DNA of 64,000 nucleotides. It comes from Flavivirga aquatica. Its GTDB lineage: Bacteria > Bacteroidota > Bacteroidia > Flavobacteriales > Flavobacteriaceae. The notes under the pieces were generated by a model, which searched no databases, was not told the origin of the DNA, and saw only the letters and a program-made list of their open reading frames with translations. Made by a program: the position numbers and the translations under genes. The stretch's first letter is position 1; each line of letters begins with the position of its first letter. The stretch covers positions 372,001-436,000 of the forward strand of contig NZ_MDJD01000007.1 in assembly GCF_001747085.1 (NCBI RefSeq), written 5' to 3'. Below, piece after piece: positions 1-64,000 of this stretch.

Positions 1-1
1 T

Positions 2-781
2 GGTGAAACAGCAGATACATTAGCCGCTATTAAATTAGCAAAATCTAAAGGTGCTTTTGTTTTTGGCATTTGTAATGTTGTAGGTTCTTCTATTGCAAGA
101 GAAACTGATGCTGGAGCTTATACACATGCAGGACCAGAAATAGGAGTAGCTTCAACGAAAGCATTTACTACTCAAATTACTGTTTTAACATTAATAGCTT
201 TACGTATGGCTAGAGCTAAAGGTACTATTAGTAGTTCCGATTTCCGCCGTCATTTATTAGAACTTGAAATGATTCCTGCAAAAGTAGAAAAAGCTTTAGA
301 ATCTGATGATCATATTAAAATGATTGCAGATATATATAAAGATGTTAGTAATTTTCTGTATTTAGGACGAGGATATAATTTCCCTGTAGCGCTTGAAGGC
401 GCCCTTAAACTAAAAGAGATCTCTTACATACATGCAGAAGGCTACCCTGCTGCAGAAATGAAACATGGTCCTATTGCTTTAATTGATGAAAATATGCCAA
501 TTGTTGTAATTGCAACCAAAAAGGGGCATTACGAAAAAGTTGTTAGTAATATTCAAGAAATAAAATCTAGGAAAGGAAAAATTATTGGTATTGTTACAGA
601 AGGAGATATACAGGTAAAAGAATTAGCAGACCATGTTATTGAAGTTCCTGAAACACTAGAATCACTTTCTCCTTTATTAACTACTATTCCTCTTCAATTA
701 CTATCTTACCATATAGCTGTCTTGTTGGATAAAAATGTTGACCAACCAAGAAATTTAGCAAAATCTGTTACTGTAGAATAA
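2..781 (+). CDS. glmS: Glutamine-fructose-6-phosphate aminotransferase, 3' part
   Basis: This is the C-terminal 259 residues of GlmS; the 5' part lies before the window. The reading frame is open from base 2 and begins with the GETADTLAAI stretch of the first SIS domain. The second SIS domain follows, with the EGALKLKEISY and AEGYPAAEMKHGP motifs that bind the sugar phosphate, and the protein ends in the usual KSVTVE tail. GlmS makes glucosamine-6-phosphate from fructose-6-phosphate and glutamine, the first step toward UDP-GlcNAc for peptidoglycan and LPS. The glutaminase domain cannot be seen. A strong hairpin follows the stop codon, so the gene probably ends its transcript. Identity is certain from these motifs. 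Confidence 0.96.
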   Translation, partial: GETADTLAAIKLAKSKGAFVFGICNVVGSSIARETDAGAYTHAGPEIGVASTKAFTTQITVLTLIALRMARAKGTISSSDFRRHLLELEMIPAKVEKALESDDHIKMIADIYKDVSNFLYLGRGYNFPVALEGALKLKEISYIHAEGYPAAEMKHGPIALIDENMPIVVIATKKGHYEKVVSNIQEIKSRKGKIIGIVTEGDIQVKELADHVIEVPETLESLSPLLTTIPLQLLSYHIAVLLDKNVDQPRNLAKSVTVE

Positions 782-795
782 ACATGTATTGTTTT

Positions 796-827
796 ATTAC
801 CATTCTTTTAATCAAAAGAATGGTAAT
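796..827 (+). terminator. Hairpin terminator after glmS
   Basis: A perfect 14-bp stem (ATTACCATTCTTTT and its complement) encloses a 4-base loop 14 bases after the glmS stop. A T-rich stretch starts a few bases further on. It separates glmS from the TonB receptor gene. Confidence 0.75.
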
Positions 828-953
828 ATCTCATTTATTTAGTCTTTTTTTTGATAAAAAAACTATGCAAGCATAATTTTTTTATATTTTTATACAAAAG
901 TAATATAATATATACATATATTACTGTACTAAAAATTAAACTAACTCAAATAA

Positions 954-3803
954 ATGAAAACAATACTACCTATTTTACTGTTATTCTTTTGTGGTTTATC
1001 TTATTCACAAACAACAATTACTGGCTCTGTTGTCGATAATAATAATCAGCCCATTCCTGGAGCAAATGTTATTATCACAGAAACAACGATCGGCGCCATA
1101 ACCGATTTTGATGGAACATTTTCAATTACATCTCAACAAAATCCTCCTTTTACCCTTCAAGCAAGTAGTATAGGCTTTGAAACTACTACAGAAGAAATAA
1201 CCTCTAGCAATCAAAAAATCATTTTGATTCTAAAAGAAGGTAATTCTTTGGACGAAGTTATTATTTCTGCATCTAGAACACCTGAGCGTATTTTCGAATC
1301 GCCAGTAACTGTAGAACGTTTTGGACTAAAAGAAATTAAAAACACAGCTTCTTCAGATTTTTATGATGGTTTAGAAAACCTAAAAGGTGTTGATATTAAC
1401 ACTAATAGTTTAACATTTAAATCCATAAATACAAGAGGTTTTGCAACATTTGCTAATACTCGTTTCATGCAGCTCGTTGATGGTATGGATAATGCAGCTC
1501 CAGCACTTAATTTCCCTCTAGGAAACTTATTAGGAATGGTAGAAACTGATGTACAAAGTGTAGAACTTTTACCAGGAGCAGCTTCTGCTCTATATGGTGC
1601 TAATGCTTTTAATGGTATTTTATTTATGCGTAGTAAAAGCCCTTTTGATCATTCAGGGATTAGTGCATATTACAAACAAGGTATTACTTCTCAAGAAGCT
1701 GCTGGCGATAATGATTATAAAGATTACGGTATCCGTATGGCATATAAATTCAATGAAAAATTTGCAGCTAAAGTAAATTTTAGCTATTTACAAGGAAGTG
1801 ATTGGGTTGCTAATGATACAAGAGGCAAAGACCGAAGTTCAACTTTTATTAAAAATAATAGCACAAGACAAAATGATATTGATTATGATGGTGTAAACGT
1901 ATATGGCGACTTAGTATCTACAAACCTTAGTACAGTTGCTTCAAATCCTGATTTTCTAGCCAACTTACCTAATCCTGCTTTAGCAAACTTATTACCTTCT
2001 GTAAATGTTAGTAGAACAGGTTACTATGAAGCCGATCTTACAGATTACGATGCAAAAAGCATTAAAACAGATTGGGGATTATATTTCAGACCTTGGGAAA
2101 ATGATTTTGAAATACAATATGTTGGTAAAATAGGTTCTGGATCTACAGTTTACCAAGGTTCAAATAGATACTCTATTAAAAACTTCTTTTTACAACAACA
2201 TAAATTAGAAATTAAAAATGACAACTTTTTTCTAAGAGGTTATATTACGGCAGATAACGCAGGAGATTCTTACGACTTAGTTTTTACAGGAGTAAATATT
2301 AATAGACAATGGAAATCTGATTCTGATTGGTTTGGTCAATATGCTGGTGCTTTTATTCAAGGTACTTTAGCTGGTTTAAATGCTAATCAAGCTCATGCTA
2401 ATGCAAGAACTGTAGCTGATACAGGACGCTTTGAGCCCGGATCTGCACAATTTCAAAATGCCTTCAATACAGTAATAAACGATCCCGATGTTTTAACAGG
2501 TAGTAAATTTAGAGATGAATCTAAAATTTACCATGCAGATGCTAATTATAATTTCAGCCATCTTACAGATTTTGCTGAAATTCAAGTTGGAGGATCATAT
2601 CGCCAATATCAGTTAAACTCTTTTGGTTCAATTTATACAGACAAACAAGGTGAAATTCCTTATTCTGAAGTTGGTGTATATACACAATTACAAAAGAAAT
2701 TTTTGGAAGATGAGCGCCTAAAGCTTACTGCTTCAATACGCTATGATAAATCAGAACTTTTTGATGCTTTTTTCTCCCCAAGGTTATCTGTTGGATACGA
2801 TTTAGGTGACGATGGTAATCATAATATTAGAGCTTCTGTACAAACAGGGTTTAGAAACCCAGATACTCAAGCATTATATATTGGATTCAATGTTGGACCT
2901 ATAATTCTGTTAGGTAGTGCTCCAGATAATCCTCAAAGAGATTTAAGGTTAGCAACAACTACTAGTGCTGTAAACACACTTTCTCCTACTGGTGCTACAA
3001 TTTTAGGAACAACCTCATATAGTTATGATGGTACTGGCGCGTATAATAATTCATTTAGTAGAAGTTCTGTTACAGATTTTGCAGCATCACGAAATCCAGC
3101 AGACTTAAAAACAGCAAATCCAGGCATAGTTAAACCAGAACAAGTAACCTCTTTAGAGCTAGGTTATCGTGGAAAATTAAATAAATTTATCGTAGATTTT
3201 AGTGCCTATTTAAATAAATATAAAGACTTTATTACTACAGTAGATGTTGTTAACCCATTTTATGGTAATGTAAATCTAGGTGATTTATCCCCAGATGGTG
3301 TTACACCAAATGCTATAGTAGCTGTTGCTAATCAAGATTTTCAAGCCTACAGAGCCTATACAAATACAACAGCAGACGTAAATTCCTATGGCACAGCTAT
3401 AGGTGTATCTACTAAAATACTTGGAAACTATGATTTAGGGATGAATTATACCTATGCTAAATTAGATTTTGATCGTGATGCCAACCCAGATTTCCAAACC
3501 AATTTTAATACTCCAGAACATAAGATAAAAGCCTCTTTTGGAAATACAAACGTATATAAAAACTTAGGATTTAATCTTGCTTGGAGATGGAGTGATAATT
3601 ATGTTTGGGAAGCCTCTTTTGCTACAGGTGAAGTTCCTGCTTACCATGTTATGGATGCCCAAGTTAATTATAGAGTACCAAGTTTAAAATCTACATTTAA
3701 AATTGGAGCTTCAAACCTTTTAGCTGATGAATATTTTACAGCTGTAGGTACTGGTCTAATAGGCTCTCAATACTATATTTCATGGACAATTAATAACCTA
3801 TAA
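954..3803 (+). CDS. TonB-dependent receptor with carboxypeptidase-like N-terminal domain
   Basis: A 949-residue outer-membrane receptor. Residues 1-18 are a signal peptide ending YSQ. Residues about 20-95 are a carboxypeptidase-regulatory-like beta-sandwich (VVDNNNQPIPGANV, then the FDGTFSI motif). A plug domain follows from about 105 (LDEVIISASRTPERI, then LLPGAASALYGANAFNGIL), and the rest is a 22-strand-type barrel ending in an aromatic-rich C-terminus. Such receptors take up large substrates using TonB energy. The next gene starts 10 bases later and encodes a surface lipoprotein of the SGNH hydrolase fold, so the two form an operon and probably a receptor/lipoprotein complex. It is not a typical SusC, since no SusD follows. 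The substrate is unknown; a lipid or acylated compound is possible given the partner. Confidence 0.9.
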   Translation: MKTILPILLLFFCGLSYSQTTITGSVVDNNNQPIPGANVIITETTIGAITDFDGTFSITSQQNPPFTLQASSIGFETTTEEITSSNQKIILILKEGNSLDEVIISASRTPERIFESPVTVERFGLKEIKNTASSDFYDGLENLKGVDINTNSLTFKSINTRGFATFANTRFMQLVDGMDNAAPALNFPLGNLLGMVETDVQSVELLPGAASALYGANAFNGILFMRSKSPFDHSGISAYYKQGITSQEAAGDNDYKDYGIRMAYKFNEKFAAKVNFSYLQGSDWVANDTRGKDRSSTFIKNNSTRQNDIDYDGVNVYGDLVSTNLSTVASNPDFLANLPNPALANLLPSVNVSRTGYYEADLTDYDAKSIKTDWGLYFRPWENDFEIQYVGKIGSGSTVYQGSNRYSIKNFFLQQHKLEIKNDNFFLRGYITADNAGDSYDLVFTGVNINRQWKSDSDWFGQYAGAFIQGTLAGLNANQAHANARTVADTGRFEPGSAQFQNAFNTVINDPDVLTGSKFRDESKIYHADANYNFSHLTDFAEIQVGGSYRQYQLNSFGSIYTDKQGEIPYSEVGVYTQLQKKFLEDERLKLTASIRYDKSELFDAFFSPRLSVGYDLGDDGNHNIRASVQTGFRNPDTQALYIGFNVGPIILLGSAPDNPQRDLRLATTTSAVNTLSPTGATILGTTSYSYDGTGAYNNSFSRSSVTDFAASRNPADLKTANPGIVKPEQVTSLELGYRGKLNKFIVDFSAYLNKYKDFITTVDVVNPFYGNVNLGDLSPDGVTPNAIVAVANQDFQAYRAYTNTTADVNSYGTAIGVSTKILGNYDLGMNYTYAKLDFDRDANPDFQTNFNTPEHKIKASFGNTNVYKNLGFNLAWRWSDNYVWEASFATGEVPAYHVMDAQVNYRVPSLKSTFKIGASNLLADEYFTAVGTGLIGSQYYISWTINNL

Positions 3804-3813
3804 AAAGATAATT

Positions 3814-5463
3814 ATGAATAATATTAAATATATATTGCTTTTTGTCCTATTAATAGGATTTTATGCTTGTAACGAAGATGATAATATCTTGCCAGAAGAA
3901 ACTGTTTTACCTGAATTAACAACTGGAACCGCAGATTTTTCAAATTATGTAGCTCTTGGAGCATCATTTACAGCTGGTTTTACAGACGGTGCTTTATTTA
4001 GAGCATCACAAGAAAACTCATTTCCAAATATATTATCGAAAGAATTCGCTAAACTTGGTAATGATACATTTACCCTACCATTGATGAACGATAATATTGG
4101 AGGCCTTCTTATTGGCGGAACTGCTAACGATCGTTTTACTCCTAGACTTTATTTCTATAGTGATCAAGATGATACAGATAATTTTAGTTCTGGTCCTTAT
4201 CCTTTAGGTGTTGTTCCTCATAAATTAGATTTTACTGCAGAAATACCAACTACAGAAGCTACAACCAAACTAAATGGAACATTTAGTAATATGGGAATCC
4301 CAGGAGCCAAAAGCTTTCACCTTTTATTTGATGGATACGGTAATCCTGCAAATTTAGCAACTGCAACGGCTAATCCCTATTTTGTAAGAATAGCATCAAA
4401 TTCAACTGCTACAATTTTAGGTGATGCTATTGCACAAAACCCAACATTTTTCACATTATCTGAAATTGGAGGAAATGATGTTTTAGGTTACGCGACTTCT
4501 GGAGGTGATGGCTCTAACTTAATAACAGACGCATCCACATTTAACTCTGTATTTAATACATTAATTACTACGTTAACATCTACTGGTGCTAAAGGAGTTA
4601 TTACAAATGTACCATATATAACAGACCTACCACATTTTACAACTGTTCCGTATAACCCACTTAGCCCATTAAACCCTAATTTTGGACCACAAATACCAAC
4701 CCTTAATAATATTTTCGGGGCTTTAAATCAAGTTTTTGATGTCATAGATCCATCAAGAAAAATAGTCTTTTCACAAACAGCTGCCAGTCCAGTTGTTATT
4801 CATGACGAAACTTTACCAAATATAGCTACTTTAATAACAGGCGCACTAAATACAAGCCCTACTTTTCCAACTTTTGTAGAATCACTAGGGCTACCAATAC
4901 AAGCCAGCCCTCTTATTGCTGGTTTGCTAGGGAAAGCTTATGGCCAGTCAAGGCAAGCAACAGAAAAAGATTTATTAGTACTACCAAGTAGCTCTATAAT
5001 AGGCACTACTAATCAAGCCTCCGTATCTGCACTTATGGCTGCCAAAGTACCACAACAATTAGCAGAACAATTCTCTGCTGAAGGTATCACACTTCCATTA
5101 GCAGATAAATGGGTATTATTACCAAGTGAACTTAAAGAAATTAATAATGCAACAGATGCTTACAATGCAACTATTAAATCTGTAATAGATTCTAATGACA
5201 ATATAGCTTTAGTTGATTTAAATAACATTTTGGCAGAATTAGCATCTGCAGGTATTAATTTTGATAATTTTAGTTTAAAATCAAATTTAGTTACAGGAGG
5301 AGCCATAAGTTTAGATGGCATTCATCTTACTGGTAGAGGTTATGCTTATATGGCAAATAAATTTTTAGAAGCTATTGATGCTAAATTTGGATCAAATTTT
5401 GTTGCATCTGGCAATGTTGCAAATGCCAATGATTACCCAACAAATTACTCTTCTGAACCATGA
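3814..5463 (+). CDS. SGNH/GDSL-type hydrolase lipoprotein
   Basis: A 549-residue lipoprotein: the signal peptide ends in a lipobox with Cys19 (GFYAC). The GDSL block is written ALGASFTAG, with the likely nucleophile Ser51. The block III motif GGNDV lies near residue 220, and the C-terminal block V is DGIHLTGRGY, supplying the Asp and His of the triad. Members of this fold cleave esters of lipids or acylated sugars. The mature protein should be anchored on the outer membrane. It is encoded 10 bases after a TonB-dependent receptor and followed by a strong terminator, so the pair is a two-gene operon. It is longer than a usual GDSL enzyme (200-350 residues) because of long insertions between blocks. 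Fold assignment is firm; substrate is not known. Confidence 0.85.
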   Translation: MNNIKYILLFVLLIGFYACNEDDNILPEETVLPELTTGTADFSNYVALGASFTAGFTDGALFRASQENSFPNILSKEFAKLGNDTFTLPLMNDNIGGLLIGGTANDRFTPRLYFYSDQDDTDNFSSGPYPLGVVPHKLDFTAEIPTTEATTKLNGTFSNMGIPGAKSFHLLFDGYGNPANLATATANPYFVRIASNSTATILGDAIAQNPTFFTLSEIGGNDVLGYATSGGDGSNLITDASTFNSVFNTLITTLTSTGAKGVITNVPYITDLPHFTTVPYNPLSPLNPNFGPQIPTLNNIFGALNQVFDVIDPSRKIVFSQTAASPVVIHDETLPNIATLITGALNTSPTFPTFVESLGLPIQASPLIAGLLGKAYGQSRQATEKDLLVLPSSSIIGTTNQASVSALMAAKVPQQLAEQFSAEGITLPLADKWVLLPSELKEINNATDAYNATIKSVIDSNDNIALVDLNNILAELASAGINFDNFSLKSNLVTGGAISLDGIHLTGRGYAYMANKFLEAIDAKFGSNFVASGNVANANDYPTNYSSEP

Positions 5464-5488
5464 TCAAAAAAACTAAAAAACTTAATAA

Positions 5489-5516
5489 AAAACACCTTCA
5501 AAATGAAGGTGTTTTT
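5489..5516 (+). terminator. Rho-independent terminator after the receptor/lipoprotein operon
   Basis: The stem is AACACCTTC, 5-base loop, GAAGGTGTT, followed by a T run. It lies 26 bases past the lipoprotein stop codon and ends that operon before atpD. Confidence 0.9.
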
Positions 5517-5567
5517 TATACCTGAAAAATGGAGCATTTTTGATGTAAAAATTTAAATTAAAAACTA

Positions 5568-5575
5568 TATCTTTG
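5568..5575 (+). promoter_or_regulatory. Promoter -7 element for atpDC
   Basis: TATCTTTG fits the Bacteroidota -7 consensus TAnnTTTG and lies 60 bases before the atpD start. A TTTTTG stretch ends at 5542, giving a -33 spacing of 25, a little longer than usual, so the -33 part is uncertain. Confidence 0.6.
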
Positions 5576-5632
5576 CACGCGAAAACTAAAAACGTTTTCA
5601 TACAATTAAATCGCATAATATTAAATACATAA

Positions 5633-7144
<1,512 letters not shown>

Positions 7145-7153
7145 AACTAGTAG

Positions 7154-7217
7154 ACAGTTTGCAGTAGTAGTTTGCAGTGAGCAACTGAATACTGAAAACT
7201 GAATACTAAATACTAAA
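7154..7217 (+). repeat. Degenerate short tandem repeat between atpD and atpC
   Basis: The spacer between the two ATP synthase genes is made of loosely repeated 7- to 8-base units of the kind CAGTTTG, CAGTGAG, ACTGAAT, ACTGAAA, ACTGAAT, ACTAAAT, ACTAAA, in which a unit drifts from CAGT-rich to ACTGAATA-rich copies. Its function is unknown. It may be an interspersed low-complexity repeat that has landed in the spacer. Confidence 0.55.
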
Positions 7218-7223
7218 GAAACT

Positions 7224-7502
7224 ATGTATTTAGAAATTGTATCACCTGAAGCTAAATTATTTGGCGGAGAAGTAACTAGTGTTATTGTACCAGGAATGAA
7301 TGGTGAATTTGAAATATTAAATAACCATGCACCTATTGTATCTATACTTAAGGGCGGTTTTGTTAAAATTTCGGGAAACGTAGAATTAAATGAAGACGTT
7401 CAAGATAAATTTACTAAAGGTGATAATAACTCTACCTTATTGAAAATAAACTCTGGAACATTAGAAATGAAAGATAATAAAGTTATTGTATTAGCTGATT
7501 AA
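7224..7502 (+). CDS. atpC: F1Fo ATP synthase epsilon subunit (short form)
   Basis: A 92-residue epsilon subunit consisting only of the N-terminal beta-sandwich (MYLEIVSPEAKLFGGEV, GEFEILNNHAP). The usual C-terminal helical hairpin, which acts as a brake on ATP hydrolysis in other bacteria (family length about 130-140), is absent. Short forms of this kind are common in Bacteroidota, so this is a lineage trait rather than a truncation. It is co-transcribed with atpD and followed by a terminator shared with the convergent speE gene. Confidence 0.93.
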   Translation: MYLEIVSPEAKLFGGEVTSVIVPGMNGEFEILNNHAPIVSILKGGFVKISGNVELNEDVQDKFTKGDNNSTLLKINSGTLEMKDNKVIVLAD

Positions 7503-7526
7503 CTTCTTTTCATTTTAAAATATATT

Positions 7527-7560
7527 AAAAAGCGTAAAACTTATGTTTCACGCTTTTTTT
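7527..7560. terminator. Bidirectional terminator between atpC and speE
   Basis: AAAAAGCGT-AAAC pairs with GTTT-C-ACGCTTTTT with a one-base bulge. There is a T run on the right and an A run on the left, so it can end transcripts from both sides. The speE stop codon lies inside its right edge. Confidence 0.85.
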
Positions 7561-9097
7561 AGTATAAATCCCAATTCCCTTCTTGATAGTATAAGTATAG
7601 CTTAGGACTAAATATTGTATTTACTTTAATTCCTGTAGTATCAATTAAAGGTTTGCCAAAAGATGTGAGCGCTGTTATAGAGCTTTTATTAAGCCATTTC
7701 AACTCTATACTACTTAGGTTAATTTTATTCAAATCTGAAGACTCTATAGGCTCTTTTTTAGCCATAATCCATCCCCACTCACCTAATGTTAAAACCTGAT
7801 TATGCATAGGCAATGTATAAAATCCTGAACTCTGCAATGTTTTATTTATACAATAAAAAGCTTTTGTAGCATAATATGGGCTTCCAGATTGTGTAATAAA
7901 TGTCCCTTTAGCATCTAAACGTTTATAGCATAAATTATAAAATTCCTTAGTATATAGTTTGTTTAAATCTATATTATTGGGGTCTGGCAAATCTACCAAA
8001 ATAACATCATAAATAGATTTAGTGTTTTCTAAAAAAGTAAAAGCATCGCCAACTACAGTACTTACTTTACTATTGTTAAGTGCATTATTATTTAAGGATT
8101 TAAAAATGGTATTTTCTTTCCCTAAACTCAGCATTTTTTTATCTAAATCTACTAAAGTGATTTTTACAATATCCTCATATTTTAATAACTCTCTAACAAT
8201 ACAACCGTCACCTCCACCAAGAATTAAAATATTATCTTTTTTTTTGGTAACACCTAAAGTTGTATGCACCATAGGTTCATGATATAAATATTCATCGAAC
8301 GTTGATAATTGTTGATTACCGTTAATATATAATGAATACCATTCTTTCCATTTAGTAATTACTATTTTTTGATATTTAGTTTGTTCAGAAAAAACAATCT
8401 TGTCCTTATACTTAGCTTGCTCACCAAATAAAACTAAAGGTTTTGCAAAAATTAAGCCCGCTAATATTATCAAAAAAACACTAACATATAATATGGTAAC
8501 TAATCGCCGTAACGTTTTTGAAATTTCACTTCGCAATACATAAAAAAGCCAAAAAGAGATTATTAAGTTTAAAAAGCCTAAAACAAATGGTGTATAAGTA
8601 AGCCCTAAATGCGGCAAACCTACAAAGGCAAAAAACAAACCTCCCAATAAGCTTCCGTAGTAATCTTTCTCTAAAATGTTAGAAATATTTAAACGTAACT
8701 CTTCAAAATCATTATTTATTCTTGTCGCAAACGGAATTTCTAATCCAATAAGCAACCCAATAATAATAGATAATGAATAAATGACCAGCCATGACACATT
8801 AGTAAAACCATAAATTAAATAGGATGCAATGGCAGAAAATGACACTAACACTGATAAGACCAATTCTGTTATCACAAAATAGAATATAATATTAGCATTA
8901 AAAGATTTGCTTAATCTGCTTCCCAAACCCATAGCAAATAACATAATAGATACTATAAGCGTAAATTGTAAAATAGCATTTCCTATAAAGTAAGATGCTA
9001 GGGTAGATAAAATATATTCCGCAACTATACCACTAAAACCTGTAGCAAATAAAGCTGTTTTTAATACAAACGATTTTCTTTTATTTGAAATTCTCAA
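7559..9097 (-). CDS. speE: Membrane-anchored spermidine synthase (polyamine aminopropyltransferase)
   Basis: A 512-residue fusion. Residues 12-225 hold about seven membrane segments; residues 230-480 form an aminopropyltransferase domain. This domain has the YHEPMVH segment at 272-278, the GGGDG nucleotide-binding loop at 294-298, the acidic TLVDLD strand end and the VDLPDPN catalytic region at 368-374. It transfers an aminopropyl group from decarboxylated AdoMet to putrescine or a related amine. It is the last gene of a run that begins with AdoMet decarboxylase, so donor synthesis and transfer are encoded together with a cation channel and two accessory proteins. Membrane-fused forms are known in many bacteria; the acceptor amine cannot be told from sequence. 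Confidence 0.9.
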   Translation of the reverse strand: MRISNKRKSFVLKTALFATGFSGIVAEYILSTLASYFIGNAILQFTLIVSIMLFAMGLGSRLSKSFNANIIFYFVITELVLSVLVSFSAIASYLIYGFTNVSWLVIYSLSIIIGLLIGLEIPFATRINNDFEELRLNISNILEKDYYGSLLGGLFFAFVGLPHLGLTYTPFVLGFLNLIISFWLFYVLRSEISKTLRRLVTILYVSVFLIILAGLIFAKPLVLFGEQAKYKDKIVFSEQTKYQKIVITKWKEWYSLYINGNQQLSTFDEYLYHEPMVHTTLGVTKKKDNILILGGGDGCIVRELLKYEDIVKITLVDLDKKMLSLGKENTIFKSLNNNALNNSKVSTVVGDAFTFLENTKSIYDVILVDLPDPNNIDLNKLYTKEFYNLCYKRLDAKGTFITQSGSPYYATKAFYCINKTLQSSGFYTLPMHNQVLTLGEWGWIMAKKEPIESSDLNKINLSSIELKWLNKSSITALTSFGKPLIDTTGIKVNTIFSPKLYLYYQEGNWDLY

Positions 9098-9108
9098 GTG
9101 CTATTATT

Positions 9109-9879
9109 TTACTTTCCAAAACCTCCAGATCGAGATCGAGTACTTGAAGCTCCATTATAACGAGATGAACTTGCGCTCTTTTTACTCGATGAAAAAGATC
9201 TCCAAGAGGAACTATTTTTCCTTCTAGCAAAAAAACCTGATCTTTTCCTCTTTTGATATGCACTGTTTGTACCATATCGACTAGTTCCATTTATATTTTC
9301 TCCATAATATGTTTTCCCAGACGCATTATAAACTCTATTTGTTGAATAATCTCGTTGATAGGCAGGTCTTCTTAACATCCAATACCAAAACAAACCTGAA
9401 GAATGATGTGAACGCCATACTCTACCATGTGTTGAACTGCTCTTCGTAGAAGTGCTATCTGTAGATTTTTCTTGCTCCCATTCACCGTGTTCTGTATTGC
9501 CTACTGCCCAATCAAAACCTACTGGTTTGGCTATTCGAGAAAGTTTGTTATTATGACTTGAAACAATTTCCATTCCTAAATCATTTTCATGTTTTATAAA
9601 GAAACTTTTATTAACTGGTTCCCAATCTAAAGAATCAACAATCAAAGAATCTTTTTCTACTTTTAAAACATGATATTTATGTTGAAATAACAGTTTATCT
9701 CCTTTTTCAGAAACATTCATATCACTCAAAACTAATGAGAAATCCGAGCCTTTTAAATCTCGTATTAGTCTTTCTGAATATTCTTCTGTAACTGTTACCG
9801 ATGGTTTTTCTGTTTTCCCACATGCAGTTATTATTAAACTAGCTATTGTTATTAAGAAAAATTTATATCGCAATTCCAT
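9109..9879 (-). CDS. Lipoprotein with Ser/Arg-rich tail in the polyamine cluster (possibly DUF4247)
   Basis: About 256 residues. The best start is the ATG at 9879; the longer frame to 9885 would need a TTG. The signal peptide ends in a lipobox (IITACGK). A globular part of about 110 residues is followed by a low-complexity region (SSTHGRVW, FWYWMLRRP), and the last 60 residues are rich in Ser, Arg and Gly, ending SRSGGFGK. The architecture, a small domain then a Ser/Gly-rich tail ending in GFG, fits DUF4247-type proteins that occur next to DUF4178 genes, but I could not confirm this by search. It lies 2 bases after the DUF4178 gene and 11 bases before speE, clearly within the operon. Confidence 0.7.
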   Translation of the reverse strand: MELRYKFFLITIASLIITACGKTEKPSVTVTEEYSERLIRDLKGSDFSLVLSDMNVSEKGDKLLFQHKYHVLKVEKDSLIVDSLDWEPVNKSFFIKHENDLGMEIVSSHNNKLSRIAKPVGFDWAVGNTEHGEWEQEKSTDSTSTKSSSTHGRVWRSHHSSGLFWYWMLRRPAYQRDYSTNRVYNASGKTYYGENINGTSRYGTNSAYQKRKRSGFFARRKNSSSWRSFSSSKKSASSSRYNGASSTRSRSGGFGK

Positions 9880-9881
9880 GA

Positions 9882-10367
9882 TCAATTCGGTGTTATCTTT
9901 TTTATACTTTTTGTTTTTATTTCTTCTCCATAGAAGACTTCATATTTACCATCTCCCCAATCTTCAATCGTTAAAACATCATCACTTTTGTTATAAAACA
10001 TATATGATTTTAAGTTTTCCCAAGATCCTCGATTAGTAAGATTTTTATAGGCTCCTTTATAGTGTTCTTCAAGAAAAAATTGATCATTAAAAACAATCAC
10101 TTCTTCTGTATTAATAGCGTCTCTCAATATGTAATCATCTAAAGATATTGCTTTACTAAAATAAATTTCATAATCACCTTTAAGTACTTCTACTTCTAAA
10201 AAAGCCTCTTCACTCTTTTCAGATTTTAAAATGTATTCAATACTTCTTCCATCACCATTCCAATCATATTCGGCAATTTCAGAAATTCTCCAAATAGCTT
10301 TTTTTAACTTAAAAGTAAACCCTTCCTTTAATTTATCAAGTTTAAATATTTCTTTTTTACCAAACAT
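9882..10367 (-). CDS. DUF4178 domain protein
   Basis: A 161-residue soluble protein with no signal peptide or membrane segment. The pattern LKEGFTFKLKKAIWRISEIAEYDW, then SIEYILKSE and EVEVLKGDYEIYFSK, is that of DUF4178 proteins, small beta-rich modules found in operons with spermidine synthase, AdoMet decarboxylase, ion channels and membrane stress proteins. Its molecular function is unknown. It sits 2 bases after the channel gene and directly before the lipoprotein gene, so the five genes speD to speE are probably one transcript. Confidence 0.7.
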   Translation of the reverse strand: MFGKKEIFKLDKLKEGFTFKLKKAIWRISEIAEYDWNGDGRSIEYILKSEKSEEAFLEVEVLKGDYEIYFSKAISLDDYILRDAINTEEVIVFNDQFFLEEHYKGAYKNLTNRGSWENLKSYMFYNKSDDVLTIEDWGDGKYEVFYGEEIKTKSIKKITPN

Positions 10368-10369
10368 AA

Positions 10370-11167
10370 TTAATGACTTTCTACACTTTTACCGCAATGA
10401 GGACACTCTTTACTTACTTTACCTTTCTGTACTTCTTCTATATAAGCAGAACTTATAATTCCTGTTGGTAAAGCGACAATACCTATACCCAACAAAGCAA
10501 TAATACCACTTAAGAACTTACCAAAACCTGTTATTGGATAAATATCTCCATAACCTACTGTTGTTAAAGTAGCAACTGCCCACCAAAGAGCTTGTCCAAT
10601 ATTATTAAAGGCTTCTGGTTGCGCTTCATTTTCTATATTATACATTAATGTTGAAGCTAATACTAATAAAATAAAAACCATAAAAACAGTTACCAATATA
10701 TCATTTTTAGTATTTTTAAGAACAGTGCCTATTAGTCGAAGTGATTTGGAATGTCTGTTTAATTTTAATAATCTAAGCAGACGAAGTAGCCTTAATACTC
10801 GTACTACTCTTAAATCTATCTTCATTAAATAAGGCAAATAAAATGGTAATATGGATAATAAATCTACCAAACCAAGAAAAGAGAATATGTATTTTAACCT
10901 AGCTCTAATTGGCGATAATGTTGGGTATTGCAAATCTGCCACCCAGACCCTTATAATATATTCTATTGAAAAAACAATAATTGAGACCAGTTCTATCCCA
11001 TAAAACAACAGTCCATATTGCTCATTAATGGATCTATAAGATTCTAAAAAAATAGTGATAACATTAAGTAATATAAGTATACATATAAAATATTCTACAA
11101 AATGATCGCCCTTTTTATTACCTCTTTCTTCATCTATAAGCAAGAATATTTTTTTCTTTAACTTCAT
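10370..11167 (-). CDS. Voltage-gated potassium-type ion channel
   Basis: A 265-residue six-helix channel. The S4 voltage sensor shows arginines at every third position (R120, R123, R126, R129, R132). The pore loop carries the selectivity filter TVGYGD at 203-208, typical of potassium channels, followed by the S6 helix. The C-terminus carries CPHCGK (C255, C258), half of a zinc-ribbon-like motif. It lies 3 bases after the speD gene in a polyamine operon. Polyamines block many cation channels, so a functional link between channel and polyamine level is plausible but inferred. Confidence 0.9.
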   Translation of the reverse strand: MKLKKKIFLLIDEERGNKKGDHFVEYFICILILLNVITIFLESYRSINEQYGLLFYGIELVSIIVFSIEYIIRVWVADLQYPTLSPIRARLKYIFSFLGLVDLLSILPFYLPYLMKIDLRVVRVLRLLRLLRLLKLNRHSKSLRLIGTVLKNTKNDILVTVFMVFILLVLASTLMYNIENEAQPEAFNNIGQALWWAVATLTTVGYGDIYPITGFGKFLSGIIALLGIGIVALPTGIISSAYIEEVQKGKVSKECPHCGKSVESH

Positions 11168-11170
11168 ATT

Positions 11171-11545
11171 CTAAACTTTAAAATCTTCTATATTTTTTAG
11201 GCTTCCTCTTTTAATAACCTCTTGACTTAACCTTTCAGCCTTAAACTCTTCTTTTAACCACTCTAAACCTTTCTTTAAATTATAAGACTTGTTGCATGTA
11301 AAAAAATCTATAGCTATATAATTATGCTCTGGCCATGTATGAATAGCGATGTGACTTTCTTCTATAACAATAACACCACTAACACCAATTGGAGAAAAAG
11401 AATGAATTGTAGTATTAACAACAGTTAAATTTAATATTCGAGCTGCTTTTAAAAGAGTATCTTCTATAAATTGACAAGAGCTTATTTTATCTGATTTACA
11501 ACCATAAAAATCTACTGTTGTTTGATGACCTAAAAATGTATCCAT
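11171..11545 (-). CDS. speD: S-adenosylmethionine decarboxylase proenzyme
   Basis: A 124-residue enzyme of the short bacterial SpeH type. The self-cleavage site is EESH (residues 62-65): chain break before Ser64 makes the pyruvoyl group. His69 in HTWPEH and the active-site Cys84 (FFTCNKSY) are present. It makes decarboxylated AdoMet, the aminopropyl donor for the spermidine synthase four genes downstream. It lies 21 bases after the symporter gene, so it may be co-transcribed with it. Confidence 0.95.
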   Translation of the reverse strand: MDTFLGHQTTVDFYGCKSDKISSCQFIEDTLLKAARILNLTVVNTTIHSFSPIGVSGVIVIEESHIAIHTWPEHNYIAIDFFTCNKSYNLKKGLEWLKEEFKAERLSQEVIKRGSLKNIEDFKV

Positions 11546-11566
11546 AAATTTAAAGTCCTGCTATAT

Positions 11567-13297
11567 TTATACTATTTTCTTCCAATTTTTAACTAATAGT
11601 CCAGAACATACTATAGCCAATATAGTTAACTCTACAGCTAGAATGGTTTTCCCATAGATAAAGTAACCAGTTGCAAACAAAATACTATAAGTCCCTATAA
11701 CCCCTAGGAAGAAAGCTAGAATTTTATATCCTATATTTTTAAACTTACTCTCTTTACCATAAACTAAGGCTTCAAATTTCTGTAAAATTTCCACGTCACT
11801 TTCTTTGGTTAAAAGCGTTACTAAAATCCACCCAATAGTTGTAATTAATACACCATATACTAATTGCATATACCCTTCTATTTCAAACCAAGGTATTTCT
11901 AATTTTCCATTTACAAAAAAAACAACTGCTATAACAAAAGAAATTACCATTGCAGCAATTTCACTATACGGATTAATACGTTTCCAGAACCAACGCATAA
12001 TAAATAAAAGCCCTGTACCTGCTCCTATTTGTAACAACAAATTAAAGACATCTGCCGCAGATTTAATAAAAAAGGAAAATAATGCAGCACAAACCATTAA
12101 TAAAACAGTAGAAATTCTACCAATTAATACTTTTTGTTTTTCTGATGCTTCTTTGTTAACAAATCTGCCATAAAAATCATTAACAATATATGAACTTCCC
12201 CAATTTAATTGTGTTGAAATGGTACTCATAAACGCCGCAATTAAAGATGTTAAAACAATACCTATTAATCCTGCTGGTAAATACGTCATCATAGCAGCAT
12301 ATGCAACATCATGTCCTTGCAAATCTTTATTTAAATTTGGAAAAGCTGTATTAATACTTTCCAAGCTTGGAAAAATAACTAATGACGCTAAGCCTACTAC
12401 AATCCATGGCCATGGTCGCAATGCATAATGTGCAAAATTGAAAAACAATGTTGCCCAAGTTGCATTTTTCTCGTCTTTAGCAGCCAACATACGTTGTGCT
12501 ATATAACCTCCTCCTCCTGGCTCTGCTCCTGGATACCAAGTACTCCACCATTGCACCGCTAAAGGAATTATAAATAAGGTTATTAATGCTTTTTTATCTG
12601 AAAAGTCTGGAAGAATATTTAATTTACCCACTACGTTTTCATGAGTTAACAATATTTGCATACCTCCAATTTTTGGTAAATTTACAATATAAATAGTTGC
12701 CCAAATAGATCCAACCATAGCTATTATAAACTGAAGAAAGTCTGTAAGTAAGACCCCTTTTAATCCGCCTAACGAAGAATAAATAATCACAATTATTGAT
12801 GAATATAAAAGCGCCTCTTCTTGAGAGATCCCCAGCAAAATATTAGCAATTTTAGCACCTGCTAAACAGACACCAGCCATAGTTATAATATTAAAAATAA
12901 CACCTAAATAAATAGCACGAAAACCCCTTAAAAAACTTGCCGATTTCCCTGAATATCGTAATTCATAAAATTCTAAATCTGTTGAAATCCCCGATTTTCG
13001 CCACAATTTTGCATAAAAAAATACGGTAAGCATTCCTGTTAGCAACATAGCCCACCACACCCAGTTTCCTGATACTCCATTTGTTCTAACCAACTCGGTT
13101 ACCAACCCTGGGGTATCGGCAGCAAATGTAGTTGCCACCATAGAGACACCTAATAACCACCAAGGCATATTACGACCTGACAAGAAAAATTCTGTTGAAT
13201 TTTCCCCAGCTTGTCTGGACACCCACACACCTATAAAAAGTGTAATTACAAAAAAGACTATTATTATACCAATGTCTAAGGTTGATAAGTTTACCAT
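11567..13297 (-). CDS. Sodium:solute symporter (SSS family)
   Basis: A 576-residue membrane protein with about 14 helices. The start (GIIIVFFVITLFIGVWVSR), the GRNMPWWLLGVSMVATTFAADTP stretch in TM2 and the later SSLGGLKGVLLTDFLQF and STISTQLNWGSSYIVND segments are those of sodium-driven sugar/amino-acid/organic-acid symporters. The substrate is not evident. It is preceded by a GNAT gene (9-base gap) and followed by speD (21-base gap). The C-terminal helices beyond residue 490 form the extra two helices seen in the SglT-like branch. Confidence 0.88.
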   Translation of the reverse strand: MVNLSTLDIGIIIVFFVITLFIGVWVSRQAGENSTEFFLSGRNMPWWLLGVSMVATTFAADTPGLVTELVRTNGVSGNWVWWAMLLTGMLTVFFYAKLWRKSGISTDLEFYELRYSGKSASFLRGFRAIYLGVIFNIITMAGVCLAGAKIANILLGISQEEALLYSSIIVIIYSSLGGLKGVLLTDFLQFIIAMVGSIWATIYIVNLPKIGGMQILLTHENVVGKLNILPDFSDKKALITLFIIPLAVQWWSTWYPGAEPGGGGYIAQRMLAAKDEKNATWATLFFNFAHYALRPWPWIVVGLASLVIFPSLESINTAFPNLNKDLQGHDVAYAAMMTYLPAGLIGIVLTSLIAAFMSTISTQLNWGSSYIVNDFYGRFVNKEASEKQKVLIGRISTVLLMVCAALFSFFIKSAADVFNLLLQIGAGTGLLFIMRWFWKRINPYSEIAAMVISFVIAVVFFVNGKLEIPWFEIEGYMQLVYGVLITTIGWILVTLLTKESDVEILQKFEALVYGKESKFKNIGYKILAFFLGVIGTYSILFATGYFIYGKTILAVELTILAIVCSGLLVKNWKKIV

Positions 13298-13306
13298 AAA
13301 ATAAAA

Positions 13307-13858
13307 TTAGCTTACTTCTTTTATATTCCAGCTCAAAATTTTCCAATCTTGATTATTAAAAGAGTATGAATATAAGATTTTAAATCCAATAGATAAATGC
13401 GCTCCCAATGATCGTTCATTTTTACTATCAACTTCCGTTACAATACAATCATATTTATGTTTTAATATTTCTTTCATCCTACTATAAAGACTTTTAAAAA
13501 CACCTTGTTTTCTATATGATTTATCAATACAAATTTGTCCCATTACAATATATTTTATGCCTTTTCTTATGTTATCTTCAATATTATCAAACATGGGTTT
13601 TAAAACATCAATTTCATCCTTAAAATCCTTAGCCATGCATAAAGCATACCCTACTACCCTATTATTACTTTTTGCAATAATATGAGCACACTTATTATTC
13701 ATTAATTTTAAAATTTCAAATGTATGATGTACAGTTACAAAGCCTTCTTTTTTCTTTTCTTGATCTGAAATTGAAGTTGATAAATTTAATTCCTGTAACT
13801 CTAGAATTTGCTGTAGTTCTTCTGTAGTTTCTATTCTTTTATAAATGATATTTTTCAT
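13307..13858 (-). CDS. GNAT-family N-acetyltransferase
   Basis: A 183-residue protein with the GNAT fold: the beta4 strand YIVMGQICIDKSYRKQGVFKSLY holds the acetyl-CoA pyrophosphate-binding R-x-x-G-x-F/Y loop, and the later SLGAHLSIGFKILYSYSF stretch matches the last strands. The substrate is unknown. It lies between umuD (10 bases upstream) and the symporter (9 bases downstream), in a dense same-strand run. Confidence 0.82.
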   Translation of the reverse strand: MKNIIYKRIETTEELQQILELQELNLSTSISDQEKKKEGFVTVHHTFEILKLMNNKCAHIIAKSNNRVVGYALCMAKDFKDEIDVLKPMFDNIEDNIRKGIKYIVMGQICIDKSYRKQGVFKSLYSRMKEILKHKYDCIVTEVDSKNERSLGAHLSIGFKILYSYSFNNQDWKILSWNIKEVS

Positions 13859-13868
13859 TTACATATAA

Positions 13869-14309
13869 CTATACTTTTTTAATGACATTAGTAACAATTC
13901 CCCAAATAACAAAATCATTTTCTTGAGTGATTTTTATAATAGGATAATTAGGGTTCTCGGGTTTTAACCAAACCTCGTCCTTATCTACTTTTAAGCGTTT
14001 TACTGTAAACTCTCCATCAAGAAAGCATACTGCAATTTTATTATTTGTAGGTTCAAGACTTCTATCTATAACTAATAGATCATCATCATCAAGTCCTGCT
14101 CCAATCATAGATTGACCACTTACACGTGCAAAAAAAGTAGCTTCTTTATTTTTTACAAGTTCTTTATCTAAAGATAACCGCTGTTCTTTAAAATCTTCTG
14201 CAGGTGAAGGAAATCCTGCTGAAATTCCTGTATTAAAAAAAGGAGTCCCTAAACTATTTGTTTCTTTCGGCGTAAAAAAAGTTAGAGCATTAGATTTATG
14301 TAACATCAT
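13869..14309 (-). CDS. umuD: UmuD-type autoproteolytic subunit of a translesion polymerase (S24 peptidase)
   Basis: A 146-residue UmuD. The self-cleavage site is Ala31-Gly32 (GISAGFPSP); the serine/lysine dyad is Ser67 (SGQSMIG) and Lys104 (FTVKRL). It lacks a DNA-binding head, so it is UmuD and not LexA. In the SOS response RecA filaments trigger cleavage, and the product supports the UmuC polymerase. Its partner umuC is on the same strand but 1.5 kb upstream: a beta-helix protein gene with its own terminator lies between, an unusual split. Two adjacent ATG codons exist at the start. Confidence 0.93.
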   Translation of the reverse strand: MMLHKSNALTFFTPKETNSLGTPFFNTGISAGFPSPAEDFKEQRLSLDKELVKNKEATFFARVSGQSMIGAGLDDDDLLVIDRSLEPTNNKIAVCFLDGEFTVKRLKVDKDEVWLKPENPNYPIIKITQENDFVIWGIVTNVIKKV

Positions 14310-14381
14310 TTAAAAAAGCTTTGGCTTTAAAGTTAATAAAGATTAAGCATTATATCACTAGTAACTACAACTATTTATCAA

Positions 14382-14419
14382 AGAACCCCTAATTGTATAA
14401 TGATCCAATTAGGGGTTCT
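14382..14419 (-). terminator. Hairpin between the beta-helix gene and umuD
   Basis: A perfect 14-bp stem (AGAACCCCTAATTG and its complement) has a 10-base loop. It lies 24 bases past the stop of the beta-helix gene on the minus strand and would isolate that gene from umuD. The following T run is weak. Confidence 0.7.
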
Positions 14420-14442
14420 ACTACTTTTAAACCTTTATTTAA

Positions 14443-15708
14443 TTATTTTATCACTAAAATCTTTTGTTTCCTTAAATTTATATCTTCTCCTGAAACCTTT
14501 ATATCATCCTCAGATGGTAATTCAACCGTGTAAGATTTTAAATTAGAAAAAACAGGAGCTACCGATGGTCCATACACACCTGCTTCGGCCTTTTTTTTCT
14601 TTTTATCTTTTTTAACTTTTTTTCCTACAAACTTCTTAAGTTCTTCTGGCACATATTTAATGTTTTTTTGAGATAACACCGCAGTACTATTACTATATTT
14701 CATTGATAAATTTTCCATCTTCGAACCATAAAACACTCCTTTTGCTCTACGTTTAGAATCTTTAGCAACAAATCCTTCTCTCAAAAATACAACCCATGCA
14801 CTTCCAATAGATTTAGCCCCGTTAACTAAAACTCTTCCATTAATTATTGAATGCGGTTGCAATAATACAGCTGCTTTACCTTTTTTACTTACTACATTTT
14901 GTATAACAATATTATCAAGACCTACATTATATTTTCTTCCTGTATGTGCTTCAATACGGCAAGTCATTCCGCCCTCACAAACTAAATTTTTAAGCAAAAT
15001 GTTTTCTCCTACATTTGTTTGCGCTAAACCATAACCTTGATCTGCTCCCGTCATAGAGATATTAGTTACTGTAACATTTTTAGCTCTATGCATATTGGTT
15101 TTTCCATTTTTCTGTAAATTAAAAGCTATGGAAGACCCAAATGTAAGTTCATCATCTATAGTAAAGTTTTGAATTAACAAATTCTCAACCCGCCCTATAC
15201 TAAATACTCTACGATGCTTTAAGTCTATTTGTTTTAAAATAAATTTAGGACGGTTTTGGGCATTTCCTTCTCCTATTATACTTACGTTTCTTATTTGTCC
15301 TTCATCTTCCAATCTACCTATCATGAAAAAAGACTTTTCCCCTCTAGCTCTTATAGAGGACAAAGGAAATTTAATAACTGTATTTTTTTCAAAACGTAAA
15401 TGTATGTTTGATTTTACTTTCACTTGAAAAAACTCATAATTCCCTGAAGGAATTTGAATAATACCCCCTCCTTTTCTAGAAACTTTTTCTATAAGTGCAT
15501 TCAATCTATCTGAAGTTCCCCTTTTTTTAAACTTGAATACTGGTAGATTACTTGTATTTATTTCTTTATAACCAGCATCTTCTCTTCGATAAGGCTTAGG
15601 GTTAGACTCTTCTATATCTGAAATATCTTGATCATTATTCTGAGCAATATTCGTAGTTATTGTAAATAAGCAAAATATTGCAAAGACTACTATCTTTAAT
15701 TTTATCAT
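14443..15708 (-). CDS. Secreted right-handed parallel beta-helix protein (possible polysaccharide-active enzyme)
   Basis: 421 residues with a signal peptide (LFTITTNIAQ). The body shows repeated coils: GGGIIQIPSGNYEF, VKSNIHLRFEKNTVI, VENLLIQNFTI, AKNVTVTNISMTG, VGENILLKNLVCEGG and LDNIVIQNVVSKKG. This is the pattern of the pectin-lyase-like superfamily, which includes polysaccharide lyases, GH28 and the carrageenase family GH82. The CRIEAHTG segment near residue 250 may form part of an active site, but I cannot assign a family. A lysine-rich stretch (KKVKKDKKKKK) near residue 365 is odd. There is no T9SS tail. The gene splits umuC from umuD and has its own terminator, so it looks like a later insertion. 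Confidence 0.72.
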   Translation of the reverse strand: MIKLKIVVFAIFCLFTITTNIAQNNDQDISDIEESNPKPYRREDAGYKEINTSNLPVFKFKKRGTSDRLNALIEKVSRKGGGIIQIPSGNYEFFQVKVKSNIHLRFEKNTVIKFPLSSIRARGEKSFFMIGRLEDEGQIRNVSIIGEGNAQNRPKFILKQIDLKHRRVFSIGRVENLLIQNFTIDDELTFGSSIAFNLQKNGKTNMHRAKNVTVTNISMTGADQGYGLAQTNVGENILLKNLVCEGGMTCRIEAHTGRKYNVGLDNIVIQNVVSKKGKAAVLLQPHSIINGRVLVNGAKSIGSAWVVFLREGFVAKDSKRRAKGVFYGSKMENLSMKYSNSTAVLSQKNIKYVPEELKKFVGKKVKKDKKKKKAEAGVYGPSVAPVFSNLKSYTVELPSEDDIKVSGEDINLRKQKILVIK

Positions 15709-15790
15709 ATTCTAGATTTTATTTACAATTTAGACTCTATTTAACATAAAAGGATTAAACCTATTTTTCAACTTACTAATAACTTATCTT

Positions 15791-17047
15791 TTATTTCACT
15801 TTAATAATATCTTTAATATTAGTTGTATATCTTGGAGATAATCGCTCCTGCCTCATTTTCCATGTTCGTTTTAAATCTTGATTTCCCAGTTTTACTTTAT
15901 AATTCTCATACTTTTTATTTAACTTATCTATAGCATGCATTAAAGGTTTATGCTTTGGATTTTCATTATCAAACATCTGTAATTGATAATTATCTGTTGG
16001 CACCAAACCTGTAACGCCTACTCCTGCTCTTTTGTATTTTACACCTGTTTTATAAATATGTGAAACTGCTAGAACTGCTTGCTGACTAATAATTAAGCTC
16101 GAATCTGTAGGATACGGCAAACTTATTACTTGACTTGCTCTATGCTGCTCTAAATCCTTTTTATGCCTATCACTACTTAAAGTCACATAAATCATATAAC
16201 AACTAGAACCCTGTTTTCTTAACTTTTCTGCACAACTTGTTGCAAAAGTCGAAATACGTTCTTTTATATTATCTATATCTGAAAACGTATACTCAAAACT
16301 TCTGGTTGTAGCGATAGCACGTTTAGTGGTAACTTCATCTAACTTTATTTTGGAAACACCTTCTAAATCCTTTTTTAACTTCCAACCTGTTATAGAAAAG
16401 TTTTTACGAACCCATTCATCGGGGAGTTTCACAAAATCAAAGGCTGTCTTACAACCTTTTGCTTGTAGTCGTTTTTGCAATCCATGACCTACCCCCCAAA
16501 CATCTTCAAGTTTTATCCACCTTAAGGCTTTAATTCTTTTTTCTTCAGAATCTATAACATAAACTCCTTTTGTTTTTTCAGGAAACTTTCTAGCTATTTT
16601 ATTTGCTACTTTACTCAAAGCTTTTGTTGGCGCAATACCTACACAAGTTGGAATACCTGTCCATTTTAAAATACGTTGTCGAATTTGATTTCCGTAATCA
16701 ACAAAATTATAATTATCGAAACCTTTAAATTCTAAAAAAGCTTCATCTATACTATATATTTCAACATCTGGTGTAAACTGTTCTAGAATAGTCATAACAC
16801 GGCTACTCATATCTCCATATAATGGATAATTCGAAGAAAACACCTCTATATTATTAGCTTTGCAAAATGCATCCCATTTAAAAATAGGTGCTCCCATAGG
16901 TAAATTTAAAATTTTTGCTTCGTCACTTCTAGAAATAACACACCCGTCATTATTACTCAAAATAGCAATAGGTTTGTTGCGTAAATTTGGATTAAAAGCA
17001 CGTTCGCAAGACGCATAAAAGTTATTACAATCTACTAAAGCATACAT
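15791..17047 (-). CDS. umuC: Y-family translesion DNA polymerase UmuC
   Basis: 418 residues when started at the ATG at 17047, which gives the canonical MYALVDCNNFYASCERAF terminus; the open frame runs 15 residues further but overlaps the upstream gene. The palm carries the metal-binding Asp of VDCNNFY and the SIDEAFLEF motif. The HhH part (LEDVWGVGHGLQKRL) and the little-finger domain with ATTRSFEYTFS follow, and the C-terminal DUF4113-like tail is present. It is the catalytic subunit of polymerase V, used for error-prone bypass. UmuD lies downstream on the same strand but is separated by an unrelated beta-helix gene. Confidence 0.94.
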   Translation of the reverse strand: MYALVDCNNFYASCERAFNPNLRNKPIAILSNNDGCVISRSDEAKILNLPMGAPIFKWDAFCKANNIEVFSSNYPLYGDMSSRVMTILEQFTPDVEIYSIDEAFLEFKGFDNYNFVDYGNQIRQRILKWTGIPTCVGIAPTKALSKVANKIARKFPEKTKGVYVIDSEEKRIKALRWIKLEDVWGVGHGLQKRLQAKGCKTAFDFVKLPDEWVRKNFSITGWKLKKDLEGVSKIKLDEVTTKRAIATTRSFEYTFSDIDNIKERISTFATSCAEKLRKQGSSCYMIYVTLSSDRHKKDLEQHRASQVISLPYPTDSSLIISQQAVLAVSHIYKTGVKYKRAGVGVTGLVPTDNYQLQMFDNENPKHKPLMHAIDKLNKKYENYKVKLGNQDLKRTWKMRQERLSPRYTTNIKDIIKVK

Positions 17048-17081
17048 ATATATATAAAAGTACAAAATTTGACACAAATCT

Positions 17082-17435
17082 TTAAGAGTCAATAAAACCC
17101 TTAACTGCTTCTATTGTTTTTTTAGAATTTCCTATAAAAATAGAATCATTAACTATAATTACAGGTCTACTTAAAAATGTATAATGTTCTAATATGTAAT
17201 GTTTATAATCTCGTTCTTCCAATTTTTGGTTTTTTAAATCCATTTCCTTGTAAAGCTTAGAGCGTTTACTAAAAAGTGATTCATAGCTTCCTGAGAGCGC
17301 TTTCATCTGCTCCAATTGCTCTACCGTTATTTCTTCATTTTTAATGTCTTGTAGAATAAATTCTGACGACAGATTTAATTCTTTTAAAATTCTAATACAG
17401 GTACTACACGTCTTTAAATAATATACTTTTTTCAT
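17082..17435 (-). CDS. ArsC/Spx-family thioredoxin-fold protein
   Basis: 117 residues from the ATG at 17435, which gives MKKVYYLKTCSTC; the frame is open further but that would add an unrelated leader. The CSTC pair (C10, C13) sits at the first helix as in arsenate reductase-like and Spx-like proteins, and SRPVIIVND carries the conserved Arg-Pro. No arsenic genes are nearby, so the label arsenate reductase is not secure. It ends 34 bases before the umuC start and is divergent from the DinB-like gene. Confidence 0.78.
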   Translation of the reverse strand: MKKVYYLKTCSTCIRILKELNLSSEFILQDIKNEEITVEQLEQMKALSGSYESLFSKRSKLYKEMDLKNQKLEERDYKHYILEHYTFLSRPVIIVNDSIFIGNSKKTIEAVKGFIDS

Positions 17436-17493
17436 CTTAATTAATGTTTTCAAAAAACAAATTAAACCTATATTTATCAAAAAAATAAATAAT

Positions 17494-17961
17494 ATGGATT
17501 TTACATTTCAGATTTTAAATAATACAAGATCACTTTTTAATAAAATCATTGAGAATAACACTTTAGAAGATTTAAATAAAACACCTAACGGATTTAAGAA
17601 TAACATTATTTGGAATATAGGTCATATAGTAGTTACAGAACAATTGTTGGCTTATAAATTATCTGGTTTACCTTTACAGCTTAGTGATGAAATGATTGGT
17701 AAGTATATGAAAGGGACAAAACCTGAAAGCAATATAAATCAAGAAGATGTAAATGAAATTAAAAGTTTATTATTCTCTACCATAGAAAAAACAAAAGAAG
17801 ATTATACTAATAATGCATTTAAAAATTATACAGAATATACCGTATCTACAACAGGAAACACATTAACAAACATTAATGAAGCTTTTCAATTTATAATTGT
17901 TCATGAAGGCATTCATTATGGATATGTTTTAGCTCTTTTAAATGCTATTAAAACAAAATAG
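17494..17961 (+). CDS. DinB/YfiT-like metal-binding protein
   Basis: A 155-residue four-helix bundle protein. The metal-ligand histidines are visible in NIGHIVVTEQ (first) and HEGIHYGYV (second and third). The superfamily includes thiol-transferases and many proteins of unknown role. It stands alone, divergent from the ArsC-like gene and closed by a strong terminator. The name comes from the fold and does not mean that it is the DNA polymerase DinB. Confidence 0.85.
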   Translation: MDFTFQILNNTRSLFNKIIENNTLEDLNKTPNGFKNNIIWNIGHIVVTEQLLAYKLSGLPLQLSDEMIGKYMKGTKPESNINQEDVNEIKSLLFSTIEKTKEDYTNNAFKNYTEYTVSTTGNTLTNINEAFQFIIVHEGIHYGYVLALLNAIKTK

Positions 17962-17998
17962 AAAGGTATAATTATATATTAACAATCACATTTAAAAC

Positions 17999-18032
17999 AA
18001 AAAAGCGTTCTTTTGTTAAAGAACGCTTTTTT
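17999..18032. terminator. Bidirectional terminator between the DinB-like gene and the barrel gene
   Basis: AAAAAGCGTTCTTT, 4-base loop TGTT, AAAGAACGC and a T run of seven. An A run on the left lets it act on the minus strand too, for the convergent gene ending at 18058. Confidence 0.9.
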
Positions 18033-18057
18033 TATATTTCACTTTATTAAATCATTT

Positions 18058-18861
18058 TCAATCTAAATAATATATATAACCAATATTTAGCCATACTAAC
18101 CAATCGTTACCCTTATTAGAATCTAATTGGTGATCTAAGCCATCAATATCATCCTTAAAAAAATGTTGAACTCTAAAATCTAACATTAAATCAGATAATT
18201 TGTCAAGTTTATAACGAACACCAACACTTGAAACAATAGACCATGTAACACCTGGTGAGGCATCAACCGATCCCGGATCCCATTGAGAATAAAAGTTACT
18301 AGCATTAGTAACATCTCCAACTAAGTCTGGGTCTGAGTTCGCAAAAGTAGTCGTTACTTTAGGAGAATAAGAAGTTAAATGTATTCCTAAACTTCCAAAA
18401 GGAGCAAATCTAGAACCAAATGATTGAAAAGAACGGATACTTAAAGGATAAAACTCTAATTGCGTACCAATATCAAAATTATTAGCAACACCTTCATGTC
18501 CTCTTAATCTATCTGCATCTAAACTAGTCCTTGAAGCATCAACAAACTTCCCCAAATGTTCAAGTTTAGTTCTGTTCCAAGATATTTCATTACGGACTTT
18601 AAAATGATCATTAAAAAAATTATCAGTAGTATAGCAATTACAGTCTGCTCTATACGAGAAATTTAAATAATGAACAATTCCTATTCCAAAACCAGAATTA
18701 CCAAAGTTTGTTTCCGAATCATCACGATTACCAAAATCGGATCTAAATTGTAACGGGCCAGCTATAACACCTATTTCGTGAGAGAAGCCTAGTTGAGCAC
18801 TTGCAGTTTGTATTGTAATAACCAAACAAAGCACAGAAACTAAATATTTGAAATTAAGCAT
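18058..18861 (-). CDS. Outer-membrane beta-barrel protein, flavobacterial family
   Basis: 267 residues with a cleavable signal peptide (TIQTASAQ). The mature part has alternating amphipathic strands (VRYKLDKLSDLMLDFRVQHFF, WLVWLNIGYIYYLD) and ends in an aromatic-rich strand, as in small barrels. Two cysteines lie in the RADCNCYTTDN loop. The gene is divergent from gdhA. Flavobacterial relatives without known function exist in this context; the role is unknown. A good promoter (TTG, 19 bases, TATATTTG) lies upstream. Confidence 0.72.
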   Translation of the reverse strand: MLNFKYLVSVLCLVITIQTASAQLGFSHEIGVIAGPLQFRSDFGNRDDSETNFGNSGFGIGIVHYLNFSYRADCNCYTTDNFFNDHFKVRNEISWNRTKLEHLGKFVDASRTSLDADRLRGHEGVANNFDIGTQLEFYPLSIRSFQSFGSRFAPFGSLGIHLTSYSPKVTTTFANSDPDLVGDVTNASNFYSQWDPGSVDASPGVTWSIVSSVGVRYKLDKLSDLMLDFRVQHFFKDDIDGLDHQLDSNKGNDWLVWLNIGYIYYLD

Positions 18862-18893
18862 AAAAAAAGATTATTTTTTGAGGCATTATTCAA

Positions 18894-18923
18894 CAAATAT
18901 ATAAAAACTCGATAAACAAACAA
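18894..18923 (-). promoter_or_regulatory. Promoter of the barrel gene
   Basis: On the minus strand the -7 element TATATTTG (18894-18901) has a TTG (18921-18923) 19 bases upstream, matching the Bacteroidota promoter form. It is 33 bases from the start codon. Confidence 0.7.
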
Positions 18924-19005
18924 ACATTAATAAATTTCCTCATAGTAAAAAATAAACATCAATTACGAATTTCTAAATAAAATAATCTTATTTTTAAAGA
19001 TAACG

Positions 19006-19013
19006 TATATTTG
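19006..19013 (+). promoter_or_regulatory. Promoter -7 element of gdhA
   Basis: TATATTTG matches TAnnTTTG and lies 49 bases before the gdhA start. No clear TTG is found at the expected -33 place. Confidence 0.6.
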
Positions 19014-19062
19014 TGGTGATAAATTATTTATTCACTAAATAACAATAGAATATTTATACCTT

Positions 19063-20406
19063 ATGAAAAGAAATATTGAAGCATTTTTAGAACTTGTAAA
19101 AGAAAGAAATGGTCATGAACCAGAATTTTTGCAAGCTGTAGAGGAAGTTGCAGAAACTGTAATTCCCTATATTGTTAAGCATGATATATATTACGGAAAG
19201 AATATTTTGCTTAGAATGGTAGAACCAGAACGTGTTATATCTTTTAGAGTTTGTTGGGTTGATGATAAAGGAGAAATTCAAGTTAATAGAGGATATAGAA
19301 TTCAAATGAACTCTGCTATTGGTCCTTATAAAGGTGGTTTACGTTTTCACCCAACGGTAAATATGAGTATTTTAAAGTTCTTAGCATTTGAGCAAGTATT
19401 TAAAAATAGCCTAACAACATTACCTATGGGTGGAGGGAAAGGAGGTAGTGATTTCGACCCTAAAGGCAAAAGTGACAATGAGATTATGCGTTTTTGTCAC
19501 GCGTTTATGAGTGAATTATTTAGACACATTGGTCCTAATACCGATATACCTGCAGGTGATATAGGTGTTGGATCTAGAGAAATAGGATTCTTATTTGGAA
19601 TGTATAAAAAACTAAGAAATGAATTTACTGGAGTTATAACAGGTAAAGGCATGACCTGGGGAGGATCTCTAATTAGACCAGAAGCTACAGGGTATGGTAA
19701 TGTATATTTTGCTCAAAAAATGCTTGAAACTAAAAATGATAGTTTTAAAGGAAAAGATGTTATTGTATCTGGTTCTGGAAATGTAGCGCAATATGCAGCA
19801 GAAAAAGTAATACAACTAGGCGGTAAAGTTTTAACACTCTCTGATTCTTCTGGGTATATTTATGATGCTAACGGAATAGATATAGACAAACTAGCATTTG
19901 TAATGGAACTAAAAAATGTAAAAAGAGGAAGAATAAGTGAGTATATAGAGGCTTATCCAACTGCCAAATTTATTAAAGGAAAAACGCCCTGGGAAATTAA
20001 GTGTGATATTGCTTTACCATGTGCAACACAAAATGAACTTAACGAAGAGGATGCAAATACCCTTTTAAATAACGGTTGTATATGCGTTAGTGAAGGAGCT
20101 AATATGCCTTCAACCAAAGAAGCTATAACTGCATTTCATAAAGCTAAAATATTATTTGCTCCAGGTAAAGCCTCTAATGCAGGAGGTGTAGCTACATCTG
20201 GTCTTGAAATGACTCAGAATTCTTTAAGATATAAATGGACAAGAGAAGAGGTAGATAATAAACTTAAAGATATAATGTCAGACATTCATAAATCTTGTCT
20301 AGAATTTGGTAAAGATGAAGACGGTTATGTCGATTATGTTAAAGGAGCCAACATTGCTGGGTTTGTAAAAGTAGCTGAGGCAATGTTAGCGCAAGGAATC
20401 GTATAA
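19063..20406 (+). CDS. gdhA: NADP-type glutamate dehydrogenase
   Basis: A 447-residue hexameric glutamate dehydrogenase of the short bacterial form. The substrate-binding region GPYKGGLRFHP, the catalytic-lysine segment PMGGGKGGSDFDPKGKSD and PAGDIGVGSREIG are all present, and a Rossmann loop (VSGSGNVAQYAAE) marks the dinucleotide domain. It makes glutamate from 2-oxoglutarate and ammonia, the main entry for nitrogen when ammonia is plentiful. It has its own promoter element and terminator. Coenzyme choice (NADP) is taken from family similarity. Confidence 0.95.
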   Translation: MKRNIEAFLELVKERNGHEPEFLQAVEEVAETVIPYIVKHDIYYGKNILLRMVEPERVISFRVCWVDDKGEIQVNRGYRIQMNSAIGPYKGGLRFHPTVNMSILKFLAFEQVFKNSLTTLPMGGGKGGSDFDPKGKSDNEIMRFCHAFMSELFRHIGPNTDIPAGDIGVGSREIGFLFGMYKKLRNEFTGVITGKGMTWGGSLIRPEATGYGNVYFAQKMLETKNDSFKGKDVIVSGSGNVAQYAAEKVIQLGGKVLTLSDSSGYIYDANGIDIDKLAFVMELKNVKRGRISEYIEAYPTAKFIKGKTPWEIKCDIALPCATQNELNEEDANTLLNNGCICVSEGANMPSTKEAITAFHKAKILFAPGKASNAGGVATSGLEMTQNSLRYKWTREEVDNKLKDIMSDIHKSCLEFGKDEDGYVDYVKGANIAGFVKVAEAMLAQGIV

Positions 20407-20427
20407 AAAACCTATATGAATTACTAT

Positions 20428-20455
20428 AAAGCTTCCTAAAACAGGGAGCTTTTTT
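20428..20455 (+). terminator. Terminator after gdhA
   Basis: AAAGCTTCC, 7-base loop, GGGAGCTTT (one G-U pair) and a T tract. It starts 21 bases past the gdhA stop. Confidence 0.85.
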
Positions 20456-20472
20456 GTTTAAAATATATTATT

Positions 20473-20506
20473 TTGAAGTAAAACTCGTTAGTTATAAATA
20501 TATTTG
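20473..20506 (+). promoter_or_regulatory. Promoter of porZ-recO
   Basis: TTG at 20473-20475 and TATATTTG at 20499-20506 are 23 bases apart. The -7 element lies 18 bases before the chosen porZ ATG, implying a short leader. Confidence 0.6.
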
Positions 20507-20524
20507 AATATTCAAAAAACAGAC

Positions 20525-22864
20525 ATGCATAAGAGATTATTTATATTTATAATTTATCTATTTCCATTATTACAGTTTTCGCAAGATTTCTCTGCACTAT
20601 GGAAGGGGCATTTTTCGTATAATGAAATTAAAGATGTTACACAGGGCAATAATAAAATTTATGCTGCTGCAGATAATGCTATTTTTAGTTTAGATATTCA
20701 AACCAATGAAATTCAAGAGATAACGACCGTTAATGGATTATCAGGAGAAACTATTTCTACAATTCATTATAGTGAAACTTATGAATTATTGGTTGTAGGA
20801 TATCAAAATGGATTAATTGAGATCGTATTTGATAATAATGATGACATTCTATCTATTGTAGATATAATTGATAAGCCTACTATACCCCCTACCAATAAAA
20901 AAATTAATCATTTTAATGCTTATCAAAATTATATATATATATCAACAGATTATGGTATTACAGTTTTTGATTTAGAAAGACTAGAATTTGGGGACACTTA
21001 TTTTATAGGAAATGGGGGGAGTCAAATTCAAGTTAATCAAACTACTATTTTTGGTGATTATATATATGCAGCTTGTCTTAATGATAATGGTATTAAAAAA
21101 GCTAATATTTCAAACTTTAATTTAATAGATTTTCAAAATTGGCAATTAGTTCGCTCTGGCAATTGGTTATCAATAGAAAATCAAGAAGACAACCTATATG
21201 CTACAGGAACAGATAGGCGAATTTATAAAATTGAAAATGATATATTAAACGAACTTTTTCAATACGCAGATGCTCCTGTAGATGTTAAATCTATTAATGG
21301 AAATTTAATAGTTACAACAAAAAATAATGTTTTTATTTATGACGCAAATTTCAATATAATATCTCAAGTTTTCGCAGACCCCTCCTTTGAAACCCAATAC
21401 ACTGCTTCTACTGTAGATACAGAAAACATATATATTGGCACTAAAGATTTTGGAATACTAAAAACCTCGATTACAAATCCTACTGTTTTAGAAGAGATAC
21501 ACCCAGATGGACCATTATTAAATATTCCTTTTTCTATTAAAGCAGAACCTAATGAACTCTGGGTTACTTTTGGTGAATATAATTTATTTTATAATCCTTA
21601 CCCTCTAAATGAACGAGGGTTTAGTCATTTAAAAAATGGGGTATGGATAAACAATCAATATAGCGAAGTTTTAGAAGCGAAATCTTTAAATAATATTGTG
21701 GTTAACCCCTTTAACACCAATCAAGTCTTTATAAGTTCTTTTTTTAATGGTCTTTTAGAAGTTAATGAAGAGATCCCTACTAATTTATATAACCAAACCA
21801 ATAGTGGCTTAGAATCTATGATTTCACCAAGTGATCCAAATAAAGATATAAGAGTTGGACCTACTGTATTTGATAAGGATGGCCTTTTGTGGACTTTAAC
21901 GGGGTGGACAAATCAACCTTTGAAATCTTATAACCCTAGCACAAATCAATGGAATGCTTTTAGTTTTAGCAATATTTCTAAAATACCTGATGATTTTCGT
22001 TTTGCAAACATTGTTATAGGGGATGATAATACAAAATGGATTTCAAGTTTTAGAAATGGAATTATAGGATTTAATGAAAATGGAGGAACTCCTTTAATTA
22101 AAAGTATTAGTAAGGAATCTCAAAATATACCTGCCGAATTCACAACTGCTTTGGCATTAGATAAACGAAATCAACTATGGATAGGAACTATAAGAGGGTT
22201 ACGTGTTTTATACAATACTTCAAACTACTTTACCGATGAAAATGTTCAAGCAGAAGAAATCATTATTGAAGAAAATGGTATTGCTAAAGAATTATTATTT
22301 CAACAATTCATAACAGATATAGAAGTAGATGGCTCAAATAATAAATGGATTGCAACTCAAGATTCAGGATTGTTTTATTTTTCTTCAGATGGACAAAAAA
22401 CAATATTTCACTTTACAAAAGATAATTCTCCATTACCATCCAATAGTATAAGAGATTTATCATTAGATGATACAAATGGAACAGTTTATATTGCAACTAT
22501 TAAAGGATTAGTATCATTTAGAGCAGGAGGATCTGGTACGGTTGAAGATTTACAAAGTGCATATATTTACCCAAATCCAGTAAGACCAACATTTGATATT
22601 GTAGAAAAACAGGTGAAAATTAAAGATCTGTCTGAAAATGTAAACATAAAAATAACAGATATTGAAGGTAATTTAGTTGCTGAAGCACAATCTGGAACAA
22701 ACCAAAGATATAACGGTTATAATTTAGAAATTAACGGAGGTACTGCTTTCTGGAATGGGAAAAACCTGGCAAATAATGTAGTTGCATCTGGAGTTTATTT
22801 AATTATGCTTTCAGATTTAGATACTTTTGAAACTAAAGTTTTAAAACTAATGGTTGTTAGATAA
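20525..22864 (+). CDS. porZ: PorZ-like type IX secretion component with beta-propellers
   Basis: 779 residues from the ATG at 20525; the frame opens 7 codons earlier at a TTG, but the ATG gives a proper signal peptide ending QFSQ. Residues about 25-680 hold repeated propeller blades of the two-component-regulator type (ENLYATGTDRRIYKIEN, DGLLWTLTG, NNKWIATQDSGLFYF, GTVYIATIKGLVSF). The last 90 residues are a T9SS C-terminal domain (YIYPNPVRPTF to a basic KLMVVR end). PorZ works on the cell surface with the sortase PorU. The length and two-propeller-plus-CTD layout fit PorZ, and its stop overlaps the recO start (TAATG), which couples their translation. Confidence 0.82.
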   Translation: MHKRLFIFIIYLFPLLQFSQDFSALWKGHFSYNEIKDVTQGNNKIYAAADNAIFSLDIQTNEIQEITTVNGLSGETISTIHYSETYELLVVGYQNGLIEIVFDNNDDILSIVDIIDKPTIPPTNKKINHFNAYQNYIYISTDYGITVFDLERLEFGDTYFIGNGGSQIQVNQTTIFGDYIYAACLNDNGIKKANISNFNLIDFQNWQLVRSGNWLSIENQEDNLYATGTDRRIYKIENDILNELFQYADAPVDVKSINGNLIVTTKNNVFIYDANFNIISQVFADPSFETQYTASTVDTENIYIGTKDFGILKTSITNPTVLEEIHPDGPLLNIPFSIKAEPNELWVTFGEYNLFYNPYPLNERGFSHLKNGVWINNQYSEVLEAKSLNNIVVNPFNTNQVFISSFFNGLLEVNEEIPTNLYNQTNSGLESMISPSDPNKDIRVGPTVFDKDGLLWTLTGWTNQPLKSYNPSTNQWNAFSFSNISKIPDDFRFANIVIGDDNTKWISSFRNGIIGFNENGGTPLIKSISKESQNIPAEFTTALALDKRNQLWIGTIRGLRVLYNTSNYFTDENVQAEEIIIEENGIAKELLFQQFITDIEVDGSNNKWIATQDSGLFYFSSDGQKTIFHFTKDNSPLPSNSIRDLSLDDTNGTVYIATIKGLVSFRAGGSGTVEDLQSAYIYPNPVRPTFDIVEKQVKIKDLSENVNIKITDIEGNLVAEAQSGTNQRYNGYNLEINGGTAFWNGKNLANNVVASGVYLIMLSDLDTFETKVLKLMVVR

Positions 22865-23583
22865 TGTTAATTACTACAAATGCTATTGTTCTGTCAAAAT
22901 TAAAATACAAAGATAACGACCTAATAGTTAGGTGCTATACACAACAACTAGGTGTTATAAGTTTGTTACTGAGAGGTGTTTTAAAAAATAAGAAAGGCGG
23001 TACAAAAACAGCTTATTTTCAATTATTATCACAACTACAAATAACTATTACTTATAAAAACAATAAGTCATTACAGGTTCTTAAAGAAGCAAAATTAAAT
23101 TTCATTTACACAAGTTTACATTCCAATGTTTTAAAAAGCTCTATTATTATGTTTTTATCCGAAGTTTTATCAAACACCTTAAAAGAAGAAGAAGAAAATG
23201 AGACACTCTTTAGTTATTTGGAAAACACATTACTGTGGCTGGATGCTCAATCTGAATACTCAAATTTTCACCTATTATTTCTACTTAAATTAACTAAATA
23301 TCTTGGGTTTTATCCAGACACAACAAATATTGAACATACATTCTTCAATTTAAAAGAAGGTGAATTTCAAGAAAACAACTATGGTAAACATACTATTTCT
23401 GGGCAAAATTTAACACTCTTAAAAACTCTATTAGGCACAACATTTGATGCTTTATCTAATATAAAAATTAACGCAAAGGAAAGACAATCATTTTTAAGTA
23501 TGATTTTGCTGTATTTTGAACTACATTTGGGTGATTTTAAAACCCCTAAATCACTACAGATATTTAATCAAGTTTTTAGTTAA
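22864..23583 (+). CDS. recO: DNA repair protein RecO
   Basis: 239 residues. The N-terminal OB fold (NAIVLSKLKYKDNDLIVRCYTQQLGVISLLLRGV) and the helical C-terminal part match RecO. It helps load RecA onto SSB-coated DNA together with RecR. The usual zinc-binding cysteines are not seen, as in other flavobacterial RecO. The start codon overlaps the porZ stop by one base, and the next gene starts 3 bases after its end. Confidence 0.92.
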   Translation: MLITTNAIVLSKLKYKDNDLIVRCYTQQLGVISLLLRGVLKNKKGGTKTAYFQLLSQLQITITYKNNKSLQVLKEAKLNFIYTSLHSNVLKSSIIMFLSEVLSNTLKEEEENETLFSYLENTLLWLDAQSEYSNFHLLFLLKLTKYLGFYPDTTNIEHTFFNLKEGEFQENNYGKHTISGQNLTLLKTLLGTTFDALSNIKINAKERQSFLSMILLYFELHLGDFKTPKSLQIFNQVFS

Positions 23584-23586
23584 AAC

Positions 23587-25998
23587 ATGAAGTTTTTTTA
23601 TATTATTTTTTGCTTTATACTTATTCCTGTATTTGCTTTATCTCAAAACATAAAAGTTCTTAATAAATTAACTAAAGAACCTGTTTTTGGTGTAGCTATT
23701 TATAATGTAGATAAGTCTAAAAGTATTATTACAAATTTTAAAGGAGAAGCAGAATTAGATAAGTTTTCAGAAACTGAGGTTATTTATTTTAAACATTTGT
23801 CACACGTTTTAAAAAAAATAACGAAGCAACAATTAGGTTTTTCAAATAAAGTATATTTAATTTCAAACACCCAAGGCTTAGAAGAAATTGTAATATCAGC
23901 TTCAAAATTTGAACAAAACAAAAAGGACATTCCTCAAAAAATAGTTAGCGTAAATACTAAAAGTATTCAATTTTCGAATCCGCAAACTAGTGCCGATTTA
24001 TTAGAAAATACAGGGCAAGTTTATGTGCAAAAAAGTCAGTTAGGAGGAGGAAGTCCAATGATCAGAGGTTTTTCAACTAATAGACTCTTAATCACTATAG
24101 ATGGTGTAAGAATGAATAATGCTATTTTTAGAGGAGGAAATTTACAAAACGTCATTACTATAGACCCTTTTTCTATACAAAATACTGAAGTTATTTTAGG
24201 CTCTGGTGCTGTTATTTATGGAAGTGATGCTATTGGAGGTGTTATGAGCTTTTATACACAAAAACCTAAATTGTCTTATACTGATTCTCTTTTATTTAAT
24301 TCTAATATAATTTTTAGGTATTCTTCAGCAAGTAACGAAAAAACTGGGCATTTCGATTTTAATTTAGGATATAAAAAATGGGCATTTATTACTAACGCTA
24401 GTTATAGCAGTTTTAATGATTTAAGAATGGGGAGTAATGGTCCAAATGAATACTTAAGACCTGAATTTGCTTTAGCTACAAATAACGGTGATGTTATTAT
24501 AAAAAACAACAATCCATTAATTCAAAAATTTTCAGGATATAATCAATTAAATTTAATGCAGAAAGCGCATTATAACCCTAGCGAAAATTTAACTTTTGAT
24601 TTTGGCTTATTTTACACTACAACATCAAACATTCCTAGGTATGACCGATTAATTCGTTATAAAAATGATGTATTACGTTCGGCAGAATGGAATTATGGTC
24701 CACAACAGTGGTTTATGTCTAATCTACAAATCACTAAGTTAAGTAGTCGTTCTAATTTATATGATAAAATTAAAACAACTTTAGCATATCAGAACTTTCA
24801 AGAAAGTAGAAAGGATAGAAATTTCCAATCTTCGATAAGAAATATTCGAGAGGAAGCTGTTGACGCCTATTCTTTTAATTTGGATTTAGAAAAAACAATT
24901 AATTCTAAATCACATTTTTTTTACGGATTAGAATACATATACAATAAAGTTAAATCTGTTGGAAAAGAAGAAAACATAATTAATAATACAATCTCCCCAG
25001 CCATTTCTAGATACCCTAATGGATCTAGCTGGCAATCTGCAGCAGTATATTCTAGTATAAAATATAAACCTAATCCTAAATTTATATTTCAATCTGGTTT
25101 ACGCTTTAATCATGTCATTTCAAAAGCCAATTTTAAAGAAAATAACTATTATTTGAATTTACCCTTTGAATCTTCAAAAAATGAAACAAGTGCCCTTACA
25201 GGAACAACAGGAATAAGCTGGTATCCAAATAAAATCTTGCAATGGAAATTAAATATATCTTCTGCTTTTAGATCTCCAAATATAGATGATATAGGTAAGG
25301 TCTTTGATTCTGAACCAGGCTCCGTTGTAGTCCCAAATGAAAATTTAAGACCCGAGTATGCTTATAGTGGAGAATTAGGCTTAAAATTAAATTTTGATGA
25401 TAAAGTCATACTAGATATGAGTACATATTACACCTATTTAGATAATGCTTTAGTACGGAGAGATTACAATTTAAACGGAGAGACCGAGATTCTTTACGAT
25501 GGGGAATTAAGTAACATACAAGCCATACAAAATGCTTCAAAAGCTTGGATTTATGGTTTTGAAGTTGGTTTAAAAATGACTATTACAAATCAATTTAAAC
25601 TTACTTCTCAATATAGCATCATAGGTGGTACCGAAACAGCTGAAGATATAGAAGTTCCAATTCGACATGTTGTACCTAATTTTGGAAATACGCATTTGGT
25701 TTGGTCATCTAAAGGTCTAAAATTAGATGCTTTTACTAATTACAATAGCGACCTATCTTTTAACCAATTAGCGCCTTCAGAAATTGAAAAAGATTATATT
25801 TACGCACTTGACAGCAATGGCAATCCATACAGCCCTTCTTGGTACACTCTTAATTTTAGGGCTCAATATCAAGTAAGTAAATCAACAACTCTTACTTCTA
25901 GTATAGAAAACATTACAGATCAACGTTATAAAACATATTCTTCTGGCATCGCTGCAGCTGGTAGAAACTTTATTTTATCTTTAAAATATAGCTTATAA
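23587..25998 (+). CDS. TonB-dependent receptor, possibly for heme or a similar ligand
   Basis: 803 residues with signal peptide (IPVFALSQ). A carboxypeptidase-like domain (KEPVFGVAIYNVDK) is followed by a TonB box-like segment (LEEIVISASKFEQ) and plug motifs GGGSPMIRGFSTNRLLITIDG and VILGSGAVIYGSDAIGGVM. A barrel with a C-terminal aromatic strand (RNFILSLKYSL) completes it. The plug wording resembles hemin/hemoglobin receptors, but ligand assignment is tentative. It lies 3 bases after recO and so probably shares the porZ transcript. No lipoprotein partner follows. Confidence 0.88.
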   Translation: MKFFYIIFCFILIPVFALSQNIKVLNKLTKEPVFGVAIYNVDKSKSIITNFKGEAELDKFSETEVIYFKHLSHVLKKITKQQLGFSNKVYLISNTQGLEEIVISASKFEQNKKDIPQKIVSVNTKSIQFSNPQTSADLLENTGQVYVQKSQLGGGSPMIRGFSTNRLLITIDGVRMNNAIFRGGNLQNVITIDPFSIQNTEVILGSGAVIYGSDAIGGVMSFYTQKPKLSYTDSLLFNSNIIFRYSSASNEKTGHFDFNLGYKKWAFITNASYSSFNDLRMGSNGPNEYLRPEFALATNNGDVIIKNNNPLIQKFSGYNQLNLMQKAHYNPSENLTFDFGLFYTTTSNIPRYDRLIRYKNDVLRSAEWNYGPQQWFMSNLQITKLSSRSNLYDKIKTTLAYQNFQESRKDRNFQSSIRNIREEAVDAYSFNLDLEKTINSKSHFFYGLEYIYNKVKSVGKEENIINNTISPAISRYPNGSSWQSAAVYSSIKYKPNPKFIFQSGLRFNHVISKANFKENNYYLNLPFESSKNETSALTGTTGISWYPNKILQWKLNISSAFRSPNIDDIGKVFDSEPGSVVVPNENLRPEYAYSGELGLKLNFDDKVILDMSTYYTYLDNALVRRDYNLNGETEILYDGELSNIQAIQNASKAWIYGFEVGLKMTITNQFKLTSQYSIIGGTETAEDIEVPIRHVVPNFGNTHLVWSSKGLKLDAFTNYNSDLSFNQLAPSEIEKDYIYALDSNGNPYSPSWYTLNFRAQYQVSKSTTLTSSIENITDQRYKTYSSGIAAAGRNFILSLKYSL

Positions 25999-26462
25999 CA
26001 TTCTTAAAAAAGACATGCTACTTAATATTGAGATGCTATAATTTTATAATAGTTTTTTTACAATAATAAATAACAACTCATTTAATAACTCAAATATAAC
26101 AAAACAAGCTGTATTATGTTAATTTAGATCGATTATGAATATGTCTCCTGAATTTTTATTTCCCTAAAACGGTATGATGATTCCTACATAAAAGACGAAA
26201 GACCTTAATAGCTTCAATAGTTCAACATCTTAAAGACTATTTACTTCTAAATCAAATCTATTAATAGATTAAAGAATCCTATTAAATATTATTGAAACAA
26301 TCATTAAGTTATCCTACTTCTAAAAATAAACATATGATTCTTTTAAATTAAATTATATATCCTTTCCTACTAAATAAATAATCTAGTTTTTAAAATTGAT
26401 GTTTAAGCTATCAATAGATATTATTCTATAATAAGGGTAAAAAAAATAATTGTAATAAACAG
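25999..26462. other. Gene-free spacer between convergent genes
   Basis: 464 A+T-rich bases. I see no open frame, no strong hairpin with a T tract and no RNA gene. It separates a plus-strand receptor gene from the minus-strand T9SS gene cluster. Confidence 0.6.
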
Positions 26463-29400
26463 TTATTTCTTAATAGCCTTTTTAGTAATAACAGCTCCAT
26501 TTGACAACTCAACTCTAGCTATATATGCCGTATTGCTTAAATTAGATAAATTATAAGTTTCCGAAGTTTTATTTCCTTCAAAACGATATAACTGTCTACC
26601 CAAAAGGTCAAATATATTAACAGCTTTAATTGTTAATTCGCTTAATGTTTTAAACTGTATTTGATTGTTTTCTAATTCAATAATTTTAAGTGTATTTGTA
26701 TCTATATCAAACTCATTAACAGACAAAACCTCTTTTTTAAATCTAATTTCAAAACGATCATTAAACTCGCCTACTTCTGAAACAAATGTATAATCTGAAT
26801 CTTTTAAATCATGTACTGTATTTAGTAAATTGTCTTTTATATAAATAGCATTCTCTTTTAAAAATCCTCCTTCTAATTTAGCAATTGAAAACTTATATAA
26901 CGTAGGTTTAGTAATAACTGTTTTGAATCCAAGATTAACAACCTCATCAACATCAAGACTATGTTCTTCTTTTCCTTGTATTACATATTTTTTACCAGAC
27001 CCTAATATTCTTGTATATAATGCAGCCGCTGTTCCCGAAGAAAGGTTTTTAGTAGCATCATAGTACATGCCATCATCGCCTTCTGTAGCTCCTTTAACGT
27101 AGCCTATTAGTGTTTGATTAAAAACACCATTATCTGAAGTTAAATTAAGCCATAATTTATTAGCATCATTATTCGATTTGTTATTTTTCTTCGTACTCTT
27201 AAAAAATTGGCTATTGTTTGTTGCACCAGAAACACGCATTGCATTATTAAAAACAACATCTCCAGCATTTGTTGGTCTTGTTTTAGAAAATACAACAAAG
27301 AAACCTTGCCCTGAAGGAATAAATCCATTAGGAATAACTCCATCTCCTCCTGCTGCTCCTCCTACTCCATTATGACTTGCATAATCTGAGCTTGAAAAAT
27401 TAAGCTGTTCATTTCCATTACTAGAACTTGAAGTAGGAGTATTATGAGACCAATAATAAATAGCACCTTCCAAAGTTCCTGCTGTATTTGTTACTGCATT
27501 GTACCTATTTTGATCAAAGAACAAATTAATATCTATAGCAGATGGATAAGGGTTACCTATAAAATTCCAATCATTATCTGCTGTTTCTGTATCATTTCTT
27601 ACTACTGGGACATTTATGATTCCATTATTTAAAATACCTTCAAATGTATAATTATATCTTCTAACACCAAGATATAGAGCTTTTGAATGTGTAGCTGCAT
27701 AACCTACTCCTTGAGCCATAACAGTAGCCCCTGTTACTGATTCCCAATCATTACCATTATCATCTATATCGTCTTGACCTGACAATGTAGCGTTATTATT
27801 GCCTGTCTCTGCTGTTGAATCTTGATAATTATTTGCATTAAACAAAAATCTTCTTGTAGGTGAAGACTCTGCTAAGCCTCCTCCTATTGTTTCTCCTGTA
27901 ACTGGAGAACTCCAGTAAGTATATTCATTCCAAGCATTTAATATTGCTGTTTCTTTTTCAACTACACTTGTTCCTGATTCATGATTAAGATATTTATGAG
28001 TATCACTATTTTGTACAAAAGCTCCTTCTGTACGCAATACAACATTCCCATCTATTAGTGCATCATTCTCTACTACAACATGATCGCCATTCGAAATAGT
28101 CAAAGTAAACCCTCCATTAACTCTTAAACTACAAGCACTAAAACTTACTTCCGTCCCTCCATTTGCAGTATCATAATCGCCATTAATTATTGCTGTAGTA
28201 GTTATATCTGGTGTACCGCTCCATGCAGATCCGTCCCATGTTACAGTAGAAGAGCAACATGTATAGCTACAGCCTCCTAATGCTAAATTACCTGTATTTT
28301 GTAAAGTCCAATAAGACGTATCTGCTACTAAATGTGAAATCAAGTCTGAACCACTAGTAATACTACAATCATAATTTCCACTTTGGTATGCACCTACATA
28401 AATAGCATTTACCCCATCTATTAAACCATCTGGCACAGAAGATGTTAATGCATTTGTAGAAGTTGCATCCCATCCTGTGTTAGATACCCCAAATTCTATA
28501 GCATATAACATAGTTGGTGAGGTATGAGAACCTTGATAAGCTATAATTTGATCTGCATTAGGGTCGGCTCCAAAACCAGTATCCGTTTCTGTAACTGTTC
28601 CTATTGTTCCCGAATAATTAGTAACCATATTACCTGCTGCATTAGCAGAAATAATTATTTCTGTTCCGCATGCTAAATCTGATGTTGCTTTCCATACAAC
28701 TACACCTTCCGCTCCTAGACCAGTACCAGCACCAGTCCTAAAACTACCAGAACTTAACCATCCAATATCTGTAAAATTTATTTCAGTTCCTGAAACAATA
28801 TCTGTAAGTAAGACAAATGAAAAATCATCTATAAAAGCATTATCAGAATTAAAACCTGTAATAATAATATCTCCAGGGGATAATACTTGACAAGAAAAAG
28901 CAGATGTACTTAAAGTTCTTCCTCCATAATTATTATTCTGATGATAATTTGATATTGAATTTAAATCATCCCAACTAGGAGAACTTGTTGTACCAGTATA
29001 TTCTCGATTATCTCTATTTCCATCAACTATATCTGTAGCAGCAAAACCAACAGGCAATATAATTCCTTGGTCAACATTTGCATGAAGGAATGTTCCCCAA
29101 TTTGTACCAGAAAGCCCCTGAAAAGCTAAAACTTCATCTCCTCCATTATTTAAAGCAAAACTTCCAAAAACATTTGAAAATTCAGCACTGTTAGAAACAT
29201 ACCCAATTACAGTACCACAACTATAATTAGTAGCTGCAGTAAACAAAATAATACCTTCACCTGTATTATTTAAACCTGTTCCTGTTCCATTAACCTCATT
29301 ATCCGAGAAATAAATTTGAGTACCTGCATCAATATCAGCTCTCAATAAGAAGGTAAAATTCTCACTATCTGTATCAACTCCAACAATAGCAATATCCTCT

Positions 29401-29474
29401 TTTACTAAAGCTGTTTGTCCATAACTAAAATTAAAAGCTAAAAGAATGTAAAGTATGTAAGTAATTTTTTTCAT
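26463..29474 (-). CDS. T9SS-exported surface protein A (type C sorting region)
   Basis: 1003 residues from the ATG at 29474, which begins a signal peptide MKKITYILYILLAFNFSYGQ; the frame opens 6 codons earlier. Two copies of a beta-rich module follow (about 20-195 and 205-405), each with the pattern AIVGVDTDSENFTFLL or IITGFNSDN then GTEINFTDIGW, ending in a Cys-rich linker (CSYTCCSS). A passenger region TWDGSAWSG with stacked strands comes next, then the conserved NKLWLNLTSDNGVFNQTLIGY segment and a C-terminal FDLLGRQLYRF to KKAIKK sorting domain. It is exported by T9SS; its role is unknown. It is the most divergent of three tandem paralogs. Confidence 0.82.
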   Translation of the reverse strand: MKKITYILYILLAFNFSYGQTALVKEDIAIVGVDTDSENFTFLLRADIDAGTQIYFSDNEVNGTGTGLNNTGEGIILFTAATNYSCGTVIGYVSNSAEFSNVFGSFALNNGGDEVLAFQGLSGTNWGTFLHANVDQGIILPVGFAATDIVDGNRDNREYTGTTSSPSWDDLNSISNYHQNNNYGGRTLSTSAFSCQVLSPGDIIITGFNSDNAFIDDFSFVLLTDIVSGTEINFTDIGWLSSGSFRTGAGTGLGAEGVVVWKATSDLACGTEIIISANAAGNMVTNYSGTIGTVTETDTGFGADPNADQIIAYQGSHTSPTMLYAIEFGVSNTGWDATSTNALTSSVPDGLIDGVNAIYVGAYQSGNYDCSITSGSDLISHLVADTSYWTLQNTGNLALGGCSYTCCSSTVTWDGSAWSGTPDITTTAIINGDYDTANGGTEVSFSACSLRVNGGFTLTISNGDHVVVENDALIDGNVVLRTEGAFVQNSDTHKYLNHESGTSVVEKETAILNAWNEYTYWSSPVTGETIGGGLAESSPTRRFLFNANNYQDSTAETGNNNATLSGQDDIDDNGNDWESVTGATVMAQGVGYAATHSKALYLGVRRYNYTFEGILNNGIINVPVVRNDTETADNDWNFIGNPYPSAIDINLFFDQNRYNAVTNTAGTLEGAIYYWSHNTPTSSSSNGNEQLNFSSSDYASHNGVGGAAGGDGVIPNGFIPSGQGFFVVFSKTRPTNAGDVVFNNAMRVSGATNNSQFFKSTKKNNKSNNDANKLWLNLTSDNGVFNQTLIGYVKGATEGDDGMYYDATKNLSSGTAAALYTRILGSGKKYVIQGKEEHSLDVDEVVNLGFKTVITKPTLYKFSIAKLEGGFLKENAIYIKDNLLNTVHDLKDSDYTFVSEVGEFNDRFEIRFKKEVLSVNEFDIDTNTLKIIELENNQIQFKTLSELTIKAVNIFDLLGRQLYRFEGNKTSETYNLSNLSNTAYIARVELSNGAVITKKAIKK

Positions 29475-29492
29475 AAGAGTTAAGTTTAACAT

Positions 29493-29878
29493 TTAATTAA
29501 TTTGGAACACTTTTATATTATGCGAAAAACATGTGCAAATGTAATGCAATCCAACATTTTATTATGTGGAAAAACATGCATTATATCGAAAACTTATAAA
29601 AAACTTTACAAAAAAAACAAATACATAAGATAAAACTTATTAAAATATTTTAAATCCAGAAAAAAAATCAAATATCTTTCTAAAAACATTTAGAATTTCA
29701 GACACTTTCTGTTAAAAACAAAAAGTCAAGATGAGTTCTTAATTAAGAATAATATTTATTTTAATTTGGAGAGATTAAAAAAAGCATTTACAATACTTAA
29801 TACACTAATTAAACTTTATAAGCAAAAAGCAAAGCAATTTCTGCTACTTTTCTTTTTTCTTATAAATCTAGAAAGCTT
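29493..29878. other. Spacer between T9SS proteins A and B
   Basis: 386 bases. The left part holds the promoter of protein A. The right end (about 29784-29885) resembles the 3' flank of the third paralog (33371-33480), so it belongs to the duplicated unit. The stretch TTGGAGAGATT near 29766 resembles the leader of recX (TTGGAGAAATT before 36311), a weak hint of a third recX trace. Confidence 0.45.
29536..29543 (-). promoter_or_regulatory. Promoter -7 element of T9SS protein A
   Basis: On the minus strand this reads TACATTTG, a match to TAnnTTTG, 62 bases before the chosen start. The same TACATTTG occurs before the third paralog and before the gene at 36842. Confidence 0.5.
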
Positions 29879-32800
29879 TTATTTTTTATACATTTTTTTA
29901 GAAATAATAGCTTCATTAGATAGTATAACTTTTGCTATATATGTACCGCTTCCTAAATTAGACAATTTGTAAGTTTCAGCATCTTTATTAGCTTTAAAAT
30001 TATACAATTGTTTTCCTAAAAGATCATAAATAATAATTGATTTAATAGTTAGGTCTTCTGAAACTTTAAATTGTATACTATCATTTTCTAATTCAATAAT
30101 CTTCAGTATGTTTCGATTTATATCCAGAGCATCATAAATAGATAAAGCATTTTGATTAAATACAATTTGAAAACGGTCATTAAACTCACCTGTTTCAGAA
30201 GTAAAAGTATAATCGGAGTCAGATAAATTATGAACTAGACTCAATAAATTATCTTTTAAGTATATAACATTATCATTTAAAAAGCCTCCCTGTAATTGAG
30301 CAATAGATAGTTTATACAAAGTAGCTACTTCAATATTAGTTTTAAAGCCAAGGTTAATAATTTCATTAATATTTAAATTATTAACAGCTCTCCCTTGAAT
30401 AGCAAATTTACCATTATCATTATCGATATTAGAATACAAAATAGCTGCTTTTCCTGAGGTTAAAATACGTTTAGCATCGTAAAAGGCTCCATCATTTTGA
30501 TGTGTAGCTCCATTGACATAGGCTAATAGTATCTGGTTAAATACTCCATTATCTGAAGATAAATTAACCCATAATTTATTATCTATATTATTTAATACTT
30601 TTTTGGATTTAGTATTTTTAAAGAATTGACTATTATTGTTAGTTCCTACTCTCATTGAATTATTAAAAATAACTGGTCCCGTAGACAGTGCTTCAACAAA
30701 AAAGCCTTGACCAGAAGCTACAAAACCGTTTGGTATGGTTGAGCCACTAGAGGCAGCAACTCCTCCTCCTCCATTTATCATAGCATAGTCATCAGAAGAA
30801 AAGTTTAACGATTGGTTTCCTGGAGCACTGGTATTTTCATTGGTGTTTTGATCCCAGAAATAAAGCGCTCCAACAATACCTGAATTTATAGAAAAGAATG
30901 TAGCGACATCTATAGCGCCTGGATAAGGGTTCGCAATAAAATTCCAATCATTGTAAGCACCACCGCTAGCATTAACTAAAGGCACAGAAACTTCTCCTGT
31001 ATTAAAAGCCCCTGTAAATACAAAGTCTTGAGTGTCTGGATAAGATCCTGATTTTCTTGCTATAGTTGCATAACCTACTCCAGCTTGCATTACGCCACTG
31101 GCTACTTGCCAATCATCTCCTTCATCATCAATATCATCTTGACCAGATGTAAATACTCCTGTATTTGCAGTTTCTGCTAAATTATCTTGAAAACTAGCTG
31201 CATTGAATAAAAAACGTCTACCTCCTGATACTCCTGTAAAAGTATTTTCTATAACTTCGCCTACAACTGGAGACCCCCAATAGGTATATGCAAGTTCCCT
31301 ATACATGCTTTTAGATTTGGTTAACGTAACACCTCCAGAGGAATTATCTACAAAACTGGAAAAGCTCCCAACTTGTATAAAATTACCTTGACTCTCTACT
31401 GTTAACTCCCCACCCACAGTTACATCATTCTGTATTAAAACTGAACCTCCATTGCTAACAGTTAAATTATTTCCTGCATTTATAATGAGACTGCAAGCTT
31501 CTAAATCACCTTCAACACCAGTAGTATAATCTGAATCAATAATTAATGTTGTATCTATATCTGGAACAGCAATAGGAGACCAAACAGACCCATTCCAAAC
31601 GGTTGCTGGACAGCAGGAATAGTTACAAGTTCCTAAAGTTTGTATCCCGGAGTTCTTTATTAAAGACCAATTAGTAGCATCTGCTACCTCTGCAGCTATT
31701 AAAGCATCACCTATAACTGAAGAACAATCATAAACCCCAGAATCAAAATCACCATAATAAATGGCGTTAGTACCATCTGTTAACCCTACTGGCACTGCAG
31801 ATGTAATAACATCTGTTGCATCGTTCCAACCAGTCCCCCCATAGTGAATCGCATATAAATTAGTAGGATTACCAAATGAGCCACTATATGCTATCAATTG
31901 ATCTTGACTTGCATTAAAACCAAACCCTTCGTCTGGTTCTGTTACAGTACCATAATTTGAAAGATATTTTTTTATTCCTGTACCTGCAGAAGCAGCAAAT
32001 ATTATAACTTCTGATCCACAAGGTACACCGCCTGCTGGCACTTTCCAATTTAAAAACCCTTCTCCAGCACCAAACCTATATGCTCCAGTAGTAGTGTCCC
32101 AACCTTTATCTGTAAAGCCTATATTTGTTCCTTCAGCAATATCTGTTAATACAACAAAGGTAAAGGCATCTACCTCAGTATCATCTGTATTATAACCAGT
32201 AACAACAAGATCTCCTGGAGACAATAAAATTGGAGGAGAACAAGAATAGTTACACAATAATCCTAGAGTTACATTATCTGGATCATCATTAATTAACCAA
32301 TTTGAGTTGTCTGATATTGCAGCTAAAATAGGTGCAACTTCATAGGATATATAACATTGATATTTACCATTATCTCTTTCTTGGACAGAAACTGCGTTTG
32401 TTCCATTTGTTAAACCTAAAGGTTCTGCAGAAGTATTATTACTTGTTGCATTAGATGCCCAAGAATTAGGTCCCCCATCAAAATCTATGGCATATATAAA
32501 GGTTGGCATAGCATCTGTTCCTTGATAAGCTAAAATTTGATCGCCATCAATTTCTAAAACAAAAGAAGCAGAATCAGTTACGATTCCATGTGAAACAGAA
32601 AAAGGGCTGTTATCTGTAATTATAATTTCAGTACCACAAGTTAAATCAGAAGTTGCAGTCCAAGTTAATGTGCCTTCTCCAGCTCTAAAGCTATTTGTAG
32701 ACAACCAGCCGTTATCTGTAAAATTAATTGTTGTATTAGTAACAATATCTGTTAATAGAACAAAGGAGAATTGGTTAGAAACATCAGATTTGAATCCCGT

Positions 32801-32890
32801 TATAGCAATATCACCAGCTGCTAAAATGGTTTGCCCATAACTAAAATTAAAAACTAAAAAAAGATATATCAGACAAGTAATTTTTTTCAT
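29879..32890 (-). CDS. T9SS-exported surface protein B (type C sorting region)
   Basis: 1003 residues from the ATG at 32890 (MKKITCLIYLF, signal peptide ending SYGQ); the frame reaches a TTG three codons earlier. It has two copies of the same module as protein A (about 20-215 and 225-420), each with the GDIAITGF or GDLVVTGY opening and a C-rich end, then the VWNGSVWSP passenger strands and the sorting domain ending ISKKMYKK. The last 310 residues match protein C almost exactly: 929 bases with one difference, giving Leu in B and Ser in C within KKVxNNID. That points to recent duplication or gene conversion. Function is unknown; adhesion or binding is a guess. Confidence 0.82.
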   Translation of the reverse strand: MKKITCLIYLFLVFNFSYGQTILAAGDIAITGFKSDVSNQFSFVLLTDIVTNTTINFTDNGWLSTNSFRAGEGTLTWTATSDLTCGTEIIITDNSPFSVSHGIVTDSASFVLEIDGDQILAYQGTDAMPTFIYAIDFDGGPNSWASNATSNNTSAEPLGLTNGTNAVSVQERDNGKYQCYISYEVAPILAAISDNSNWLINDDPDNVTLGLLCNYSCSPPILLSPGDLVVTGYNTDDTEVDAFTFVVLTDIAEGTNIGFTDKGWDTTTGAYRFGAGEGFLNWKVPAGGVPCGSEVIIFAASAGTGIKKYLSNYGTVTEPDEGFGFNASQDQLIAYSGSFGNPTNLYAIHYGGTGWNDATDVITSAVPVGLTDGTNAIYYGDFDSGVYDCSSVIGDALIAAEVADATNWSLIKNSGIQTLGTCNYSCCPATVWNGSVWSPIAVPDIDTTLIIDSDYTTGVEGDLEACSLIINAGNNLTVSNGGSVLIQNDVTVGGELTVESQGNFIQVGSFSSFVDNSSGGVTLTKSKSMYRELAYTYWGSPVVGEVIENTFTGVSGGRRFLFNAASFQDNLAETANTGVFTSGQDDIDDEGDDWQVASGVMQAGVGYATIARKSGSYPDTQDFVFTGAFNTGEVSVPLVNASGGAYNDWNFIANPYPGAIDVATFFSINSGIVGALYFWDQNTNENTSAPGNQSLNFSSDDYAMINGGGGVAASSGSTIPNGFVASGQGFFVEALSTGPVIFNNSMRVGTNNNSQFFKNTKSKKVLNNIDNKLWVNLSSDNGVFNQILLAYVNGATHQNDGAFYDAKRILTSGKAAILYSNIDNDNGKFAIQGRAVNNLNINEIINLGFKTNIEVATLYKLSIAQLQGGFLNDNVIYLKDNLLSLVHNLSDSDYTFTSETGEFNDRFQIVFNQNALSIYDALDINRNILKIIELENDSIQFKVSEDLTIKSIIIYDLLGKQLYNFKANKDAETYKLSNLGSGTYIAKVILSNEAIISKKMYKK
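29886..30814. repeat. 929-bp near-identical repeat, copy 1
   Basis: This block equals 33486-34414 at a constant offset of 3600 bases with one mismatch (A at 30594, G at 34194). It covers the 3' third of T9SS gene B. Beyond 30814 the two genes remain alike but diverge, so the boundary is sharp and fits gene conversion. Confidence 0.95.
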
Positions 32891-33182
32891 AGTACTCAAA
32901 TTTAATATTTAGATTATTTTTACACACGAACATAAAAGTAATAAAAAACACACTCAAATGAAGGAAAAAACAAATATTATAAATTAAGTATTTTAAAGTC
33001 ATACCATTAAATTAAGTTTTTCATAAGACATATCCAGTTAGTCCGCTGTGTTAAATACTTTTAATAAATTCAAATTCATATAATTAAGATTCTTCTTTTG
33101 TTTATTGAGAGTTTGTATATTTCAAGATAATTAAGGTTTATAAATTTATTCTCAATCGTTATTTCTGAAAAAAACTTATCTA
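32891..33182. other. Spacer upstream of T9SS protein B
   Basis: 292 A+T-rich bases. A minus-strand TAAATTTG (32897-32904) sits only 6 bases before the start codon of protein B, which would give a leaderless transcript if used. Nothing else is seen before the recX fragment. Confidence 0.4.
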
Positions 33183-33359
33183 ATCAAAAAACACATATAC
33201 CAAGGCGCGATCAGTAAACTAGAACATGATTGTATGCATCAAGGACGAGAACAATCTCATCTAAAATTTAGACAAAAAAAGCTGCATATAATTCCCGAAA
33301 CTCTCGACTTAATTTATAGTTCACTTATAGAAGATAACATTCTTGATGAAAATTACTAA
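33183..33359 (+). pseudogene. Truncated recX copy
   Basis: Reading from about 33183, the frame gives IKKHIYQGAISKLEHDC and, after a short divergent stretch, IIPETLDLIYSSLIEDNILDENY then a stop. The intact RecX at 36311 reads KKTYTLEEATRKLEHYC and later MIPEAIDVIIVHLLEHNFLDETR. The shared KLEH-C, IPE-x-x-D-x-I and N-x-LDE positions show homology. There is no start codon and about two thirds of the gene is missing. It lies between T9SS genes B and C, as recX lies after C, so it marks an old tandem duplication. Confidence 0.8.
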
Positions 33360-33411
33360 GACCTCAAGGGGCATTTACAATCTTAATACGCAAAACAAAC
33401 TTTATAAATAA

Positions 33412-33439
33412 AAAGCAAAGCAGTGGGTTTCTTTGCTTT
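33412..33439 (-). terminator. Terminator of T9SS protein C gene
   Basis: AAAGCAAAG (33412-33420) pairs with CTTTGCTTT (33431-33439); on the minus strand a T-rich stretch follows. It lies 40 bases past the stop codon. The matching place after gene B (near 29825) has a decayed form of the same hairpin. Confidence 0.75.
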
Positions 33440-33478
33440 AATTTATATAATAAGATATTTAATTTTTAGGCTAACCCT

Positions 33479-35908
33479 TTATAGTTTATACATTTTTTTA
33501 GAAATAATAGCTTCATTAGATAGTATAACTTTTGCTATATATGTACCGCTTCCTAAATTAGACAATTTGTAAGTTTCAGCATCTTTATTAGCTTTAAAAT
33601 TATACAATTGTTTTCCTAAAAGATCATAAATAATAATTGATTTAATAGTTAGGTCTTCTGAAACTTTAAATTGTATACTATCATTTTCTAATTCAATAAT
33701 CTTCAGTATGTTTCGATTTATATCCAGAGCATCATAAATAGATAAAGCATTTTGATTAAATACAATTTGAAAACGGTCATTAAACTCACCTGTTTCAGAA
33801 GTAAAAGTATAATCGGAGTCAGATAAATTATGAACTAGACTCAATAAATTATCTTTTAAGTATATAACATTATCATTTAAAAAGCCTCCCTGTAATTGAG
33901 CAATAGATAGTTTATACAAAGTAGCTACTTCAATATTAGTTTTAAAGCCAAGGTTAATAATTTCATTAATATTTAAATTATTAACAGCTCTCCCTTGAAT
34001 AGCAAATTTACCATTATCATTATCGATATTAGAATACAAAATAGCTGCTTTTCCTGAGGTTAAAATACGTTTAGCATCGTAAAAGGCTCCATCATTTTGA
34101 TGTGTAGCTCCATTGACATAGGCTAATAGTATCTGGTTAAATACTCCATTATCTGAAGATAAATTAACCCATAATTTATTATCTATATTATTTGATACTT
34201 TTTTGGATTTAGTATTTTTAAAGAATTGACTATTATTGTTAGTTCCTACTCTCATTGAATTATTAAAAATAACTGGTCCCGTAGACAGTGCTTCAACAAA
34301 AAAGCCTTGACCAGAAGCTACAAAACCGTTTGGTATGGTTGAGCCACTAGAGGCAGCAACTCCTCCTCCTCCATTTATCATAGCATAGTCATCAGAAGAA
34401 AAGTTTAACGATTGATTTCCAGAGGCATTAGCGTTTTCATTAGTATTTTGATCCCATAAGTAGAGTGTTCCAACAATACCTGTATTTACAGTAAAAAACG
34501 TAGCGACATCTATAGCTCCGGGATAAGGATTCCCTATAAAATTCCAATCATTATAGGCACCTCCACTAGCATCAACTAAAGGCACAGAAACTACTCCTGT
34601 ATTAAAAGCTCCTGTAAACGTAAAACTTTGGGTATCGGGATAAGACCCAACACTTTTGGCAGTTGCTGCATACCCTACACCTGCTTGCATCGCCCCACTA
34701 GCTAATTGCCAATCATCTCCATCATCATCAATATCATCAGAAACACCTGTATTAAATGTTCCAGTATTTCCAATTTCTTCATCGTTATCTACAAAATTAG
34801 TAGCGTTAAATAAAAACCGTCTTCCAGTTGGCACACCTGCAAAGGTAGTTTCTATAGTTTCCCCTACAACGGGTGAACTCCAGTAGGTATAAGTCAATGC
34901 TTTAGACATGATTTTTGTTTTAGTAAGTTGCACACCTCCAGAAGAGTTATCTGTAAAAAGAGCTGTATCATTTTCTTGAACAAAGTTACCTTGAGTTTCT
35001 ACCTGCAATTGCCCATCTATCGTTACATCATTATCCACTTCTACATAAGTACCATTAGATACTGTTAAGGTATAACTACTATTAACCGTTAACGTACAGC
35101 TACTAAAATTACCATTTGCAGCAGTACTGTAATCACCGTCTACTATAACATTAGTAGACGAAGTGGGAATAGAAGGTGTCCAAACAGTACCATTCCAAAC
35201 AGAAGTATTACAACAAGACGTACCAGAACAACAATAATCACAACCTCCAAGATTATTAATATAGGCGGAAGCATAATTCCAATTCGACGTATTTGCAACA
35301 GCTGCATTAATTAAAGCAATTCCACTATTAACACTACAGTCATATTCACCATTACGATTATTTCCATGATATATAGCTGTTGTACCATCTGTTAGTCCTG
35401 CTGGCACTGCAGATGTTGCCGTATTTGTAGCATTAGTCCATCCAGCAGAACCATAATGCACTGCATACAGCATGGTAGGAGAAGCAAAAGTACCTTGATA
35501 AACAATTATTTGATCATTATTAGGGTTTAACCCAAAACCCCCATTAGGCTCAGTTACGGTACCAATATTTGCAGAATAAGTTACTGAGCCAATAGGAATA
35601 TCTGCTTCAATAATTATTTCGCTACCACATGGTAAATCAAAATCTGCAACCCAAGTAATAACGCCCTCTGCACTACCGCCTCTAAAATTACCTGGACTAC
35701 CAGAAACCCAACCTATATCTGTAAAGTTTATTGTTGTTCCCGCTGTAACATTAGTTAGAAGAACAAAAGTAAATTCATCTGGATCTGTATTTACCGAATT
35801 ATACCCTATAATTACAATATCACCTATAGATAATGTAGTTTGAGCATAATTAATATTAAATATTAAAAATAGAAATACCGTATAACAAATGCGAGAGACT
35901 TTTTTCAT
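33479..35908 (-). CDS. T9SS-exported surface protein C (type C sorting region)
   Basis: 809 residues from the ATG at 35908 (MKKVSRICYTVFLFLIFNINYAQ would be the signal peptide region); the frame opens 16 codons earlier without a signal. It carries one copy of the module that proteins A and B have twice (IVIIGYNSVNTDPDEFTFVLL to CDYCCSGTSCC), then VWNGTVWTP passenger strands and the sorting domain ending ISKKMYKL. Its 3' third is almost identical to gene B, while the rest is diverged. The one-module form is either ancestral or has lost a copy. Function is unknown. Confidence 0.82.
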   Translation of the reverse strand: MKKVSRICYTVFLFLIFNINYAQTTLSIGDIVIIGYNSVNTDPDEFTFVLLTNVTAGTTINFTDIGWVSGSPGNFRGGSAEGVITWVADFDLPCGSEIIIEADIPIGSVTYSANIGTVTEPNGGFGLNPNNDQIIVYQGTFASPTMLYAVHYGSAGWTNATNTATSAVPAGLTDGTTAIYHGNNRNGEYDCSVNSGIALINAAVANTSNWNYASAYINNLGGCDYCCSGTSCCNTSVWNGTVWTPSIPTSSTNVIVDGDYSTAANGNFSSCTLTVNSSYTLTVSNGTYVEVDNDVTIDGQLQVETQGNFVQENDTALFTDNSSGGVQLTKTKIMSKALTYTYWSSPVVGETIETTFAGVPTGRRFLFNATNFVDNDEEIGNTGTFNTGVSDDIDDDGDDWQLASGAMQAGVGYAATAKSVGSYPDTQSFTFTGAFNTGVVSVPLVDASGGAYNDWNFIGNPYPGAIDVATFFTVNTGIVGTLYLWDQNTNENANASGNQSLNFSSDDYAMINGGGGVAASSGSTIPNGFVASGQGFFVEALSTGPVIFNNSMRVGTNNNSQFFKNTKSKKVSNNIDNKLWVNLSSDNGVFNQILLAYVNGATHQNDGAFYDAKRILTSGKAAILYSNIDNDNGKFAIQGRAVNNLNINEIINLGFKTNIEVATLYKLSIAQLQGGFLNDNVIYLKDNLLSLVHNLSDSDYTFTSETGEFNDRFQIVFNQNALSIYDALDINRNILKIIELENDSIQFKVSEDLTIKSIIIYDLLGKQLYNFKANKDAETYKLSNLGSGTYIAKVILSNEAIISKKMYKL
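33486..34414. repeat. 929-bp near-identical repeat, copy 2
   Basis: This is the partner of 29886-30814, in the same orientation and 3600 bases away, covering the 3' third of T9SS gene C. Direct repeats of this length and identity can recombine and delete the 3.6 kb between them. Confidence 0.95.
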
Positions 35909-35969
35909 AATAATTGAGAGATATATTATATAGCAATTTAGAATAACTACACGCAACTTAATGCATACA

Positions 35970-35977
35970 CAAATGTA
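35970..35977 (-). promoter_or_regulatory. Promoter -7 element of T9SS protein C
   Basis: On the minus strand this reads TACATTTG, 61 bases before the chosen ATG, nearly the same distance as for protein A (61 and 62 bases). The surrounding bases are also alike (ACAAATGTAGTGTAAA and GCAAATGTAATGCAAT on the plus strand). Confidence 0.5.
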
Positions 35978-36052
35978 GTGTAAATCAAATATTTACAAAA
36001 ATAAAAAAACATCCATACATCGAAAAAATTAAAAACAATAATAATAAATTAT

Positions 36053-36060
36053 TATATTTG
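36053..36060 (+). promoter_or_regulatory. Possible -7 element reading toward recX
   Basis: TATATTTG matches the consensus, but it is 250 bases before recX, with no TTG at the right spacing, and transcription would pass antisense through the orphan T9SS tail. It may be fortuitous. Confidence 0.3.
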
Positions 36061-36177
36061 TAAGTTAAAACTTTCTATTAATAAAGCATAAGATTACAGT
36101 ATGTGTTATAAAAGATTAATTAGAAATATATTTTATAAAAAATCAGAACAACTCATTTAATTTTTTAATTAGCTATT

Positions 36178-36273
36178 TTATTCCTTAGCTGCTTTTTTAA
36201 CAACAATTAATCCGTTAGAAAACTCAACTTTAGTAAAATAAATAGACCTTTTAAATTTAAAAGTATATAACTT
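36178..36273 (-). pseudogene. Orphan T9SS sorting-domain tail
   Basis: The minus strand reads KLYTFKFKR then SIYFTKVEFSNGLIVVKKAAKE and a stop. It aligns with the end of the neighbouring proteins (QLYNFKANK and GTYIAKVILSNEAIISKK), with about 15 residues missing in the middle. Nothing upstream of 36273 continues the frame: the recX leader starts there. It is the remnant of a fourth family member that has been deleted. Confidence 0.78.
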
Positions 36274-36310
36274 CAATTATTAGCTTATCATTACTATTTT
36301 TGGAGAAATT

Positions 36311-36784
36311 ATGCAATCAAAAAAAACATATACATTAGAAGAAGCCACCAGAAAACTTGAGCATTATTGTGCATATCAAGAACGCTGCCATAAAGAGGTA
36401 AGGCAAAAGTTAAAAGATATGTATATGATACCTGAAGCTATTGATGTTATTATAGTTCATCTTTTGGAGCATAACTTCCTTGATGAAACACGTTTTGCAA
36501 AAGCGTTTGTTAATGGAAAATTTAGAATTAAACACTGGGGAAGACAACGTTTAACCTACGAATTAAAGAAAAAAGACATATCTAAAATAACCATAAATCA
36601 AGCAATCAAGGAGATAGAAGAAACCGAATACCTTAAAATTTTTCAAAATTTATCTGAAAAAAAAACAGACACCATAAAAGAAACCAACGTTTATAAGAAA
36701 CGTAAAAAGTTCATCGATTATTTTTTATATCGCGGCTGGGAATCTCATTTGGTTTATAAAAAAGCTCAAGAATTGATTAAATAA
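36311..36784 (+). CDS. recX: Recombination regulator RecX
   Basis: 157 residues, normal length. It shows the three-helix repeats of the family: EATRKLEHYCAYQERCHKEVRQKL, the IPEAIDVIIVHLLEHNFLDETRFAKAFV stretch and the C-terminal FIDYFLYRGWESHLVYKKAQEL. RecX binds RecA filaments and limits their activity. A truncated second copy lies 3 kb upstream at 33183. The leader has TTTTGGAGAAATT just before the ATG. No recA is in the window. Confidence 0.93.
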   Translation: MQSKKTYTLEEATRKLEHYCAYQERCHKEVRQKLKDMYMIPEAIDVIIVHLLEHNFLDETRFAKAFVNGKFRIKHWGRQRLTYELKKKDISKITINQAIKEIEETEYLKIFQNLSEKKTDTIKETNVYKKRKKFIDYFLYRGWESHLVYKKAQELIK

Positions 36785-36841
36785 AAAAGGACTAACAAAA
36801 ATAAATTCATCAGCCCTTAATAATTAATTTTTAGTTCTTTT

Positions 36842-37333
36842 CTACAAACTAAATACAGCTCCTAAACTCACTGTAAATTGGTTATGTAATTTTTCTGCAA
36901 ACGTTAATCTATCTGTATTATATTTAGAAAAAGGAGTACTTAACTCTGTATAAACACCAAATCCATCAGTAAAAAAATAACGCGTACCTATATGTCCTCC
37001 AAAATTTTTAAGACCAACATGTAAACCTGGGTAAATATCTAAATTATCGTCAATATTTATTACACTTCCAAGATTAGCATTAAAACGTGCTTTAATATCG
37101 AAACGATCTCCAAAATCTGCATCTAAAAAATTTTCCACCTCTAAAGCATAAGTAGAAGAAAAACCTAAAGAAATGTTTTCTCCAACACCTAAATCATAAC
37201 TAACATTCAATCCCGTAGCATTTTCTTGAAAATTAACACCTACCTGGAACTTATTATCCCCTTTACCTTTAAAAGCTTGAGAATTAACAAAGTAGACACA
37301 TAAAAATGACATTAATAAAATAAAATTTTTCAT
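36842..37333 (-). CDS. Small outer-membrane protein (possibly DUF6646)
   Basis: 163 residues with a signal peptide (CVYFVNSQ). The mature part has about eight amphipathic beta strands (NKFQVGVNFQEN, ISLGFSSTYALEV, DIYPGLHVGLKNFGG, YFFTDGFGVYTEL, QFTVSLGAVFSL) and an aromatic C-terminal residue region, as in small outer-membrane barrels. It is divergent from nothing close: recX converges on it and bioB lies upstream on the same strand, 220 bases away. The role is not known. Confidence 0.7.
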   Translation of the reverse strand: MKNFILLMSFLCVYFVNSQAFKGKGDNKFQVGVNFQENATGLNVSYDLGVGENISLGFSSTYALEVENFLDADFGDRFDIKARFNANLGSVINIDDNLDIYPGLHVGLKNFGGHIGTRYFFTDGFGVYTELSTPFSKYNTDRLTFAEKLHNQFTVSLGAVFSL

Positions 37334-37359
37334 TATTTGAGTTTTAAACTTTAAGCTTA

Positions 37360-37367
37360 CAAATGTA
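37360..37367 (-). promoter_or_regulatory. Promoter -7 element of the small barrel gene
   Basis: On the minus strand this reads TACATTTG, 26 bases before the start codon. No clear -33 TTG. Confidence 0.5.
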
Positions 37368-37553
37368 TTATATGTTTTGGAGAAAAGAAGGTATTTGTTT
37401 ATGTTTATATATTGTTTTTAACCATCTATTTTTTCTTTTCAATTCATTCTAATTTCCTCTCTCCATCATATAATATACCTAAGATTATACTTAATAAAAA
37501 GATCTTATCGAGTTTTAATATTTGTGAATAAACAATTTAAAAGGACTAGTAAA

Positions 37554-38648
37554 TTATTTAATAGTTTTAGCTTTTTCTTTGGCTTTTTCGTTACGAGCAA
37601 TAGTATGCTCTGGTCTGGTCCATTTTGGTTTTTCGCCTAAATCTTGATATTGCGATTCAGTTGCTTCGACAGTCTTTGGTTGTACCTTTTTAGTAAAAGG
37701 CTTTTGCGGATTCAACCCTAGTAATTCAAACATTTTCATATCCTCATTAACATCAGGGTTTGGTGTTGTTAACAGCTTATCTCCTGCAAAAATTGAATTT
37801 GCTCCTGCAAAAAAGCACATAGCTTGACCTTCACGCGTCATTTGTGTTCTACCAGCACTTAAACGTACTTGAGTTTCTGGCATAACAATTCTTGTTGTTG
37901 CCACCATACGTATCATATCCCAAATAGAAACTGGTTCTTGATCTTCAAGAGGTGTTCCTTCAACAGCTACCAATGCATTAATTGGTGTAGATTCTGGTTG
38001 CGGATTTAATGTAGATAAAGCAACTAACATACCTGCTCTATCTTCCTTTTTTTCTCCCATTCCAATAATACCGCCACTACAAACAGTTACATTGGTTTTA
38101 CGTACATTATCTATGGTTTCTAAACGGTCTTCGAAACCACGAGTAGAAATAACTTCTTTATAATACTCTTCAGATGAATCTAAATTATGATTATAAGCAT
38201 ATAACCCTGCTTCGGCTAAACGCTGTGCTTGGTTTTCTGTAACCATACCTAAAGTACAGCATACTTCCATATCTAGTTTATTAATGGTACGCACCATTTC
38301 TAAAACTTGATCAAACTCTTCACCATCTTTTACGTTACGCCATGCTGCTCCCATACAAACACGAGAACTTCCGCTAGATTTTGCTCTTAATGCCTGTGCT
38401 TTTACTTGTTGTACAGTCATTAAGTCATTGCCTTCGATATTCGTGTGGTAACGTGCTGCTTGTGGACAATAGCCACAATCTTCCGAACAACCACCGGTTT
38501 TAATCGATAACAATGTACTTACTTGTACAGTGTTTGGATCGTGATGTAAACGATGAATCGTTGCTGCTTCATAAAGCAACTCCATTAATGGTTTATTGTA
38601 AATATCTAGAATTTCTTCTTTGGTCCAATTGTGTTTTGTTTCACTCAT
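37554..38648 (-). CDS. bioB: Biotin synthase
   Basis: A 364-residue radical-SAM enzyme. The AdoMet-binding 4Fe-4S cysteines are C54, C58 and C61 (GGCSEDCGYCPQ), and conserved C98 and C130 are candidates for the second cluster that donates sulfur. It converts dethiobiotin to biotin, the last step of the pathway. The C-terminal 45 residues (KKVQPKTVEATESQ, then a Lys-rich end) extend beyond the E. coli enzyme. The other genes bioA, bioD and bioF are 8-13 kb away on the same strand, with unrelated genes between, and bioB has its own promoter element. Confidence 0.95.
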   Translation of the reverse strand: MSETKHNWTKEEILDIYNKPLMELLYEAATIHRLHHDPNTVQVSTLLSIKTGGCSEDCGYCPQAARYHTNIEGNDLMTVQQVKAQALRAKSSGSSRVCMGAAWRNVKDGEEFDQVLEMVRTINKLDMEVCCTLGMVTENQAQRLAEAGLYAYNHNLDSSEEYYKEVISTRGFEDRLETIDNVRKTNVTVCSGGIIGMGEKKEDRAGMLVALSTLNPQPESTPINALVAVEGTPLEDQEPVSIWDMIRMVATTRIVMPETQVRLSAGRTQMTREGQAMCFFAGANSIFAGDKLLTTPNPDVNEDMKMFELLGLNPQKPFTKKVQPKTVEATESQYQDLGEKPKWTRPEHTIARNEKAKEKAKTIK

Positions 38649-38671
38649 AAATCTAAACGGATTAGCAATGC

Positions 38672-38679
38672 CAAAAATA
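38672..38679 (-). promoter_or_regulatory. Promoter -7 element of bioB
   Basis: On the minus strand this reads TATTTTTG, matching TAnnTTTG, 23 bases before the start. No biotin operator is recognised. Confidence 0.5.
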
Positions 38680-38899
38680 CTAATTTAATAGCATATACCT
38701 TTATTTTTTAATTTATGAACTAGTCTAGAAAGTTGTTTTTATTTACAGAGTGTAAATTTTATACTCAAACTTGATCTCTTTTTGCTAGCATAGTTGCATT
38801 TACAACTATAAAACAGTATAACTTTATAAATTAGTATTCAAAATATTTTTTGTGTGTAATAGAAAACTATTTTAAAATCATTCTTAATAACCCAAATAA

Positions 38900-38931
38900 A
38901 AAAATCAGGATTGAATTCAATCCTGATTTTT
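38900..38931 (-). terminator. Palindromic terminator after the lyase-like gene
   Basis: A perfect 32-base palindrome with AAAAATCAGGATTG arms and a GAATTC centre. It has T runs on both strands and lies 90 bases past the stop codon at 39021. Confidence 0.75.
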
Positions 38932-39020
38932 CTGAGAATTTACGTAGTTAATATCCTTTTTACAAAGAGTTTGCCATAATAAATTTTCTTATGCCTTTCT
39001 ATTCAAGAAGGAACTGCTAT

Positions 39021-41204
39021 TTAGTTTTTCTTAATTACTTTTAATGTTTTAGTATACTCTTTTCCTTCTAAAATTATTATATACATACCGTTTTCTCTAT
39101 TTTTAAGTAGTAAGTCTATCTTATTTTCATTTGGACTTATCTGCTGTTTTTCGTATATAATACGTCCTTCAATATTAGTGACTTTTATGGAATGAATGTC
39201 ATTATTTCCCAATAAAACAGAAAGTTCATTATTAAAAGGGTTAGGATATGCTAACACATTATTATCATTTTTAGAAATGTCTTTTTTCAACGTTGTTCTA
39301 GCTGAGCTTGTTGGCAAGTAACTAATCTCTAATTGAGGTACATTTGTACTATTTTCTTTAGAAGCAAAAGCCATATCATTCCCCTCAACATGAGAAACAA
39401 TAATACTAACTATTCCATTAGTTGGTATTTTATTATTATCTAAATCCCACGTGTAAGTTGTTCCTAAACTATAATCAGAATCTAAACTACCTAAAAGTGT
39501 TGAAGATAAAGGCTTATTTTTATTCGATAAGTTACTTTCTGTCCAATCATTATTATTTCCTAATTCGACGTTTACCTCACCACTTCCGCTATCATTAATA
39601 CAGGTTAATTTTAGTTTTGCGTTAGTAATACTTCCACTAATGCTCCTTAAATCAAATTGAAAATAACCTACACGTTTTCCATTCTCTACTCTAATAATCT
39701 CATTATTAAATCTAGTTTCATCTGAACCTTGTAAATACGCATCATGAATAGGAGTAAGAGTGATAAATTGAGAACCTGTTCCGTCTACTACCGTTATAGT
39801 ACTAGAAGCTGTTTTGTTACCATCATTGGATGTTACTGTAATTATGGCAACACCACTAGAAACAGCAGTAACACTTCCTGAAGAATTCACTGTTGCAATA
39901 GATGTATCACTTGAAGACCATGTCACAGATTTATTTGTGGCATTGTTTGGTAATACAGTTTCATTTAATTTTCTTGTTTCATCAACATTTAAAGAAATGG
40001 CTGCATGAGATAAACTTACACTAGAAACAGAAATATTACTACCACCTCCATTTAAAATAGCAGGATAAAATGTTCCTCCAGTTGGTGCAGAATTTCTTAA
40101 AACTCTAGGTTTACTATATTGATCAAAAACAAATACTTTATCACTACCTCCAAATTGACTTGAGTTATTTTTTCCGCTAACATCGTTATTAAAAATAATA
40201 TTATTTTCTCCAGGTTTTCTATGTCCAAACCTTGATCCACCAGAAGCAAAAGCTCCCCATGAACGCCACTGCTCGCTTTTAATTTTATTTTTTTCAACTA
40301 AATTAAAGCCATCATCATCATTATGAAAGTTAACATCAACTTCTAAATCACAGTTAATTACAACATTGTATTTAGCACCTAATTGAATAGTAAAATGACG
40401 AATTCTTCTTACGCGTTCGTAAGCAATTAAATTATAGTCTCCACGAATATCATAATAGCCGTTTCCTCCTCCTCCTTTATTGAAACATGCATCAACAAAA
40501 TTACCTCTAAAAGTATTATTGTTTCCCATAATTTCAATAGGATCTGATCCTGAATTTTTAAAAACACAGTTATCTACCCAGCAGTTCTTACTCTTAGAAT
40601 CAATTCTAACAAATGTAACATACATATCTTTAAGACCTTCTGGATTATTTCCAAAACATTTATCTCCACAATACTTGTTTCTATTTACATTTTTATCATC
40701 ATAAATAGTTACATCTTTTTTCGGAATATATTCCATACTTAAATCCTCAATACCAGAATTTTTAGATTCTTTAAAAATAAAAGTTTTTTTATCGTTACTT
40801 CCATTAGAACGAATAGTAACATTTAATTTTACAGCTTCTTGATTTTCTCCTCTTAGCACCACATTACTTTTAATAGTAATAGGCTTATCTATATTATATT
40901 CTCCCTCTTTTAATAAAATTACACTAGTTTTTCCTCCTGTATCAAGGGAATCAATAGCCTCTTGTATTCCATCGGAATCAGTGGGTTTTATTTCTTTTTT
41001 TACAACTAATGAATTTCTGGAAGGAATCCCATTTTTAACACCGGCTTTTTGCCATTCCTTCATAAAAGGGTAGTTCGCATCGTTTTTCGAATTGTCGAAA
41101 GTTACACCTGTGTCACCTATTCTGGTTTGAGCAATTGTTTTATTGCCGCACATAAGCAGTCCAACGAATGTTGCACTTAGTAGTAATGATTTAATAATTT
41201 TCAT
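39021..41204 (-). CDS. T9SS-exported beta-helix protein with Ig-like and CBM96-like domains (polysaccharide lyase-like)
   Basis: 727 residues. A signal peptide (NKTIAQ) is followed by a right-handed beta-helix (about 75-385: TSVILLKEGEYNIDKPI, NVVLRGENQEAVKL, NCWVDNCVFKNSGSDPIEI, NNTFRGNFVDACF, YNVVINCDLEV). A BIG2 Ig-like domain comes next (390-475, NKSVTWSSSDTSIATV), then a DNRLRE/CBM96-like domain (about 478-635, PIHDAYLQGS, VGYFQFDLRS). A T9SS type A tail (YPNPFNNELSV to KTLKVIKK) ends it. The layout suggests a secreted polysaccharide-degrading enzyme; some CBM96 proteins act on alginate. The exact family is not determined. It stands alone, with its own terminator. Confidence 0.78.
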   Translation of the reverse strand: MKIIKSLLLSATFVGLLMCGNKTIAQTRIGDTGVTFDNSKNDANYPFMKEWQKAGVKNGIPSRNSLVVKKEIKPTDSDGIQEAIDSLDTGGKTSVILLKEGEYNIDKPITIKSNVVLRGENQEAVKLNVTIRSNGSNDKKTFIFKESKNSGIEDLSMEYIPKKDVTIYDDKNVNRNKYCGDKCFGNNPEGLKDMYVTFVRIDSKSKNCWVDNCVFKNSGSDPIEIMGNNNTFRGNFVDACFNKGGGGNGYYDIRGDYNLIAYERVRRIRHFTIQLGAKYNVVINCDLEVDVNFHNDDDGFNLVEKNKIKSEQWRSWGAFASGGSRFGHRKPGENNIIFNNDVSGKNNSSQFGGSDKVFVFDQYSKPRVLRNSAPTGGTFYPAILNGGGSNISVSSVSLSHAAISLNVDETRKLNETVLPNNATNKSVTWSSSDTSIATVNSSGSVTAVSSGVAIITVTSNDGNKTASSTITVVDGTGSQFITLTPIHDAYLQGSDETRFNNEIIRVENGKRVGYFQFDLRSISGSITNAKLKLTCINDSGSGEVNVELGNNNDWTESNLSNKNKPLSSTLLGSLDSDYSLGTTYTWDLDNNKIPTNGIVSIIVSHVEGNDMAFASKENSTNVPQLEISYLPTSSARTTLKKDISKNDNNVLAYPNPFNNELSVLLGNNDIHSIKVTNIEGRIIYEKQQISPNENKIDLLLKNRENGMYIIILEGKEYTKTLKVIKKN

Positions 41205-41481
41205 GATTTTTTGTAGATATTGTTTTAATAAATTTGAAAGGCATTATATACAATATACGAAAGATTAGACTTATTGGATTTTATGTATTACTACAAAAAG
41301 CTATTTTGTTATTTTACAAACAGAATTTGTTATATTGATATTTATGAAAGAAACAACACAATTGATATATCACAATGTATTCTGAAGTTATTACACTTCA
41401 TCACGGAATTTTAAGTATAAAATAGTTGGTTATTAATGCTTAACAAATTTCTTAATATGTAATTACAGAATTACATTATTT
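41205..41481. other. Gene-free spacer upstream of the lyase-like gene
   Basis: 277 A+T-rich bases, part of a 639-base gap that also holds a protein remnant (41482-41688). No promoter of the usual form and no RNA gene are seen. Confidence 0.5.
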
Positions 41482-41688
41482 TTATTTTGTTTTCTGGAGT
41501 TTTAAAACCGAGACATATTCTATGTTTGGCAAATCTTTCCATTTTCCTATATTAACACCTAATGTTTTAGATGCTAAATCTATTTCGGAACCCTCTTTAA
41601 GCACTAGAAAAACACTAATTCCAAATAATATTAAATTAAAAATGTTATTGGTTAGTGCTTCAAAAAGGCCTAAAAAATAAGTAATGAT
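41482..41688 (-). pseudogene. C-terminal remnant of a small flavobacterial membrane protein
   Basis: The minus-strand frame reads about 68 residues including a hydrophobic stretch (FNLILFGISVFLVL), then KEGSEIDLASKTLGVNIGKW, KDLPNIEYVSVLK and a stop. Small uncharacterised flavobacterial proteins end in a very similar pattern (EGSEID, FGKW, LP-x-x-EYVSV). There is no in-frame start codon and a stop precedes it, so the N-terminal half has been lost. A short divergent gene with an unrecognised start cannot be excluded. Confidence 0.55.
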
Positions 41689-41843
41689 TCATTTAATAGT
41701 TATTTTATAATTGTGATTAACTACAAAACTATTTTCATAGTTAACTCTTACCTAGCTTACTAAATAGTATTAGTATTTAGATCAAAAAAAAATAGCCATC
41801 TTAATAATTGATAGCTATCTTTTAATTAATTCTATTTTAATTT

Positions 41844-43415
41844 TTATTCTTTATCTTGAGAATCATCAATTTCTTTTACTTCAGAAGCTTCAACTTCCTT
41901 AGCTTCTACAACATCTTTCCCTTTTAAATACTCTGGCAACTGCATACCAGCCATATTAAACATGTCTTGTAATGGTGGTACAGATTTATACATCCCTGAT
42001 AAGAAATTGGCTGTTGAAGATTTTCCATCTTCACCATTTCCACCATTTTCCCAAACCGTAACTTTATCAATCTTAATATTTTTAATAGCTTCGGCTTGTG
42101 TTTTTACCAATTCTGGTAATTTATCTGCAATTAATAATAACACAGCATCTTTAGTATCATTTCCTGCGGCTTTTACTATTTGATCTAAACCAGCAGCTTG
42201 TTTTGTTAATACTTCATATTGTCCTTTTGCTTCTGCTTCTGCTTTTAAGAAAATAGCATCTGCTTGTCCTTTTGCTATTCTTCTAATGTTTTCTGCTTCT
42301 GCTTCTGCATCAATTTCTACTTTCTTTTTATCAATTTCTGCAGGCACAATAACGTCTGCCATTTGAGATGAACGTTCTCTTTCTGCTCTAGCAGTTTCAG
42401 CTAATTTTTCTGCTGCATAAGCTTCTTCTAAGGCTTTTGCTGCTTGTACTTTTTCTGATGTGATTGCTCGTTTTTCTGCTTCGGCTTCTTTTTCTCTTCT
42501 TAATGCATCCGATTCTGCAATAGATATTTTTGCTGTATTTTCTCCGTTTATGGCACTTGCATTAGCTTCAGAGGTTTTTATTCTTTCGCTTTTTAAAGCT
42601 TCTGCTTCACCAATTTTTGCTTGAGAATTTGCAGCTGCAATTTGAGTTCTTTCATTTTGCATAGCATTAGCTTCTCCTATTTTTGCTTTTGCATGTAATT
42701 CGGCTACTTGAGTTCTCTCATCTTGTACTGCGTTAGCCTCACCAATAGATCCATCTCTAGTCTTTTCTGCTACAGATTTACGTGCTGCATTTATTGCATG
42801 TGCAGCTGCTTCTTTACCTAAGGCTTCAATATATCCAGATTCGTCAACAATATCTGTAATATTTACGTTGATAAGTTTTAGACCTACTTTTTTAAGTTCG
42901 GACTCTACACTTTTAGAAATATTTGTTAAAAATTTATCTCTATCGGAGTTAATTTCTTCAATATCCATTGAGGCTACTACTAAACGTAATTGTCCAAAAA
43001 TGATTTCTTGCGCTAATTCTTGAATTTGATTCTGTCCTAAACCTAATAAACGTTCTGCTGCATTTTGCATAATACCAGGTTCTGTTGAAACTCCAATAGT
43101 AAAACGAGAAGGCACATTAACACGAATGTTTTGTTTAGATAACGCGTTTATTAAATTTACTTCTATGGAAATGGGCGTTAAATCTAGAAACTCATAATCT
43201 TGAATAACAGGTAATATAAAGGCTGCTCCACCATGAATACATTTGGCAGATTCGCCTCCTCCTACTTTACCATAAACAACCAATATCCTATCTGAGGGAC
43301 AACGTTTATAGCGTTTAACTAGGATTATAAAAAATAAAAAGATGAATAAAACTGCTGCGATAGCGGCCATTGGGAAGCCAAAATTAAAGGCTTGTAGTGT
43401 AATTGATAATAGCAT
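41844..43415 (-). CDS. Flotillin-like SPFH domain protein
   Basis: 523 residues. One N-terminal membrane segment (about 10-33) precedes an SPFH domain (about 35-215; PSDRILVVYGKVGG, then VPSRFTIGVSTEPGIMQNAAERLLG). An Ala/Glu-rich coiled coil (215-420) with repeated GEANA and EAEAL units follows, then a C-terminal tail ending in an acidic stretch. Flotillins assemble at membranes and organise lipid domains. It is preceded by an NfeD-like gene 7 bases upstream, the classical partner, so the two work as an operon. Confidence 0.9.
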   Translation of the reverse strand: MLLSITLQAFNFGFPMAAIAAVLFIFLFFIILVKRYKRCPSDRILVVYGKVGGGESAKCIHGGAAFILPVIQDYEFLDLTPISIEVNLINALSKQNIRVNVPSRFTIGVSTEPGIMQNAAERLLGLGQNQIQELAQEIIFGQLRLVVASMDIEEINSDRDKFLTNISKSVESELKKVGLKLINVNITDIVDESGYIEALGKEAAAHAINAARKSVAEKTRDGSIGEANAVQDERTQVAELHAKAKIGEANAMQNERTQIAAANSQAKIGEAEALKSERIKTSEANASAINGENTAKISIAESDALRREKEAEAEKRAITSEKVQAAKALEEAYAAEKLAETARAERERSSQMADVIVPAEIDKKKVEIDAEAEAENIRRIAKGQADAIFLKAEAEAKGQYEVLTKQAAGLDQIVKAAGNDTKDAVLLLIADKLPELVKTQAEAIKNIKIDKVTVWENGGNGEDGKSSTANFLSGMYKSVPPLQDMFNMAGMQLPEYLKGKDVVEAKEVEASEVKEIDDSQDKE

Positions 43416-43422
43416 AAATAAA

Positions 43423-43995
43423 TTATTGGTTAAGTTGTTCTACAATTAATATTCCGTTTTGGGTAACATTTTTTACTTTGACAACAGATCCTGACTTTAA
43501 ATCTGTTTTTGAGTCTGTAAGAGCTTCTAATTCTCTTAGCGCACCTTGAATTCTTATATGTGCTTTACCTATAGACGATCGATTAGCTCCAATGGTAAGG
43601 TAAACTTCACCAACGCCTCCTATAGCATTTTTAAAATTTAAGGTACCGCTATGGTTAAGTTTTCTCATATAAAAAAACATGCCTGCCATTATAATCATCA
43701 TAACTAGTCCACAAATCATTGAAATAATTATGGTTACTATTTGTGAGAAACCTGCATCGATACAACCAACACCACTCCAGCCAAATATGGTAAAGAAGCC
43801 TACAAGGTTTTTAAAGGTTATAAATTGAAAACCAATACCAGTATCTGAATCTATTTCGGTATCTGTATCCAATTCATCTGTATCACCACCTACAAGCGTT
43901 AGAATCATGGTAACAATAAAAATTAAAGAGCCTAATAGAGCTATACTCCAATATATTTTTGGAAATAGCTCTAAGCTAGAAAACCATTCTGTCAT
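43423..43995 (-). CDS. NfeD-like membrane protein with OB-fold
   Basis: 190 residues. Two or three membrane segments (about 12-38, 60-80, 85-110) are followed by a C-terminal OB-fold (NAIGGVGEVYLTIGANRSSIGKAHIRIQG to VVKVKNVTQNGILIVEQL). It resembles YuaF, the NfeD-like partner of flotillins. It is translated just before the flotillin gene. A possible promoter (TTG, 20 bases, TACATTTA) lies upstream. Confidence 0.82.
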   Translation of the reverse strand: MTEWFSSLELFPKIYWSIALLGSLIFIVTMILTLVGGDTDELDTDTEIDSDTGIGFQFITFKNLVGFFTIFGWSGVGCIDAGFSQIVTIIISMICGLVMMIIMAGMFFYMRKLNHSGTLNFKNAIGGVGEVYLTIGANRSSIGKAHIRIQGALRELEALTDSKTDLKSGSVVKVKNVTQNGILIVEQLNQ

Positions 43996-44024
43996 AAATT
44001 TTAAGAATTAAGAAATTAACGATT

Positions 44025-44055
44025 TAAATGTATGCCCTTTTATATAATCTTACAA
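44025..44055 (-). promoter_or_regulatory. Possible promoter of the NfeD/flotillin operon
   Basis: On the minus strand TTG (44053-44055) and TACATTTA (44025-44032) are 20 bases apart; the last base differs from the consensus G. It is 29 bases from the start codon. Confidence 0.4.
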
Positions 44056-44080
44056 TTATTACTAAGACCTATTTAGGGCA

Positions 44081-45292
44081 TTATTTTGAAAGCAAAATAG
44101 AAACTGCATTTCCACCAAAGCCAACGGCATTTACCAAAATATTTTTTATTCTTTTTGGTGTATTTTCATTTTCTAAATAAGGAACACCTACAAATTTTTG
44201 ATGTTGTAACATTAAAATAGCAAATTCAATACTAAGAGCTCCCGAAGTACCAAAGGTATGTCCTAACTTCCACTTATTAGTAGTTAAAGCTGGGAGTTTG
44301 TTACAAAATATTTTTTCAATGGCTTTAAATTCTGAAATATCTCCTTTTATAGTTCCTGGCGCATGCATAACTACGACATCAATATCGTTAGGGTTTAAAT
44401 TGCCTACTGCCATTTGCATTGATTTTTGAAAACAAACTGCATCACTGGAAATAGATATATTATGTTCTAAAACTTCGGTTGCATAACCAATACCTTTTAT
44501 AATGGCTAAAGCGTTTTCTTGTTCGCCTTTTTCTAAACAAATCATAGAAGCTCCTTCTCCTAAAATCATAGTGTTTAGTTTTTTTGAAAGATCTAAAGCA
44601 CGACATGGATAATAGCTTTTGTTTGCCATTTGCATGGTCTCTATTTGACTTTCGGCTTCTACATCTTTGCCCGGTTTTGTTTTAGCATAGACTTTTAGAG
44701 CTTGCATTTGTGCTATTGTAAATGGTGTTAGTGGTGCTTCGCTACCACCTACTAAAAATTTATTACACATGCCAGAGTTTATCCAAGCTATACCATTTAA
44801 TACGGCATGTAATGCTGTAGAACAGGTTATGGAATGGCTAATTTCTGGGCCTTCGGTTTGCAAATCGTGTGCAACCCATGATGATATGTTACCTAATGTT
44901 GTTGTTGGCGAACTTAATGTTTGTGTTTTATCGTTTTTTAGAAAATCTTCATGATAATTCTCAAAAAGATGTGTGGCTCCTCTCGAGGAACCTATGTTAA
45001 TACCAAAATTATCAGTTTCTTTCCAATTGGCATCTTTTACTGCTTGCCTTGAAGTATAAATTGCATATAGAACTGTATCGTCTAACGACTTGTATTTATT
45101 ATCGGATTGCTTAAGGGTTTCAATCTCTTTTTTGGCATCTGCTGGAATTTCTGCTACTAAGGCGCTGTTATTTTTAAGTGGTTTTTCACTAAAACAATGT
45201 GCATCATTTTGATAGTTTTCCCATATTTCACTTAGTGATTTTCCTAATGGTGAAATGGATGCAATGGCTGTTATTGAGGTTGGTTTTTGCAA
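44081..45292 (-). CDS. FabF-type beta-ketoacyl-ACP synthase associated with biotin genes
   Basis: 403 residues. The Cys-His-His triad is C157 (SITCSTALH), H310 (VVMHAPGTIKGD) and H345 (KLGHTFGTS), with K342 close by, as in KAS I/II condensing enzymes. The only start giving MQKPTSITAIAS is a TTG at 45292; no in-frame ATG is close. It is shorter and more divergent than housekeeping FabF. Its position near bioA suggests a part in making the pimeloyl moiety of biotin, but this is inferred from neighbourhood only. A discoidin protein gene lies between it and bioA. Confidence 0.82.
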   Translation of the reverse strand: MQKPTSITAIASISPLGKSLSEIWENYQNDAHCFSEKPLKNNSALVAEIPADAKKEIETLKQSDNKYKSLDDTVLYAIYTSRQAVKDANWKETDNFGINIGSSRGATHLFENYHEDFLKNDKTQTLSSPTTTLGNISSWVAHDLQTEGPEISHSITCSTALHAVLNGIAWINSGMCNKFLVGGSEAPLTPFTIAQMQALKVYAKTKPGKDVEAESQIETMQMANKSYYPCRALDLSKKLNTMILGEGASMICLEKGEQENALAIIKGIGYATEVLEHNISISSDAVCFQKSMQMAVGNLNPNDIDVVVMHAPGTIKGDISEFKAIEKIFCNKLPALTTNKWKLGHTFGTSGALSIEFAILMLQHQKFVGVPYLENENTPKRIKNILVNAVGFGGNAVSILLSK

Positions 45293-45500
45293 CGGTATTT
45301 TGTTTTGGCAAAAGTAAGTGATATTGATATATAATTTATTAGCTTAAAAGTAAATTTATTTAATAAATTTAAAAAAACGGCTACTACACGCTTAGGAAAG
45401 TAAAAAGTATTCTAGACTTATTTTTTTAGAAGATTAAAATATGAGAGGAAAACTATACATTTAAATTTTGATTATTTGTACAGATTAATTAAACTAAATA

Positions 45501-45520
45501 CTTCGTAATTATATACGAAG
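45501..45520. terminator. Short hairpin after the discoidin protein gene
   Basis: CTTCGTA, 6-base loop, TACGAAG. It lies 57 bases past the stop of the gene at 45577 (minus strand), with only a moderate T-rich tail, so it is a weak terminator candidate. Confidence 0.4.
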
Positions 45521-45576
45521 CACTTAGTTAGTTATCATGTTAAATATAACTATATATACGAATTAAAAACAAAAAC

Positions 45577-46476
45577 TTAGTTTTGACTTTCTAATTGTTC
45601 TATTCGTTTTTCAAGTTGCATTTGCTTTTTATTTTGGGTTAATATATATAAGGTGAGTTCTTCTATCTTTTCAAGTAATTTTAAATTCATTTCCTTTAAT
45701 CTAATCCCTTCTTGTTGCATTTGTTTTGCAGAAGGAATATTAGGCAAATGCCCATATTTATCGATATAATGTTGAACTTCTTTTAATGTTCTTAATTTAT
45801 AGTCATCGTAAAAAACGTAGTCAGGAGCCACTGCTCCTTCTAAATCCACTTTTACTTCTTTTGTATGTATTTTTCCTTTTACTGTTAATTCTGCATCTGG
45901 GGTTTCAGTACCAATACCAACATTACCATCAATATAATTAATATCATTTCCGATTGCTGTCCACAAAGAACTAGATTCACTACCATTTCCAGTATTTTTT
46001 GGAATACCATAGACTTCTAATTCATAGAGTCTAAAATAATTTCCGGCTCCTCCTCCTATTGATTCCCCTATTCCATATAGCCTTACTTTTGACGTTGTAA
46101 CTTTAGAAAAACTTTTATCAACAATTGCTAAACTATTTGAGTTACCATCAACTATGGTAACCCAAGTAGAACCGTTCCATATCTGAAATTCATATCTAAC
46201 AGCTCTATTATAACCTCCAGACCCAGTCCAAAATTTTAATTGTTCTATTTCGAAGTCTTCTTGCAAATCAACCTCAATCCAATGCGGCCAAGAAGTATTA
46301 GCAGATACCCATCTATTATGAACATTTTGATTATCCCCATCAACAGCTTTAGAACTAGTATTAGAATCTAAAACAGAGTCAGCTAATGTAGGCTTTCCAA
46401 GAGCTATATTCGTATTTTGCGCAGATAATAGACCTGTGCAGATTAAAAACATGCTAATTATTTTTTTTAAAATCAT
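45577..46476 (-). CDS. Secreted discoidin (F5/8 type C) protein with tail-fibre-like coiled coil
   Basis: 299 residues with a signal peptide (CTGLLSAQ). Residues about 22-158 are a discoidin domain (NIALGKPTLADSV, HWIEVDLQEDFEIEQLKFW, YFRLYELEVYG), a carbohydrate- or surface-binding fold. A short GNVGIGTETPDAELTV segment follows, as in fibre-like proteins, and the C-terminal 70 residues read LPNIPSAKQMQQEGI and a coiled coil, a common ending in flavobacteria. No T9SS sorting tail is visible. It interrupts the ketosynthase and bioA genes, and its function is unknown. Confidence 0.75.
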   Translation of the reverse strand: MILKKIISMFLICTGLLSAQNTNIALGKPTLADSVLDSNTSSKAVDGDNQNVHNRWVSANTSWPHWIEVDLQEDFEIEQLKFWTGSGGYNRAVRYEFQIWNGSTWVTIVDGNSNSLAIVDKSFSKVTTSKVRLYGIGESIGGGAGNYFRLYELEVYGIPKNTGNGSESSSLWTAIGNDINYIDGNVGIGTETPDAELTVKGKIHTKEVKVDLEGAVAPDYVFYDDYKLRTLKEVQHYIDKYGHLPNIPSAKQMQQEGIRLKEMNLKLLEKIEELTLYILTQNKKQMQLEKRIEQLESQN

Positions 46477-46561
46477 AGTGAATTATTTAATGAAGTAAAA
46501 GTATAAAATAATTTACTATCTTTTTGATAAATTTTCATTAAGCAAACATCAAAAAAACGCC

Positions 46562-47827
46562 CTAAATAACATCTAAAACCTCCTTAATTACTTGATATAC
46601 TTTCTGTAATTGTGCTTTGGTTATAACATACGGTGCTTGTATGTATATGGTGTTTCCTAGGGGACGTAAAAATACTCCGTTTTCCATAAAGTGTTTAAAG
46701 AGTTTATCACGCAGGTTTCCGTAACGTTCCATTTTAACATCTAAATCGAGTGCAAAAATAATTCCTGTTTGCCTTATCGCTTTTACTTTAGGGTGCTTTT
46801 TTATGGTATTACCAAATGTTTTATGTGAAGCAATAATGGTTTTTATGTTATCCTGAATTTCTTGGGTTTGTAATAATTCGATACTTGCCAAAGCTGCTGT
46901 ACATGCTAAGGGATTTCCAGAATAGGTATGCCCATGAAAGAGTCCTTTGCTAAGATCGTCGCTATAAAAAGCATTATATATTTCTTGTGTACAGGTTGTT
47001 AATGCCATTGGTAACAAACCTCCTGTTAGTGCTTTACTTAGACAGATAACGTCTGGTTTGGTTTCTAGGTGTAGTGAGGCAAAGTATTTTCCTGTTTTAC
47101 CAAACCCCGTCATAACCTCGTCTGCTACGGTAATAATATTGTGAGCTTTACAGAATTTTAAAATCGCATTTAAACCGCTGGCATCATGCATTTTCATTGC
47201 TGCTGCTCCTTGCACTAGGGGTTCGTATATAAAACCTGCTACTTTGTTTGTGTTTACAATATCTTTTAATAGTGTTAAAATATCTTGATGATTTTCGCCA
47301 TTTGGCACTGGAATTCGTTTTACGTCTAGAAAGAAATCTTCAAACGGCCCGTTATAAACAGATAGTCCAGAAACGCTCATGGCTCCAAAGGTGTCTCCAT
47401 GAAAACCGTCTTCGAAAGCAATGAGTGTATTTCGTTTTTCGCCTGTATTAAAATGGTATTGCAATGCCATTTTAATGCCTATTTCTGTACTACTAGAACC
47501 GTTATCGCTAAAGAAAATTTTGTTTTGGTTTTCTGGAAGAATTTTAATGAGCGCTTCTGATAATTTTATTGCTGGCTCATGTGTGAATCCACTAAACACA
47601 ACTTGGTCTAACTGTTGCATTTGTGCTGTTACTTTACTTGTTATATAGGTATTGCAATGGCCGTACATGCAGGTGTACCAAGATGCGATGGCGTCTATGT
47701 ATTCGTTACCGTTTTCGTCTGTTAATACACAGCCTTTTGCTTTGGTTATAGCTAATGTTTCTGGATGTAGTTTATGTTGTGTAAGTGGATGCCAAATGTG
47801 TTTTTTATCGCGTTCTTGTAGATTCAT
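46562..47827 (-). CDS. bioA: Adenosylmethionine-8-amino-7-oxononanoate aminotransferase
   Basis: 421 residues, PLP class III aminotransferase. IWHPLTQHKLHPE at the start, the Tyr/Trp pair in ASWYTCMYGHCN and the PLP-lysine motif CLSKALTGGLLPMALTT mark BioA rather than a generic aminotransferase. It forms 7,8-diaminononanoate, using AdoMet as amino donor. bioA lies 13 bases after the SEC-C gene on the same strand; bioD and bioF are further upstream. Identity is secure. Confidence 0.95.
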   Translation of the reverse strand: MNLQERDKKHIWHPLTQHKLHPETLAITKAKGCVLTDENGNEYIDAIASWYTCMYGHCNTYITSKVTAQMQQLDQVVFSGFTHEPAIKLSEALIKILPENQNKIFFSDNGSSSTEIGIKMALQYHFNTGEKRNTLIAFEDGFHGDTFGAMSVSGLSVYNGPFEDFFLDVKRIPVPNGENHQDILTLLKDIVNTNKVAGFIYEPLVQGAAAMKMHDASGLNAILKFCKAHNIITVADEVMTGFGKTGKYFASLHLETKPDVICLSKALTGGLLPMALTTCTQEIYNAFYSDDLSKGLFHGHTYSGNPLACTAALASIELLQTQEIQDNIKTIIASHKTFGNTIKKHPKVKAIRQTGIIFALDLDVKMERYGNLRDKLFKHFMENGVFLRPLGNTIYIQAPYVITKAQLQKVYQVIKEVLDVI

Positions 47828-47840
47828 ATTTACAGTCTAA

Positions 47841-49397
47841 TTATGCATTTAAACAACATTTTTTATATTTTTTACCACTCCCGCAATGGCAGGGATCATT
47901 TCTACCAATTTTTGCTTCTGTAATTACAGGTTCTGTAGTTTTATAATAGTCTTCTAATAAATCATCATTAAAATCATTATGATTATACGTAAACAAATCG
48001 TAAATTTTTTCTATCGTATCACAATCATCAATTGGATTAATTTCATGATTATCATGACTCATTTCTGTTTCAAAATCACTATAATCTCCACAAATACTTG
48101 TGTTTACAATTTCCATATCAAACATTGACTTTATTTTAGACAGGAGCTCTACGGCATTATAATCTATTAAGTTTCCAATAAAAAAAGCATTTAAATCAGT
48201 ATCGAATATACCGGTATTATTTTTATTTTCTATTAGGAAATTTAAAATATCATCTAAGCTATTTAAAATCTCTTTTCTACTCAATGTATCATCAAAAACA
48301 GATATTTTCATAAAAGCTTCGGCTACAATAGATTTATTATAGCTGCTAATATGCTCTTCTTTTATAAAGGCAATTAATTTGTCTTTATTATTTTTCCCAA
48401 TGTAATATAATAAATGAAAAACACTATCTGAAAGTGTATCTCCAAACCAAAAGTCAATATAATAGTCATCTTGTCTTAAGATTTCCAGAATAGCATCTAT
48501 AGCTTTATCGTTTTTTAGAAATAATAAAATGTTGGTAGCATGTATTGGAAAATAGTCCTGATTATTACTTTCAAAATTCATTGTGAAATAATCATGTCTA
48601 TGTATGGAGTCATAAAGCGTTTTTATTAAATCGTCGACTAATTTTGTGTGATCTAAATTTAATAATTCGTCTAACTGATTTTTTGAAATACTTTCTAGTG
48701 AATTTGTATATAGGTAATTAATTTGTTTTGGATAGTAAAAATCTGGAGGTGTGGTGGTTTGTAAATGTTGTCTCCTATCTTTAACTTGCACTGTAATGCT
48801 ATTTTCTTCTTGATGAGTTAAAGTTAATTTTCTAAAAAAATAGTCTTGTTTAAAATATTCGGCTTGCTCTAATTTATGATGATCTTCATCAATATTTTTT
48901 AAAATATCTAATCTACTATTGGCTTCTTTCTCGTCATTTATTAGGTACAGGTAACGGATGGTAAGTACATAATATGATATAATCTCATCGACTAAAAATG
49001 CGTCTCTTTCTGGGTATAATTCATGTAACAGTAGAGATTCGCCTATTAAACCTAACATCTTATCAATATCATTTTCATTCAACAAATTATTAGCATAATT
49101 TATTTTAGCGTATAGATATTCTGGATGTTCTTTAATTATCCACTTATTAACTTCGTCTGCCTTTTTTGTATTATCTTTTAAGGAATAATAAGTCATTAGG
49201 TAGTTTTTAAAAATAGGCACTTTAGGAAATTGATTGGTATATTTTATCAGTTTTTTTAATGTACTTTCTTTTCCTTTTGGTATATCATAGTATAATTTTT
49301 CTATGAGCTGAGATACATATGGTGTTATGTGATTTTGCTTATCTAATAACGATGAATCATAAGAAACTTTAATAGCTTCAATTTTTAATGGTTTCAT
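47841..49397 (-). CDS. SEC-C motif protein of the biotin locus
   Basis: 518 residues. The last 20 or so hold the SEC-C zinc motif ([18 protein letters not shown], ligand pattern C-x-C-x8-CC). The rest is mostly helical and TPR-like ([46 protein letters not shown]), and no enzymatic motif is seen. Its ATG overlaps the stop of bioD (ATGA), so it is translated with it, and bioA follows 13 bases later. A role in biotin metabolism is only suggested by position. Confidence 0.8.
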
Positions 49398-50011
49398 TTT
49401 AACTTGTTTTTAAATAATTCGGCATATTCTTTTACTACATTCTTATCAAAATAAGGTTCTTCGTTTATACGTCCAATAACTGGTACTTGCGTCATTTCTG
49501 TAATAATATTTTCTGTTGTTTTGTGTTCGTTTCCACTAAAAATAATAGATACATCGAAACCTTTTGCTTTTAAAAGATTTACTGTTAAAAGGGTATGGTT
49601 TATACTGCCTAAATAATGACGAGATATTACAATAACCTTATAATGGGGCTGCATAATATCTAAAATAGTTTGTGTATTGTTTAATGGCACTAATAACCCT
49701 CCTGCTCCTTCTATGACTAAGTTATTTACTGTTTTTGGAGTTATAATTGTTTTAAGATCTATTGAAACACCATCGATGTCTGCTGCTGCATGCGGACTCA
49801 TAGGTGTATTTAACGCATAACTATTGGGGTGAAACTTTGACTTAGAATTGGATACCAAACCTTCAACTTTTTTAGTATCGCAATACTCTAATTCTCCTGC
49901 TTGTACGGGTTTCCAATAATCGGCTTTTAAGGCTTCTGTTAGAATTGCCGATGCTATGGTCTTGCCAACATCGGTTGAAATGCCTGTAACGAAATATATT
50001 TTGTTTTTCAT
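49394..50011 (-). CDS. bioD: Dethiobiotin synthetase
   Basis: 205 residues from the ATG at 50011, which gives [18 protein letters not shown]; the open frame starts 11 codons earlier. The P-loop is GISTDVGKT (residues 10-18), and the substrate loop WKPVQAGE and the [12 protein letters not shown] segment are intact. It uses ATP and CO2 to close the ureido ring of dethiobiotin. Its last codons overlap the SEC-C gene start. Confidence 0.94.
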
Positions 50012-50094
50012 TAAATGTATTAATAAGGTGCCACGAATTGACAAATATATTTATTCTGTTACTTATATGATTAGTGTATCAACGGAATAAAGCA

Positions 50095-50508
50095 TCATTT
50101 CAATTTAAATTCTGTTTTACAATCTTCGCATTTGTATTTATATCTGGTATAAAATGGAAGTGCCGAAACTAAAAAGGTAAAAATAAACGCGAAAAATGAT
50201 TTTGCATTTTTTATTGTTGAATAGAGTTCTACTTTATCGCTGGCGCAGTTTGGGCATTTTATATTATTCCCTTCATCGTCTATAGAATACTTTTTTATAG
50301 ATTCTAATATATACTGTGCTTCTAGGGCTTGACGCGATAATACTTTTAGCTTTACCCCACCTATAGCATTACTTACTAATGGATCTGTATCTATGGTTAG
50401 ATTGTCTGATAGAAATACTTTTATTCCCTCAGCTTCCAAACGTCCTTTTATAATTTGGGCTTCTGTGGAATATTGAAATCTAGCTATGGTTTTAAAGGTA
50501 TCGCTCAT
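50095..50508 (-). CDS. DUF2007 domain protein with zinc-ribbon tail
   Basis: 137 residues. The N-terminal 70 residues match DUF2007 (TIARFQYSTEAQIIKGRLEAEGIKVFLSDN), a small ferredoxin-like fold of unknown role. A membrane segment (about 102-118) is flanked by two CxxC pairs (CPNC, CEDC), forming a split zinc ribbon. It lies between bioF (164 bases upstream) and bioD. A hairpin upstream separates it from bioF. Confidence 0.72.
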   Translation of the reverse strand: MSDTFKTIARFQYSTEAQIIKGRLEAEGIKVFLSDNLTIDTDPLVSNAIGGVKLKVLSRQALEAQYILESIKKYSIDDEGNNIKCPNCASDKVELYSTIKNAKSFFAFIFTFLVSALPFYTRYKYKCEDCKTEFKLK

Positions 50509-50630
50509 TATATTCTTTATTGATTTAATATCTAGTTAAAACTATATACTTAAGGGTTTCGTTTTTAACTTCGAAAATTTTCTGACATAAACTTCACGAA
50601 TTCAGTTTTACAATATTTGTATTATTACAA

Positions 50631-50653
50631 TAAACTCAGCGCAAGCGAGTTTA
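50631..50653 (-). terminator. Hairpin downstream of bioF
   Basis: TAAACTC (50631-50637) pairs with GAGTTTA (50647-50653) around a GC-rich loop. On the minus strand it follows the bioF stop by 20 bases. The T tail is poor. Confidence 0.45.
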
Positions 50654-50672
50654 GGGATAATGGATTTTATTT

Positions 50673-51848
50673 CTACACTACAAAAGTAGCGAGTCCTTTT
50701 AAAACTTCCGATATTTCTTTTTCAGTATTAAAAGCATGTAAACAAAATCTTAATCGCTCCTGTCCTTTTGGTACTGTGGGTGATAAAATAGGTTTAACAT
50801 CGAATCTTTTTTCTTGAAGCCTTTTTGCGATTACTTTTACTTTATCGTTTCCTGAAATAACACAACAATGAATGGCAGAATGACTTTCTATAAAAATAGA
50901 TTCTAACTTGTTTTTAATAATTTCTGCTTTAAAAAACTGAATGTTTTTATGCAATTCTTGAATAGAATTATTAAATTCCGCTACATTACTTATAATAAGT
51001 AATTCATTGTATACTACATATATTGTAGCAAGGCTATGCGGAGGCAATGCAGTGGTATAAATAAAACTACGCGAAAAATTCACTAAGTATTGCTTTAAAC
51101 TTTCGTTACTTAATATGGCTGCTCCGTGACAGCCCATGGCTTTACCAAATGTTATAATTCGTGCGAAAACATCTTTTTCTAAACCTAGATCTGCAATAAG
51201 TCCTGCGCCTTGTTTACCCAAAACACCTATAGCATGAGCTTCGTCTACAATTAAAAGGCTATTATATTTTTTACTTATTTCTGAAAATTTTACTAGGTCT
51301 GGGGAATCGCCATCCATAGAAAATACAGATTCTGTGATAATATAAATATTTTTATGTGTTTCTGAAACGTGATTAGAATGACGTAATATTAAATGTTCTA
51401 ATGCTTCTAGATTATTATGTTTAAACTTATATCCTTTTGCATGACTCATTGAAATGCCATCTCTAATGGAGGCATGAATGTATTCGTCGTATAAAATAAT
51501 ATCGCCTCGTTGCGGAACTGAAGAGAAAAAGCCAACATTGGCATCGTAACCTGAGTTAAAAACTAATGCCGATTCACTTTTATGAAAATTACACAATACT
51601 GTTTCTACACTATTGTATAACTTATGATTTCCTGATAATAACCTAGAGCCTGTTGCTCCATTTTGAGGCATATTATTTTCTATTAAAAACTCATGTGCTT
51701 TATTAAAAACAACTTCGTTTTTAGAAAACCCTAAATAATCGTTTGAAGAAAAATCTATTAAATTATGTTGTACACCAAGTTTCCGTAAGGCATTATTTGC
51801 TTTACGTTCTTCTAATTTTTGTTGTAGTATTTTTGGAAGGCTTTTCAT
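50673..51848 (-). CDS. bioF: 8-amino-7-oxononanoate synthase
   Basis: 391 residues, a PLP-dependent alpha-oxoamine synthase. It has IDFSSNDYLGFS, GATGSRLLSGNH, the DEAHAIG motif (202-208) and the PLP lysine K236 (IITFGKAMGCHG). It joins pimeloyl-ACP (or CoA) with alanine. It is the first gene of the biotin run on the minus strand, divergent from the DUF2975 operon. A -7 element sits only 7 bases from its ATG, so its transcript may lack a leader. Confidence 0.94.
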   Translation of the reverse strand: MKSLPKILQQKLEERKANNALRKLGVQHNLIDFSSNDYLGFSKNEVVFNKAHEFLIENNMPQNGATGSRLLSGNHKLYNSVETVLCNFHKSESALVFNSGYDANVGFFSSVPQRGDIILYDEYIHASIRDGISMSHAKGYKFKHNNLEALEHLILRHSNHVSETHKNIYIITESVFSMDGDSPDLVKFSEISKKYNSLLIVDEAHAIGVLGKQGAGLIADLGLEKDVFARIITFGKAMGCHGAAILSNESLKQYLVNFSRSFIYTTALPPHSLATIYVVYNELLIISNVAEFNNSIQELHKNIQFFKAEIIKNKLESIFIESHSAIHCCVISGNDKVKVIAKRLQEKRFDVKPILSPTVPKGQERLRFCLHAFNTEKEISEVLKGLATFVV

Positions 51849-51855
51849 TTAAAAA

Positions 51856-51889
51856 CAAATATAATTAATGCATATGTTACTCATAGCAA
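51856..51889 (-). promoter_or_regulatory. Promoter of bioF
   Basis: On the minus strand TTG (51887-51889) and TATATTTG (51856-51863) are 23 bases apart. The -7 element ends 7 bases before the ATG, so transcription would begin at or near the start codon. Confidence 0.55.
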
Positions 51890-51932
51890 TAATTATAGGT
51901 ATAAGTTAAAAATCATCTTTTTTTATAAAAAA

Positions 51933-51949
51933 TTATTGTTTATCAATAA
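51933..51949 (+). promoter_or_regulatory. Operator 1 of the DUF2975/Xre operon
   Basis: TTATTGTTTATCAATAA is a 17-bp palindrome with perfect 6-bp arms (TTATTG and CAATAA). It covers the -33 TTG of the promoter. It shares its pattern with operator 2, 31 bp away centre to centre. Confidence 0.65.
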
Positions 51950-51963
51950 TTTTTATATATTTG
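51936..51963 (+). promoter_or_regulatory. Promoter of the DUF2975/Xre operon
   Basis: TTG (51936-51938), 17 bases, TATATTTG (51956-51963): an ideal Bacteroidota promoter with the spacing reported for Flavobacterium. It lies 23 bases before the first start codon. Confidence 0.8.
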
Positions 51964-51980
51964 TTATCGTTAAACAATAA
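51964..51980 (+). promoter_or_regulatory. Operator 2 of the DUF2975/Xre operon
   Basis: TTATCGTTAAACAATAA is a palindrome with one mismatch, starting at the base after the -7 element, so it covers the transcription start. A 12-bp perfect inverted repeat (51931-51942 and 51971-51982) links it to operator 1. Confidence 0.65.
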
Positions 51981-51986
51981 TTAATC

Positions 51987-52514
51987 ATGAAGAAATTAGC
52001 GTATATATTATCAAAAATATTCTTTTATTGCTTTTCAACTGTATGTCTTTTTATAATGGTATTTTCAATACTATCTTATTTTGCATATAAATTTGACATG
52101 CAAATTCCGTTTGTTGAAGTTTTAGAAAGCCACTCGAAAGTCAATGTGCCTTTATTAGAGCTACGTATAAATGTTCCTTTTAGTTATTCTATCATTATTA
52201 TGTGGTCTGCCATGTTATATTATACTATTTATTTTTATGCACTTAAAAACTTTTTTAAGGTGTTTATTAAAAAAAACATGTTTGAAACTAAATCGTTAAA
52301 ACGGTTACGTTTTTTCTTGAAACTAAATCTTATTCCTATAATTTATATTATAATCTTTACAGTATCATTTCTTTTACGAGGAGATACTTTTAGTCCTCAA
52401 GATGATTATTTTATTGTATTCGCGCATTTAGTAGTTGCTTTTTTAATATACCTCTACTTAGATATTTTAAAAAAAGGAAAACATGTACAAGAAGAAAATG
52501 ACTTAACCATATAA
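51987..52514 (+). CDS. DUF2975 membrane protein, first copy
   Basis: 175 residues with four membrane segments (about 10-32, 70-92, 108-130, 138-160). The sequence fits DUF2975, small membrane proteins encoded with Xre-type regulators. A cytoplasmic Lys-rich end finishes in EENDLTI. A second family member follows 2 bases later and ends in the same seven residues. The operon has a strong promoter flanked by two operators. What these proteins do is not known. Confidence 0.72.
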   Translation: MKKLAYILSKIFFYCFSTVCLFIMVFSILSYFAYKFDMQIPFVEVLESHSKVNVPLLELRINVPFSYSIIIMWSAMLYYTIYFYALKNFFKVFIKKNMFETKSLKRLRFFLKLNLIPIIYIIIFTVSFLLRGDTFSPQDDYFIVFAHLVVAFLIYLYLDILKKGKHVQEENDLTI

Positions 52515-52516
52515 CG

Positions 52517-53041
52517 ATGAAAGACAATACAAAAATTTTAACCATTATTACTTGGATCATTTTATTATCCTCTATTTCGGTATTACTTAATGATATTCGT
52601 GAATTTGATTTTAATCAATTTACAGAATTTCAAAATTGGGCTAAAACAGCAAATAAAAATGAATCTTGGTTAACGTCGAAAAATGCTATTAAGTGGAGTT
52701 ATTATGCTATAAGTGCTGGTTTGTTTTTCTGGAGAGGCTACCTTATTTATGGGTTTTCTTATTTTTTATCAATCCTTAAGGAAATTGAAAACAGAAACTA
52801 CTTTAGTGACAAAATTATTAAAGGTTTTAAAAAGATTGGATATATTTTTATTTGGTACACTATTAGTGTTTTAATTTTAAGGTTTCTTTTAGCAGGAATT
52901 AACGGATCTACTTTCAACTTTTTTAACGAACTCAAAGCTGAGTTTACTTTTTTAATTCCAGCAGGTTTAGGATTTTATATTTTAGCTGAAATATTTAAAC
53001 GTGCTAAGGAAACTAAAGAAGAAAACGACTTAACCATATAA
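52517..53041 (+). CDS. DUF2975 membrane protein, second copy
   Basis: 174 residues with four membrane segments; the second half (FFNELKAEFTFLIPAGLGFYILAEIFKRAKE) matches the last pair of DUF2975. It lies between the first copy and the Xre regulator, with 2 bases to each. Both copies end in EENDLTI, encoded by nearly identical DNA that runs on through the stop codon to the next ATG (52492-52519 and 53019-53046). The rest of the two proteins is clearly diverged, so this end is conserved by selection or by recent conversion. Confidence 0.7.
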   Translation: MKDNTKILTIITWIILLSSISVLLNDIREFDFNQFTEFQNWAKTANKNESWLTSKNAIKWSYYAISAGLFFWRGYLIYGFSYFLSILKEIENRNYFSDKIIKGFKKIGYIFIWYTISVLILRFLLAGINGSTFNFFNELKAEFTFLIPAGLGFYILAEIFKRAKETKEENDLTI

Positions 53042-53043
53042 CG

Positions 53044-53250
53044 ATGCCCATAATTGTAAATTTAGATATCATACTTGCTAAGCGAAAGATAAAAAGTAAG
53101 GATTTGGCTGAAACTATTGGTATTACTACCGCTAACTTATCGATATTAAAATCTGGTAAAGCTAAAGCGGTTAGGTTTTCAACTTTAGAGGCTATTTGTA
53201 AAGCTTTGGATTGCCAACCTGCTGATATCTTAGAGTATGTTGAAGATTAA
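53044..53250 (+). CDS. Small Xre-family transcription regulator (YozG-like)
   Basis: 68 residues, a single helix-turn-helix domain (MPIIVNLDIILAKRKIKSKDLAETIG, TTANLSILKSGKAKAVRFSTLEAICKAL, CQPADILEY). It is encoded 2 bases after the second DUF2975 gene. Regulators of this short type bind as dimers and control their own operon. The two palindromes around the operon promoter are its most likely targets. Whether it represses or activates is not evident, but the site positions favour repression. Confidence 0.85.
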   Translation: MPIIVNLDIILAKRKIKSKDLAETIGITTANLSILKSGKAKAVRFSTLEAICKALDCQPADILEYVED

Positions 53251-53292
53251 CACTTAATAATTCTGTTTAATTATAAAATGATATAAAAGGTG

Positions 53293-53300
53293 TATTTTTG
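53293..53300 (+). promoter_or_regulatory. Promoter -7 element of the next gene
   Basis: TATTTTTG matches the consensus, 30 bases before the start at 53331. No -33 TTG at the usual spacing. Confidence 0.5.
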
Positions 53301-53330
53301 ATTTTATATAAACTCTAGTCTTTCTTTATT

Positions 53331-53780
53331 ATGAAAACACTCATTTTCACTTTATTCCTTTTTATAGCATCTGTTGGTTTTGCTCAAAATAATTATATCG
53401 TAAAAACTGAAGATGGCAAACGTGTTTTACTTAAAGCAGATTTTACCTGGGAGTATATTGATTTAGAAAAACCTGAAACTGGTAGCAATGTAGCAAAACA
53501 AGTTAAACCTTTAAAAAGCACAACTTGTAATGTTGCTCAAAATTTTACCGAGCCTAAACTGAATAAAAAAATCCAATCTCAATTAAAAAGAGGTCGAGCA
53601 AGTATTAATCATATAAAAAAGAAGGTTGCAAAAGACTATAATTGTACGGTAGATGCTATTTTATTATTATCTTTTTCTGAACAAAAGGAAAAGGGAGTCT
53701 ATCATTTTTGTGCTAATGGTACCAAAGTAGCTTACAAACGTATGGGTAACTCCATTTTAAAAAAGGGGAAGTTTTTTTAA
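53331..53780 (+). CDS. Secreted DUF3157-like protein
   Basis: 149 residues with a signal peptide (ASVGFAQ). The early part VKTEDGKRVLLKADFTWEYID is a short motif common in secreted proteins of this phylum and resembles DUF3157. The rest (NVAQNFTEPKLNKKIQSQLKRGRASINHIKKKVAKDYNC, then LLLSFSEQKEKGVYHFCANG) has two to four cysteines and no enzymatic signature. It stands alone with its own promoter element and a terminator 60 bases later. Confidence 0.65.
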   Translation: MKTLIFTLFLFIASVGFAQNNYIVKTEDGKRVLLKADFTWEYIDLEKPETGSNVAKQVKPLKSTTCNVAQNFTEPKLNKKIQSQLKRGRASINHIKKKVAKDYNCTVDAILLLSFSEQKEKGVYHFCANGTKVAYKRMGNSILKKGKFF

Positions 53781-53844
53781 GGTATTAACAGCTGCTTAAT
53801 AACGTATTTAATCTGGTATTAAAAATAGCTAACCTTTTGAGCTT

Positions 53845-53878
53845 AATTCCCCGAGGCAAGCCTCGAGGATTGTTTTTT
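53845..53878 (+). terminator. GC-rich hairpin after the DUF3157-like gene
   Basis: CGAGG, loop CAAG, CCTCG, extended on both sides by imperfect AATTCC and AGGATT arms, with a T run behind. Hairpins with this GAGGCAAGCCTC core also look like an interspersed element, which I could not check. Confidence 0.7.
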
Positions 53879-53895
53879 AGTTAAATTGAATATTA

Positions 53896-54153
53896 CTAGC
53901 TAGCATATTTTATTTTCCTAGTTGTTATTACCTTTTTCACATCACTGTAGGCTCTTTTGATTGTTTTCATTTTTTCTATCCAATTACCTTTAGTATCATA
54001 TTTTTTGATTACTTTTATTAAGACATCAATATTAAAAATCGTATCTGTTTTTTCTTTTATTATTCCTTTAATTTCAGTCTTATTGGTTCTGATAAAACTC
54101 CATTTTTTATGTGAATAATGGATAATGTTTAACCTACAAAACAAAAAATTCAT
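53896..54153 (-). pseudogene. Remnant of a protein with a YDxxGNW tail
   Basis: An 85-codon frame. Its second half reads VIKKYDTKGNWIEKMKTIK and VITTRKIKYAS; a YDxxGNWxxK motif followed by a TxRKIxY end is a common ending of larger secreted proteins in this phylum. The first 40 residues have no signal peptide, and no continuation is visible upstream. It is probably the 3' end of a lost gene, at the edge of the effector island. Confidence 0.45.
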
Positions 54154-54367
54154 CTTCGATATCTATATATTTTATTAACACACAAAGACAAACCATAGAA
54201 ACTATTGCAAATTCCCAAAAAAGCCCCTGATTATCACATCTTTTATCAGAAAAATCTAAAAAATTTCTTTCTCCATAAAGTTATTAAAGTAACCTACATA
54301 ATCAATACCCTATATCTTAGTTTTCAAGAGAAACACACAAAAACAGACTATTGTTCTTTATTTTTAT

Positions 54368-55303
54368 CTACCACACTTTTAGCTCGTCACTATCCTCTGG
54401 CCAATATAAAAAAATAGGATCTCCCCCTTCAAATACTCTTACTACTCCCTCATTATTAGTTATTTCTCCTTTTAAATACAACAAAGGATTTAGATTTTTT
54501 TGCCATAAAGCTACTATTTTACCTTCAGCATAATATTGTACATCATAATTTTCTACAGGCAACAATTCTCGTTTTTTCACAATAGAATTTACAACTCCAA
54601 ATTCATTTTCTTTATATTTTTGAGTTACATTCTTTATATTTTTTTCTATATACATAGTATTTGAAACTCGAGATATCATATGCGATTGTTCTCTTAAATA
54701 AGAAAGTTTGTCTAAATTTTTACAAATTATTCTTAATTCATTGTATTTTCTAATAATTTTTTCTTCTATATTTTGAACTTCATATAGATTCTTAGCTTTA
54801 TTTAAGTCTTTACTATAAGCATAAGGTATGTCTACATCAAACTCTATCATAGATTCATAATAAGGTATTTTTTTACTTGCTAAATCTTCTGGTAATTGAT
54901 ATGTCACTATTTTTAGATACTCCTTTAAGCTACTATCTTTATCCGGAGCATAATAAAAAGTAAGGTTTATATACGCATATTTGGTTAACAGACTATCCCC
55001 TTCTTTTGGAAATACTTTAATTATAGCCTTTTGTTTTCCTTTCTTTATCAACATTGGATTAAGAGGCATCATCATAGATTCTCCATTATTTTCTGTAAAA
55101 CGATAATCTATACTATTCTCTATTTCTATAATCAATTTACAGCCACTTTTATTCACTTGAATTGAATAAACAGGATTATAAGAGTACTCCTCAATTGATA
55201 ATAATGTTTTATTAATAATTTCTTCCATTTGTTGTTCTTTTGTTTGGCTAGTGCAACTATTAAATATAATTGCCATTATTACACAAATTATTATTTTTTT
55301 CAT
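54368..55303 (-). CDS. Lipoprotein, candidate immunity partner of the 856-residue protein
   Basis: 311 residues; a lipobox with IFNSCTS near residue 17 makes it a lipoprotein. The body is helical/beta mixed (YNELRIICKNLDKLSYLREQSHMIS, VFPKEGDSLLTKYAYINLTFYYAP) and matches no family I know. Its ATG overlaps the stop codon of the 856-residue gene (ATGA), so the two are co-translated. In the effector-immunity setting of this island a lipoprotein after a large putative effector is a typical immunity arrangement, but this is inferred from position only. Confidence 0.65.
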   Translation of the reverse strand: MKKIIICVIMAIIFNSCTSQTKEQQMEEIINKTLLSIEEYSYNPVYSIQVNKSGCKLIIEIENSIDYRFTENNGESMMMPLNPMLIKKGKQKAIIKVFPKEGDSLLTKYAYINLTFYYAPDKDSSLKEYLKIVTYQLPEDLASKKIPYYESMIEFDVDIPYAYSKDLNKAKNLYEVQNIEEKIIRKYNELRIICKNLDKLSYLREQSHMISRVSNTMYIEKNIKNVTQKYKENEFGVVNSIVKKRELLPVENYDVQYYAEGKIVALWQKNLNPLLYLKGEITNNEGVVRVFEGGDPIFLYWPEDSDELKVW

Positions 55304-57870
55304 TTTTCTAGTATATACATCGTTTTTTTTAAAATAGGTTCTTTAGGTTTTTTTATTAAAGGATAAAGTTCATCATCAACTCCAGCTTTTAGACCATAAC
55401 CCCATGCCTTTCCTGTTACAGAAACCATCATACCGTTAAACTCAATGGCAGTCTGCATAAAAGTCCCTTTATTATCTATCCCCGTTTTACCTGTAAAAGT
55501 AAATGAGGTTTCTCCTTTCGCTGAAAGTTCTGCTCCAATAGAAGACTTCGTTTTTTCCGCTACAAAACTTAATTTTTTAGTACTTACCTCCACTTTCACA
55601 CCAAGTTCTGCACCAACACCAAGTACCGTATCACTCTGTAAGTCAAATGACTTATCTTGATTAAAATAAATATCCCCTTTAAAACCTATAGAACCAAATG
55701 CATAAAGGTTAAACCAAACATCTCCTCCTGCAACTGCAATAGCCAAATCTGCAGCTTTTATTATTGGACCTATAAGAGGTATATAACTCATACAAGCAAT
55801 GAGATCTATTTTACCTGTTCCTTTAATTAAAGGACTAAAGCCTAAAGATATACTTCCTGTTCTAACAACTACGCCGTTTGTTTGTTGTTCATACTTCCAA
55901 GAACCTTCTATCTCTATAGTTGGGTAATCTATTATAATTATAATAGGTAGCTTCTTTAATTTACCTGCTAATTTATCTGCCATCCCCTTTGCTTTAACCT
56001 TATCAACATGACATACAGTATCTATAGTCTCTTTTATTTTTACTAAGGCAGTTAAAATAGACCTTATTTTGTTCTCATAAGAAGCACTAATAATTGGTGT
56101 TTGAATATTTCCATTATATTTAGCATTTAAAGCCAATTCAAAACTTACTTCCTTATTTAGCCATTTTTTATTTAGCCCCGCAGCAGTAGCTTTTTTTTGA
56201 TGCTGTTCAAAACGCCCGCCTTTTCCGTTATTGGGCATATTAGTATGCGAATATGTTTCTGGTTGTGTAGAAGCGACTTTAAGTTTCAAGAACCATTCGA
56301 TATCAGCATACAATTTTATTAAAGGCATACGTATATAACGGCAGCTCTTTATAATTAGAGGGAATTCTATATATTTCCCTCCAAATAAATAATTGGTAAA
56401 TATGCCTAATTTATTATTTGCCTGATAAGGAAAAGCAAATTCTAATTTTAAACTATTTTCGTTATGGGTTATAATTTTTACTGGTTTTATATCTCCGAAT
56501 AAGTCGCTTTTCACTATTTCTGTTGGAAAATGCGTAGTAACGAAAGTATTATTAACATGCGAGTTACTATTATCTTGAGTATTATCGAAACCTGCTTTTT
56601 GTTGGCACTCTGCAGTTTCTATATCTTCTAAATCTATCGTTATTGTTTGGGTTGCTTTACTACCTGCTACATACTCTAAAATTGGGGTTGTATTATTAAC
56701 TTCTAAACAGCCACCTTCTTCACTTTCTTTTAAAATATAAAAAGGCTCACCAATGCTACTACTTATTTTTATGCCTGTAAACCCGCATTCTTCAAACTCT
56801 TGAGTAACTAGTGTTGCTTCTTTTATTTCTGCTATTTGTGGGATCCATTCTTGCTCATCGTCGTCTATAGCCCATATATCTTTATAGTTTATTTTAAAGG
56901 TAATTTCTTTTTTTATTTTTTTTACTTGCTCTTTTGTATAAGGCGCATGCATTATAGTTACGTTAGGTACTAAAACAACTTGCAACTTACCTTCTTTTAT
57001 AGATGCTTCTTCGTGGTTTAAAATTTCAATCCAGGTTGGGTTTATATAAAGTTCGTAGCGCTGTTCTACATTATAATCTAATGCTGGGTTAGCGTTACGG
57101 GCTAGTGGTATGGTTTCTTTTTTTAACTCTTTACCATCTACGATTATGGTTAATTCGATATCGTAATATGGTACGTTATGCAATTTTATGTGTAAATCTA
57201 CAATATTACCATATTCGAGTTCATCTTCTAAAGTTTCTATTGTTTTTTCAATAAACTTTAGTTTTCTCTCTTGGGTTTCTACAGTGCTTATTCTTTTTTT
57301 AGCGTAAAAAGACATGACCTGTGGTTCGTCTACAGCTATAACAAAAGCGCCTTGAGATTTCCAGGTTGGGTAATAGTTAATACCTTCTAACCATATGCCT
57401 GCACCTAATGTATTGGTGGTATATTTAATACTTCCAAAAACATCTTTACCCATATCTCTATTGTAGGATGCATTAATATAGCTTTTACCTACGCCACGCG
57501 TGCTTTTTTCTGAGTATTTAACATCTTTATAATCTTTTGATTTTTCGTTTAAATAGGTTAGATGTTCCGCTAAAGTTCTTTCTTGAATAACTGTTTCTCC
57601 TCCTTCTTTAAACCTTAACCATTTATGACTCATAAACACATTTAAAGGTTGCGCCACCCAATATACATTATTTTCAGTTTTATTTGGGTTTACTGCCTTT
57701 AATGCTAAAATTTTAAAGCGTACTGCTTTATCTTTTGGTATTAAATAAACGTAGTAGCCTTTATATATTTCACGTCTTGCTTTACGACTATCTGTTATAA
57801 TTTCTTTATCGGCATAACTTTTATCTTTTTTTACTTCGCCTTCTTTTAAATTTAAAACACTTGGCTTCAT
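55300..57870 (-). CDS. Large candidate T6SS cargo protein encoded after a PAAR-like gene
   Basis: 856 residues with no signal peptide. I recognise no domain. The first 450 residues are beta-rich (YKGYYVYLIPKDKAVRFKILALK, YEQRYELYINPTWIEILNH pattern). Around 690-725 lies a long hydrophobic stretch (LIACMSYIPLIGPIIKAADLAIAVAGG), and 725-830 consists of glycine-rich amphipathic strands (GVGAELGVKVEVSTKKLSF, GAELSAKGETSFTF, VTGKAWGYGLKAG). Such a C-terminal region could enter a membrane. Its ATG overlaps the PAAR-like gene stop, and the lipoprotein gene overlaps its own stop, a tip-effector-immunity order. The role as effector is inferred. Confidence 0.65.
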   Translation of the reverse strand: MKPSVLNLKEGEVKKDKSYADKEIITDSRKARREIYKGYYVYLIPKDKAVRFKILALKAVNPNKTENNVYWVAQPLNVFMSHKWLRFKEGGETVIQERTLAEHLTYLNEKSKDYKDVKYSEKSTRGVGKSYINASYNRDMGKDVFGSIKYTTNTLGAGIWLEGINYYPTWKSQGAFVIAVDEPQVMSFYAKKRISTVETQERKLKFIEKTIETLEDELEYGNIVDLHIKLHNVPYYDIELTIIVDGKELKKETIPLARNANPALDYNVEQRYELYINPTWIEILNHEEASIKEGKLQVVLVPNVTIMHAPYTKEQVKKIKKEITFKINYKDIWAIDDDEQEWIPQIAEIKEATLVTQEFEECGFTGIKISSSIGEPFYILKESEEGGCLEVNNTTPILEYVAGSKATQTITIDLEDIETAECQQKAGFDNTQDNSNSHVNNTFVTTHFPTEIVKSDLFGDIKPVKIITHNENSLKLEFAFPYQANNKLGIFTNYLFGGKYIEFPLIIKSCRYIRMPLIKLYADIEWFLKLKVASTQPETYSHTNMPNNGKGGRFEQHQKKATAAGLNKKWLNKEVSFELALNAKYNGNIQTPIISASYENKIRSILTALVKIKETIDTVCHVDKVKAKGMADKLAGKLKKLPIIIIIDYPTIEIEGSWKYEQQTNGVVVRTGSISLGFSPLIKGTGKIDLIACMSYIPLIGPIIKAADLAIAVAGGDVWFNLYAFGSIGFKGDIYFNQDKSFDLQSDTVLGVGAELGVKVEVSTKKLSFVAEKTKSSIGAELSAKGETSFTFTGKTGIDNKGTFMQTAIEFNGMMVSVTGKAWGYGLKAGVDDELYPLIKKPKEPILKKTMYILEK

Positions 57871-58349
57871 TTTACTGAGTTTAAATCATGTTTAACGTCT
57901 TCTTTTACTGCATCATCGCTTGCTAATGGGTTTATTTGCGCCATTACTTCTTCATCGGCAGCTGCTTCATGCTCTTGGGTTGCTTCTGCTGTTTGCCCAT
58001 GAAATGTAATACTTACACAGGGCGCTCCGGCTATAGCGCAAGTAGCTTTACTATTTTCTAGTATGGGATTACCACCATTATCTAAGGTTACTTTCTCATA
58101 AAAACCTTGCCATTCTGTTACCATGGGTTGGCAAGGTTTATAACCACCTAGTGTGGGTTGCAACTTGCATTGCCCAAAGGTCTTTTTCTCAAAAGGCTGC
58201 CCAATATCTAACGTAGAAACGATCATCTTTTTTTCGCCTTCTGTATCGTTTACATACTGTTTATGTTGGCTTATGGATACTATTTTATCGGGCATGGTAC
58301 CGTTCTGGCACTCGCACTCTGCTTCTTGACATACTATTGCTTTTCCCAT
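57867..58349 (-). CDS. DUF4280 PAAR-like spike-tip protein
   Basis: 160 residues. The conserved pattern FGQC, PCQP, W, L-x2-S-x3-C and the IAGAPCVSITFHGQ end match DUF4280, PAAR-like proteins that cap the VgrG spike of contractile secretion systems. The N-terminus is cysteine rich (VCQEAECECQNG). The C-terminal 45 residues are acidic and disordered-looking. The following 856-residue gene overlaps it by 4 bases, the arrangement expected for a spike tip and its cargo. No VgrG or sheath genes are in the window. Confidence 0.85.
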   Translation of the reverse strand: MGKAIVCQEAECECQNGTMPDKIVSISQHKQYVNDTEGEKKMIVSTLDIGQPFEKKTFGQCKLQPTLGGYKPCQPMVTEWQGFYEKVTLDNGGNPILENSKATCAIAGAPCVSITFHGQTAEATQEHEAAADEEVMAQINPLASDDAVKEDVKHDLNSVK

Positions 58350-58367
58350 AGTTTAATTTTTAAAAAT

Positions 58368-59393
58368 TTATTTCCAGAATTCGTACCATTTTTTTTCGGC
58401 ATTGGGATCTATATAAATCCCTTTTTGCTTTTTATCTTCTATTTTTCGTGCTGCTGTTTTATCCATATGCTTTCGCCAAATGGCACTAAACTGTATGGTT
58501 CTATCAACATTATTATTTGTATAATTAAACGTACCATCTACTCGTAATAATGTATGATCTATAGCATCTAATTGATATTTTATAGCTGTTTCTCCTTTAT
58601 TTAATACACTTACTGGCTGCATGCTCCCTTGATAATTTATTAGCATGCGGTTATTCTCTTTTAATACTGGATTAACCGATTGGTTACCTTGAAAACGTAT
58701 TTTTTGAATACTCGAAAACCATTTAAATTCCTTTTCTAATGGTTTTGTAAACTTGTTGGTATAGTTTATATATATTTTTGAAAAGAGTATGTCGTAAACC
58801 ACATCGCTATTAAGGCTTTTTAATATTTTTTCGGGACTGCTTACAACATGGCTTATTTTTTTACAATAATTAACAAATGACTTTCCCGAATAGCGTTTGG
58901 CTAATTCTTTTTGTTTTGTTTCCCAACGGGTTTCTATGTCTTCTTGATTATTAACACCTATTATTTGCCCTGCTTCGCTTACACTTACTTTTAAGGGGTA
59001 TAAACAACTAACACTTTGTTCTGCCAACTGCTCCATAAACCCTTCTAATCGCTTACCGTTTTTAAAAAACTGGTCTCTATTTAAGGTATAACTAAACACG
59101 CCTTTTTTATAACTTGTGCATACGACTTCTAACATATAATGTATGATTTTTTCGTTGCTATAATTAATTTTTATACCATAGGTACGATGTAAAAAGCTTG
59201 TTCTATTTTCTATGAGCCAATAGTGTAATCTTCTGGAAAAAGATGTTTTTTTAGATTGGTCTTCTTCTTTTTTATCAAATAATGAAAAATGAGGTCTTGC
59301 ATCCTCTTTGGATGATGAAGGGGAAGAAGAAACTGTTTTGTTAGACTGTCTATTATCTTCGTCTATTAATAAAGAAAAGCGTTTTTTTTGCAT
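58368..59393 (-). CDS. Uncharacterised 341-residue protein of the T6SS island
   Basis: 341 residues, no signal peptide, no membrane segment. The N-terminal 50 residues are polar and low in complexity (SSSPSSSKEDAR). The middle is helical (FFKNGKRLEGFMEQLAEQ, RWETKQKELAKRYSG), and the second half is beta rich (FSKIYINYTNKF, IKYQLDAIDHTLLRVDGTFNYTNNN) and ends in a Trp-rich stretch (EKKWYEFWK). I do not recognise the family. It lies 18 bases before the PAAR-like gene, so it may be an adaptor or chaperone for loading the tip, which is speculation. Confidence 0.7.
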   Translation of the reverse strand: MQKKRFSLLIDEDNRQSNKTVSSSPSSSKEDARPHFSLFDKKEEDQSKKTSFSRRLHYWLIENRTSFLHRTYGIKINYSNEKIIHYMLEVVCTSYKKGVFSYTLNRDQFFKNGKRLEGFMEQLAEQSVSCLYPLKVSVSEAGQIIGVNNQEDIETRWETKQKELAKRYSGKSFVNYCKKISHVVSSPEKILKSLNSDVVYDILFSKIYINYTNKFTKPLEKEFKWFSSIQKIRFQGNQSVNPVLKENNRMLINYQGSMQPVSVLNKGETAIKYQLDAIDHTLLRVDGTFNYTNNNVDRTIQFSAIWRKHMDKTAARKIEDKKQKGIYIDPNAEKKWYEFWK

Positions 59394-59395
59394 TT

Positions 59396-59485
59396 TTAGT
59401 CTTCTTCTTTTTTACAAAATGCATAATTCCTTATTTGACTATAAGGTGCTTTAACTAATTTAGATTCTGTAGGTTTATAAATCAT
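59396..59485 (-). CDS. Possible 29-residue small protein
   Basis: An ATG at 59485 opens a 29-codon frame (MIYKPTESKLVKAPYSQIRNY and a charged end) whose stop lies 2 bases before the next ATG. Tight spacing is the only support; it may be chance or the remnant of a larger gene. Confidence 0.25.
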   Translation of the reverse strand: MIYKPTESKLVKAPYSQIRNYAFCKKEED

Positions 59486-59537
59486 TCCTGTTTTTCTTAT
59501 CGTTTAAAATTGCTTAACAAAAAATACACAACGTACT

Positions 59538-60073
59538 TTACTTTATGTTTATTTCAAAAAAATTGGCTTGTAAAAGTGGGGTTCTATTATCAAACTCAAA
59601 ATCGAAATACAATGCTTCGTCTTCTGCCATTTTAATAGTTTTAAAACTTCGTCCAATCTCTTTTTTTGCAACATCGAAAGCTTTTAATCTTACTTTACCT
59701 TCAAATTCTTGATTAGATATAAGGTAAACGGTCACTTTTTTTATTTGGGTCGAATCGTTATAAACTTTTTCTGTTCTACCTATTTCGAATGTTTTAAGGA
59801 ATGTGCTATCGGCTAGTATTTTAGCTTGATTTATACTTTTATCATAACCGGAAGAGATCCCTTTTACAACTTCTCCAATACCTTCTGTTGCAGATTCTAC
59901 GGCTTCTTTACCATCGCTTTAAGGGCATCGCCTGCGCCTTTTAACAGCTTTGATTTAATTGATATTAGGGCATTCCCCTCTTCTTCTGCTTTTACTTTTT
60001 TTTCTTCATTACTTAAACATGAGGTTAATACTACTGTAATGATAACTGTGGTTATTTTTATTATGTTTTTCAT
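59538..60073 (-). pseudogene. Lipoprotein gene broken by a one-base frameshift
   Basis: The N-terminal part (from the ATG at 60073) has a lipobox (VVLTSCLS) and ends prematurely in the frame LKAMVKKP. If one A is added to the A run at 59918-59920 (minus strand), the frame continues as DGKEAVESATEGIGEVVKG and then, without a stop, through to the VTVYLISNQEF segment and the end at 59538, giving about 178 residues. The run of three As is the obvious indel site. The protein resembles no family I know; it is another lipoprotein between the DUF2931 array and the tip genes. It could be a sequencing error. Confidence 0.7.
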
Positions 60074-60120
60074 TTGGGGATCTCTGTTTTTTATAATTAA
60101 ATGGTTAATGTATTTTATTC

Positions 60121-60750
60121 TTACCAAGTATCTGGAATACCATGTTTTGAAATATAGATGCTATCTTCTTTTGATATTAAACCTCTTAAATATAATGAGT
60201 CTGGTCTATATGCTTTTCCATACTCTTCTATATACTGTTCTATACTTTGTACTTGCGCATTTTTCAATCTATATTTTGTAACCGTTATACTAGTATCTTC
60301 AATAGCTCTAAAACGATCTATGGGGGCTCTACCATGTTTCCCTGCAACATAAACTACTACACGACCGTGTGGCGCAAAACAGGTATAAACATAACTACTC
60401 TTTCCTGCTTTAAGATTCTTTTCAAGCACTTTATTAGAAAGCTTAAATTTCCCTTTATAAAACTTACCTTCGGTTATAGAAAACCAGTTAACAAACAGAC
60501 TGTCTGGCACAGGTTTTAAACGCTCACCTACAGCATAACCTGCTCCTACTCTTCCCCAGCCCATACCTCCTGCAACACGCCCTAAGGTACCAACACCGCC
60601 TCCATTTTTGTATTGAAAATTATTGGTTAATATTTTTGCTGGATAATGTTGTGGCGCGCACTCCGATGGAGACCAATCGTATTTACGCTCACAGCTTGTT
60701 AATACAATAATAAACGCTATACAACTTAGTAACTTTATTTTTTTCATCAT
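60121..60750 (-). CDS. DUF2931 lipoprotein, copy 1 (candidate immunity protein)
   Basis: 209 residues with lipobox LTSC (C20). The family marks are YDWSPSECAPQHYP near the start, GGGVG, PVPDSLFVNWFS and CFAPHGRVVVYVAG. DUF2931 proteins are often encoded beside T6SS lipase effectors. Copy 1 has the segments GTLGRVAGG and GRVGAGYAVG, and a C-terminal region unlike the others (VTKYRLKNAQVQSIEQYIEEY). It is the copy furthest from the lipase gene, 10 bases after copy 2. Confidence 0.8.
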   Translation of the reverse strand: MMKKIKLLSCIAFIIVLTSCERKYDWSPSECAPQHYPAKILTNNFQYKNGGGVGTLGRVAGGMGWGRVGAGYAVGERLKPVPDSLFVNWFSITEGKFYKGKFKLSNKVLEKNLKAGKSSYVYTCFAPHGRVVVYVAGKHGRAPIDRFRAIEDTSITVTKYRLKNAQVQSIEQYIEEYGKAYRPDSLYLRGLISKEDSIYISKHGIPDTW

Positions 60751-60760
60751 TAATTATTAT

Positions 60761-61381
60761 TTACCAAGTATCTGGAATACCATGTTTTGAAATATAGATG
60801 CTATCTTCTTTTTTTATATAATGTTTTAAATAGGTGCTTCCGTCTAATTTTTCACCATATTTTTCTTCAAATTCTTGTTCTGTTTTAACACCGTTTATTT
60901 TTAAAATATGTTTTGCTATGGTCATACTAGTATCTTCAATAGCTCTAAAACGATCTATGGGTGCTCTACCATGTTTCCCTGCAACATAAACTACTACACG
61001 ACCGTGTGGCGCAAAACAGGTATAAACACGTATTTGCCCTTTTTTAAGGGCTTCTTCTATTTTTTTACTTGTAAGCTTAAATTTCCCTTTATAAAACTTG
61101 CCCTCGGTTATAGAAAACCAGTTAACAAACAGACTGTCTGGCACAGGTTTTAAACGCTCACCTACTGCATAACTAGCTCCTGTATACCCCCAACCACTAC
61201 CTCCTGCAACACGCTCTAAGGTACCAACACCGCCTCCATTTTTATATTGAAAATTATTAGTTAATATTCTTGCTGGATAATGTTGTAGTGCACACTCCGA
61301 TGGACTCCACCTATATTTACGCTCACAGCTTGTTAATACAATAATAAACGCTATACAACTTAGTAATTTTAATACTTTCAT
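60761..61381 (-). CDS. DUF2931 lipoprotein, copy 2 (candidate immunity protein)
   Basis: 206 residues, lipobox LTSC. It has GTLERVAGG like copy 1 but GYTGASYAVG, GQIRVYTCFAPHG and the IAKHILKINGVKTEQEF C-terminal part like copy 4. The DNA from about 60764 to 61128 matches copy 4 with an offset of 1274 bases. It is thus a mosaic of two parents. It lies 13 bases after copy 3. Confidence 0.8.
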   Translation of the reverse strand: MKVLKLLSCIAFIIVLTSCERKYRWSPSECALQHYPARILTNNFQYKNGGGVGTLERVAGGSGWGYTGASYAVGERLKPVPDSLFVNWFSITEGKFYKGKFKLTSKKIEEALKKGQIRVYTCFAPHGRVVVYVAGKHGRAPIDRFRAIEDTSMTIAKHILKINGVKTEQEFEEKYGEKLDGSTYLKHYIKKEDSIYISKHGIPDTW

Positions 61382-61394
61382 TATTATTTTTTAT

Positions 61395-62024
61395 TTACCA
61401 AGTATCTGGAATACCATGTTTTGAAATATAGATGCTATCTTCTTTTGTCATATAATCCATCATAATTTCTTGATTTGTATATAATGGCCTCCCATAATCT
61501 TTTTCAAATTCTTCGGCACTTTTTGTACCTGTTGCATTTAATAAAAATTTTTGTGGTGTCATACTAGTATCTTCAATAGCTCTAAAACGATCTATGGGTG
61601 CTCTTCCATGATCGCCAGAAACATACACTACTACACGACCGTGTGGCGCAAAACAGGTATAAACATAACTACTCTTTCCTGCTTTAAGATTCTTTTCAAG
61701 CACTTTATTAGAAAGTTTAAATCTGCCTTTATAAAACTTACCTTCGGTTATAGAAAACCAGTTAACAAACAGACTGTCTGGCACAGGTTTTAAACGCTCG
61801 CCTACTGCATAACCTGCTCCTACTCTTCCCCAGCCCATACCTCCTGCAGTAACTTGCAGTGTACCAACACCACCTCCATTTTTGTATTGAAAATTATTGG
61901 TTAATATTCTTGCTGGATAATGTTGTGGCGCGCACTCCGATGGAGACCAATCGTATTTACGCTCACAGCTTGTTAATACAATAATAAACGCTATACAACT
62001 TAGTAACTTTATTTTTTTCATCAT
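61395..62024 (-). CDS. DUF2931 lipoprotein, copy 3 (candidate immunity protein)
   Basis: 209 residues, lipobox LTSC. GTLQVTAGG is shared with copy 4, while GRVGAGYAVG, SSYVYTCFAPHG and the KVLEKNLKAG stretch are shared with copy 1. The C-terminal variable part is unique (PQKFLLNATGTKSAEEFEKDY), and VSGDHG replaces VAGKHG. It lies 10 bases after copy 4. Confidence 0.8.
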   Translation of the reverse strand: MMKKIKLLSCIAFIIVLTSCERKYDWSPSECAPQHYPARILTNNFQYKNGGGVGTLQVTAGGMGWGRVGAGYAVGERLKPVPDSLFVNWFSITEGKFYKGRFKLSNKVLEKNLKAGKSSYVYTCFAPHGRVVVYVSGDHGRAPIDRFRAIEDTSMTPQKFLLNATGTKSAEEFEKDYGRPLYTNQEIMMDYMTKEDSIYISKHGIPDTW

Positions 62025-62034
62025 TAATTATTAT

Positions 62035-62655
62035 TTACCAAGTATCTGGAATACCATGTTTTGAAATATAGATGCTATCTTCTTTTTTTATATAATGTTT
62101 TAAATAGGTGCTTCCGTCTAATTTTTCACCATATTTTTCTTCAAATTCTTGTTCTGTTTTAACACCGTTTATTTTTAAAATATGTTTTGCTATGGTCATA
62201 CTAGTATCTTCAATAGCTCTAAAACGATCTATGGGTGCTCTACCATGTTTCCCTGCAACATAAACTACTACACGACCGTGTGGCGCAAAACAGGTATAAA
62301 CACGTATTTGCCCTTTTTTAAGGGCTTCTTCTATTTTTTTACTTGTAAGCTTAAATTTCCCTTTATAAAACTTGCCCTCGGTTATAGAAAACCAGTTAAC
62401 AAATAAACTATCGGGCACGGGTTTTAAACGTTCACCTACTGCATAACTAGCTCCTGTATACCCCCAACCATTACCTCCTGCAGTAACTTGCAGTGTACCA
62501 ACACCACCTCCATTTTTGTATTGAAAATTATTGGTTAATATTTTTGCTGGATAATGTTGTGGCGCACACTCCGATGGACCCCACCTATATTTACGCTCAC
62601 AACTCATTAACACAATAATAAACGCTATACAACTTAGTAATTTTATTTTTTTCAT
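62035..62655 (-). CDS. DUF2931 lipoprotein, copy 4 (candidate immunity protein)
   Basis: 206 residues, lipobox LMSC. It directly follows the lipase gene (2-base gap), so it is the prime candidate for its immunity protein. GTLQVTAGG is shared with copy 3, and from GYTGASYAVG to the end it equals copy 2. RWGPSECAPQHYP near the start varies from the WSPSE form of the others. Confidence 0.82.
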   Translation of the reverse strand: MKKIKLLSCIAFIIVLMSCERKYRWGPSECAPQHYPAKILTNNFQYKNGGGVGTLQVTAGGNGWGYTGASYAVGERLKPVPDSLFVNWFSITEGKFYKGKFKLTSKKIEEALKKGQIRVYTCFAPHGRVVVYVAGKHGRAPIDRFRAIEDTSMTIAKHILKINGVKTEQEFEEKYGEKLDGSTYLKHYIKKEDSIYISKHGIPDTW

Positions 62656-62657
62656 TA

Positions 62658-64000
62658 TTAATTGTCATATTTAAGACGTTCTTTAACTGGCTCGTTAGCA
62701 TAAATATACCCATTTCCTACCTCGCCTATTAAGGGTGAATAATTGGCAGATTGGTGAATAAATGAGTGTTTTAATAAACGGGAATCGCTATAACTAATTA
62801 AAGGATTTTCGTCTGTTAAAGCAATAGTTCTTAAGGTTTGGTATACTGCTTCTAATTCTTCTGGAATTTTAAATGTATTTGGATCTATAATTTCAAAAGG
62901 CACATTTGCTATATTCGCTAGTTCGTGCATAATACGTAACGGTATATAAGTATAATCATTAAAGACCTCCTTAGTACCTTCTAGCACATACAGGTAGTCT
63001 GTTTCTACCACTTGTATTGCGCGTCCCATTTTTATTTCCATATGGTCGCCATAGTATTTTATATGTTTGGTACTTTTATCTAGCACCTTAATTTCTTCTG
63101 GTAAATACCAGCCTTGGGCTATCCAATTAAGGCGCTCTTTTTCTAAACGTGCTTTATCTGTAGCTTTATTGCCAAAGCCTAGATAAGCTACTTCTTTACC
63201 TGTTTTATAGCCCCCACCAATATCTGAGTGTACTCCAGGCATACTAAAAGAATAACCTACATTGGTTTTATTAAGGGCAAAGTTTTTACGGTGTTCGTCT
63301 CTAGCACTTAAATGTACAACCTGTTTGGCGTTAACTCCTGCCAAATCTAAATTTATACCATGGTGCGAAGCATCTTCTATTTTAAAATCGCCTGCATCAA
63401 TTTTTAAAATGGCTGCAACCGAATCGAACAAACCAACAAAGCGGATATTAAATTGCTGTGGTAGTTTGGGTACTTTATTTTTTAATTGTTTAAATAAACC
63501 TCCTCCTTCGTTTATAGTAATGGTTTCTTTATACGATGTATCCATCCAGCCTCCCATATTATATTTTTTATGGCTTACTTTAACTTCTTCTTTAAGGCTA
63601 TTACAAAAATGTCTTGCTGCTGCTGCACCACGGCTAAAACCAAAAACATCGAATGTTAAAGTATCTATGCGTTTTAGCTTTTTTAGTTCAACAATCTCTT
63701 CTACTATTTGCTCAATGCCATCATTTACTTTGCCCTGTACGCCACGATCTCCATTCCAAATATCATAACCATGAGCAACAATACCTGCAATGGGGTGCAA
63801 TACTGTAGCTGTAGTTTTTAATAAAATAGGGGTATCTTCTCCTGTACCCGAGCTTATGGCATCATCTAACCTGCCTTTTAAGGTACCAATACCTTGTACA
63901 TAAATACGAATAATTACTTTTTGGCGCCTTCCTGCCACCTCTTTTTTATCGGGATACAAATCAAAAAGGCGTACTACATTAGAATAATCGTTTTCGTAAC
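62658..64000 (-). CDS. Tle1-type phospholipase effector (DUF2235), 5' end outside the window
   Basis: At least 447 residues; the frame is still open at the window edge (NDYSNVVRLFDLYP precedes the first visible TTG), so the start lies beyond 64000. The alpha/beta-hydrolase triad is visible: Ser in GFSRGAAAARHF, Asp in GLFDSVAAI and His in PGVHSDIGGGY. These are the marks of Tle1/DUF2235 T6SS phospholipases, which attack membrane lipids of rival cells. The usual FDGT start region would be outside the window. Four DUF2931 lipoproteins follow at once, the arrangement of an effector with its immunity genes. No PAAR domain is fused to it in the visible part. Confidence 0.88.
   Translation of the reverse strand, partial: YENDYSNVVRLFDLYPDKKEVAGRRQKVIIRIYVQGIGTLKGRLDDAISSGTGEDTPILLKTTATVLHPIAGIVAHGYDIWNGDRGVQGKVNDGIEQIVEEIVELKKLKRIDTLTFDVFGFSRGAAAARHFCNSLKEEVKVSHKKYNMGGWMDTSYKETITINEGGGLFKQLKNKVPKLPQQFNIRFVGLFDSVAAILKIDAGDFKIEDASHHGINLDLAGVNAKQVVHLSARDEHRKNFALNKTNVGYSFSMPGVHSDIGGGYKTGKEVAYLGFGNKATDKARLEKERLNWIAQGWYLPEEIKVLDKSTKHIKYYGDHMEIKMGRAIQVVETDYLYVLEGTKEVFNDYTYIPLRIMHELANIANVPFEIIDPNTFKIPEELEAVYQTLRTIALTDENPLISYSDSRLLKHSFIHQSANYSPLIGEVGNGYIYANEPVKERLKYDN

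Follow-up and report, generated by a model that had tools for sequence, protein, structure and literature searches.

Two copies of a palindromic site are built into the promoter of an operon that codes for two DUF2975 membrane proteins and a 68-residue Xre regulator in Flavivirga aquatica. The sites share the core TTATYG-N5-CRATAA, which recurs in front of xre genes of Flavobacteriaceae and other bacteria, largely in register with the promoter. Judging from sequence comparison, Xre very probably binds these sites and represses its own operon. The DUF2975 proteins also share a near-invariant C-terminal tail, which we tentatively consider as a possible contact with the regulator. Positions given without a locus or contig name refer to the window, i.e., the whole 64,000-nucleotide stretch of F. 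aquatica DNA that was analysed.

Organisation of the operon

The operon includes three tightly spaced plus strand genes in the order DUF2975, DUF2975, xre. The first (51987-52514) codes for a 175-residue membrane protein ending in VQEENDLTI (Pfam PF11188, 35.1 bits at a cut-off of 27) and the second (52517-53041) for a 174-residue membrane protein ending in TKEENDLTI (50.6 bits). The xre gene (53044-53250) starts 2 bases past the stop codon of the second DUF2975 gene, and its product, the likely operator binder, matches HTH_26 (PF13443) with 89.5 bits at a cut-off of 22. The YoaS and YozG proteins of Bacillus subtilis presumably represent DUF2975 and Xre, respectively, and YoaS-like is taken here to mean DUF2975; the B. 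subtilis control genome contains a DUF2975 match.

In the AlphaFold2 model (mean pLDDT 85.2, pTM 0.76), the second DUF2975 protein consists of four long helices and a short one. Comparison of this fold with the PDB gave no matches at E ≤0.001, and the only hit of the DUF2975 sequence profile, a weak one at E 0.0034, was to a designed binder. PADLOC found no match for the two DUF2975 proteins and only weak helix-turn-helix matches for Xre.

An aminotransferase-family gene recognised by domain search, which we call bioF-like, is located at 50673-51848 and transcribed in the direction opposite to the operon. It is present, whole or in part, in the DNA fetched for 46 of the 171 Xre loci, so the neighbourhood is often retained.

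Two probable operators within the promoter

The promoter carries the -33 element TTG at 51936-51938, 17 bp upstream of the -7 box. The -7 box TATATTTG (51956-51963) belongs to the TAnnTTTG type. In Flavobacterium psychrophilum this box is placed at -12 to -5, according to the available text of PMC9723704; therefore the start of transcription is predicted near 51968, with the ATG at +20.

Candidate operator 1, TTATTGTTTATCAATAA (51933-51949, about -35 to -19), covers the -33 TTG. Candidate operator 2, TTATCGTTAAACAATAA (51964-51980, about -4 to +13), begins at the nucleotide following TATATTTG, directly 3′ of the -7 box, and lies over the predicted start. These are exactly the positions given in an earlier note on this DNA, and the distance of 31 bp it reported between the centres (51941 and 51972) was reproduced as well. 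Operator 1 has perfect 11-bp arms; in operator 2 the arms (TTATCG / CAATAA) differ from perfect symmetry at a single position. The 12-bp inverted repeat (51931-51942 and 51971-51982) proposed to tie the two sites together does exist and is perfect, but it is a by-product of the half-sites common to both operators. The palindromes proposed as exact operators are real, but the operator is better defined by the core TTATYG-N5-CRATAA, and many orthologous operons have only one perfect site.

We consider it highly probable that Xre acts at the two palindromes as an autorepressor. The 68-residue protein would bind TTATYG-N5-CRATAA twice, once over the -33 element and once against the -7 box and the predicted start, and would thereby repress its own operon. 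In these positions either operator would exclude RNA polymerase or prevent it from leaving the start. The cargo under such control would be a membrane protein, in most cases DUF2975.

Chance level and conservation

Four matches to the core (one mismatch or less) occur in the 64-kb window; the expected number is 2.07, and four are also reached in 15 of 100 shuffles. A lone loose palindrome therefore means little in such A+T-rich DNA, and the weight of the observation lies in pairing, promoter register and conservation. The same applies to the complete F. aquatica genome (4.64 Mb): there are six perfect cores against five matches to the reversed control pattern, so the single sites are not above chance, while the pairs are. 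Two pairs account for four of the six: the first precedes the operon described here and the second the sole other Xre match of the genome (contig C54). The two remaining cores have different spacer letters (ATTTT and AGAAT). One of these (C7:188876) is located between convergent genes and the other (C7:62953-62969, i.e., L182 1454-1470) about 140 bp in front of the probable start of a trigger-factor-like gene, named from its translation; both may be due to chance.

Of the 249 Flavobacteriaceae genomes sampled, 113 have a match to Xre, and the gene pair is also found in other phyla. A perfect core precedes Xre at 79 of the 91 loci from the family (including the two from F. aquatica) and at 62 of the 80 named loci. 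Thirty rounds of dinucleotide shuffling of this DNA gave on average 0.10 loci for the family set and 0.13 for the named set, and no site was found in the DNA 3′ of Xre, of which 62 and 189 kb were searched. As two named loci repeat family loci, there are 169 distinct loci, 139 of them with a perfect core in the fetched DNA. For the other 30, some of whose operons extend past the fetched flank, the best match within 1.5 kb 5′ of Xre has one (15 loci), two (7) or three (8) mismatches. In four of the 12 family misses (L008, L013, L018, and L019) a perfect site is located just outside the flank first fetched.

The core was also recognised outside Bacteroidota. Among the Bacillota loci, assigned by record title, 11 of 14 have it with one mismatch or less within 700 bp 5′ of Xre, and 7 of 14 have two cores (two mismatches or less) at a distance of 21 bp. 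The core is perfect in a Desulfobacterium MAG, and it occurs with one mismatch in an alphaproteobacterial MAG. Whole genomes of 14 non-Bacteroidota species contained a perfect core somewhere in ten cases, in several of them no more commonly than the control pattern, so that single sites in these genomes carry weight only by their position. Lack of conservation in orthologous operons had been named beforehand as the result that would speak against the proposal. The palindromes turned out to be conserved, registered to the promoter and to accompany Xre.

Spacing of the probable operators follows the promoter

Operator 1 combined with a -7 box was recorded in 120 loci; in these, operator 2 begins immediately past the TAnnTTTG box (0 bp) in 66 of 69 instances and 1 bp past it in the other three. 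The distance between operators is less constant. Adjacent perfect cores of the family set are separated by 31 bp (31 pairs), 32 bp (10) or 33 bp (2), and those of the named set by 31 bp (11), 32 bp (6), 33 bp (1) or 75-77 bp (6). Since operator 2 abuts the -7 box, the change between 31, 32, and 33 bp tracks the promoter spacer. Prevotellaceae and relatives (L124, L136, L141, L144, L146, and L171) have their cores 75-77 bp apart instead of 31-33 bp.

By its position in these loci, operator 2 is anchored to the promoter and not to a helical phase relative to operator 1. A fixed spacing of 31 bp, expected earlier to be conserved, does not hold: the distance is 31, 32 or 33 bp in relatives and 21 or 75-77 bp in other clades, and we rejected it as a conserved feature. 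The associated suggestion that both sites face the same side of the helix is roughly true of the F. aquatica locus itself, but it is not what has been conserved.

Some relatives have a weaker third site 21 bp 5′ of operator 1 (three mismatches or less in 38% of the 120 loci, the mean over all offsets being 2.4%); no convincing one was noticed in the window when the sequence was read by eye. This third site would suit a different mode of action, in which the palindromes are operators but bound Xre activates the promoter, as LytTR regulators do by way of promoter repeats in their operons, or toggles it, and a membrane protein combined with a regulator in a single operon is indeed the LytTR layout in the available text of PMC6193735. 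However, the conserved sites overlap the -33 element and the predicted +1 and are not confined to the region 5′ of the promoter. Activators seldom bind over +1, and we regard activation as unlikely.

Cargo of the Xre operons

The operator accompanies Xre across phyla and also occurs with membrane cargo other than DUF2975. The paralogous operon of F. aquatica codes for two Rce1-like (CAAX-type) proteases, DUF2975 and Xre, and its counterpart in another genome (G247) likewise has two extra membrane genes before DUF2975. In two operons of Bacteroidales MAGs (L161 516-2494 and L174 493-2497), an Xre relative and the operator are combined with NfeD-like and Band 7 proteins. The name NfeD-like is ours, as these proteins have no Pfam match, and the flotillin-like Band 7 proteins score under the NCBIfam cut-off. 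In view of this variety, the earlier description of a complete module goes too far: cargo differs between operons.

Two more loci (L095 51-1298 on the minus strand; L094 1724-2995) combine the operator core with a downstream gene whose product, of 415 or 423 residues, contains hydrophobic stretches; no Pfam match was found for the 415-residue protein. These proteins are a further type of cargo. F. aquatica itself has an NfeD-like gene inside the window (43426-43995, minus strand), where there is no perfect operator core.

The paralogous operon (L240, contig C54, about 272-278 kb) is located between two copies of an IS-like element (L240 1867-3375 and 5993-7672), which are almost identical, run in the same direction and code for a 502-residue protein that we call transposase-like. 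The arrangement resembles a composite transposon. Xre relatives were also found in 193 plasmid records (64 of them from Klebsiella) and 18 phage records.

Plasmid records and the IS-flanked paralogue would be in line with a toxin-antitoxin pair in which the membrane protein is the toxin, Xre the antitoxin and autorepression a part of the system, and so would a small Xre encoded by the last gene of a probably autoregulated operon. This is distinctly unlikely in our opinion, since cargo varies, the DUF2975 genes are often doubled within the operon and, in the available text of Makarova et al. (2009; PMC2701414), pairs of Xre with YoaS-like proteins are kept off the toxin-antitoxin list.

Xre as the probable binder

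A stricter pattern, TTATYGTTWWWCRATAA, was found in 22 of 22 genomes with Xre and in none of 18 without an Xre match, all of them hand-chosen from the same family. As the core is located 5′ of Xre across loci and TTATYGTTWWWCRATAA is present only in the Xre-bearing genomes among those chosen, Xre is very probably the protein that binds these sites. Four of the 22 genomes (G034, G158, G013, and G061) contain an extra TTATYGTTWWWCRATAA site distant from Xre. These sites, like the unpaired cores of F. aquatica, may belong to a wider regulon or occur by chance.

The same comparison bears on two other explanations. A different regulator could bind the palindromes, with Xre acting on another target, but this is very unlikely given the 22 to 0 distribution of TTATYGTTWWWCRATAA in the chosen genomes and the fact that the operator tracks Xre through phyla and cargo changes. 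That the palindromes work as hairpins of the leader RNA is hardly credible: operator 2 would be at the 5′ end of the transcript, but operator 1, which lies 5′ of the predicted start and so is not transcribed from this promoter, is conserved as well, the core arms are A+T-rich and just 6 bp long, and TTATYGTTWWWCRATAA is absent from all 18 chosen genomes without Xre.

The C-terminal tail of DUF2975 proteins

Besides the operator, the Xre loci share a near-invariant C-terminus of the DUF2975 proteins, E-N-(D/E)-L-T-(I/V). The last gene before Xre was identified in 166 of 171 loci. The products of 160 of them end in [LYF][TLYI][IVL], four have near variants of this ending, and the remaining two belong to Band 7. 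Counting from the C-terminus, L occupies position -3 in 155 of the 166 proteins, T position -2 in 154, E position -6 in 149 and N position -5 in 132; without the two repeated loci (n = 164) the counts are 153, 152, 147, and 130. In an alignment of 101 DUF2975 proteins the mean column identity is 23%, and five of the seven columns with the lowest entropy fall in the final six residues. All four Thr, all six Leu and all three Ile codons are used in the tail, and this variation of synonymous codons points to selection at the protein level. Conservation as an effect of DNA or of a ribosome binding site was rejected, as the codons vary and the tail is also present on the first DUF2975 protein of two-gene operons.

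The tail is located at the end of the last helix of the AlphaFold2 model and has lower confidence there. The charges flanking the hydrophobic stretches of the first DUF2975 protein suggest that both its ends are cytosolic; a simple window gave no clear signal for the second. The DUF2975 tail is probably cytosolic.

Such a tail might feed back on Xre, capturing or releasing the regulator upon a disturbance of the membrane. We hold the docking of Xre by the tail to be possible, at slightly under even chances, and the tail could also have another partner or be a protease signal. The idea can be extended to a one-operon form of membrane signalling in which a portable tail captures Xre: in Bacteroidota as well as Bacillota, Xre, tail and operator would stay recognisable, and the membrane component would be swapped, possibly even for a pair of NfeD-like and flotillin-type proteins in Bacteroidales. 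This too we put forward tentatively, as a little less than an even prospect. If the tail does dock Xre, it would give membrane proteins a simple means of governing a repressor.

To compare the tail with Xre adjacency, 30 PF11188 loci were read by eye. Where Xre is encoded directly 3′, 18 of 19 proteins end in the tail, one of them as DLYI; L212 lacks it. None of the seven proteins from loci without Xre ends in LT(I/V), L194 ending in HTV and L185 being damaged. Three loci (L184, L189, and L191) have the tail or a near form although a different gene comes next, and L196 is outside these classes. As the loci without Xre may represent another subfamily, the tally is only supporting.

A possible covariation of tail and regulator was also considered. 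Y, F or I at position -2 of the tail pairs with G42 and E/D46 of Xre in seven sequences. However, in the single tree computed, of nine labelled and 70 random other rows, these seven cluster together (support 92/69), so one event suffices for the change at -2 and at 42/46, and the covariation was rejected as independent evidence. In L063 and L180 the tail is altered at -2 and Xre is ordinary.

The NfeD-like proteins of L161 and L174 end in SYTI and SLII, respectively, which is reminiscent of the DUF2975 tail, although there are two cases only. The ends of 26 NfeD-like comparison loci (reading frames assigned by rule, some perhaps wrongly) are unlike SYTI or SLII.

Comparison with known systems

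DUF2975 genes or yozG are mentioned in published work, cited here from the available text. In a Streptomyces cluster a DUF2975 gene is listed next to a gene of the helix-turn-helix type (PMC7827011), yozG is among the lower-expressed genes of a B. subtilis array, with the direction taken from the printed ratio (PMC4326333), and, according to a figure legend, the genes of an mcr-8.6 genomic island include one for DUF2975 (PMC12708576). A search of the open literature for DUF2975, YozG, yoaS, and HTH_26 found no description of an operator, tail, signal or partner contact. The operator offers a direct handle on this membrane family, as a reporter with a defined site would let its signal be screened for.

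The gene pair itself is of a kind already described. Makarova et al. (2009) reported 32 instances of Xre paired with a YoaS-like membrane protein, annotated as a likely permease (PMC2701414, available text). In F. aquatica both DUF2975 proteins exceed the Pfam cut-off and the small Xre is directly adjacent, so the pair is of the same kind; the operator, its promoter register, the changing cargo and the tail are described only here, as far as the available text of that paper goes. Thus, while the pair was listed in 2009, the operator and the tail are apparently new.

The LytTR systems HdrRM and BrsRM (PMC6193735, available text) likewise combine a regulator and a transmembrane protein in one operon, which is autoregulated via conserved repeats. 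However, their regulator is an activator of the LytTR family and its direct repeats are located just 5′ of -35, whereas here the palindromes lie on the -33 element and the predicted +1, and Xre has Pfam matches to HTH_26, HTH_3, and HTH_19 only, none of which is a LytTR family. As to inhibition of the regulator by the membrane protein, another mark of LytTR systems, the conserved DUF2975 tail is no more than suggestive.

Closest in its manner of working is the group of Aca autorepressors of anti-CRISPR operons (PMC9410906, available text), for which repression has been demonstrated. There, as here, a small helix-turn-helix protein is encoded in the operon it regulates or would regulate, and a conserved inverted repeat is located inside the core promoter, as in an Aca-type operon. 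The cargo is an anti-CRISPR protein in the Aca operons and a membrane protein in ours, so that we see the likeness as an analogy and not as membership. Overall, the autoregulated operon would be of a known kind, while its operator is apparently unusually broad in distribution and previously unreported.
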